Of a DNA stretch of 33,797 bases, positions 1 to 33,797 are shown piece by piece. A model generated the notes under the pieces. That model was not told the DNA's origin. It did no database searches and saw only the letters and a program-made list of their open reading frames with translations. Made by a program: the position numbers and the translations under genes. The stretch lies in contig JAJZAR010000003.1 in the NCBI GenBank assembly GCA_021799315.1, positions 1 through 33,797 of the forward strand, read 5' to 3'. This stretch comes from Thermoplasmata archaeon (GTDB lineage: Archaea > Thermoplasmatota > Thermoplasmata > Thermoplasmatales > Thermoplasmataceae). The first letter of the stretch is position 1, and the number at the start of each line of letters is the position of its first letter.

Positions 1-1100
1 AGTTAGTTTTAGGGACCTTAACCCTCGTCTAGGATGTTCCCTTCACGGGTACAGAGCTTATCCCTGCACCCTAGCACCCAGCTTCTACGATTTGGACAAG
101 TTCGGAGTTCGATAAGTCGACGCGGACTTTCGCCCGCTAACCAACTATTCGGTCGCTCTACCTCGCCCAACATCTCTGCTGAGGTCTACCTGCGGGTAGT
201 ATCGGGGGGAACCCGCTATTACCGGCCTAGATTGGCCTTTAACCCCTACACCCAAGTCATCTGAACGATTTGCACATCAGAACCAGTTGGGTCCTCCACC
301 AAGTTTTCACTTAGCTTCAACCTACTCAGGTGTAGATCGACCGGATTCGGGTCTTCCTCAAGTGACTTACGCATTTGTTACGTTACACCTCCATTGCTGT
401 GCGTGTAATTGCTTTCGCTACGGCTACCTCTCATAAGAGTTAACCTCGCCACTCAATAAAACTCCCTGGCCCGTTCTTCAACACGGATAATAGAACACCG
501 CTCACTTCGTGTTAGGAAGATCACCGCTTGAGTGCCCTATAAGTTTATCACTGCCTGGTTTCAGGTACTTTTCACTACCCTTCCGGGTTGCTTTTCAGTT
601 TTCCCTCACGGTACTTGTTTGCTATCGGACTTGAGAAGTATTTAAGGTTGGATGTTGATGCCACCCATCTTCCCACGCGAATAACGACGCATGGTACTCT
701 GGAACTTCTTCCTCGTAACCTTTACTCTTACTCTTACAGGACTATCACCTTCTTTGGTTGACCTTTCCAGGTCATTCTGATTCAAGTACTAGGTATTGGG
801 AAGAGTCCTAACTCCACATCTTTTTCTTTTTTTCAAAGAAAAATTCGGTTTGCCTTATACCGCTTTCGATCGCCTTTAATAACGGTATCTCGATTGATTT
901 CTTTTCCTTCAGGTACTAAGATGTTTCAATTCCCTGAGTTCCCTCTCCTTTCGGAGTGTCTTACGACAGGAAGTCCCATTCGGACATTCTTGGATCAAGG
1001 GCTCCTTGCGCCTCCCCAAGACATTTCGCAGCTTGGCACGTCCTTCATCGGCTCTCAAACCAAACCATCCCCCAGACAGTTTTCACAGATTGCACAATCC
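1..1100 (-). rRNA. rrl: 23S ribosomal RNA, 5' part (truncated by window edge)
   Basis: The complement reads as the first third or so of an archaeal 23S rRNA. Recognisable landmarks, in transcript order, are the segment around 1040-1070 (GATGAAGGACGTGCCAAGCT), the conserved stretch near 890-940 (GAAACATCTTAGTACC, AAAAGAAATCAA) and the conserved block near 550-610 (GAAAAGTACC, GTGAGGGAAAA). The mature 5' end is placed near 1095-1105 by comparison with the usual distance to the GATGAAGGACG motif; this is an estimate. The remainder lies left of position 1. No 16S gene, tRNA spacer or 5S gene lies upstream; position 1492 onward is protein coding. This fits Thermoplasmatales, whose rRNA genes are known to be unlinked and separately transcribed. 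Confidence 0.95.
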
Positions 1101-1491
1101 ATTTTGCTGGAACATTAACTGGCTTCATTGATTATTGAAATAATCTCATACCCTTCCCCCTTGATATCTATTCAAGGAGTGCATCTCTTAGTGCGTATCG
1201 GTGGTATTAAACCGTGCCATATTAACATTTTGGTAAACCCTTATTTTTACCACTGTTTCTTTGCCAATTAAATGGAAAACGATCGTTATTAAAGAGACAG
1301 TAAAAATGGTTGTTATAGCTGAAATTAAATATCAAGCATTGTCGTGAAACATAATGAAACACTGCTCAAAACCTCTAATCTTTCAGAGACTCGGGAGACA
1401 ATGACCGCATTTAGACCATAAAATCCTTAGAAATTGGGCCGGAGGCAATAATATAAGGAGCATAAAGTTCAGAAAACAATGAACGGCACAC
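1101..1491 (-). promoter_or_regulatory. 23S rRNA upstream region: leader, possible promoter and inverted repeat
   Basis: This 390-nt stretch has no gene. Reading toward the 23S gene, an AT-rich element (TTAATATGG on the minus strand, about 1218-1226) is a candidate TATA box that would give a leader of roughly 100 nt. Farther upstream, 1244-1262 and 1291-1306 form an imperfect inverted repeat of about 16 pairs with a 3-nt bulge. It could be a regulatory DNA element or a leader hairpin, depending on where transcription starts. The 5' half of any precursor-processing stem should lie at 1100-1170, but its partner would be outside the window, so it cannot be checked here. Nothing was recognised at 1310-1491. 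Confidence 0.35.
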
Positions 1492-2460
1492 TCAGATCTT
1501 CAATTTTTGATTTCTTTGAACATATCTATCCATTGTTATCTCTGAGATATCTGTTGAATACAAGCCTATTCGTGATATGTCCTCCAGTATACCGGAAAAA
1601 TTTACATCTCCATACTTTTTAGCCATCATGCTTTCCTTCTTCACTTTTATGGAATCCTTAATGTTCACAATCTTGTTCAGTGTTTTCAGATCGGCTCCCA
1701 TGAATGCAGTTGTGGCTTCCTGAAACACTTCGTTACATTCTTTCATAAAGGACCTCAATTCTCCCTTTCTCTTTTGATCCATTGTCTCACATTCCTTGAG
1801 AATGTTGCATATATTGACGGCATGATCTGCAACCCTCTCCAGAATCCTTGAAAAAATAAGATTAAAAACAGTGTCCGTCTCCTCATGCCTGCCCATGGAG
1901 ATTTCCTTCATTATGTAAAAATGATACCTGTCTACATCGTCGTCCCTTCCAATGATGTTATCTAAAAGCTCTCTCTCCATAGAATCCATGCCCCTAAGAG
2001 TGTCAACAAGCATCATCTGAACATTCATAATCATCCTTTTGAGAGCCGTAGATAGGGGAAAGCTTCCTGAATCCAGAACGTTTTGGAGAGTTATGGCATT
2101 TGCAGACTCTTCAAAGATCTCCACGCCCATCACCAACCTTGAAAATCTCTTCACAACGCTCTTGATGTCCTGGCTTATATATGTTTGAGATTTTACAATA
2201 AGTATATCGAAACCAGATATGTATAGAGAGACAAGGGTTCTGGGAAGGAGGTCGTCCGTAAACGTGCCACTTACGTCAAGTTCCCTGATTACTTCCTTCT
2301 TTTTGCTTTCATTCATAAAAATTGTGAGCGAATCACCGGAAGATTCGAGCGATAGGATACTCCCTTTTGATATACCGTTCTGTTTCACCCATTCTGGAGG
2401 CAAAGAGACAATGTAAGTTGATCCACCAGTTATCTGAACCTTCCGCGTTTCAATGGCCAT
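1492..2460 (-). CDS. Archaeal PhoU-type phosphate uptake regulator with AbrB/SpoVT N-terminus
   Basis: This 322-residue protein has two parts. Residues 1-50 form a SpoVT/AbrB-like swapped-hairpin DNA-binding domain (TGGSTYIVSLPPEW, then KGSILSLE). The rest is an all-helical PhoU-like region (about 115-310) with acidic metal-binding positions such as DNIIGRDDDVDRYHF. Archaeal PhoU proteins of this layout are thought to couple phosphate status to transcription or transport, but no pst transporter genes lie nearby. The ATG at 2460 is supported by an AT-rich TATA-like element (2482-2489) about 25 bp upstream, suggesting a leaderless mRNA. It follows the membrane-protein gene 2508-3296 on the same strand with a 47-nt gap, but that gap carries its own promoter. 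The family is secure; the exact target is not visible. Confidence 0.85.
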   Translation of the reverse strand: MAIETRKVQITGGSTYIVSLPPEWVKQNGISKGSILSLESSGDSLTIFMNESKKKEVIRELDVSGTFTDDLLPRTLVSLYISGFDILIVKSQTYISQDIKSVVKRFSRLVMGVEIFEESANAITLQNVLDSGSFPLSTALKRMIMNVQMMLVDTLRGMDSMERELLDNIIGRDDDVDRYHFYIMKEISMGRHEETDTVFNLIFSRILERVADHAVNICNILKECETMDQKRKGELRSFMKECNEVFQEATTAFMGADLKTLNKIVNIKDSIKVKKESMMAKKYGDVNFSGILEDISRIGLYSTDISEITMDRYVQRNQKLKI

Positions 2461-2507
2461 ATACCTAAATAGATAGCGAGGTAAAATATTTTTTCTATAT
2501 AGATTAC

Positions 2508-3296
2508 CTATTTCCTATATTGACTTACCTTCCTCTGGCTCCTGCTTATTGATACGCTGAATATACCAATAATAACAAAGATGATACCCAGTAAGGTGTA
2601 AAGGACAATGTAGTTCAACATGAGAGACAGAGTGAATTGATATTCTGGATAAAGAATAGGACCTCTGACAAACCCTGTGGTCACATTGCCAGCACCTGTT
2701 GAGGTGGTATAATTGAGATTTACCTCAACGTAATAATCGCCACTGCGAATATTTGAAAACGACTGGCTAACAGATATAGAACCGTCTACAGGAGTCATAT
2801 TTTTTAAGAAAACTCTATCGGTAAGGTTAAGAAACTCGCCCGAGTTATATAGGAGAAATACAGGCATGAATGTTGTTGTACTATTCAGACCACTGAAACT
2901 GGCGTTTACTGTGAAATTGTGATAAGCACCGGAATAGGGGGATATATTCACTGTGAAATTAGAATCGCCTGGCGTATGACCTTCCAAAGTTCCCGGGTCA
3001 GAAAAAACGACAGGTGTCATGAGCAGAGACTGCACCACAAGAAGAATAATGAAAAAAACAATTCCATACTTCATTCTTTTTTTGAACCCCCATGTATTGG
3101 TAAAATGCATGGCAAGGAAAAATATGATTGGTATGGCAAAAATTACATAAATCAGATATGTCACGTAAATATACAGGCCCAAAACCGCAAGAGATGGCAA
3201 AAGTGCCAATACAGGCATTGTCCATTTTCTGTTCTTCTTTAAATATAAAAGAAGGTTCCCATTTTTCTGCTGAGTCTTCAACTCGATCGATCCCAT
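2508..3296 (-). CDS. Membrane protein with extracytoplasmic domain, family not recognised
   Basis: This 262-residue protein is not one I recognise. It starts with a short basic cytoplasmic tail, has two or three closely spaced membrane segments (about 27-64 and 77-97), then an extracytoplasmic domain of about 130 residues rich in Asn, Ser, Thr and Tyr with many N-x-S/T sites, and a final membrane segment (about 229-250) with a basic tail. The exposed domain looks beta-rich, and its GDYYVEVNLNY segment resembles an Ig-like fold, but that is only an impression. The ATG at 3296 has an AT-rich element about 22 bp upstream on the minus strand. It precedes the phoU-like gene on the same strand and may be weakly co-transcribed with it. 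Its role is unknown. Confidence 0.75.
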   Translation of the reverse strand: MGSIELKTQQKNGNLLLYLKKNRKWTMPVLALLPSLAVLGLYIYVTYLIYVIFAIPIIFFLAMHFTNTWGFKKRMKYGIVFFIILLVVQSLLMTPVVFSDPGTLEGHTPGDSNFTVNISPYSGAYHNFTVNASFSGLNSTTTFMPVFLLYNSGEFLNLTDRVFLKNMTPVDGSISVSQSFSNIRSGDYYVEVNLNYTTSTGAGNVTTGFVRGPILYPEYQFTLSLMLNYIVLYTLLGIIFVIIGIFSVSISRSQRKVSQYRK

Positions 3297-3614
3297 ATGG
3301 AAAATTGCACTATTTACCTTTTCATTTTGGGCGACATTGAATGCTATTAGAGCTTCACCTTATATCTTCGATTGATACTTGAAACTCTGGTTCAAGAGGA
3401 GAAGGACAAGAGGTTAAGGAACATGATGTACAAAGTTTTTGACTCAAAGGGAATAACATAAAAAATGAACAACGCTTGATGAAACCTTCTTCTGTATGGG
3501 AAAATGGCGTGACCAATAAAATTGTGTGAATTTAGTTGGTTTTAGATGGAATATCTGTTTGGTGCGAATACATGGTTCCAAAAGGTGTTGCTAATCGGAG
3601 ATAATAGAAAACGT
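3297..3614. other. Intergenic region without a gene
   Basis: This 318-nt gap between glnA and the membrane-protein gene (both on the minus strand) shows no supported coding region or RNA gene. It holds the minus-strand promoter of the membrane-protein gene next to 3297 and a small inverted repeat (CTTGAA at 3378-3383, TTCAAG at 3391-3396). The rest is AT-rich and plain. The plus-strand open frame crossing it runs mostly antisense to glnA and is taken as a shadow. Confidence 0.6.
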
Positions 3615-4946
3615 CTACAATACATTGAGGTACCTTTTTATCTCCCATTCTGTAACATAAGACCGGAAAGAATCCCATTCACTCTGTTTCACTGTGAGAT
3701 AATTATTGTATACGTGTTCCCCAAGTATTTCTTTCATCAGTTTGCTCTGCCTGAGGTGGTGAATGGACTCTCCAAGACTCTCTGGCATAGATTCTATGCC
3801 AGCTTTCTTTCTCTGAGTACTGTCCATTTTGAATATATCCTTCTCTACAGGTTCAGGCATTTTATAATTATTTTCTATTCCGTCAAAACCCATCCCAAAG
3901 ACTGTTGCGAACTGGAGATAGGGATTTCCTGAGGGATCAGGGCATCTCAATTCAATTCTCTTTCTCATATTGATCCCTGCTGGAACTCGGATGAGTGCAG
4001 TTCTGTTTCTGTTTGCCCATGATATGTACACCGGAGCCTCATATCCAGGAATCAAACGTTTATAAGAATTTACTGTGGATGCAAGAATTGATGAACCGGC
4101 ATTTATGTTTTTGAGAATTCCTGCAATATAGCTTTGAGCGATTTTACTCAACCCATAGCTTTCCTTCTCATCATAAAAGAAGTTCTTTTTTTGATCCTTT
4201 GCCATGAGACTCTGGTGTATGTGCATACCCGACCCGTTTACCCCATTGACTGGTTTAGGCATGAATGAAGCAAACAGTCCATGATTTTGAGCTGCATTTT
4301 TAATGACGCTTTTGAGCATTGTGATACGGTCAGCCATAAGTAATGCATTGGAATATTTCAGGTCAATTTCCTGCTGCCCGAATGCAACTTCATGGTGTGC
4401 TGCTTCAGGTTCATAACCCAGGGCCTTCAGGTTCAGGAGTATTTCCTCTCTAACTTGACTGGCATTATCATTTGGTGTGTGATCAAAATACCCACTATGG
4501 TCTCCTGGTTCAGGTATTGGTTCACCATTCACATCTTTTTTGAACAGGAAGAATTCAAATTCAGGCCCAACATAAAATTCCATTCCTTTGTCCCATGCTT
4601 TCTTCAAATTACGCTCCAGCACATATCGTGGATCAGCAGGAGAACGTTCTCCGTCAGGAGTGAAAATGTTACATATGAATCTTGCAGCGACACCCTTGCT
4701 GCTGTATGGATAAAGAGAATAGGTATCGAGAACAGGAATAGCCCTCATATCAGACTCTTCTATCTGTGCATACCCTGCAACGGAACTGCCATCAAAAACT
4801 ACCCCTTCACTCAGGGCGTCCTCGAATCTGTTTCTTGGCAGCGTGAGAGTCTTCACTCTCCCAAGAATATCGGAGAACTGCATATGCAGAAAATCTACTT
4901 CTTCTTTCCTTAACATTTCCAGGGATAGTTGAACCTTATCTTCCAT
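3615..4946 (-). CDS. glnA: Glutamine synthetase, type I
   Basis: This enzyme makes glutamine from glutamate, ammonia and ATP in the cytoplasm. At 443 residues it matches GSI-alpha length. Visible motifs are the N-terminal beta-grasp domain (FSDILGRVKTLTLP), the latch region FDGSSVAGYAQIEESDM, GPEFEFF (127-133) with metal-binding Glu, HHEVAFGQQEID (184-195), GSGMHIHQS (238-246), RNRTALIRVPAG and NPYLQFATVFG. The tyrosine adenylylation motif of GSI-beta enzymes (NLYDLP) is absent; the matching region reads DIFKMDSTQRKKAGI, so control by adenylylation is unlikely. It is divergent from the NAD(P)HX repair gene across a 58-bp gap. On the minus strand a TTTTATG box sits about 24 bp before the ATG, so the mRNA is probably leaderless. 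Confidence 0.97.
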   Translation of the reverse strand: MEDKVQLSLEMLRKEEVDFLHMQFSDILGRVKTLTLPRNRFEDALSEGVVFDGSSVAGYAQIEESDMRAIPVLDTYSLYPYSSKGVAARFICNIFTPDGERSPADPRYVLERNLKKAWDKGMEFYVGPEFEFFLFKKDVNGEPIPEPGDHSGYFDHTPNDNASQVREEILLNLKALGYEPEAAHHEVAFGQQEIDLKYSNALLMADRITMLKSVIKNAAQNHGLFASFMPKPVNGVNGSGMHIHQSLMAKDQKKNFFYDEKESYGLSKIAQSYIAGILKNINAGSSILASTVNSYKRLIPGYEAPVYISWANRNRTALIRVPAGINMRKRIELRCPDPSGNPYLQFATVFGMGFDGIENNYKMPEPVEKDIFKMDSTQRKKAGIESMPESLGESIHHLRQSKLMKEILGEHVYNNYLTVKQSEWDSFRSYVTEWEIKRYLNVL

Positions 4947-4965
4947 GGGAAGCTAATATGATGGG

Positions 4966-4980
4966 ACATAAAATTTTTTC
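4966..4980. promoter_or_regulatory. AT-rich box shared by divergent glnA and nnr promoters
   Basis: The 58-bp gap between the two divergent starts (4946 and 5005) has one strong AT-rich core, ATAAAATTTTTT, at about 4968-4979. Read on the minus strand it is centred about 24-26 bp before the glnA ATG. Read on the plus strand it is centred about 31-33 bp before the nnr ATG. Both spacings suit archaeal TATA boxes with leaderless or very short-leader transcripts, so a single TBP site may serve both directions. This is inferred from spacing only. Confidence 0.5.
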
Positions 4981-5004
4981 TAATGGTATTGCCTATATTA
5001 TGAT

Positions 5005-6408
5005 ATGATTGATTTTCTTGAGAGTAGAAGAATTGAACAAAATTACCGCTGGCTGCATGGGGATCTGTTCATAGTAATGAACATTGCAGGAACCAAAGCG
5101 GCAGAGGTCTTCAGAAAAGAATACGGTAATGGAAAACGTATTCTCTGCCTTTGTGGCCATGGAAATAACGGCGGTGACGGAATTATATCGGCCAAAGATC
5201 TCTCAAGAGATAATGAAGTGAAGGTGATTCTTTTCACAGATTCCCAAGGAAATATTTCTTCCATGAACGAGAGGGCCATTCAATATGGATCTCATATTGA
5301 GATTAAGAAAAATCCAGATTCTGACGAAATCAAGAAAACGTGTGAATGGGCTGAAGTCATAATAGATGCTATGCTTGGAACCGGGATCTCAGGCGAATTA
5401 AGGAAACCATATAACAATATTGTGAAAATTGCAAACATGAGTAAAAAAGACATTCTTTCAATTGATATTCCAACAGGTCTTGGTGCGCACTTACAGATAA
5501 ATGCAAAACACACAGTCACTTTTGTGGATAAAAAACCAGAAATGAGTGAGAAAAATTCAGGTATTATCCACATAACAGACATAGGGTTTGGAAATGAGCC
5601 AGTCGATTACACAGGCGCTGGAGAAATGGTTTATTTCCCACTTTTAAAGGATGATGGACATAAGGGAGATAATGGAAGGCTTCATGTTATTGCCGGGTGG
5701 AGCTACCCTGGTGCAGGTTACATGAGTTCCAAGGCCGCCGGGGCTTCACTGGTTGATCTCATATCCTTGAGTGTTCCTGATCATTTATACTCCATATTTT
5801 CATCACGATTTACAGGAGAAATTGTAGTTAGAAGCTCGACAAAGGATGAGGAAAACTTAATGGAAAGAGCCTCGACAATCCTCATTGGCCCAGGTCTGGG
5901 ACAAGGTCCACAGAATCTGAAACTCCTTGAAAGAACCCTTAGAATGAAAAAGAAGTTTGTTTTGGATGCAGATGCCCTGAGAATGCTTCCGGAGATTATG
6001 GATCTTCTACCTGAAGGGACAATTCTGACACCTCATGCCAGTGAATTCAGGCAGTTATCTGGATGGGATGCAACCGAAGAAAACGCAATTAAGTTTGCAA
6101 AGGAGCACAATGTTGTGATCCTTCTGAAGGGGAAAGTTGATCTTATAACAGATGGGGAAAGAGTTGTGCGAAGCAGAGGTGGAAACCCCAGACTTGCCAT
6201 GGGTGGGACAGGAGATATGCTGGCCGGACTTGCCGCAGGTTTTCTATGCAGAGGCATGGCCCCATTGCAGGCTGCTAATCTTGCATCATTTGTAAACAAG
6301 TTAAATGCCGAAAGGATCGCAGTAAATAAATCATACTGGTTTGATGTAGATGAACTACTATCAGGACTGAGCTATACCATGGCTGAGTTATCCAGATTCA
6401 TTAGCTGA
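5005..6408 (+). CDS. nnr: Bifunctional NAD(P)HX epimerase / ADP-dependent NAD(P)HX dehydratase
   Basis: This is a metabolite-repair enzyme that returns hydrated NADH or NADPH to the active cofactor. The N-terminal half (about 1-205) is the YjeF_N epimerase domain, with CGHGNNGGDG (50-59), DAMLGTGISGELR (121-133) and IDIPTGLG (153-160). The C-terminal half (about 210-460) is the ribokinase-like ADP-dependent dehydratase, with GHKGDNGRLHVIAGW, IGPGLG, LDADALRMLP and GGTGDMLAG (400-408), whose Asp is the catalytic base in the family. The length of 467 is normal for the fused archaeal and bacterial form. The ATG at 5005 is divergent from glnA. The next gene starts 35 nt after the stop but appears to have its own promoter. 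Confidence 0.93.
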   Translation: MIDFLESRRIEQNYRWLHGDLFIVMNIAGTKAAEVFRKEYGNGKRILCLCGHGNNGGDGIISAKDLSRDNEVKVILFTDSQGNISSMNERAIQYGSHIEIKKNPDSDEIKKTCEWAEVIIDAMLGTGISGELRKPYNNIVKIANMSKKDILSIDIPTGLGAHLQINAKHTVTFVDKKPEMSEKNSGIIHITDIGFGNEPVDYTGAGEMVYFPLLKDDGHKGDNGRLHVIAGWSYPGAGYMSSKAAGASLVDLISLSVPDHLYSIFSSRFTGEIVVRSSTKDEENLMERASTILIGPGLGQGPQNLKLLERTLRMKKKFVLDADALRMLPEIMDLLPEGTILTPHASEFRQLSGWDATEENAIKFAKEHNVVILLKGKVDLITDGERVVRSRGGNPRLAMGGTGDMLAGLAAGFLCRGMAPLQAANLASFVNKLNAERIAVNKSYWFDVDELLSGLSYTMAELSRFIS

Positions 6409-6418
6409 CTCCCAAGCC

Positions 6419-6426
6419 TATTTAAA
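6419..6426 (+). promoter_or_regulatory. TATA box of the acyl-adenylate-like gene; sets its start
   Basis: TATTTAAA lies just after the nnr stop. Its centre is about 22 bp before the ATG at 6444 but only 9-10 bp before the in-frame GTG at 6432. A transcript from this box would begin at or just before the ATG, so the ATG is the better start and the mRNA is probably leaderless. Confidence 0.55.
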
Positions 6427-6443
6427 CCATAGTGTATTTCAAA

Positions 6444-7841
6444 ATGTTGGAAAGAGAGATACCTGACAAAGTGGAAACCCTTGGAGATATTCTGAGAACT
6501 GCCGTACCACGTTTTAGCAGTTACTCTGCAGTGAATTATGGGAAAAATGTGTGGAGCTACAAAGAAATTGATGAAATGAGCCAATCACTTTGCACAGCAA
6601 TAAACAATGAGTTTCCTGTTAAAAAAGGCCAGAGAGTTCTGGTAATTTTACCGCCTAGCATACAGAATGTACTTGCTTACTTCTCTCTCTGGAGCCTTGG
6701 GTTATGCCCGATCCCGGTGGACAGTAAGATCCCATTGGAACTTTTGAACAGGATAGTGTCCAGTGGCAAAATATCCGGATTGGTAACCTACAGTAATCTC
6801 TTCAGCCAGATAGACAAAGAGGATACAGCAGGGCTCTATACACTTCTCACAGATTCAACTGAATTCAGATCTCCGTTTTCTGGAAAAAATCCAGATATGG
6901 AAGGAAACCGTAGAAGAGGCTCCCTTCAGAGACCCAGAATGGAGGAGATGTGCTATGGAGAAAGTGGATATACTGTAAGTATTGATAATATCACAGATGT
7001 AGCCCTGAGCAATATAGGGTGGAATAAAGATGGCAATTTCACTTTCATCGATTTTAATCATGCAACTATTCTCAATGCATTAAAAACAGCTTCTGATACA
7101 TTTCCTATGAGAGAGTCCATACCGCATTTGGTGACTAAAGAACCAATGAATTCATGGGAAGTTGTGGTCTCACTTCTACTACCTCTATACAAAGGAGCAA
7201 GACTCATCATGTGCGAAGGTTATGAAGACGATGTGAAAAAGAATATAGAAAGAAATTGCAGGGACGAAAGCTGCAGTATTTGGACAAGCAATAAGACGTT
7301 TAAAGTTCTGGAAAAATTGGAAAACAACGTCAGAGACAGACTGAGCATAATATACAAAAACACCATAAGCCCAGAAGGAGAATTCAAGTTCCTTGGGAAG
7401 CATATCACATCTCTCTTTTGCCTTGCAGGACATGAATTGTCTGCTCTTCCCATATTTTTCAAGCAATATCTCAAAGAAGCAAATTTCAAATTGCTCGACA
7501 GCGTTAAAGTCTCCCCGGAAACATCTCATCCCATAATTTCCAAGAAAATTTCAGGAGAAGGGTATGAGAATGAGGATGGAAACGTAGAGTTAAAAGATAT
7601 AACGAGCCATGAAGATTCTTTCGAATTCAGTAGGGATGGACCTAGAGGAGACAATTACTTCACAGGTTTTGGAATCCCCACAATTCTTCTTGAAAAATGG
7701 CTGAACGAAAAATTTAAGATCAAACACAATGATCTATCCATAGAAGGAGACCCACTGACTATTCGAATAAAAAATAATTCTAACATCCCTCAGCAATCCT
7801 TACCGGAAATGATAAGCCAGATGTTAGTCATTAAGAATTAA
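6444..7841 (+). CDS. Degenerate AMP-dependent synthetase (ANL superfamily)-like protein
   Basis: The N-terminal 120 residues look like the start of an acyl-CoA synthetase or other adenylate-forming enzyme: YKEIDEMSQSLCTAI, then KKGQRVLVILPPSIQNVLAY and LGLCPIPVDSKIPLELL. Further on, LLPLYKGARLIMCEGYEDD corresponds to the stretch after the ATP loop. Where active enzymes carry the Ser/Thr/Gly-rich ATP loop (SSGTTGxPK), this protein reads GWNKDGNFTFIDFNHATIL. I also see no YGxTE motif or C-terminal hinge with its catalytic Lys, and the tail is short. It is therefore probably not a working ligase; a binding or regulatory role is possible. Translation is taken from ATG 6444, not the GTG at 6432. 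The stop at 7841 abuts the convergent padR stop. Confidence 0.65.
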   Translation: MLEREIPDKVETLGDILRTAVPRFSSYSAVNYGKNVWSYKEIDEMSQSLCTAINNEFPVKKGQRVLVILPPSIQNVLAYFSLWSLGLCPIPVDSKIPLELLNRIVSSGKISGLVTYSNLFSQIDKEDTAGLYTLLTDSTEFRSPFSGKNPDMEGNRRRGSLQRPRMEEMCYGESGYTVSIDNITDVALSNIGWNKDGNFTFIDFNHATILNALKTASDTFPMRESIPHLVTKEPMNSWEVVVSLLLPLYKGARLIMCEGYEDDVKKNIERNCRDESCSIWTSNKTFKVLEKLENNVRDRLSIIYKNTISPEGEFKFLGKHITSLFCLAGHELSALPIFFKQYLKEANFKLLDSVKVSPETSHPIISKKISGEGYENEDGNVELKDITSHEDSFEFSRDGPRGDNYFTGFGIPTILLEKWLNEKFKIKHNDLSIEGDPLTIRIKNNSNIPQQSLPEMISQMLVIKN

Positions 7842-8267
7842 TTATTTGGAAACAATTTTTTCCAGACGTTTTATTATTGCCTTAATTCTGTCCATATCTT
7901 TTTGGTAATTTTCATCCTTAGCTGAGGTGGCAATATCCTCCATGTAACTGATAACTCCTTCTATTTCATTGATTGATTCACTCATATCCCTTGGAGATTG
8001 CCCACTTCTCCCATGTCCATGAAATCCAAATTCACTGAATACACTGTCTTCAAGAGAGTATTTACCGCTTTCATCCTTCGATATGGTACCTTCTTCAACC
8101 ATTTTCTGCAGCATAGGATACAGTGATCCTGGAGACGGTCTCCAGAACCCAAAGGTCATCTTTTCTATTGAGTCCATAATCTCTGCGCCATTTTTAGATC
8201 CATCTCTCAAAGCAAACATTACTGAGAATCTGAGATCCTTTCTTCTTCCAAACATTCCTCCCATCAT
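7842..8267 (-). CDS. PadR-family transcriptional regulator
   Basis: This is a winged-helix repressor-type protein. The N-terminal domain carries the PadR signature: LRFSVMFALRDGSKNGAEIMDSI, followed by WRPSPGSLYPMLQKMVEEG and the beta-wing. A linker rich in Gly, His and Ser follows, then a C-terminal helix (IKRLEKIV) suited to dimerisation. The frame is open to a TTG at 8276, but the paired ATG codons at 8264-8267 are better placed after the TATA box at 8296-8302, so 8267 is used. A perfect palindrome lies between the TATA box and the start, suggesting autorepression. PadR genes often control a neighbouring transporter; none is adjacent here. The candidate targets are itself and perhaps gltA, which is divergent. 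Confidence 0.88.
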   Translation of the reverse strand: MMGGMFGRRKDLRFSVMFALRDGSKNGAEIMDSIEKMTFGFWRPSPGSLYPMLQKMVEEGTISKDESGKYSLEDSVFSEFGFHGHGRSGQSPRDMSESINEIEGVISYMEDIATSAKDENYQKDMDRIKAIIKRLEKIVSK

Positions 8268-8285
8268 ATTTATCAAAACGGTTAT

Positions 8286-8302
8286 CCGATATCGGTATAT
8301 AG
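8286..8302 (-). promoter_or_regulatory. padR promoter with palindromic operator
   Basis: On the minus strand a TATA box (CTATATA, 8296-8302) is followed at once by the perfect 10-bp palindrome CCGATATCGG (8286-8295), then the gene start about 20 bp on. A palindrome between TATA and the start is the usual place for an archaeal repressor to block RNA polymerase. Binding by the PadR protein itself is inferred. Confidence 0.6.
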
Positions 8303-8403
8303 ATTTTATCTATTTTTGCAAGTATAAGACTGTCAATCCTTATAACCTATCCTAAAATTCCTGTATGCCCTTAATTCACAATTTAGAGCTTAGGTGATTG
8401 AGT

Positions 8404-9561
8404 ATGAGTGACGTAAAAAACAATAATGAAAGTGACTTGAGAAAGGGTTTAGAGGGAGTTATTGCCGCAGAGACCAAGATTGGTTATGTTAATGGCACTG
8501 AGGGCAAATTGTTTTATGGCGGGTATGAAATACAGACTCTTGCTGAACAGAGCAACTATGAGGAGGTTTCTTATCTTCTCCTCCATGGAAAGCTTCCTGA
8601 CAGAAATGAATATGAAAAATACTGCAAGGCTCTGAAAGAAAAAGCAACTATTTCGAAGAATGTTGAGAAAATCATAGAAGAAATGGCTGGGAAGGTTCAT
8701 CCCATGTCCATACTGAGAACAGCGGTGTCTTACTTATCAGTAGAAGATAAAAGAGAGTCGGAGTCAGCCCTCGATGCGCAGAAAGAGATGGGGGAATCCC
8801 TTATTGCTAAAATGCCTACAATAGTGGCTGCTATTCAAAGGGCTGATCAGGGTAAGGACATAATAAAACCTGATCCTGATTTGAATTATGCGACAAATTT
8901 TTATCATATGGCTCTGGGAAAAAATCCAGACCCAATTGAGAGCAAGATAATGGATACGGCTCTCATCGTTCATGCAGATCATGGAATGAATGCCTCGACA
9001 TTTTCTGCCATGGTAACAATTTCAACAATGGCAGATATGTATTCAGCCATTACATCAGCCATAAGCACACTGAAAGGTCCTCTTCATGGAGGAGCCAATG
9101 AACGTGCACTCAAGATGTTGCAATCTATGGGTTCTCCAGAAAATGTTGAAAAGAAATTGAGTGAGATGCACGAAAATGGAGAAAGGGTTATGGGATTTGG
9201 TCATAGAGTTTATAAAGTATATGACCCAAGAGCCAAGATACTTAAAAAATTTGCAGAATATTTCGGTGACAGAAGAAAGGATAAACTGTTCGCCACAGCC
9301 ATGAAAACAGAAGAACTCATGATAAACAAGTATGGAGAAAGAGGAATATTTCCAAATGTTGATTTCTATTCAGGCATAATTTACGATTCTCTGGGGTTCA
9401 GCACTGACCTATTTACTCCAATATTCGCAGTTGCCAGAATATCAGGATGGGTTGCGAGGTCTCTTGAATATGCCTCCAATAATAGACTTTTCAGGCCAAA
9501 GGCGAACTATATTGGAGACAGGGGTCCGTTGAAATACGTGGCCATACAGGACAGGGAGTAA
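8404..9561 (+). CDS. gltA: Citrate synthase
   Basis: This enzyme condenses acetyl-CoA and oxaloacetate to citrate. The protein is about 385 residues, the size of the small archaeal and Gram-positive type. It shows VHADHGMNAST (about 189-199), GPLHGGAN with one catalytic His (228), MGFGHRVYK with a second (267), and PNVDFYSG with the catalytic Asp (320). The frame extends to a TTG at 8398, but GGTGAT (8393-8398) makes a good Shine-Dalgarno for the ATG at 8404. The gene overlaps the start of the nob1-like gene by one base (TAATG), so the two are probably one operon. Confidence 0.96.
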   Translation: MSDVKNNNESDLRKGLEGVIAAETKIGYVNGTEGKLFYGGYEIQTLAEQSNYEEVSYLLLHGKLPDRNEYEKYCKALKEKATISKNVEKIIEEMAGKVHPMSILRTAVSYLSVEDKRESESALDAQKEMGESLIAKMPTIVAAIQRADQGKDIIKPDPDLNYATNFYHMALGKNPDPIESKIMDTALIVHADHGMNASTFSAMVTISTMADMYSAITSAISTLKGPLHGGANERALKMLQSMGSPENVEKKLSEMHENGERVMGFGHRVYKVYDPRAKILKKFAEYFGDRRKDKLFATAMKTEELMINKYGERGIFPNVDFYSGIIYDSLGFSTDLFTPIFAVARISGWVARSLEYASNNRLFRPKANYIGDRGPLKYVAIQDRE

Positions 9562-10070
9562 TGCCTGAGGAAATCTCGTCTAAAGAGTCTTCTACCACCA
9601 TTTTTGTTCCGGATACATCTGCCATACTTACTGGAAAGATAGACATCTATTCTTTAAATTCCATTGTACCAGAAAGTGTGTTGAACGAAATAAGGAAAGG
9701 TAAAGAAAGCAGAATTTACAATGACGGTTTACACATTTTAAAAACTGCAACACCCACGCATCAATCGGTAGAGATTGTCCGAGAAGCTGCGAAATCATCT
9801 GGTGATATTAGTTTTCTAAGTTCGACTGATATAGATGTTATAGCAATAGCCCTTGAAGTCAAAGGAGTAATACTCAGCGATGATTATTCACTTCAAAACG
9901 TAGCATCCAAATTGAATATTGCGTTCAAACCTTGTGGCCTAAAAGGGATTGAAAAACAAATAAAGTGGGAATTCAGATGCAAGGCTTGCGGCCTAAGGAG
10001 AAGGGAAAGAGTGGAATTCTGCCCCGTGTGTGGACATGTAATGACAAGATATCCAGTACAGAAACAATGA
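9561..10070 (+). CDS. nob1: Nob1-like rRNA maturation endonuclease (PIN domain plus zinc ribbon)
   Basis: Nob1 cleaves the 3' end of 16S rRNA during small-subunit maturation. The 169-residue protein has a PIN domain with FVPDTSAILTG (first catalytic Asp), then VPESVLNEIRKG, DIDVIAIALE (acidic pair) and ILSDDYSLQNVA. It ends with a zinc ribbon of two Cys pairs, CKACG and CPVCG, followed by a basic tail. This domain order is diagnostic of archaeal Nob1. Its ATG overlaps the gltA stop by one base, implying translational coupling. Linking a citric-acid-cycle enzyme to ribosome assembly may only reflect compact packing. Confidence 0.9.
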   Translation: MPEEISSKESSTTIFVPDTSAILTGKIDIYSLNSIVPESVLNEIRKGKESRIYNDGLHILKTATPTHQSVEIVREAAKSSGDISFLSSTDIDVIAIALEVKGVILSDDYSLQNVASKLNIAFKPCGLKGIEKQIKWEFRCKACGLRRRERVEFCPVCGHVMTRYPVQKQ

Positions 10071-10112
10071 TCAATATTTTTGCTCCCAACATGTGGAGAT
10101 ATATAGCTAATT

Positions 10113-10472
10113 TCAGAGTAAGGGGTATTTCTGGGTTATCTGGTCAATAATGGATTCTTCTGCCGGACCTATACCTATACATGTAACGCTGCCTGGCTCC
10201 ACCTGAGTAAAACCTGCATCTGATATTACAGATGTGAATAATCCAAGAATCTCGCTTTCGCCTTTTAATCTCATGAGTTCATCTTTGTTCGCTAAGCGTA
10301 TAACAACCTTTTTCTGACCTGAACTTTCCCAGTGTTTGAAAGCTTTCTTGTCGTGCTTCTCTGCCCACAGAGCACAATTAACAGCGGCATGGGATGCCTG
10401 TGCGGCAATTTTACCCTTTCCCATATCGAGATCCTTTCTCACACCAATAACGAGTTTATATTCATCTACCAT
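10113..10472 (-). CDS. pth2: Peptidyl-tRNA hydrolase, archaeal/eukaryotic type (Pth2)
   Basis: Pth2 frees tRNA from stalled peptidyl-tRNA. The 119-residue length is typical. Motifs are KLVIGVRKDLDMGKGKIAAQ followed by ASHAAV, then VIRLANKDELM, SVISDAGFTQVEPGSVT and CIGIGPAEESIIDQIT, all characteristic of the family. It is the last gene of a minus-strand operon and overlaps the end of the carS gene by 7 nt. The stop lies 42 nt from the convergent nob1 stop. Confidence 0.96.
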   Translation of the reverse strand: MVDEYKLVIGVRKDLDMGKGKIAAQASHAAVNCALWAEKHDKKAFKHWESSGQKKVVIRLANKDELMRLKGESEILGLFTSVISDAGFTQVEPGSVTCIGIGPAEESIIDQITQKYPLL

Positions 10473-11020
10473 GGGACATCCTTCCTGTGCATTTTGTAAG
10501 CGAGTATGTTCACCCCTCTGTGAAGAAAGGGCGTTACTGCCAGAATGATCACAATATCTATAAAATTGCCGTAAAGGGTAAAAAAGAAATGCGGTTCAGC
10601 GAGCCATAGAAAAATAAATGCAAATATTACAAATGGCCACATGTCCAGAAGGTTCCCTCTCTGGCCACGTTTCATGTTGATTCTTCGCTTTATGAAGGAG
10701 CCGATCATATCTCCTGTAAGAGAGCCCCATGCCAGAAAGAGAGAGACAAATATCAACGTCTCGAATTTATAACCACTGATAGCGAAGTGAGTGAAGTTCA
10801 TAATTTCCAGGATGATGAAACCGATAATTGTTCCTATGGCAATTCCACCTATATACCCGCTAATGGTCTTCCCATCTCCAAAAATTCTCTTTCCGTCGAA
10901 AAAATTTTTCCCAAAATCAACTTTTCCATAACCTCCAGTTATCACTGCGCCAGGGTTTGCAACCAGCGCTGGAATGAAGGCTAGAAGGCCTCCTATGATA
11001 CTAAATATCAGAACTTGCAT
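10466..11020 (-). CDS. carS: CDP-2,3-bis-(O-geranylgeranyl)-sn-glycerol synthase (CDP-archaeol synthase)
   Basis: CarS activates the unsaturated archaeal core lipid with CTP before polar headgroup addition. The 184-residue protein is an integral membrane enzyme with about five membrane segments. It carries the family hallmarks FIPALVANPGAVITGG near the N-terminus, DFGKNFFDGKRIFGDGKTISGY split by charged residues, and a cytoplasmic loop GDMIGSFIKRRINMKRGQ. Length fits the CarS (former DUF46) family. It overlaps the upstream HTH-CBS gene by 20 nt and the downstream pth2 gene by 7 nt, so all three are surely co-transcribed from 11591 toward 10113. Confidence 0.92.
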   Translation of the reverse strand: MQVLIFSIIGGLLAFIPALVANPGAVITGGYGKVDFGKNFFDGKRIFGDGKTISGYIGGIAIGTIIGFIILEIMNFTHFAISGYKFETLIFVSLFLAWGSLTGDMIGSFIKRRINMKRGQRGNLLDMWPFVIFAFIFLWLAEPHFFFTLYGNFIDIVIILAVTPFLHRGVNILAYKMHRKDVPW

Positions 11021-11591
11021 AGGTTTCTACAGCCTTCAGTATGTCTGCCTTAGTTATTATTCCTTTCAAGACCAACTGATCCATCACGAGAACAGCGTTG
11101 GAGAAACGTAGTATGGGATAAATTGTGGAAATAGGTGTCATTGTTGGTACCTGAGGTAGGAGAGGCCCCATGATTTTGTTCACTATCATTCTCTTCAGAG
11201 ACTCCGGTGAAATCCCTTTCATGAGATACTCATTTACCTCTGCCTCTCCCAATGTGCCTATTACGTGATTTTCAGAGTTGAGAACCGGCATCTGCGAAAT
11301 GCCGAGTTTTTTAAGCGTTTCCATACACGTTATTATTGAGTCTGTGGCTCTGCATGTTATAACATTAGTTGTCATGATTTCCTTTGCTTCAAGATCTAGC
11401 TGATCAGTTTTTTTAGTGTGTGTTTGAAGATAATTGTAAATTTTTCTTATGTTTTCATAAGTTGGGTTAATATCACCCTTTTCCAATCTTGCAATGTATG
11501 ACTGACTTACACCACATACTGTTGCCACTTCTTTCTGACTTATGCCAAGAGATTTTCTCATCTTCGAAATGTCTTTCACTGAAGGAAGCAT
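11001..11591 (-). CDS. HTH (Xre-type) regulator fused to paired CBS domains
   Basis: Residues 1-55 form a Xre/Cro helix-turn-helix: MRKSLGISQKEVATVCGVSQ followed by SYIARLEKGDINPTYENI. Residues about 70-190 form two CBS motifs (IMTTNVITCRATDSIITCME and MGPLLPQVPTMTPISTIYPI, with GIITKADILKAVE at the end). CBS pairs usually bind adenosine nucleotides, so this is probably an energy- or nucleotide-sensing transcription factor. Similar archaeal HTH-CBS proteins are common but poorly studied. It is the promoter-proximal gene of the operon with carS and pth2, and the 20-nt overlap with carS suggests coupled translation. Regulation of its own operon is a reasonable guess, not shown by the sequence. 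Confidence 0.88.
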   Translation of the reverse strand: MLPSVKDISKMRKSLGISQKEVATVCGVSQSYIARLEKGDINPTYENIRKIYNYLQTHTKKTDQLDLEAKEIMTTNVITCRATDSIITCMETLKKLGISQMPVLNSENHVIGTLGEAEVNEYLMKGISPESLKRMIVNKIMGPLLPQVPTMTPISTIYPILRFSNAVLVMDQLVLKGIITKADILKAVETYASSDI

Positions 11592-11927
11592 GGCAGATTA
11601 TGTCTTAATAGGTAATATTATTATTGATAAAATGTGCATAGATTATAACTCTTAGTAATTATTGACAATGCATTACCATTTATTAATAAAAGATATGAAG
11701 GTTGAGCCATGAATTGTGACAGTGCAGAAGTGCTCCGATGAAGTGGGCACGTTGAGAATTTATGGTATGACTATAATCTGGAAGCCTAGAGAAATTTCAC
11801 ATAAATAATGAAAAGTGATTGAAAAATAAGGAAATTTTTCAAGGAATGCTAATGTGATAGTTGACTGGCATCCCTTAAGAAAAAGTTATTAACGGTTTTT
11901 ATATCCACATGGACCGAGTGGTACTTA
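11592..11927. promoter_or_regulatory. Divergent intergenic region; promoter of the ribosomal operon on the right
   Basis: This 336-nt gap separates the divergent HTH-CBS and rps19e genes. No coding frame is supported. At the right end TTTTTATATCC (about 11895-11905) is a good TATA box for the rps19e operon. An imperfect 9-bp hairpin (11843-11851 with 11866-11874) and a shorter stem around 11739-11759 lie farther left. I looked for C/D-box RNA or tRNA signatures and found no complete set. Confidence 0.5.
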
Positions 11928-12380
11928 ATGGTCAATGTTAGAGATGTTCCTGCCGATCTCCTTATAGAGAAACTTAAGGAGGAATTGAGCAAGGATAAAA
12001 ATATTAAAATTCCTGAGTGGACAGAGTTCCTTAAATCAGGTTCCCATAGGGAAAAAAGCTGGTATCAGGAGGACTGGTATTTCAGAAGACTGGCATCAAC
12101 TCTCAGGAAAGTGTATCTTAGAGGAAATATTGGAATTCAGAGATTGAGCGAGGAATATGGCGGAAGAAAGGATAACGGATCCAAGCCATATCACCCAGTT
12201 GCCGGAAGTAGAAGCATAGTAAGAAATATGCTTAAGGAACTTGAGCAATTGAACCTTGTTGAGAAAAAGGAAACTGGTAGGTCCGTATCACCAAAGGGTG
12301 TATCTCTACTTCAGAAAGCATCCAGAAGTGTAATGGAAAGTTTGCTGGAAAAAAATCCTGAGCTTAAAAAATATCTGTAG
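11928..12380 (+). CDS. rps19e: Ribosomal protein S19e (eS19)
   Basis: This small-subunit protein, found only in archaea and eukaryotes, takes part in 30S maturation. The 150-residue protein shows the family pattern: VNVRDVPADLLIEKLKEEL, PEWTEFLKSGSHREKSW, DWYFRRLASTLRKVYLRG, YGGRKDNGSKPYHPVAGS and the C-terminal winged-helix segment. It leads a plus-strand operon with PDCD5-like, rpl39e, rpl31e and tif6 genes, an order common in archaea. A TATA box lies at about 11895-11905. Confidence 0.97.
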   Translation: MVNVRDVPADLLIEKLKEELSKDKNIKIPEWTEFLKSGSHREKSWYQEDWYFRRLASTLRKVYLRGNIGIQRLSEEYGGRKDNGSKPYHPVAGSRSIVRNMLKELEQLNLVEKKETGRSVSPKGVSLLQKASRSVMESLLEKNPELKKYL

Positions 12381-12391
12381 GTGATGAAGAT

Positions 12392-12736
12392 TTGGATTCC
12401 GACAAAGAACTTGAGGAGATCAGAAGACGACGAATGGAGGAGATGCAGAGGTCTCAGGGTCAGGAAAGAGCGGATGAAGAACAACAGAGAGCAGCTCAGG
12501 AAGCTGAGAAAGCAAAGAAACAGCAGATACTGAGACAGATTCTTGATATTGCAGCTAGAGAGAGGCTGGCCAACGTAAGGCTGGTCCGCCCTGATCTCGC
12601 TGAGAATGTGGAGAATCAGCTGATACAATTGTACAGCATGGGAAGAATTAACAGAATAATAACTGAGGAAGAAATAAAACAGATTCTGGGGAGAATGACT
12701 GAAACCAAAAGAGAGACCCACATAGAGAGGAGATGA
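12392..12736 (+). CDS. DNA-binding protein of the PDCD5/TFAR19 family
   Basis: This is a small helical protein related to human PDCD5 and proposed to bind nucleic acid. The 114-residue sequence has the charged N-terminal helix rich in Glu, Arg and Gln ([17 protein letters not shown]), a Gln/Ala-rich stretch, then the three-helix core with [18 protein letters not shown] and the final IKQILGR segment. The only in-frame start that makes sense is TTG at 12392. It is supported by GGTGATG, which overlaps the rps19e stop (TAG ends 12380) and sits 5-7 nt upstream; the nearby ATG (12384) is in another frame. Its position between rps19e and rpl39e is conserved in archaea. Confidence 0.93.
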
Positions 12737-12738
12737 AA

Positions 12739-12894
12739 ATGAGTAGAAATAAAGAAACGGCAAGGAAAATAAGATTGATGAAGAGAATAAATGAGAACAG
12801 GAGAGTTCCAGGATGGGTCATAATGAGAACCGACAGAAAAGTCACTCAAAACCCAAACAGAAGAAACTGGAGAAAGAATAATCTTAAACTTTGA
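12739..12894 (+). CDS. rpl39e: Ribosomal protein L39e (eL39)
   Basis: This 51-residue basic protein lines the lower part of the ribosomal exit tunnel. Reading from ATG 12739 gives a sequence that starts [17 protein letters not shown], continues [17 protein letters not shown] and ends [15 protein letters not shown], the conserved L39e pattern (R-x-V-P-x-W, then the NP-R-R-x-W-R-R motif). It starts two bases after the PDCD5-like stop; GAGGAGATG within that gene's end supplies the ribosome-binding site. The first few residues differ somewhat from the usual start, but the fit from residue 8 on is clear. Confidence 0.96.
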
Positions 12895-12905
12895 AGGTGA
12901 AATAA

Positions 12906-13175
12906 ATGGCAGGAGAAGAATTATCAAATGAACTATTAATGAATATACCACTAAGGAAAGCCTTTAACAGTTCCAAGAGAAGAAGAGCTGACACAGCTAT
13001 GAAGATAGTCAAGGAAACTGTATCTAAATTTACAAAATCAGATCTTGAAAAAGTATGGGTAGACAGTAAGATAAATGAAGAGATATGGAAGAGAGGAAGA
13101 TTCAAAATTCCTTCTCATATTCAGGTTAAAGTTTTAAAACTACAAAATGATGAAATAGAAGTACTGATGCCATAA
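12906..13175 (+). CDS. rpl31e: Ribosomal protein L31e (eL31)
   Basis: This large-subunit protein sits near the exit tunnel opening. The 89-residue product matches family length, with MNIPLRKAFNSSKRRRADTA, KIVKETVSKFTK, VWVDSKINEEIWKRG and a C-terminal VKVLKLQNDEIEV strand. AAGGTGAAA (12895-12903) is a good Shine-Dalgarno for the ATG. It follows rpl39e by 11 nt, and its stop is immediately followed by the eIF6 ATG. Confidence 0.96.
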   Translation: MAGEELSNELLMNIPLRKAFNSSKRRRADTAMKIVKETVSKFTKSDLEKVWVDSKINEEIWKRGRFKIPSHIQVKVLKLQNDEIEVLMP

Positions 13176-13829
13176 ATGATAAGAAAATTATCTCTTTTTG
13201 AGAGCAACTTTGTGGGTCTGTATTTAAGAACTTGGGATGATGTTGTTATCGTTCCCAAAAATTTAGAGGAGGAACAGGCAACAATCATTCAGGAGACACT
13301 TGGTGTGAATCTGATCAGAAGTAGCATGGACCCTTCTGGCATGTATGGCGTATTTTCTGTGATGAATTCCAGAGGGCTTATCCTGAGTGGAATTTATGGT
13401 GGGAAAAAAACAGATTACGATATAGGAAACAGGGAAGTGCTCTACCTGAAAGACCACATAAATGCAGTCGGAAATGATATTATTGCAAATGATCACGCTG
13501 CTATGGTGCATGAAGATTATGGAAAACGCAGTGTTGAAAAGATTTCAGATGTACTTGGTGTGGAAACAGTTAGGGGTAGAATAGGCGGTTTCAATACTGT
13601 GGGCTCTGTGAGCGTAGTAACATCAAAGGGTATGATAGTAAATCCTGAAACCAGCGATGATGAGATAGAAATTCTGAAAGACCTTTTTAAGGTGCCAGTG
13701 AAGCTAGGGACTTCAAATTTCGGAAGTCCTATGGTGGGATCGGGTATTGTCGCTAATAAAAACGGAGTTCTTGTAGGAGAAGATACAACATCCATAGAAT
13801 TAACCGCTATTGATGATGTTTTATCCTGA
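13176..13829 (+). CDS. eif6: Translation initiation factor 6 (aIF6), ribosome anti-association factor
   Basis: aIF6 binds the 50S subunit and prevents joining with 30S. The 217 residues form the five-fold pseudosymmetric pentein fold, seen as repeated units such as DDVVIVPKNLEEEQ, NSRGLILSGIYGG, NDIIANDHAAMVHEDYG, TSKGMIVNPETSDDEIE and GIVANKNGVLVGEDTTSIE. Length and spacing are normal. It begins right after the rpl31e stop with no gap, so translation is probably coupled. Its stop faces the pyrE stop with one base between. Confidence 0.97.
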   Translation: MIRKLSLFESNFVGLYLRTWDDVVIVPKNLEEEQATIIQETLGVNLIRSSMDPSGMYGVFSVMNSRGLILSGIYGGKKTDYDIGNREVLYLKDHINAVGNDIIANDHAAMVHEDYGKRSVEKISDVLGVETVRGRIGGFNTVGSVSVVTSKGMIVNPETSDDEIEILKDLFKVPVKLGTSNFGSPMVGSGIVANKNGVLVGEDTTSIELTAIDDVLS

Positions 13830-13830
13830 T

Positions 13831-14328
13831 TCAAAAAATATCTTTTATTTTCAATAAAGATTTAAGTTCTACTCCATTTTCCCTTAGCAATTCTTTTCCC
13901 CCTTCTTCCCTATCAATAACCGTAATTGCTTCCTTAACAGTGCAATGATTTTCCCTCAATAACTTTACTGCTTTCAATAATGACCCTCCTGTGGTTACAA
14001 CATCTTCGATCAGAGTCACTACAGGTTTGTCCTCAGCATGCCCCACGAGAAGCTTTTTCATTCCATGGTTGGATTCTTTTCTAATTATTAAATAGGGTAT
14101 TTTCAGATCATATGCCAGTGCTACAACAATTGGAACCGCACCAAGTTCCACACCACCTACCACTTCGGGAGTTTGAATTTTCTTTATCTCCTTTATTATT
14201 TCCCTCATGATTTCGGACTTTGTACATGCATCCTTAATATCAGCATAATACTGTGATTTCTTGCCTGAGGTTAAGGTAAAATCACCTCTTTTCACTGCAT
14301 TTTCTCTTATCAACATATCTCTAAGCAT
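13831..14328 (-). CDS. pyrE: Orotate phosphoribosyltransferase
   Basis: PyrE joins orotate and PRPP to make OMP in pyrimidine synthesis; the next enzyme, PyrF, is encoded at 23043. Motifs are FTLTSGKKSQYYADIK, VGGVELGAVPIV, YLIIRKESNHGMKKLLVG and the PRPP loop VTLIEDVVTTGGSLLKAV. The frame is open to 14361, but the ATG at 14328 (MLRDMLIRENAVKRG) matches the family N-terminus. It lies about 26 bp after a TTTTATTTT box on the minus strand, so the shorter start (165 residues) is preferred and the extra segment is probably promoter. Confidence 0.95.
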   Translation of the reverse strand: MLRDMLIRENAVKRGDFTLTSGKKSQYYADIKDACTKSEIMREIIKEIKKIQTPEVVGGVELGAVPIVVALAYDLKIPYLIIRKESNHGMKKLLVGHAEDKPVVTLIEDVVTTGGSLLKAVKLLRENHCTVKEAITVIDREEGGKELLRENGVELKSLLKIKDIF

Positions 14329-14418
14329 GGGGAAGATAATATGATAAACAAAATAAAACATATGGTAGATTCAGATCCCTAGTTGAAGTCCACAATAATC
14401 CATAAGTAGTGACATATA

Positions 14419-14440
14419 CTCTGCGATAATGATAGCAGAG
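14419..14440. promoter_or_regulatory. Inverted repeat upstream of the exporter cassette
   Basis: CTCTGC and GCAGAG flank a 10-base spacer in perfect inverted order. It lies about 30-50 bp upstream of the cassette TATA box at 14472-14479, where an archaeal activator could bind. No adjacent gene suggests the factor. Confidence 0.35.
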
Positions 14441-14471
14441 AGATATTTAATTAATAAATACAAGAAATCTA

Positions 14472-14526
14472 TTTATATAAGTATGTGAATATAGTTATGA
14501 TTAATATGTATAAAAGAGAGAGAGAG
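14472..14526 (+). promoter_or_regulatory. TATA box, orphan ATG and (AG)6 repeat before the exporter cassette
   Basis: TTTATATA (14472-14479) is a strong TATA box. An ATG at 14506 lies about 30 bp downstream, the expected place for a leaderless or short-leader start. It opens a frame that reads MYKREREDK and stops at 14533. The tract AGAGAGAGAGAG (14515-14526) lies inside that short frame. The downstream membrane-protein frame is open from 14501 onward, one base out of register. Adding one AG unit would join the ATG to it, giving an N-terminus MYKRERERISKQKRQRLYLE. This points to slippage-based on/off expression, or a recent or artefactual frameshift. Confidence 0.5.
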
Positions 14527-14551
14527 GATAAGTAAACAGAAGAGACAGCGT

Positions 14552-15124
14552 TTGTATCTGGAGCCAGAGACTTTGCTAGTGGGGTTTGTTGTGATTATGT
14601 TTGTTGGACTAAGTATTATGGGTGGCGTGAGTTATTTCTCAAATTCGCATTCAATATACCGGAGCAGTAATAGTGCTCACCCATTTATGAGTACAGGCCC
14701 AACCTGTCAAGGCAGCAAAATTTACTATGGAAATTCAGTATATTTGGAGATTAAAGGAAAGAATGTGTTCGGATGGACAATGGCTTGGGTTAGAGATACT
14801 TGGACATATGCATTTAACGCACAGGACGGTACATTTGTAATAGGAAGTAATACTTTCAATACGTTCACGAGTGGAAGTTCATGGCCGGATAGTGCATCCT
14901 TTAACGGTGCTCAAATATGTACATCTCAAAGTAAATTGGAAACAACTTTTAATACAGATCTCAGTTCACCTATTAACAGTTTAACTGGGACGTACTACCT
15001 AAAACTGGTGTCGGTTAGTGATACACAAATTAAGTTGTACGACGGATCAGAAGGAACTAAAACTTCAGTGAGCATTTCCCCTATATCAATTGGTTTTCCG
15101 ACTGATATTGATCTGTCTCTCTAA
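14552..15124 (+). CDS. Membrane-anchored exported protein, first gene of the ABC cassette; start uncertain
   Basis: I do not recognise this 190-residue protein. As given it starts at a TTG with no Shine-Dalgarno, followed at once by a membrane segment (about 6-28, LLVGFVVIMFVGLSIMGGV) and a polar, Ser/Thr/Asn-rich exterior domain. That domain has aromatic repeats (WTMAWVRDTWTYAF, NTFNTFTSGSSW) and two Cys (52 and 123) that could form a disulfide. The frame is open upstream to 14501 and would encode a basic cytoplasmic tail (KERERISKQKRQR). The natural start is therefore probably the ATG at 14506, now out of frame across an (AG)6 tract. It lies 19 nt before the next gene in the same direction. 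Secretion as a pilin-like or surface subunit is possible but unsupported by a known motif. Confidence 0.6.
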   Translation: MYLEPETLLVGFVVIMFVGLSIMGGVSYFSNSHSIYRSSNSAHPFMSTGPTCQGSKIYYGNSVYLEIKGKNVFGWTMAWVRDTWTYAFNAQDGTFVIGSNTFNTFTSGSSWPDSASFNGAQICTSQSKLETTFNTDLSSPINSLTGTYYLKLVSVSDTQIKLYDGSEGTKTSVSISPISIGFPTDIDLSL

Positions 15125-15143
15125 TCTAATTTATGTGTTGACT

Positions 15144-15995
15144 ATGAAAACTCCAATAAATAGCAAAAAGACAGGAAAGCAACAAATAAGGAAAATGTTC
15201 ATTAACAATATTTTGGTTATAATGTTAATCACATCTGGAGTCTCAATGTCTATATTCTCAGTAGGAGAGTACTATTTTGGGTCATATATTGAGTCTCCAT
15301 ATCACAATTCTATAGGAAATAAATCTACCTTTGTATACTATGGAATAATTCAAAGTTACATTAACAAAACAGATGGGACCACTTGCTGCTATGCCATGGG
15401 ACTGAACATATCCCATATAAATAACAATCAAAGAGTTATGTCAATGACTATTTATTTGATTAAGGACTTTGAGGATTTCAATGTATACAAATACCATAAT
15501 TTTCCATTTCGCGCGGGTGTAATTAAAAAAATTGGAACAAAAACAGCTAATCATGACACTTGGTTATACAAAAGTGTGAATGCAACCATATTTCCTTCTT
15601 CGAATGCTGTAAGAACAAAATTCTGGAATATGACAATAAATTCTACACCTTTACAATGCATGAACAATGTCTATGGTTTAGGCATTCCATACGTTTATGA
15701 CGTTCACTCATCACAACCGATCATAGGAAGTTACATGAAATATTCAAATTTTTATGTGCTTAAGGGTATATATCTTTCCACTACTATTGGAAATGAGTTC
15801 TTGAAGTATTTTAACCTGCCCGCATTAACAAATGATTCAGACTCCTGTTTTAACTTCGCTCTGGCGCACAGCAACACAGTCCCACCACAGAATTGGAAAG
15901 GTTGGTTTACTGAAGGCATAGGAAATGCCTTTCCTGTAAATGTTGCTTTGATAACCGTCGGTATCGTTGTATTTATACTTCGATACAGGAGATAA
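15144..15995 (+). CDS. Cell-surface protein with N- and C-terminal membrane segments, ABC cassette
   Basis: I do not recognise this protein of about 283 residues. From the ATG at 15144 it has a basic N-terminus (MKTPINSKKTGKQQIRK), a membrane segment (FINNILVIMLITSGVSMSIF), a large exterior domain rich in Asn, Tyr and Ser with several Cys (TTCCYAM, LQCMNN, DSCFNFA) and many N-x-S/T sites, then a C-terminal membrane segment (VNVALITVGIVVFIL) and an RYRR tail. The frame could start at a TTG (15090) inside the preceding gene, but the ATG after that gene's stop is more natural. The ABC ATPase gene starts 3 nt downstream, so the proteins are probably made together. It may be a partner or substrate of the transporter. 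Confidence 0.65.
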   Translation: MKTPINSKKTGKQQIRKMFINNILVIMLITSGVSMSIFSVGEYYFGSYIESPYHNSIGNKSTFVYYGIIQSYINKTDGTTCCYAMGLNISHINNNQRVMSMTIYLIKDFEDFNVYKYHNFPFRAGVIKKIGTKTANHDTWLYKSVNATIFPSSNAVRTKFWNMTINSTPLQCMNNVYGLGIPYVYDVHSSQPIIGSYMKYSNFYVLKGIYLSTTIGNEFLKYFNLPALTNDSDSCFNFALAHSNTVPPQNWKGWFTEGIGNAFPVNVALITVGIVVFILRYRR

Positions 15996-15998
15996 CAC

Positions 15999-16844
15999 AT
16001 GGAATCAATAAGAATATATGGAGAACAGGTAACAAAGAACTTTGGCAACATAAGTGCACTTAACAATATATCATTCGACGTGGAGGGAGAAAGAATTGCC
16101 ATTCTTGGGCATAACGGAAGTGGAAAAACTACGTTGATGTCAATGATCCTAGGATTACTGAACCCATCAAGTGGAAAGGTTTATATAAATGGAGTTGAAC
16201 CTTACAAACACCACAAGTGGGTAAGTGAGAATTTATCGTTCTGCTTCGAAAAGGGAAAAATGCCTTATTCAATGACCGTTGAGAGCTTTCTAAACACAAT
16301 AAAGGATGTATGGGGGAGAGAAGATGTGATAAACAATATCTGTCAAAGTTTTTTTGTGAATAGATTCGAACACTTACAGATGAATAGACTGTCCACAGGG
16401 CAAGAACAGATTTTATATATTCTTACAGCAGTATTATCTTCCGCTCCTATTTTATTTTTAGATGAACCATTTACCCATCTTGATACTTTTGTTTCGTCCG
16501 GTATATATGATTACTTACTTTCAAGTGGTAAGAATCTGGTAATAACTACTCAATCCATAGAGGAAGCCGAAACCCTTGCCGATTCGTTTTTAGTGATAGG
16601 GGGAGGTAAATTAATTTGGCAGGGCGACAAAGATGAATTATACGACGATGAAACGTTTGAAGTTATGCCAATAGGAAATACACTGGATACATTCAACCTT
16701 GAAGTCTTGTATACAATAGAGAGGAGGATTATATGCAAAAGTACAGAGGAGAAACTAAGTAAGCTATTGATGGATCATAAAATTATGGGTTTCAGAAGAG
16801 CAGGTCTGAGGAAGATATATGGTAAAACTGGGCAAAATCATTAA
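15999..16844 (+). CDS. ABC transporter ATP-binding protein with atypical H-loop
   Basis: This is a 281-residue ATPase of the drug/peptide exporter type. It has Walker A GHNGSGKTT (37-45), signature LSTGQ (131-135), Walker B ILFLDEP (151-157) with the catalytic Glu, and D-loop THLD. Two positions differ from the norm. The Q-loop region reads LSFCFEKGKMP with no Gln, as in some ABC-2 ATPases that use Glu. The H-loop reads VITTQSIEEAE, with Gln185 in place of the conserved His, which normally lowers ATP hydrolysis. The last 60 residues are an accessory tail. It overlaps the permease gene by 26 nt, so the two form an exporter pair. Confidence 0.88.
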   Translation: MESIRIYGEQVTKNFGNISALNNISFDVEGERIAILGHNGSGKTTLMSMILGLLNPSSGKVYINGVEPYKHHKWVSENLSFCFEKGKMPYSMTVESFLNTIKDVWGREDVINNICQSFFVNRFEHLQMNRLSTGQEQILYILTAVLSSAPILFLDEPFTHLDTFVSSGIYDYLLSSGKNLVITTQSIEEAETLADSFLVIGGGKLIWQGDKDELYDDETFEVMPIGNTLDTFNLEVLYTIERRIICKSTEEKLSKLLMDHKIMGFRRAGLRKIYGKTGQNH

Positions 16845-17511
16845 ATGGTATCTCAAAACCATAATGACCACTCCTGTTTATGAAGTGGTTTTGTTTCTGA
16901 TTGCTCTTGTTCAAATAGGGTCCATGTATCTTTTCAATGGTTATTTCCTTTTAATCTTTGTTAGCTCAATTTTATCTTTTCCCATTATGGCAATTCTCTC
17001 CGGAACAGGAGTATATAGAGATAAGTCAGCACAGTTACTGGAGTTAAATTTATTCAAGGACAGAAGAAAGATTGCTCTGGCAAAATTCGTTTCAGTAACA
17101 CTTTCTTTCCTACCAGTATTTGCTTTCAACTCAGCCTTTCTTTCGATTCATCACTATTCATTCCTCATAATACCATCTATTCTTTCAATGCTTGTGCTTA
17201 TCAGTTTAATTTCGGTGTCTGCTCTTTACAGATCAAGTTCAAAGGCAGTTATATCGACAATGATGTATGCATTTCTCATACCCATGGCCATAGATGCGTT
17301 ACTAAACAATTATATGATGTTGCAAACTCATCCTAGTATAGTTTTTTCAGCTATATCATATATATTTTCACCCATATTTTCTATTTACTATTTCAAAGTT
17401 GGGCTGATAGAACTGATGCCATGGGAAGGTTACATATTTTCTTTGATTTTTTCACTCATTGTTATCACAATAAGTATATTTCTGTCGGAAGAGCTTGAAA
17501 TAAAACCATGA
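16819..17511 (+). CDS. ABC transporter permease, six-segment membrane protein
   Basis: This 230-residue protein is mostly hydrophobic, with about six membrane segments: VLFLIALVQIGSMYLF, LLIFVSSILSFPIMAIL, the loop GVYRDKSAQLLELNLFKDRR, SFLPVFAFNSAFL, IPSILSMLVLISLISVS, YAFLIPMAIDALL and a last segment near 205-222. The cytoplasmic loop after segment 2 resembles the coupling region of ABC-2 permeases (KSAQLLELNLFKDRRKIALAKF). The start overlaps the ATPase gene by 26 nt. No binding-protein gene is present, which favours export over uptake. The substrate is unknown; the two surface proteins upstream are candidates. Confidence 0.75.
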   Translation: MVKLGKIIKWYLKTIMTTPVYEVVLFLIALVQIGSMYLFNGYFLLIFVSSILSFPIMAILSGTGVYRDKSAQLLELNLFKDRRKIALAKFVSVTLSFLPVFAFNSAFLSIHHYSFLIIPSILSMLVLISLISVSALYRSSSKAVISTMMYAFLIPMAIDALLNNYMMLQTHPSIVFSAISYIFSPIFSIYYFKVGLIELMPWEGYIFSLIFSLIVITISIFLSEELEIKP

Positions 17512-17684
17512 TAATAATATGTCTACTTAATTATTTTCCGTAAAGGCGAGCGGCAAAACCTTTGTTTCAGTATACCTTCCATGCAACTTTGTAATATTAA
17601 GCACCCAAATAAGCAAATATGCCATCTAAATAAGAAAAAGATGACTAACTCTTTGAGTGTAGCTAGAAGGTTTGAAATGCTTAC

Positions 17685-18575
17685 CTATCGCAAAGATATA
17701 GATTTTCCTGAAACTACATAGTTTTCCAGTACTGGCAGCCCTTCAATATTTATTTGACTTGTAATTCTATCTCCTGGTGTCAACTCCACCGCGCCAGGTG
17801 TTCCAGTGGAGAGAATGTCTCCCGGAGCAAATGAAAACACCTTGGAATGAAATGAAATCAAAAACTGAGGTTTAAATGTCATATTATCAACAATATTTTT
17901 GTAAATTATCTGATTATTCTTACCAGTTGAAATTTCAAGCTTTGAGATATCAGTGATCTCGTCCATTGTAACGATTACCTGGCCCATTGAAAAAAAGGTG
18001 TCATAGCTCTTAGCTCTAGTGAGAAATCGAGGATTTCTTTCAAGAATATCAAGAGCGGTCATATCTGTTACACACACAATACCAAAAACATATCGCATTG
18101 CGTCCTTCTCCTTAATGTTTTTAGGTGTTTTCTTCATGACAAGGGCCATCTCAGCTTCCCCTGTTACTCTGCCAATTCCTTCAGGAACAATAATATTGTC
18201 TCCATGGCCTATCATAGTAGATGCAGGGCGAATAAAACTGGCAGGTTCATCTGGGACTTTTTCTCTGAGATCAGAAGCATGATTTGGATAATTAAGCCCA
18301 ATACACCATATGAGATTGGGCTTCCTTAGTGGGATGTCAAAGTTTATTTTTCCCTCTGCTCCTTTGAAACTGTTATTATCCAGCCTGCTATCTTTCAAAA
18401 AATCCTTAAGGTTCAAAAGTGCTCTTTCGTTCCCAATCAATTCTTCCATTTGCCCCGGTAAATCCATACCGAATGCTTTCTTTATTTCGTTAATAGGAAC
18501 AATTTTTTGGTTTATGATAAGGGACAGAACAGGACCTTCTTTTCCTTTCACCGTGCAGAATCTCACATCAAGCAC
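17685..18575 (-). CDS. Fumarylacetoacetate hydrolase-family protein
   Basis: This 296-residue protein has the FAH-superfamily catalytic domain. It shows IGLNYPNHASDL (92-103), IRPASTMIGHGDNIIVP, GEAEMALV with metal-binding Glu140 and Glu142, VCVTDMTALDI with Asp171, and AKSYDTFFSMGQVIV. The C-terminal part ends with FAPGDILSTGTPGAVELTPG. Members hydrolyse or decarboxylate acyl-pyruvates, fumarylpyruvate or oxaloacetate, or act on 2-keto-3-deoxy sugar acids. The exact substrate cannot be read from sequence, and no aromatic or sugar degradation genes are adjacent. The ATG at 18575 is accepted. It converges with the ABC cassette across 173 nt with no feature. Confidence 0.88.
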   Translation of the reverse strand: MLDVRFCTVKGKEGPVLSLIINQKIVPINEIKKAFGMDLPGQMEELIGNERALLNLKDFLKDSRLDNNSFKGAEGKINFDIPLRKPNLIWCIGLNYPNHASDLREKVPDEPASFIRPASTMIGHGDNIIVPEGIGRVTGEAEMALVMKKTPKNIKEKDAMRYVFGIVCVTDMTALDILERNPRFLTRAKSYDTFFSMGQVIVTMDEITDISKLEISTGKNNQIIYKNIVDNMTFKPQFLISFHSKVFSFAPGDILSTGTPGAVELTPGDRITSQINIEGLPVLENYVVSGKSISLR

Positions 18576-18640
18576 AAATAAACCCTATGGATAAAGCTTA
18601 TGGATCTTGCACGATTAAAGTTGGATTATAGATAGTAATT

Positions 18641-18961
18641 CTATTTAGATGCAATCTCGTCAAGCCCATTTGTTAGTTCCTCTTCCAATTTATTCCCTGC
18701 ACCAAAGCGTATTCTTAAGAGTCCTGATCCGCCGCCAATCCGTCCCCCATCTACTTTCGTATTTACTCCATCATAAAATAACGTTAGAAAAAGCCCAATT
18801 ACATCATTTGTTCTGAAGAAATATTTACTCCCTGCAACTATATCAATCCTGCACTGCCCTGACGTGTGAGTACTGGAATATTCAACATTACCAACAACTC
18901 GAGTAAAGAGATCAATTACCTCGCCAGAATCAATTTTACCAGGAAAAGTTAAGGTGATCAT
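18641..18961 (-). CDS. Small soluble protein of unknown family
   Basis: I do not recognise this product. The frame is open to 19033, but a TATA box (18982-18989, minus strand) lies about 24 bp before the ATG at 18961, which begins MITLTFPGKIDSGEVIDLF. The 106-residue form is therefore preferred and is soluble. Its features are a middle FFRTNDVIGLFLTLFYDG strand region and a Gly-rich end (DGGRIGGGSGLLRIRFGAG) before an acidic C-terminal helix. It stands alone between the FAH-family and ftsZ genes. The Gly-rich stretch is not a P-loop. Confidence 0.6.
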   Translation of the reverse strand: MITLTFPGKIDSGEVIDLFTRVVGNVEYSSTHTSGQCRIDIVAGSKYFFRTNDVIGLFLTLFYDGVNTKVDGGRIGGGSGLLRIRFGAGNKLEEELTNGLDEIASK

Positions 18962-18981
18962 AATTAGAACAAATATCCAAA

Positions 18982-18989
18982 ATATATAA
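18982..18989 (-). promoter_or_regulatory. TATA box of the small unknown gene
   Basis: TTATATAT on the minus strand is centred about 24 bp before ATG 18961. It would lie inside the longer open frame that reaches 19033, so it decides in favour of the shorter protein. Confidence 0.55.
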
Positions 18990-19100
18990 GTTTTAATGTT
19001 GCAAGAGATTTCACTTAGGCCATTCAAACACAATGGGTCATCATTTTAACTTCTGGAATTTTTCCATTATTTAATGATTGCAAATATGTCTGCGAAAACT

Positions 19101-19108
19101 TAATATAT
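19101..19108 (+). promoter_or_regulatory. ftsZ TATA box; fixes the ftsZ start
   Basis: TAATATAT is centred 24-25 bp before the ATG at 19129. The upstream in-frame TTG at 19078 would put the promoter inside the gene, so it is rejected. Confidence 0.65.
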
Positions 19109-19128
19109 GGGTCAGACAATCGTCCTTC

Positions 19129-20172
19129 ATGATGCAATATGATCCAGAATTTGAAAAAATCCTGAAACTTGCGAGAGTTAGAGTTAAAGTTATTGGTTGT
19201 GGTGGGGCTGGATGTAACTCCATAACAAATCTGAAAAAATTCGGAACACCTGGAGCAAAACTCATTGCCCTCAATACAGATGCGGCCCACTTGAAGGATA
19301 AAACAGATTCAGATGTCTTTATGCTTATTGGAGAAAGATTAACTAACGGGCACGGTGCCAAAGCTGATCCAAACATTGGCAGAGACGCAGCCATAGAAAG
19401 TAAGGAAAATATAAACAAAGCAACTTCGAATGCAGACCTTGTATTCATAATTGCAGGCATGGGTGGCGGAACAGGGACAGGGAGTGCACCAATTGTAGCT
19501 CAGGCCGCAAAAAATAATGGTGCCCAGGTGATATCCTTTGTCACCTTGCCCACAGAAAGTGAAGGAGAGATAAGAAAGAAAAATGCAAAAATCGGACTGG
19601 ATAATCTTTCCAAAGTATCCCACACAGTGATTGTAATTTCCAACGACAAACTCAAGACTATAAATGAAAAAAAGAATGAAGATGAGAGCTTTGCCATGGC
19701 TGACAAATTCATAGTGGATCAGATATCAGGGCTTATTCAGACTATCACTGAGACCAGTCTTATAAACGTGGAATTTTCTGATCTTATGAAAATACTTTCC
19801 TATTCCAGAACTGCCTATATTGGAGTTGGGGAGTCTCCTGGAGGAGAGAGAAGGATGGAATTTGCTCTAAACGACGCACTCTCTAATAAACTGATGCAAA
19901 TCGACATTTCCGGAGCTAAGGGGTGTTTGATGAGGGTTGTGGGAGGAAATTTTACCATAGATGAGTTTGATGATGTGTCCAAGAAAATGCTTTCTATGAT
20001 GAATAGTGAATGCGAATTTATTCTCGGTGCAGACATAAAGGAAGAAATGGGTGATTCTGTGAAGATATTCCTCGTCATAACTGGAGTTGATTCGGAATTC
20101 ATAATAGGTAACGGAGAAAGAATAAATCCTCACCTCTTTGGAGATGACGATAATAACAATATTATAAGCTAA
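19129..20172 (+). CDS. ftsZ: Cell division GTPase FtsZ
   Basis: FtsZ is the tubulin-like protein that polymerises at midcell. From ATG 19129 the product is 347 residues. It has VKVIGCGGAGCNSI (about 19-32), LIALNTDAAHL (45-55), the tubulin signature GGGTGTGSAP (112-121), FVTLPTESEG and NDKLKTIN. The synergy loop reads INVEFSDLMKIL where most FtsZ have N-x-D-F-x-D, so the first Asp is Glu while the second is kept. The C-terminal domain is complete, but the tail is short and acidic (FGDDDNNN) with no recognisable partner-binding peptide. The gene stands alone, with a hairpin downstream at 20202-20219. Confidence 0.97.
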   Translation: MMQYDPEFEKILKLARVRVKVIGCGGAGCNSITNLKKFGTPGAKLIALNTDAAHLKDKTDSDVFMLIGERLTNGHGAKADPNIGRDAAIESKENINKATSNADLVFIIAGMGGGTGTGSAPIVAQAAKNNGAQVISFVTLPTESEGEIRKKNAKIGLDNLSKVSHTVIVISNDKLKTINEKKNEDESFAMADKFIVDQISGLIQTITETSLINVEFSDLMKILSYSRTAYIGVGESPGGERRMEFALNDALSNKLMQIDISGAKGCLMRVVGGNFTIDEFDDVSKKMLSMMNSECEFILGADIKEEMGDSVKIFLVITGVDSEFIIGNGERINPHLFGDDDNNNIIS

Positions 20173-20193
20173 TTGTGAAAATAGCATTATTAA

Positions 20194-20219
20194 CTAATTT
20201 TTCTCCCGTTATTGGGAGA
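20194..20219 (+). terminator. Possible terminator region after ftsZ
   Basis: A T-rich stretch (ACTAATTTTTCT) runs into a perfect 6-bp hairpin, TCTCCC (20202-20207) and GGGAGA (20214-20219) with a 6-base loop. Archaeal termination mainly needs the T-rich part; the hairpin may protect the 3' end. Confidence 0.4.
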
Positions 20220-20503
20220 GATAACTTCGCATAAGAATTACATATTGAACTTGTCTTTATTATGTATGGGTCTAGTTCATGAAGACCACTCTTGATGTCA
20301 ATACATAGAATCCTATATTCTATTGGATTGAGACTGATGCAAATTTATTGCGTAGAAACATTTACAGGCTTTTTAATACACATATTTGTTTCATCGCTCT
20401 TCCGTGTATAAACGTACAGTAAAAGGATCCAGTTCTCCGAGTATACTATTTATATTGTTTATAGTTTAACATCTGGTGATTTTTATTATCTTCCATGTCT
20501 TTT

Positions 20504-20700
20504 CTAAACTTCCTTGTTTGATATTTCCATGAGGTTGTATGCAATGACTTTGAGGTTCATTGCATAGTCATTCCTGAGATCAATCCCAATCCTGCGGTTC
20601 GCCCATAATCGTTCAGTAACAGGGTCTATCCTCTTATTGCCGTCAATTACAGGAGCGGTGTGTGGCCCAAAAAAACATGATCATATGCGCCTGATTTAAG
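20504..20700 (-). pseudogene. Decayed transposase C-terminus
   Basis: On the minus strand, a coding-like stretch ends at a TAG (20504-20506). It reads in order KSGAYDHV, then FFGPHTAPVIDGNKRIDP, then VTERLWANRRIGIDLRNDY, then AMNLKVIAYNLMEI. The two frames join only if the seven-base T run (A run at 20669-20675 on the plus strand) had one more base, so a one-base loss has broken it. An in-frame stop lies just upstream, and the rest of the gene is missing. The RLWANRRIG-x-DLRNDYAMNLKVIAYNL pattern resembles the end of a DDE transposase, but I cannot assign the IS family. Confidence 0.45.
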
Positions 20701-20811
20701 ATATTCCTAATATTTTTTATGAGTGAAAATTCCCAAGAGAATGCGCGATTTCATGACGCTCTGAACCTTTTACTAATTAAGTTTATTGATTACAAAAAAA
20801 ATACTACGAAT

Positions 20812-20819
20812 CTATATAT
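20812..20819 (+). promoter_or_regulatory. TATA box of the DUF3494 gene
   Basis: CTATATAT is centred about 24 bp before the ATG at 20839, so the transcript should be leaderless. Confidence 0.6.
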
Positions 20820-20838
20820 GTATTTATGATACAATTTC

Positions 20839-22275
20839 ATGAATAAAAAACATGGAAAAAAAATAACGCTAGTCATTCTCGTTTCGTTTATACTGGTTTT
20901 ATCGTCAAGCATGCTGTTTCTGGACCAGCCCCAGAGTTCTGGTAACTCTGGCGTTTCGTCCGGCTCCTTTGTAACTGGTTCTTACAACGTTACATTCACG
21001 GAATCTGGGCTGACATCGGGAACTCAGTGGAATGTAACGCTTAACACCGTATCCGAAACGTCAATAACAAACTCAATAGTTTTCTCTATGGCAAACGGGT
21101 CATATACCTATACAGTAGGCACCGTGCCGGGATTTAACGCAACACCATATACAGGTTCGGGAACTGTTAGCGGAGCAGCAGTTCCAATTACCATAACATT
21201 TACAAAACTGGCCCCTGTATCCATATCTCCAGTTAATCTTGGAACAGCAGGCAATTACGCAATTCTGTCAAAAACTGGAATCTCCAACACAGGAACATCC
21301 TCCATTGTTGGTAACATAGCTGTCAGCCCTGCCAGCAGTACTTACATAACTGGCTTCTCATTAGTCTTGAATTCAACCGGGCAGTTTGCAACCTCATCAC
21401 TCGTAACAGGGAAGGTGTACGCAGCAACATATACATCACCTACCCCTTCAACACTCACAACTGCAGTTGGCGATATGCAGACAGCATATACTGATGCTGC
21501 AGGAAGAACCAATCCTAATTATGTAAACCTTGGAGCGGGAAATATAAATGGAATGACATTGGTACCTGGTCTTTACAAATGGGGAACTGGCGTGTCCATA
21601 TCAACAAGCATAACACTCACAGGAAGCTCAAGCTCAGTGTGGATTTTCCAGATATCTGGAGGACTCACATTCGGTAACGGAGCACACATAATTCTCAGTG
21701 GTGGAGCACAGGCTAAGAACATATTCTGGCAAGTTGCAAGTGGAGTGTCCATAGGAACTGGAGCATCATTTTATGGTATAATACTCTCGCAAACATCTAT
21801 CACAATTGCCACAGGTTCAACCATGACCGGTCTCGTCCTGGCTCAAACCGCTGTTACCCTTCAGTCCGATAAAATAGCTTCGCCTTCAGGGGCGCAGAAT
21901 ATAACTACTGCGATGTACGGAGTTACATTCACGGAAACCGGTCTTCCTTCAGGAACAACATGGTATGTGAATTTAACAGGTGCGGCTTCATCTGGCCCAT
22001 TGACAGCATCAACCTACACAGTGAGTCTTACCAACGGATTATACTCATACACTGCCAGCTCAACGGACAAAACCTATCACTCAGTCACGGGAACTCTCTC
22101 TGTAAACGGCCATTCATCGTCGGTTACGGTTAAGTTCTCAACAACTTCAACGACTTCAACGCCAGGATCGGGGATTTCAAACACTGACATATACATAATC
22201 GTCGGTGTTGTTGTGGCATTGGCCATTATTGGTACGGCAGTAACAATGATTCTGAGAAAGAGAGGATCCAAATAA
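20839..22275 (+). CDS. Membrane-anchored surface protein with DUF3494 (ice-binding-like) domain
   Basis: This 478-residue exported protein has clear modules. Residues 8-28 are a signal or anchor segment. Residues 48-123 and 358-434 are two copies of a beta domain that begins YNVTFTESGL-(T/P)-SGT-x-W-x-V, common in Thermoplasmata surface proteins. Between them, about 132-349, is a DUF3494 domain: LGTAGNYAILSKTGISNTG, SSIVGNIAVSP, ITGFSL, YKWGTGVSISTSITLTG, VWIFQISGGLTFGNGA, KNIFWQVASGVSIGTGA and GLVLAQTAVTLQSD. A Ser/Thr linker, a membrane segment (about 450-470) and an RKRGSK tail follow. DUF3494 includes bacterial and algal ice-binding proteins, but many members come from non-cold organisms and are thought to be adhesins. 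Here attachment or sheath formation seems more likely. It sits alone next to IS debris, so transfer is possible. Confidence 0.9.
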   Translation: MNKKHGKKITLVILVSFILVLSSSMLFLDQPQSSGNSGVSSGSFVTGSYNVTFTESGLTSGTQWNVTLNTVSETSITNSIVFSMANGSYTYTVGTVPGFNATPYTGSGTVSGAAVPITITFTKLAPVSISPVNLGTAGNYAILSKTGISNTGTSSIVGNIAVSPASSTYITGFSLVLNSTGQFATSSLVTGKVYAATYTSPTPSTLTTAVGDMQTAYTDAAGRTNPNYVNLGAGNINGMTLVPGLYKWGTGVSISTSITLTGSSSSVWIFQISGGLTFGNGAHIILSGGAQAKNIFWQVASGVSIGTGASFYGIILSQTSITIATGSTMTGLVLAQTAVTLQSDKIASPSGAQNITTAMYGVTFTETGLPSGTTWYVNLTGAASSGPLTASTYTVSLTNGLYSYTASSTDKTYHSVTGTLSVNGHSSSVTVKFSTTSTTSTPGSGISNTDIYIIVGVVVALAIIGTAVTMILRKRGSK

Positions 22276-22282
22276 TCCTCCA

Positions 22283-22294
22283 GTCTTTTTTTAA
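22283..22294 (+). terminator. T-rich terminator after the DUF3494 gene
   Basis: A run of seven T within GTCTTTTTTTAATC lies 8-18 nt after the stop, the typical archaeal termination signal. Confidence 0.5.
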
Positions 22295-22538
22295 TCTATT
22301 TTAAAAATATTTTCTAACCATAAACTTTTAAATTTAACAAAACTAGCAAATTAACAGATTTTGATCTTTTATAATGTTTATGACTAATTAGATTTAAGAA
22401 TAAAACCCTGGAATTATGTACATCCTGAAACAATCATAGAAATGAAAAAGAACGATGGATAATGCATGCATACTCACTGTCAGAGTTATTGTATGTCTCA
22501 GACTTTTGACATAAATATGCCGATTCATGATCACATCT
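22295..22538. other. Intergenic stretch, nothing recognised
   Basis: This stretch is AT-rich and lies between the DUF3494 terminator and the left edge of the decayed TnpB element. I see no coding frame, RNA gene or clear repeat. Confidence 0.5.
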
Positions 22539-22548
22539 TCCACTTAGA
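22539..22548. repeat. Direct repeat, right flank of the decayed TnpB element
   Basis: TCCACTTAGA matches the copy at 22888-22897 exactly. It lies 4 bp outside the right-end palindrome. Confidence 0.65.
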
Positions 22549-22568
22549 CTTTGTCAAACACTCGTTGA

Positions 22569-22805
22569 TATTCGACTTCCTGCCATCTGCTCTGCATCTT
22601 TTGACTGCTTCACAGCTTCATTTGGCAGGCCTTCATGGGATCGGTTCAGCCATGTCCGACCCCTGCCTGCAATGTTTATGCAGGCATTTACGTCTCGATC
22701 TATCTCAAGACAACATGAATCACACCTCAGTATTCTGCCATGCCCTATTCGGGTCAGAGACCCACATGCCGAGCATTCTTTACTGGTGTTTACCTTTGCT
22801 TTTCC
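22569..22805 (-). pseudogene. tnpB: tnpB 3' fragment
   Basis: The minus strand aligns with the last 80 or so codons of the TnpB at 23711, including the second Cys pair region, the DRDVNACINI-like RuvC-III segment and the end of the gene. Base changes (for example AAGACA in place of CGTGAG-type codons and altered Cys codons) and loss of the rest of the gene make it non-functional. The plus-strand open frame over this area is only its shadow. Confidence 0.7.
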
Positions 22806-22887
22806 TGTTGGCTCTATTTCAGTGTGAAATAACTTGCAATATATAAGCTTGAGTATGGCAAAAAATCAACTAAGAATTGACTTCCTC

Positions 22888-22897
22888 TCCACTTAGA
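22888..22897. repeat. Direct repeat, left flank of the decayed TnpB element
   Basis: TCCACTTAGA is the exact second copy of 22539-22548. Six bases separate it from the left-end palindrome. Confidence 0.65.
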
Positions 22898-23042
22898 AAA
22901 GCAGTTCTATGCTGCCGACTTTTTCCGTGCTCAGCGACCCTGTTAGAATAAGCACTTTGGAGCAGGCAGTTTCTGAACCACCTCTGATATTCACACTCTA
23001 AGACTATTAAGATTAAATGTAGAGGAAAGATACAGATTCTAG

Positions 23043-23675
23043 ATGACTGATAGAACCTCAAATATTGTGGCGTCCCTTGATATTGTTGAAGAAAAAAGGC
23101 TCCTGGACTTATCTCAGGAAATCGGTGATTCTGTTTTTGCAATAAAGATCAACTGGCCTACAATTTTAGCATGCGGAAAGCAGATAATTTCAAAATTGGG
23201 TAAATATTCAAGGATCATATGCGACCTGAAAATTGCAGATGTACCAAACACAGTCAATCTCATAATGAAACAAATAGAGACTGAGAAACCATACGCTGTC
23301 ATAACTCATCTTTTCACCGGGGAAGACTCACTTAAAACACTTATGGACAACGAGGGAGGTATACGAGTCATAGGCGTAGCATCAATGAGCAACTCTGGCG
23401 CAAAAAAGTATCTGAATCCAAACTATGCTTCTCTTATAAAAGATGCAAATTCAGCAGGATGCTATGGTATTGTCGGTCCCGGTAATGATTACAAGTTGCT
23501 TTCAGAAATGTCAAAGATTAAGGGAAACATGAAAATTTTTTGCCCTGGTATAGGAGCTCAGGGGGGTAACTACAGAGGAGCTATGAATTCGGGTGGAGAT
23601 TATATGATCATAGGTAGATCGATATATGAAAACCCATCTCCTCTAAAGTATATTTTAAATCTGGAAAAATCTTAA
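23043..23675 (+). CDS. pyrF: Orotidine 5'-phosphate decarboxylase
   Basis: PyrF makes UMP from OMP, the last step of pyrimidine synthesis, following PyrE (13831-14328). The 210-residue protein shows the early SLDIVEEKRLLDL strand, the catalytic DLKIADVPNT with Asp61, Lys63 and Asp66, then THLFTGEDSLK, the GIVGPGNDY loop and FCPGIGAQGG with GGDYMIIGRSIYE for phosphate binding. It is complete although bracketed by two TnpB elements: 22539-22897 before and 23695-24956 after. About 145 nt separate it from the upstream relic, with an AT-rich promoter candidate near 23006-23019. Confidence 0.95.
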   Translation: MTDRTSNIVASLDIVEEKRLLDLSQEIGDSVFAIKINWPTILACGKQIISKLGKYSRIICDLKIADVPNTVNLIMKQIETEKPYAVITHLFTGEDSLKTLMDNEGGIRVIGVASMSNSGAKKYLNPNYASLIKDANSAGCYGIVGPGNDYKLLSEMSKIKGNMKIFCPGIGAQGGNYRGAMNSGGDYMIIGRSIYENPSPLKYILNLEKS

Positions 23676-23694
23676 ATGTCCTATTTCAATTGAA

Positions 23695-23705
23695 CTTATG
23701 TTCGA
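23695..23705. repeat. Direct repeat, right flank of the TnpB element
   Basis: CTTATGTTCGA matches 24946-24956 exactly. It lies 4 bp outside the right-end palindrome, and by position would supply the start of an omega-RNA guide. Confidence 0.65.
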
Positions 23706-23710
23706 CCTTG

Positions 23711-24908
23711 TCAATTATTCGTTGATATTTGACTTCCTGCCTTCTGCTCCACATCTTTTGACTGTTTCACAACTTCAATTGGCAGGCCTTTAACGGATCG
23801 TTTCAGCCATGTCCGACCCCTGCCTGCAATGTTTATGCAGGCATTTACGTCTCGATCTATCTCACGACCACATGAATCACACTTCAACATTCTATCGTGC
23901 TCTATTCGGGTCAGTGACCCACATGCCGAGCATTCCTTGCTTGTGTTCATTGTTTCTTCTCTTGTGAGTTCCAGGACAGGCAGTCCTTCCCAGTCAGCTT
24001 TGTAAGTGATCTGGGATGCAAGCATGCCATAGGGAAATGCATTCTTTAGCAGAAATCTGTAATTGGTTCCTCTTCTATCCCCTTTCTTTGTGATATTAAT
24101 GAGACCCTTGATATTTTCAAGAACAATCATCTCTTTGTTCTTCACAGCATCCTTAACAATAGCTTTGCTTGTTTCGTGGATAATCTGCATTGTTCTGTTT
24201 CTTTCTCGCTTTCCGTACTTTAATGCAATCTTTTTCTGTATCCTTCTGTCGTTTCTGTGGAAACGTGATTTCTTTTTTCTGTAACGTTGCTTGATCTCCA
24301 CGACCTCTGACAGATCATGGACTTCATGATGATCCTCATTACCAACGGTTGCATTTCTCAAGTTACGATCAACACCAACTGTAGTGGTGCATTCCATAGA
24401 ATCGACCTCTCTCCCAATTACGAGAGAGTGTGTATGCCGACAAGGTAAAGGAATGCACTTTCACCGTTGGTATTGAGTTTCGCACATATGCATTCAACGG
24501 GATCGATTCGTATACGCGTTTGGCTATGGGGATCATGAGTTTACTATTTTCTATCTTAAAACCGTAATATGTGGATAGCATGGGCTTTTCCACATGGGGC
24601 ATGGTTGCCTTCTGTTTTTTCTTCAATTTCTTTCTGTATGTTTTCACAAGTGCAACTGCTTTGTTGATGGCTTCAGGACAATAGTACGAAGGCATGTTAT
24701 AATCTGTAAGCTTATGGTAAATCTCCTTGGATACAGAATTTCTTGATGTGAGATTCTTCTCAATCATAAGGGTGATTGTAAGATTTACCATTTCGGTGAA
24801 CTTATGCATTAATGTGATCAGATCGTGAGTGGGAGTGAAATGCTGTTTTACAGCCTTGAATGCATACACAATCAGATATATTTTTATGATAAATAAATCT
24901 ACTCTCAT
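23711..24908 (-). pseudogene. tnpB: TnpB RNA-guided nuclease, frameshifted
   Basis: TnpB is the nuclease ancestor of Cas12, guided by RNA from the element's right end. Two minus-strand frames make up one protein of about 400 residues. The first (24908 to 24369) has the N-terminal helical part, with YYCPEAINKAVALVKTYRKK. The second (24397 to 23711) has the RuvC core: TTVGVDRNLRNATVG (first Asp), MIVLENIKGL (Glu), the zinc finger CSACGS and CDSCGR, and DRDVNACINIAGRGR (last Asp). The catalytic residues are all kept. The frames match best if joined at the short CT repeat (CTCTCTC, minus strand, about 24421-24429), where a two-base gain would restore LSLVIGREVDS. Loss of frame disables TnpB unless slippage or a sequence error is involved. 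Confidence 0.85.
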
Positions 24909-24945
24909 GCAAAGGGCGGAGAAATCAACTATGAATTGACACCCT

Positions 24946-24956
24946 CTTATGTTCGA
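24946..24956. repeat. Direct repeat, left flank of the TnpB element
   Basis: CTTATGTTCGA is the exact second copy of 23695-23705. Five bases separate it from the left-end palindrome. Confidence 0.65.
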
Positions 24957-25011
24957 AAGTTATATATTGTAATCAAAAATACAGGTATTATCACTACAAA
25001 GACTGATTATT

Positions 25012-25899
25012 ATGAGTGACGTTCTTCCTGAATTAGAGCAAAAGCGTGAGATTTTAAGAGATCTTGTTGAGAGCCATATTAAACGTAGAGACGAGTTGTC
25101 ACAAGAGGCACATCACTATGCCGAAGAGAGAGATAAGTTAAACCAGAAATCTAAAAGCATGCGAGAAGCCGTAATGAAAAAGATAGATGAGAAAGGAAAG
25201 CTCATTGAAAATATTCAGAAACTCCGAAATGAAAAAGAGGAGCATTTTGCTGAGTTATCTGAACTCAGAAAAGAGTTGAGAAAGTATAGAGATGCTTTCA
25301 AATCTCAGGGAGCAGACCCTTCAGAGCTGAAGAGAAAAGAGAGGGAACTCCAGAGACTGGAAAAGATGCAACAAACAACACCTCTTAACAAGGATGAGGA
25401 AAAGCGAGTGGTCCTTGACATAAGAAAACTTTCAAACGATATAAGAAAGACAAAGGATGTTGTTGAGAAGGAACTCAAAGAAAATGAAAACGTAAAAGTT
25501 GTTTCAGAAAAAATAAGCGAAAAGAGAAAGGTCGTCGACGAGTTCAAGAGACAAATTGACGGAATATCCAAAAATATTAATGTCCTTGGCGAAGAAATTA
25601 ACAAAGGTCTTCAGGAGCTTGACCAGACAAGAAAGGAAGCAGATGATTTCCATGAGAAATTTATAGAATTTAACAAGGCATCTGAGAGAGAGCACGAAGA
25701 GTTTATTAAGGCCAAAACCGACATGAGAGATATTGAAAAGATGATGGGCGGAATGGCCGCAAAAACCAAGGCAACAAGAAGGAAAGAAAGAGAAGGAGAA
25801 CTGCAGAGTAAGGCCAATGTATTATTTGATAAATTCAAGAACGGAGAACAGCTCACGACAGAAGACTTACTCATACTTCAAAAAGCTGGATTTCTCTAA
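25012..25899 (+). CDS. Archaeal coiled-coil protein (COG1340-like)
   Basis: The 295-residue protein is almost wholly charged heptad-type helix (rich in Lys, Glu, Arg and Leu) from residue 5 to about 240, with a small break around 105-125 (GADPSELKRKERELQRLEKM). A short C-terminal module follows: LFDKFKNGEQLTTEDLLILQ, similar to the end of archaeal coiled-coil proteins of COG1340, which have no firm function. A TTATATAT box at about 24960-24967 lies about 48 bp before the ATG, right after the TnpB left flank, so the leader is about 20 nt. The 3' end overlaps the convergent nucleotidyltransferase gene by 4 nt. Confidence 0.8.
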   Translation: MSDVLPELEQKREILRDLVESHIKRRDELSQEAHHYAEERDKLNQKSKSMREAVMKKIDEKGKLIENIQKLRNEKEEHFAELSELRKELRKYRDAFKSQGADPSELKRKERELQRLEKMQQTTPLNKDEEKRVVLDIRKLSNDIRKTKDVVEKELKENENVKVVSEKISEKRKVVDEFKRQIDGISKNINVLGEEINKGLQELDQTRKEADDFHEKFIEFNKASEREHEEFIKAKTDMRDIEKMMGGMAAKTKATRRKEREGELQSKANVLFDKFKNGEQLTTEDLLILQKAGFL

Positions 25900-26981
25900 T
25901 CTGTGCTGTCATTTTCAGAAGATAGAGAGACGTTATAAATTTTTGACCTGTCCTGTATATTCAGATTAGCGGATAGAGCACTTTCCTGAATTTCACAATC
26001 TTTTCCAATTGTGGTATTTTTCATCAAGAGAGATTTGCTTATTTTAGAATTATTCTTTATAATGCAGTTTTCGAAGAGGATTGAGTCAATAATCTCGGTA
26101 TTATCACCTATGGCCACATTGTTGTAGACAGTTGAGTTCACAACCTTTGCCCCGGTGCCTATTTTAACACCTTCTCCCAGATAGCAACTCCCTTCAATGG
26201 TGAAGTCATGCCCAATTGGCCTTTCCTTTATGATCATCCTCCCCTTAATGAAGGGCTCATTCATCTCGATACCGTACTTATTAGCCATGAGTTTGTTGGC
26301 CATGATGAGTTCTCTGGGTCTCCCTGTATCAAGCCATGCACCCTTTCCAATGTAGGTATTGATTGCTATGCCCTCCTTAAGCAACTTGGGAAACAGTTCC
26401 TTGGCAAAATCATATGTCTGGTTTTCAGGAATATGATCAAAAATTTCAGGTTCAAATACGTAAATCCCTGCATTGACCATGTTGGAAAAAATTTCATTCT
26501 GAAGAGGTTTTTCCAGAAATCTCACAACCATATTGTTCTTGGTTTCCACAATACCGAATTGCGTTGGATCATCTACTTCGGTGAGGACAATTGTTGCAAT
26601 GGCCTTACTTTTTATGTGTGCCTTGAGTATATCTTTGATGTTAAAATCCGCAAGGACATCTCCGCTTGCAACCACAAAGGTATCATTCAAAAACCCTTGA
26701 ATTGCCTTGATGGATCCTGCAGTCCCTGCAGGCTCCCGTTCCACAGAAAAAATAATATTTAGATTTGCATGTTTTTGCTGTATCACACCAGATATGAGTG
26801 ACTCAAACTTATATCCCGTAGTCACTACAATGTCTTTGATGCCAGCCTCTGCGAAAGATCTTATGGGGTATTCCATACATGAAAGCCCGGCAATGGGTAC
26901 CAATGGTTTTGGAATCGCATATGTGATAGGTCTCAACCTTGTGCCCTTTCCTCCCGCCATCAGTATGCCTTTTACTGCCAT
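25896..26981 (-). CDS. Sugar-phosphate nucleotidyltransferase with hexapeptide-repeat C-terminus
   Basis: This enzyme makes an NDP-sugar, either from mannose-1-P or glucose-1-P, for surface glycans or glycoprotein sugars. Residues about 1-230 are the nucleotidyltransferase domain: AVKGILMAGGKGTRLRPI, then PKPLVPIAG, VVASGDVLADFNI with the metal-binding Asp, and VNAGIYVFEPEI. Residues about 245-350 are left-handed beta-helix repeats (IKGRMIIKERPIGHDFTIEG, then GVKIGTGAKVVNST and so on). This layout is that of archaeal GCD1-type pyrophosphorylases; the exact base and sugar are not visible. The frame opens at a TTG (26996), but the ATG at 26981 has a TATA-like AATTATTT about 27 bp upstream and gives the usual N-terminus. 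Confidence 0.88.
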   Translation of the reverse strand: MAVKGILMAGGKGTRLRPITYAIPKPLVPIAGLSCMEYPIRSFAEAGIKDIVVTTGYKFESLISGVIQQKHANLNIIFSVEREPAGTAGSIKAIQGFLNDTFVVASGDVLADFNIKDILKAHIKSKAIATIVLTEVDDPTQFGIVETKNNMVVRFLEKPLQNEIFSNMVNAGIYVFEPEIFDHIPENQTYDFAKELFPKLLKEGIAINTYIGKGAWLDTGRPRELIMANKLMANKYGIEMNEPFIKGRMIIKERPIGHDFTIEGSCYLGEGVKIGTGAKVVNSTVYNNVAIGDNTEIIDSILFENCIIKNNSKISKSLLMKNTTIGKDCEIQESALSANLNIQDRSKIYNVSLSSENDSTD

Positions 26982-27051
26982 ATATGGATATGACAAGTCC
27001 TGTTAAATAATTTATCAGAATTGTGAAAGAAAAAATACGCTTTTTTGCCTT

Positions 27052-28728
27052 TCAGGATTCTTCTCTCTTTCCATAATAGGGTGTTTTGAACTTCACTCCT
27101 TTGCGTATGAGTGTTCTTGAAGCTTCGTATCCTGCATCTGCGTGCCTGATCACGCCAATACCCGGATCTGCGTTGAGAACCCTCTTGATCTTTTCTTCAG
27201 CTTCCTTTGAACCATCTGCAATCAGAACGAATCCGGCGTGAATGGAATTACCGATACCGGTACCGCCGCCATGGTGCACAGAAACCCATGTCGCCCCCGA
27301 TGATGCATTGAGCAGAGCGTTTAATATGGGCCAATCTGCAATAGCGTCGCTGCCATCCTTCATACCTTCAGTTTCTCTGAATGGAGAGGCGACCGATCCA
27401 GTGTCATGGTGGTCTCTTCCTATGGCAATTGGGGCTTCCAGTTCTCCGTCCTTCACCATTCTGTTCATGAGTAAACCGATGGTTTCCCTTTCCCCATAGG
27501 CTGCATAACATATTCGGGCTGGCAGTCCCTGAAACTTTACCTTCTCCTGAGCCAGTTTTAACCACCTTACAAGGTGTTCGTTATAACCAAGTTCATAGGA
27601 AATTGCCTTGTCAAGTTTGTAAATATCCTCCTCAGAACCGGAAAGGGCAAGCCATCTGAAGGGTCCGGAGCCTACAGTAAACAGATCTCGTATATAGGCT
27701 GGAACATATCCCTGAATTTCAAAAGCTCTGTTCTCTCCAGCTTCTTTTGCCCTTGTTCTCAAGTTATTCCCATAATCGAAAACCTTTGCGCCCGCATCCT
27801 TGAATGCTAAAATTGCCCTGACTTCCTTTACGATTGAGTCATACACCTTTTTCCTGTAATTCTCAAAATCCTTTTCCATCATCTCCTTTGCAGATTGTAC
27901 TGAAAATCCTTCCGGGATGTAACCAACATTCAGATCATGAGCTGCGGTCTGGTCAGTCACAACATCTGGTATTATGTTCCTCTTCACGAGTTCAGTATAG
28001 ACAGTTGCTGCGTTTCCTAACAAGCCGATGGATATGGGTTTTTTACTCGCCACATATTCATCCTTAATCTTTAAGGCATCTTCAAGGTCCTTTGCCTGAA
28101 CATCAAGGTACTTGCCCTTCAACCTTCTATCTATCTTTTCCTGATTTACTTCAACAACTATGCCCACACCATTATTCATTGTGATGGCAAGAGGTTGAGC
28201 ACCACCCATTTCCCCAAGACCAGCAGTAAGAACCCATTTTCCTGAGAGGTCTGGTTGTTTGAAGTCTTTAGCTGCCATTGCATAGAGTGTTTCATATGTA
28301 CCCTGAAGTACACCCTGGCTTCCAATGTATACCCATGAGCCCGCAGTCATCTGGCCAAACATTGTAAGCCCTCTCTTCTCTAGGTCCCAGAAGATATCAT
28401 CTGTAGCAAACCTTGGCACAATCTGAGCGTTGACGATCAGAACTCTTGGAGCCTCTTTTGTCGTTTTGAAGGCACCAACTGGTTTACCAGATTGGATTAG
28501 AAGTGTTTCATCGCTGTATAGCTCCTTGAGCATTTCCACAATTTCATCAAAATCTTTCCATGTTCTGGCAGCCTTCCCCTTTCCGCCATAAACAATAAGG
28601 TTTTGTGGGTCCATCGCCACTTCAGGATCTAGATTGTTCATCAGAAGTCGGAGCGCGCCTTCCTGCTGCCATCCTCTGGTGTTTAATATCTTTCCTCGTG
28701 GAGCTCTTATCTCTCTGTGTTCTTGCAT
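27052..28728 (-). CDS. hutU: Urocanate hydratase
   Basis: HutU converts urocanate to imidazolone propionate with a tightly bound NAD as electrophile, the second step of histidine breakdown. The 558-residue length is right. Motifs include [71 protein letters not shown] (NAD-binding Gly-rich loop), [28 protein letters not shown] with the active-site Cys region, and [13 protein letters not shown]. No hutH, hutI or hutG lies in the window, so the rest of the pathway must be elsewhere or absent. The permease at 33138 might import an amino acid, but a link to histidine is not shown. Confidence 0.97.
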
Positions 28729-28771
28729 AGGAACTGTAGTGAAAGATTGTTTAATAATTATTGCAGTTTAT

Positions 28772-29353
28772 TTATTCCGGTTTGTAGTATTTGCTTCCGG
28801 AAAAGGTCATTGCCCATATGATATTCGGGATTAATATCATTCTTTCCATTCCGCCTTCTCCAAGTCCAAGATCAAAGGAATGTGATACCTCGATAGTGAG
28901 GAGGAACAGTATAAGAGATGCTATTGCAATTGACCCCATCAACGCCCATATAGCTGACATAAGAGTCCTGTCCTTTGATAGAACCACATAGGTCGCGATG
29001 GATGGGAAAAGGAATGCAAGGAGTGCGAATATGAGATGTATTGTTCCATAATTCTCATTGAAAATGCCAACCCCTATGGAACCTATTCCTGCTAAAACAA
29101 GGAATATTAGAAAGAGTTTTGAATATAACTTAAAATTCAGTGCTCCAAGAATTTCTAAAATACCAAGAACTATAATTGACCCATTGAAGATATACCCGGT
29201 GCTCACAATACCGAGATGGCTGATACTGTTGTTAGAAATACTGTAACCCTTGTCAACGAATGCGGCAATATTTATAAATATGTAAAATTGCGCAATGCCA
29301 ATGAATAGTAGTATGGCACCCATCTTAGTTCCTGTTTTTAACTTATCATTCAT
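28772..29353 (-). CDS. DUF998-like integral membrane protein
   Basis: The 193-residue protein has about six membrane segments. After the first helix comes a loop typical of DUF998 proteins, DKGYSISNNSISHLG, and later a Gly-rich segment VLAGIGSIGVGIFNENYG. The function of DUF998 is unknown. The ATG at 29353 is supported by a TATA-like TTTTATTATA on the minus strand centred about 24 bp upstream. A 14-bp perfect palindrome lies between that box and the start (29361-29374). It is on the same strand as hutU, 43 nt before it, and could be read through into hutU. Confidence 0.72.
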   Translation of the reverse strand: MNDKLKTGTKMGAILLFIGIAQFYIFINIAAFVDKGYSISNNSISHLGIVSTGYIFNGSIIVLGILEILGALNFKLYSKLFLIFLVLAGIGSIGVGIFNENYGTIHLIFALLAFLFPSIATYVVLSKDRTLMSAIWALMGSIAIASLILFLLTIEVSHSFDLGLGEGGMERMILIPNIIWAMTFSGSKYYKPE

Positions 29354-29360
29354 GGCGATC

Positions 29361-29380
29361 TATACAATTGTATAATAAAA
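29361..29380 (-). promoter_or_regulatory. Promoter with perfect palindrome upstream of the DUF998 gene
   Basis: TATACAATTGTATA (29361-29374) is a perfect 14-bp palindrome. It overlaps the end of the TATA-like sequence (minus strand, about 29371-29380) and ends 7 bp before the ATG. This is a good repressor site, but it could also be an AT-rich coincidence of the core promoter. Confidence 0.4.
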
Positions 29381-29579
29381 ACTTGTTGTTATGCTAGTTT
29401 CCATTGGGTTTGTGATCTCTATTGGCTTCTTAATTAATGTTTTTTGAATCTGTCACCTTCCTAGCTCTTGAGTGAGTGTGGCACAAAATCTTCCTATCCT
29501 GTTCGTAAAGACTTCTGGAACTTGCTATTTAATGAGGTGTCGCGGTGTGGAATTATGAAAGCGTAAGGATGCGTTTTTC

Positions 29580-31421
29580 TCAATTGCTGCAATGCTCCCT
29601 GAGAAACGTTTTCAGTTCTTTCATAGACTGCATGATATGGTTTTTCTCCATGAAGCCGTGACCCTCTCTGGGAAATAGAAGAAGTCTTACAGATTTTCCA
29701 TTCTCTTTCAAGGCTCTGTAAAACTGAAATGCCTGCGAAACAGGAACGCATGGATCATTCACCCCATGCATGATCATAACATCGCAGGAGACATTATTTA
29801 CATACCGCAAGGGCGAGAATTTTATGAACTTGCTGAACGCATATGGAGACTCTCCATACTGATTTTCGTCCCATTCTGCTATATTTGTTGTGCCATGAAA
29901 ACTCACCCAGTCCGAAATGCCAAATAGTGGTATGGCACCCTTGAATATGTTTGACTGTGTTATGGCCCATTTGGTCATGAACCCGCCATATGACCCTCCT
30001 GTGATGAAAATTTTTTTCGGGTCTGCCATACCGTTTCTTACAAGCATTTCAATCCCTGAAAGGATGTCCTTGAGATCCATTCCTCCCATGTCTCCATAGT
30101 TTGATTCGGCAAATTTCCTGCCTCTGCCCGTACTTCCTCTAAAATTAGGCATAAATATGGAGTATCCTTCCTCTAAGAGAAATGAATATCTGTCAATGAA
30201 TGTCTCCTTTATAGAACCCGTTGGGCCTCCATGAACAATAACAATCAGTGGCATTTTTTTGCCCTTATTTCTGAGAAACCCATGAATTTCAAGACCGTCG
30301 TCAGACTTCCAACTAATGTCGTTCCATTCATATTTCTTCAGATCTTCCAGCTTTGAATTGATCTGTGTGAGCATCTGTTCCTTTGAGAAATGCGTATCAA
30401 TCCTGTGTATCTCAGGAGGAACTTCGCTATTGCTCCAGCAACTATAGATATTACTTTTCCCGTCCATTACGAAAGATGGTGCCATTCCAGGTGAAACATT
30501 TCCTCTAATGTTGAATAATTCTCTGAATTTTCCAGATTTATATTCCATGAATATGAACTCTGCCCCCCTCTGGCCAAGCGCTATGAAACTGTCATTATCG
30601 ATCCATTCAACACAACTGAAGCTGATGTCCATCTGCTCGGTGATATTTGATCTCCTTGATGATTCAATGTCCAAAATCACAATGTCTCCTGCTGTAACGC
30701 CTCTGTCGCTCCACATGGACTCGATTACGGCGAGACTATTTCCATCTAAAGATAGTTTTGGGAGACCTACCTGTCCTCTTTCTGGAGTGTATATTTTTTG
30801 CAGAGGTTTTCCGTCTTGAATCACTGCAACGTAACTCTTATACCATGCACCTTCATTGATTCCATCTGAACCGATTACTGCAATGGTGTCTTTGACGCAA
30901 TTCAATTCCCATATCTGTGGAAGATCAGATAGGAGTCTCATCCCTTTTTCTGCCGAAAAAACATATACCTGGTTCTTTTTGATATTCTCCTCAAAGAAGA
31001 AGCCATCATCTCCACCTTCCTTTGCCTCAGTATTGGAATTTGGATCTATGTGGAGGATTATATCTTCACGAGAATTTATGAACATATCTATCACAGAACC
31101 GGGACATAGAATATCCATTTTCTCCGACGTTTCAGTGTTCATAATGCATAGATAGTTTTTTGAAGTTTGTGAATAAGAGAAAGCCACTTTTGCGCTATTA
31201 TTGAAGAATTTTATGATGCCAAATGCCTTTCCACTTTCCTTCAACATGAAATCGCTGTCATCCTTCAGGCCCCTTATGTGAAGTTCATTTTCTTTTTCTT
31301 TCATATATTCACTATAAACATTATTGATCACATATCCTAGGCGGAGTCCGTCCAGGCTGACAGAAATATGATCTGGCTGCTTAAGAAGAAAGTAATCCTC
31401 CATTGTTACAGGTCTTACCAT
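29580..31421 (-). CDS. S9-family serine peptidase (acylaminoacyl/prolyl oligopeptidase type)
   Basis: This 613-residue enzyme cleaves small peptides, probably in the cytoplasm; there is no signal peptide. Residues about 1-345 form the beta-propeller gating domain. Residues 365-613 form the alpha/beta hydrolase domain with VHGGPTGS (oxyanion region, about 396-403), nucleophile Ser477 in GGSYGG, Asp556 in MHGVNDP and His588 in REGHGF. Such enzymes are common in acidophilic archaea living on peptides. The ATG at 31421 is accepted, with an AT-rich element (ACAATAAATT) about 30 bp upstream. Gene spacing shows no operon partner. Confidence 0.94.
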   Translation of the reverse strand: MVRPVTMEDYFLLKQPDHISVSLDGLRLGYVINNVYSEYMKEKENELHIRGLKDDSDFMLKESGKAFGIIKFFNNSAKVAFSYSQTSKNYLCIMNTETSEKMDILCPGSVIDMFINSREDIILHIDPNSNTEAKEGGDDGFFFEENIKKNQVYVFSAEKGMRLLSDLPQIWELNCVKDTIAVIGSDGINEGAWYKSYVAVIQDGKPLQKIYTPERGQVGLPKLSLDGNSLAVIESMWSDRGVTAGDIVILDIESSRRSNITEQMDISFSCVEWIDNDSFIALGQRGAEFIFMEYKSGKFRELFNIRGNVSPGMAPSFVMDGKSNIYSCWSNSEVPPEIHRIDTHFSKEQMLTQINSKLEDLKKYEWNDISWKSDDGLEIHGFLRNKGKKMPLIVIVHGGPTGSIKETFIDRYSFLLEEGYSIFMPNFRGSTGRGRKFAESNYGDMGGMDLKDILSGIEMLVRNGMADPKKIFITGGSYGGFMTKWAITQSNIFKGAIPLFGISDWVSFHGTTNIAEWDENQYGESPYAFSKFIKFSPLRYVNNVSCDVMIMHGVNDPCVPVSQAFQFYRALKENGKSVRLLLFPREGHGFMEKNHIMQSMKELKTFLREHCSN

Positions 31422-31799
31422 GGTTTGGCAATTCTAATCTACAATTTATTGTTGTGGATAATACTTAACAGGTATAAGTTGGAACAATACTTTTTTGATA
31501 AACTCTCAACCAGAGAAGAACTTCGAAAGTATATGACTGAAATAATAGTGCTGAGCCATTTATCTAGACAGTTTTAACTTTCAATTATTAACATTTATAG
31601 TAATTTTACCAGCCATTCATAGATATTCTCTATCTTCAGCGTCCTGAGTGTAGGGTTATGAGAGTATATCAAGAGCGTATGATTTATTCACTTTGAATTA
31701 TGTAAGCTAATGAAGTTTCTTTCTCATATCCTTCGAAAATGGAGATTCACCATTCATTATTGTTAAAGTATATCTAATAAGAAAGATTAAGGGTTTTGT
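31422..31799. other. Intergenic stretch with tRNA promoter at its right end
   Basis: This 378-nt stretch has no supported gene. The left end holds the S9 peptidase promoter (minus strand). Near the right end AAAGTATATC (about 31766-31775) is a TATA box about 29 bp before the tRNA. The middle is AT-rich. I noticed TATGA and CTGA motifs that might be parts of C/D boxes, but no complete arrangement. Confidence 0.5.
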
Positions 31800-31872
31800 G
31801 CCACTGTGGCTTAGTTGGTAGAGCAGCTGATTTGTAATCAGCAGGTCGGGGGTTCAAATCCCTCCAGTGGCT
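31800..31872 (+). tRNA. tRNA-Thr (anticodon UGU)
   Basis: The 73 nt fold into a full cloverleaf: acceptor GCCACTG with CAGTGGC, D arm GCTTAGTTGGTAGAGC, anticodon arm GCTGA-TTTGTAA-TCAGC giving anticodon TGT, 5-base variable loop AGGTC, T arm GGGGG-TTCAAAT-CCCTC, and U as discriminator base, as expected for archaeal threonine tRNA. CCA is not encoded, and there is no intron. A TATA box lies about 29 bp upstream and a T6 run follows at once. Confidence 0.97.
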
Positions 31873-31877
31873 TTTTT
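31872..31877 (+). terminator. T-run terminator after tRNA-Thr
   Basis: TTTTTT directly follows the tRNA acceptor stem, a typical archaeal terminator for a single tRNA. Its first T doubles as the discriminator base. Confidence 0.5.
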
Positions 31878-31907
31878 GACGTGTTTCAAAATTCTGGTTC
31901 TATTGGC

Positions 31908-32375
31908 TTATAAATCCAATGAGAAAAAAATCGCAACGTCTCTGGATGATTTGGGTGTGTTGGTGTAATACCTGTCATTAAAACCGCATAATCTAAATCC
32001 TTGAGAAATGTAGAAGTCCATAGCGACTATATTGCTAGGTTGAGTTTCAGCTATAACGGAACGAATCCCTCTCTTCTTACCAATATGTGACAGTCCTGCG
32101 ATCAGCGTTTTACCAACTCCGCTTCTTTTATTACCTTTGTCTACCGCGATTTCTAGCAGGTATCCTGTCTTATTCCATTTGATTATATTCGCAAGGGCCA
32201 TGCCTGCTAAAATGGGTTTCCCCAGTTCTTCGTCTTTGTATTCAGCAACCAGAAAGATGTTATCCTCCTTTACTACCTCAGCAGAATAGTCCAGAGAGGG
32301 CTGCCAGTACTGGGATATGATTCTGCTAACCACTTGGACATCTTCCACTGTTGCATATCTGGAATCAAACTTCAT
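31908..32375 (-). CDS. GNAT-family N-acetyltransferase
   Basis: The 155-residue protein is a single GNAT domain that would transfer acetyl from acetyl-CoA to an amine. The acetyl-CoA site is seen as LEIAVDKGNKRSGVGKTLI (motif A, K-x-x-R/S-G-x-G), followed by IAETQPSNIVAMDFYISQGF (motif B). The ETQ-x-x-N-x-A-x-x-FY pattern resembles antibiotic or protein acetyltransferases, but the substrate is unknown. The ATG at 32375 has an ATTTATAAG element about 30 bp upstream. Its stop lies 36 nt past the tRNA. Confidence 0.88.
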   Translation of the reverse strand: MKFDSRYATVEDVQVVSRIISQYWQPSLDYSAEVVKEDNIFLVAEYKDEELGKPILAGMALANIIKWNKTGYLLEIAVDKGNKRSGVGKTLIAGLSHIGKKRGIRSVIAETQPSNIVAMDFYISQGFRLCGFNDRYYTNTPKSSRDVAIFFSLDL

Positions 32376-32541
32376 TTACAGATTATAAAAACCTGCATTC
32401 ACTTATAAATTTTGGTCTTAAACAGATATAACTATCGAAATTTTGAATTGATCAGATTTGTCCTCCTTTACCAATCTTGTTAAGACAAAAATAGAATTAT
32501 TCTCAAGAAACAGCTTAAATATTGTTGAATAATGACCGACA

Positions 32542-33000
32542 ATGACGGCATCAACTGCTAGACTTTTACAGAGCCTAACTGGAGGATATACGCCAATTAA
32601 AATAGTAAGATTCACACTTATGGCATTTGCCATACTTGACGCCGCAGCACATCTGTATGCATCCCCTGCTTCCTACCCTCTTGTAACGTTCTGGCTAGAA
32701 ATAGAAGTTTCAGCTTTTATAGTAATATCGATTGTGTTTCTTCTTGGTCTGAAAATATGGTATCTACCATCGGTTCTTTTTACCGTATTCAATCTGGTTA
32801 TTTATTTACTATCAGGTGTCATACCTCTCCCTCCAATTTCTGGAGCACCTCTTGTGGGTCATGTACAATTCGCTTCTTATTCCTTTGGAAGAGCATTCTC
32901 CCTCGTTGCATGGATATACATCATAATTGTTGGGCTCATAATGTTGAAATATGACAAGGGATCAAAAATAAATGATTTGCTGAGAGAAGACAGTCAGTAA
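32542..33000 (+). CDS. Small membrane protein with four segments, unrecognised
   Basis: The 152-residue protein has about four membrane segments: FTLMAFAILDAAAHLYA, FWLEIEVSAFIVISIVFLLG, YLPSVLFTVFNLVIYLLSG and SLVAWIYIIIVGLIMLKY, with a short charged tail KGSKINDLLRED. I see no catalytic motif. The ATG at 32542 lies about 24 bp after a CTTAAATATT box, so the mRNA is probably leaderless; a nearby ATG at 32532 is in another frame. The gene is divergent from the GNAT gene and 137 nt upstream of the permease. Confidence 0.72.
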   Translation: MTASTARLLQSLTGGYTPIKIVRFTLMAFAILDAAAHLYASPASYPLVTFWLEIEVSAFIVISIVFLLGLKIWYLPSVLFTVFNLVIYLLSGVIPLPPISGAPLVGHVQFASYSFGRAFSLVAWIYIIIVGLIMLKYDKGSKINDLLREDSQ

Positions 33001-33086
33001 TTTTTTCACACTTTTCTTGAAATATTCCAGCGACCAGGTAAGTTAAGGTAATGGGATTTTTGCCATTCCTCGTCAAAAATGTTTTA

Positions 33087-33125
33087 TACATTAGTATCAT
33101 ACTTATGTAATTCGTCTTATACGAA
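33087..33125 (+). promoter_or_regulatory. Permease promoter with two palindromes
   Basis: A 23-bp palindrome with one mismatched pair (TACATTAGTAT-C-ATACTTATGTA, 33087-33109) is followed by TTCGT-CTTAT-ACGAA (33111-33125). TATA-like sequences TTTTATA (33083-33089) and TTATGTAA (33103-33110) overlap the first. The permease ATG is at 33138. The spacing suits repression and suggests a regulated transporter. Confidence 0.5.
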
Positions 33126-33137
33126 CTGTGAAAAAAC

Positions 33138-33797
33138 ATGGAAACAAAGAAAAATTTCAGGTTGAAGAAGAATGAGGTGGGAACATGGGGTGCTATTGCA
33201 GAAGAAATAGCCGCTATGGCTCCAGCCTGCGATACAGTTGCATTCATCACATCGGCAGCAGCCTTTGCATTCTTTTTAACCCCACTGGCCTTTCTCATTG
33301 CAACACTTACCATGTTCCTTGAAGTAAACACACTTTACCATTTATCGAAAAGACATGCGAGCGCCGGAGGATACTATGGATATATTGGAACAGCCTTTGG
33401 ACCTACCCCTGCAATTACCAGTGGACTGCTCTATGTGATGTACCAGATTGCAAGCACCGCTGCCATACCAGTATACGTTGGAGGTGTTGTCTTACCTGGT
33501 GTGCTTCAATATTTCCTCGGTGTAACCCTACCGGGATGGATATGGATACCGCTCATACTTGTTTTTATAGTTGCGCCAATAATTCTTTCCATATTTGGAA
33601 TAAGGCCACAGATGAAATATGTAAGAATAGCAGCATTTTTTGAAATTATCTTTCTGGCAGTGTTATCCGCCATAATAATAATAGAGGCAAAGGATAACAC
33701 ACTGGCAGTTTTCAACCCGTTTTCACATAATAAAATATTCAACAGTGTTGGCGGACCACTTTCAGGATTGGGGTTAGGTATGATATTTGGGTTAGAT
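33138..33797 (+). CDS. APC-family amino acid permease, N-terminal part (runs off window)
   Basis: The first 220 residues are visible. After a short basic tail (METKKNFRLKKNEVGTWGAI), the first segment carries MAPACDTVAFITSAAAFAFF, followed by LTPLAFLIATLTMFLEVNTL, a hydrophilic loop SKRHASAGGYYGYIGTAFG and then three or more further membrane segments. The unwound helix-1 motif and the SAGGYYGY motif of segment 3 are hallmarks of the APC superfamily, which imports amino acids or polyamines with protons. The ATG at 33138 is preceded by two palindromes, so expression is probably controlled. The substrate cannot be read from sequence. Confidence 0.88.
   Translation, partial: METKKNFRLKKNEVGTWGAIAEEIAAMAPACDTVAFITSAAAFAFFLTPLAFLIATLTMFLEVNTLYHLSKRHASAGGYYGYIGTAFGPTPAITSGLLYVMYQIASTAAIPVYVGGVVLPGVLQYFLGVTLPGWIWIPLILVFIVAPIILSIFGIRPQMKYVRIAAFFEIIFLAVLSAIIIIEAKDNTLAVFNPFSHNKIFNSVGGPLSGLGLGMIFGLD

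Follow-up and report, generated by a model that had tools for sequence, protein, structure and literature searches.

A short tnpB-derived element with DDE-transposon ends and a predicted omega-RNA scaffold in a Thermoplasmata archaeon

TnpB nucleases are thought to aid the persistence of transposons by cutting vacated sites, and they have been described together with transposases that make no target duplication, those of IS200/IS605 and IS607. In the TnpB-omegaRNA (reRNA) system of the IS200/IS605 element ISDra2, TnpB has RuvC-type residues and a zinc ribbon, the guide RNA begins at the tnpB 3′ end and crosses the right end into the flanking DNA, a TAM lies beside the left end, and cutting of the donor site is modelled to restore the element (PMC8612924). 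All these features have counterparts in the locus described here. However, it belongs to elements with terminal inverted repeats (TIRs) and target-site duplications (TSDs) that are apparently moved by a DDE transposase, the candidate TAM lies outside an 8-bp duplication, and a short form without tnpB exists. The PATEs of Haloquadratum resemble this short form in being transposase-free, core-deleted tnpB derivatives that multiply in an archaeon, but they lack TIRs and target duplications, shrink to 52 bp in their extreme forms, and have not been described with an intact omega-RNA (PMC3119063). IS607 elements likewise have neither TIRs nor duplications (PMC6188088).

Boundaries and copies of the short element

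The DNA stretch analyzed here (the window; 33,797 nt) is contig C190 of G000, a MAG of 1.67 Mb that is 72% complete; among named genomes, its nearest relatives are Thermoplasmatales/Thermoplasmatota MAGs. A preliminary description, made from the sequence alone, had placed a shrunken TnpB element at 22539–22897. These coordinates are those of the outermost bases in a pair of 10-nt direct repeats, TCCACTTAGA (22539–22548 and 22888–22897), which bracket the element, whereas the element proper spans 22547–22887 (Table 1). The repeat is longer than the 8-nt TSD because the short element itself begins with GA. Its ends had been called palindromic, which implies the subterminal hairpins typical of IS200/IS605, but they turned out to be imperfect TIRs of about 23 bp with exact 8-bp TSDs.

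Table 1. Positions of the features of the short element and of the neighboring full-length tnpB element in the window.
Feature	Position	Strand	Basis
Short tnpB-derived element (putative omega-RNA-only MITE), 341 bp	22547..22887	-	TIRs and exact 8-bp TSD; copies at 92%
8-bp TSD TCCACTTA, right-end side	22539..22546	.	Exact repeat
8-bp TSD TCCACTTA, left-end side	22888..22895	.	Exact repeat
Right-end TIR, GACTTTGTCAAACACTCGTTGAT on +	22547..22569	-	Imperfect inverted repeat
Left-end TIR, GAGGAAGTCAATTCTTAGTTGAT on -	22865..22887	-	Imperfect inverted repeat
Remnant of the tnpB coding sequence, 3′ part (TnpB residues 300–385)	22560..22817	-	
TATA-like box CTTATATATTG in left end, possible archaeal promoter	22837..22847	-	Read from the sequence
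Predicted omega-RNA scaffold of 133 nt, extending up to the right end	22547..22679	-	28/28 pairs; covariation; model R1 152.3 bits, E 3e-42
Predicted guide TAAGTGGAAGATGTGATCAT, first 8 nt = TSD	22527..22546	-	Analogy with the reRNA of TnpB
Candidate TAM (TTTC on -), directly outside left-end TSD	22896..22899	-	TTTY 15/15 tnpB-type vs 8/26 others
Full-length tnpB element, same family, tnpB frameshifted	23704..24946	-	TSD TTATGTTC at 23696–23703 and 24947–24954; PF07282 1.2e-18
Predicted omega-RNA scaffold of full-length copy	23704..23836	-	Model R1 146.4 bits; 26/28 pairs
Candidate TAM (TTTC on -) of full-length copy	24955..24958	-	

The terminal consensus of the family is GA(C/G)NNTGTCAA-N6-GTTGAT. 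The pattern TGTCAAN6GTTGAT has 15 exact occurrences in the genome, and 33 with at most one mismatch, compared with five for the reversed control. We assembled 41 complete, TSD-flanked elements from loci in 77 genomes of this taxonomic family. Among 71 TIR pairs that had not been selected for a TSD, 30 had an exact 8-mer repeat five bases outside the TGTCAA motif, whereas exact 8-mer repeats at other offsets numbered 0.019 on average, with none at other symmetric offsets. The fixed offset of these repeats therefore identifies 22547–22887, with the TSD TCCACTTA, as the mobile unit, and a chance direct repeat was rejected on the same comparison.

As the preliminary description had stated, the upstream part of tnpB is deleted: TnpB residues 1 to about 300 are gone, residues 300–385 alone remain, and the last 133 nt are kept. 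Two further copies, both 92% identical, are present in the same genome (C151:10236–10580 and C42:803–1124). All three share the deletion junction and the inner left segment at unrelated insertion sites, which excludes chance as the origin of the shrunken form. A TSD was found for two of the three copies; the left terminus of the C42 copy is missing. About 55–60 nt inside the left end match only C151 and C42, and no full-length tnpB element containing this stretch was found. This left-end segment, with its TATA-like CTTATATATTG, may have been captured as a promoter of the RNA.

The same 3′ end was kept by independent deletion derivatives in two other genomes, namely, two elements of 595 bp in G061 and elements of 483, 362, and 359 bp in G043. 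The two shortest (G043_362 and G043_359) have lost the zinc-ribbon codons but retain the last ~130 nt. Given the shared-junction copies and these independent derivatives, the short form is, on sequence comparison, a proliferating family that arose by separate deletions in G000, G061, and G043. The term relic, used previously for the short element, is thus too weak, because the form has multiplied.

Shared ends and a DDE-type transposase

The same ends with 8-bp TSDs are common to full-length tnpB elements, the short elements, MITEs of about 150 bp, and insertion sequences (IS) that encode a DDE transposase. The full-length tnpB elements (1.24–1.42 kb) carry tnpB as their sole gene. The DDE IS, with a length of about 1.27 kb and the same TIRs and 8-bp TSDs, encodes a protein of 398–399 aa with invariant residues D170, D229, and E363, a C-x-F-H motif, and an IS1/IS1595-type zinc ribbon; a low-confidence structural model (mean pLDDT 47) predicts an RNase H-like core resembling retroviral integrase. 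Ends of the GACATTGTCAA...GTTGAT type with 8-bp TSDs, as in the autonomous DDE IS, were found at the loci L130, L131, L133, and L139. Against NCBIfam ISH6, transposases of this group scored 35.2 and 39.2 bits, far below the cut-off of 240, and therefore lie outside the curated ISH6 family. Judged by its motifs, the transposase is a member of the DDE superfamily, weakly ISH6-like; its catalytic motifs resemble those of MULE/IS256.

Because the ends and the 8-bp TSD are shared with the DDE IS, the tnpB elements and the short elements are probably mobilized in trans by this transposase. Mobilization in trans had been envisaged for the short form beforehand, and it agrees with the presence of the element at three sites in G000 (n = 3) without a transposase gene of its own and with the occurrence in the genus of DDE IS that have the same TIR and 8-bp TSD. 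G000 itself contains an interrupted transposase copy (C15) and a second one that runs off the contig end (C176). The long copy on C15 (L020) is interrupted by an ORF with an rve domain (IS3-like). In the complete genome G061, no relatives of the transposase were detectable, though TSD-flanked tnpB elements are present; the enzyme there has therefore been lost or is a different one.

Neither the short nor the full tnpB elements encode a Y1 HUH transposase. It is extremely improbable that the short element is a relic of IS200/IS605 (IS1341/PATE) mobilized by a Y1 transposase. The similarity of its TnpB and a potential for near-terminal hairpins would fit such an origin, and PATEs are known in archaea as core-deleted IS605-type elements, but exact 8-bp duplications and true TIRs are both lacking in IS605-type elements (PMC3119063), and the DDE-transposase IS is bounded by the same TIRs. 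An IS200/IS605 or PATE origin was therefore rejected on the TSD and the TIRs at both termini.

Several further observations concern related elements. G009 contains many MITEs of about 154 bp (L140, L142, L143, L186, L188, L191–L193, L195, L197, and L198) with the same TIR and 8-bp TSD and without an omega-RNA scaffold. G078, from a different taxonomic family within the order, has related tnpB copies (L326, L337, L344, and L348) with different terminal repeats (TAGAAATCCT...); here tnpB may have switched transposon ends a second time. G023 contains diverged omega-RNA scaffolds (L383, L392, and L398) without a detected full TnpB. One of these (L383) resembles an internally deleted element of 703 bp that is flanked by TTTT and has an 8-bp TSD (ATACAATC) and terminal repeats of another kind. 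In the genome collection, Micrarchaeota and Nitrososphaeraceae contain homologues that are more distant and lack these TIRs. No relatives were found on viral contigs and plasmids, and phages yielded just a distant bicaudavirus TnpB (25%).

TnpB, the predicted omega-RNA scaffold, and the candidate TAM

A full-length element of the same family lies 0.8 kb from the short element in the window, and the two share the right end, also with the copy on C96. Its tnpB is frameshifted into two overlapping ORFs (23711–24397 and 24369–24908). The search for an intact TnpB elsewhere in the genome, proposed at the outset, was successful: C96 encodes one of 386 aa. TnpB of this family has invariant RuvC-type residues D168, E252, and D341 and the cysteines C314/C317/C331/C334. 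PF07282 matches were obtained for the window tnpB copy and its relatives, and scores against NCBIfam guided_TnpB (89–91 bits) are slightly under the cut-off of 100. Two tnpB copies of G061 (L320 and L122) have a common left flank, CTTTTC-AATCTAGG, and differ further out; L320 lacks a matching TSD, so recombination or gene conversion between insertion sites is possible.

From 25 distinct 3′ ends we derived a consensus structure of five helices with 28 pairs. Standard pairing occupies 92.7% of the pair cells, compared with at most 49% when the partners are slid, and 25 cells are compensatory, compared with 6.3 in shuffles (0/500). For example, the long helix GCCUGCC/GGCAGG is changed to CCCGCC/GGCGGG in G043 and altered again in G081. 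This predicted structured RNA at the 3′ end of tnpB reaches the right end of the element, as in TnpB-omegaRNA (OMEGA) systems. In full elements, the structure overlaps the coding sequence, so that its conservation there is shared with that of the protein, and the short copies with a broken frame are cleaner evidence. The reading frame is broken by a frameshift in C151 and by an in-frame stop in C42, and both G043_362 and G043_359 are out of frame; yet 28/28 consensus pairs are kept in C151, 26/28 in C42, and 25/28 in each of the two G043 elements. Across the short copies of the family, the number ranges from 24 to 28. The prediction that the omega-RNA region survives in the window copy was borne out, and disruption of the scaffold by substitutions, which would have counted against it, was not found, all 28 pairs being intact. 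The covariance-model search that had been suggested gave a higher score for this copy than for the adjacent tnpB copy, and its 134-nt fold has a predicted energy of −39.8 kcal/mol (z −2.6). In G061, the model returned 18 scaffold matches vs three full-length intact tnpB genes found; the weaker matches may be decayed elements. An Rfam scan of the window returned rRNA and tRNA only.

The guide had been expected in the right-end flank. This is where it is predicted to lie, but it begins TAAGTGGAAG; the leading TC read previously are the last two bases of the element, whose boundary with the flank is ...GACAAAGTC/TAAGTGGA. Since TnpB guides begin in the right-end flank, whose first bases here are the TSD, the predicted guide opens with the duplicated bases, and the TAM is expected outside the left TSD. 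At this position, all 15 complete tnpB-type elements first found have TTT[T/C], compared with 8 of 26 other elements (p = 9e-6) and a background of 2.2%. At the mirror position beside the right end, the counts are 1/15 and, for transposase IS and MITEs, 7/26. When the C96 element (with TTTY) and a G081 short element (without) are included, the fraction becomes 16/17 (p = 3.4e-5); for short elements alone it is 7/7 in the family (p = 0.0015) and 7/8 with G081. The two exceptions, both G081 short elements, belong to another family, and TTTY also adjoins seven further tnpB left ends that lack a matching TSD. These tests count every insertion as independent and set MITE orientation by a simple sequence rule; copies deleted in place inherit their site, so that the independent short insertions are fewer than counted.

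TTTY might reflect only a target preference of the transposase, the tnpB-type ends orienting the T run leftward with no role of TnpB. We consider this unlikely, though it accounts for part of the signal: transposase-only elements and MITEs have TTTY beside about 30% of their TSDs on each side, compared with the 2% background, so T-rich targets are preferred anyway. However, among tnpB-type elements of the family, TTTY is sharp, present in every one, confined to one side, and located exactly at the TAM position, whereas tnpA elements with nearly identical TIRs have it in 1/6 cases on the left and 3/6 on the right. By this orientation-specific signature, TTTY is a candidate TAM, and the pattern suggests selection for copies that happen to adjoin TTTY, which would secure the TAM.

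Within three mismatches, TTTY plus the guide has no second match in G000; the sole match is the element's own flank. A guide aimed at another locus was rejected for this reason. TldR-type exaptation of TnpB is known, and the element is located upstream of a gene that resembles OMP decarboxylase (pyrF, judged by sequence), as would suit the silencing or tuning of a host gene by its RNA together with a TnpB-like protein, or a residual peptide with a role of its own. A host function of this kind is nevertheless very improbable, considering the unique match to the own flank, the broken frames of the sister copies, and the intact catalytic residues of TnpB.

In a further reading, the short element is an ordinary passive MITE, an internally deleted tnpB element moved by the transposase, with an incidental 3′ end and an RNA that is not used. 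The scaffold-free MITEs of about 150 bp in the family multiply well, which shows that movement does not require the scaffold, and among the three G000 short copies substitutions in the scaffold compared with the upstream part (15/130 vs 22/128, p = 0.22) deviate in the expected direction but not significantly. Still, a passive MITE appears rather doubtful to us, because the full scaffold was kept by derivatives in three genomes, its pairs are intact where the frame is broken, the window scaffold outscores that of the neighboring tnpB copy, and TTTY adjoins 7/7 short elements vs 8/26 others. The anatomy of the short element, that is, the intact scaffold, the TAM-like TTTY in the correct place, and the intact TnpB on C96, instead argues for a guide RNA that would serve a TnpB supplied elsewhere, as the preliminary description had suggested.

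Proposed cycle and comparison with known systems

We therefore favor, as the probable explanation, an omega-RNA-only MITE that derives from a TnpB-carrying DDE-type element and uses both TnpB and the transposase in trans. The boundaries, TSD, TIRs, copies, covarying scaffold, and orientation-specific TTTY, as well as the presence in the clade of intact genes for TnpB and the transposase, are read directly from the genomes, while transcription of the short element, loading of TnpB in trans, cutting, and repair are steps that we infer, those after transcription being modelled on ISDra2 (PMC8612924). The DDE transposase of the related IS would recognize the ends of the short element and insert it with an 8-bp duplication, with some preference for T-rich flanks. 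Transcription of the minus strand would run across the scaffold and past the right end, giving an RNA whose guide consists of the TSD and the right flank. An intact element at another locus, for example that on C96, would provide TnpB, which would load this RNA and cut the element-free site, either after excision or on the sister chromosome, where TTTC lies directly 5′ of a full match (predicted target TTTC-TAAGTGGAAGATGTGATC). Repair from the filled copy would restore the short element. In the filled site, just the 8 bp of the TSD follow the left TAM before the mismatch, and the element should therefore be spared. Copies with TTTY in the left flank would be those that can be defended. No empty site was found in the genus, in which the intergenic sequence is not conserved.

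More broadly, TnpB may, in this archaeal family, have moved outside IS200/IS605-IS607 onto DDE elements, with omega-RNA-only mini-elements parasitizing both enzymes in trans and retaining their insertions by means of TnpB cuts at TTTY sites. This would amount to a natural counterpart of a split gene drive with repeated origins (G000, G061, and G043); we see the case for and against this wider reading as evenly balanced. The same nuclease logic would then operate on a DDE transposon with 8-bp duplications, raising the question of how the TAM is secured if the transposase does not target it. Scaffold-bearing and scaffold-free MITEs coexist in one family, so that a possible drive by TnpB in trans can be examined by comparing them directly. 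The family also yields compact archaeal TnpBs (~390 aa), for which both a TAM prediction and an RNA model are available.

Like classical MITEs, the short elements are multicopy, lack a transposase, and have the TIRs and TSD of an autonomous IS, but they carry in addition a conserved RNA scaffold that is expected to recruit a second trans factor. IS of the ISH6, IS256, and MULE types share with the autonomous element the 8-bp TSD, the TIRs, the D-D-E and C-x-F-H motifs, and a weak NCBIfam ISH6 match, although the transposase scores only 35–39 bits of the 240 demanded for ISH6. To our knowledge, tnpB hitchhikers have not been recorded for these insertion sequences. In eukaryotic DDE transposons, Fanzor is likewise a TnpB homologue traveling as a passenger of TIR/TSD elements, with 8-bp TSDs in IS4-type elements and, in the CRe element, TSDs downstream of TTTT (PMC3627910, PMC10711439). 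In contrast, Fanzors are eukaryotic or viral, the CRe case being tied to a Helitron2, whereas the elements described here are archaeal and include an omega-RNA-only derivative; they parallel, in prokaryotes, the Fanzors carried by DDE transposons. The literature that we covered, incompletely and hence as weak evidence, contained no account of TnpB on a prokaryotic DDE/TIR element. Thus, TnpB-omegaRNA, MITEs, and DDE IS are all known kinds, and what appears to be new is the presence of TnpB and its omega-RNA-only derivatives on an archaeal DDE element with TIRs and TSDs.
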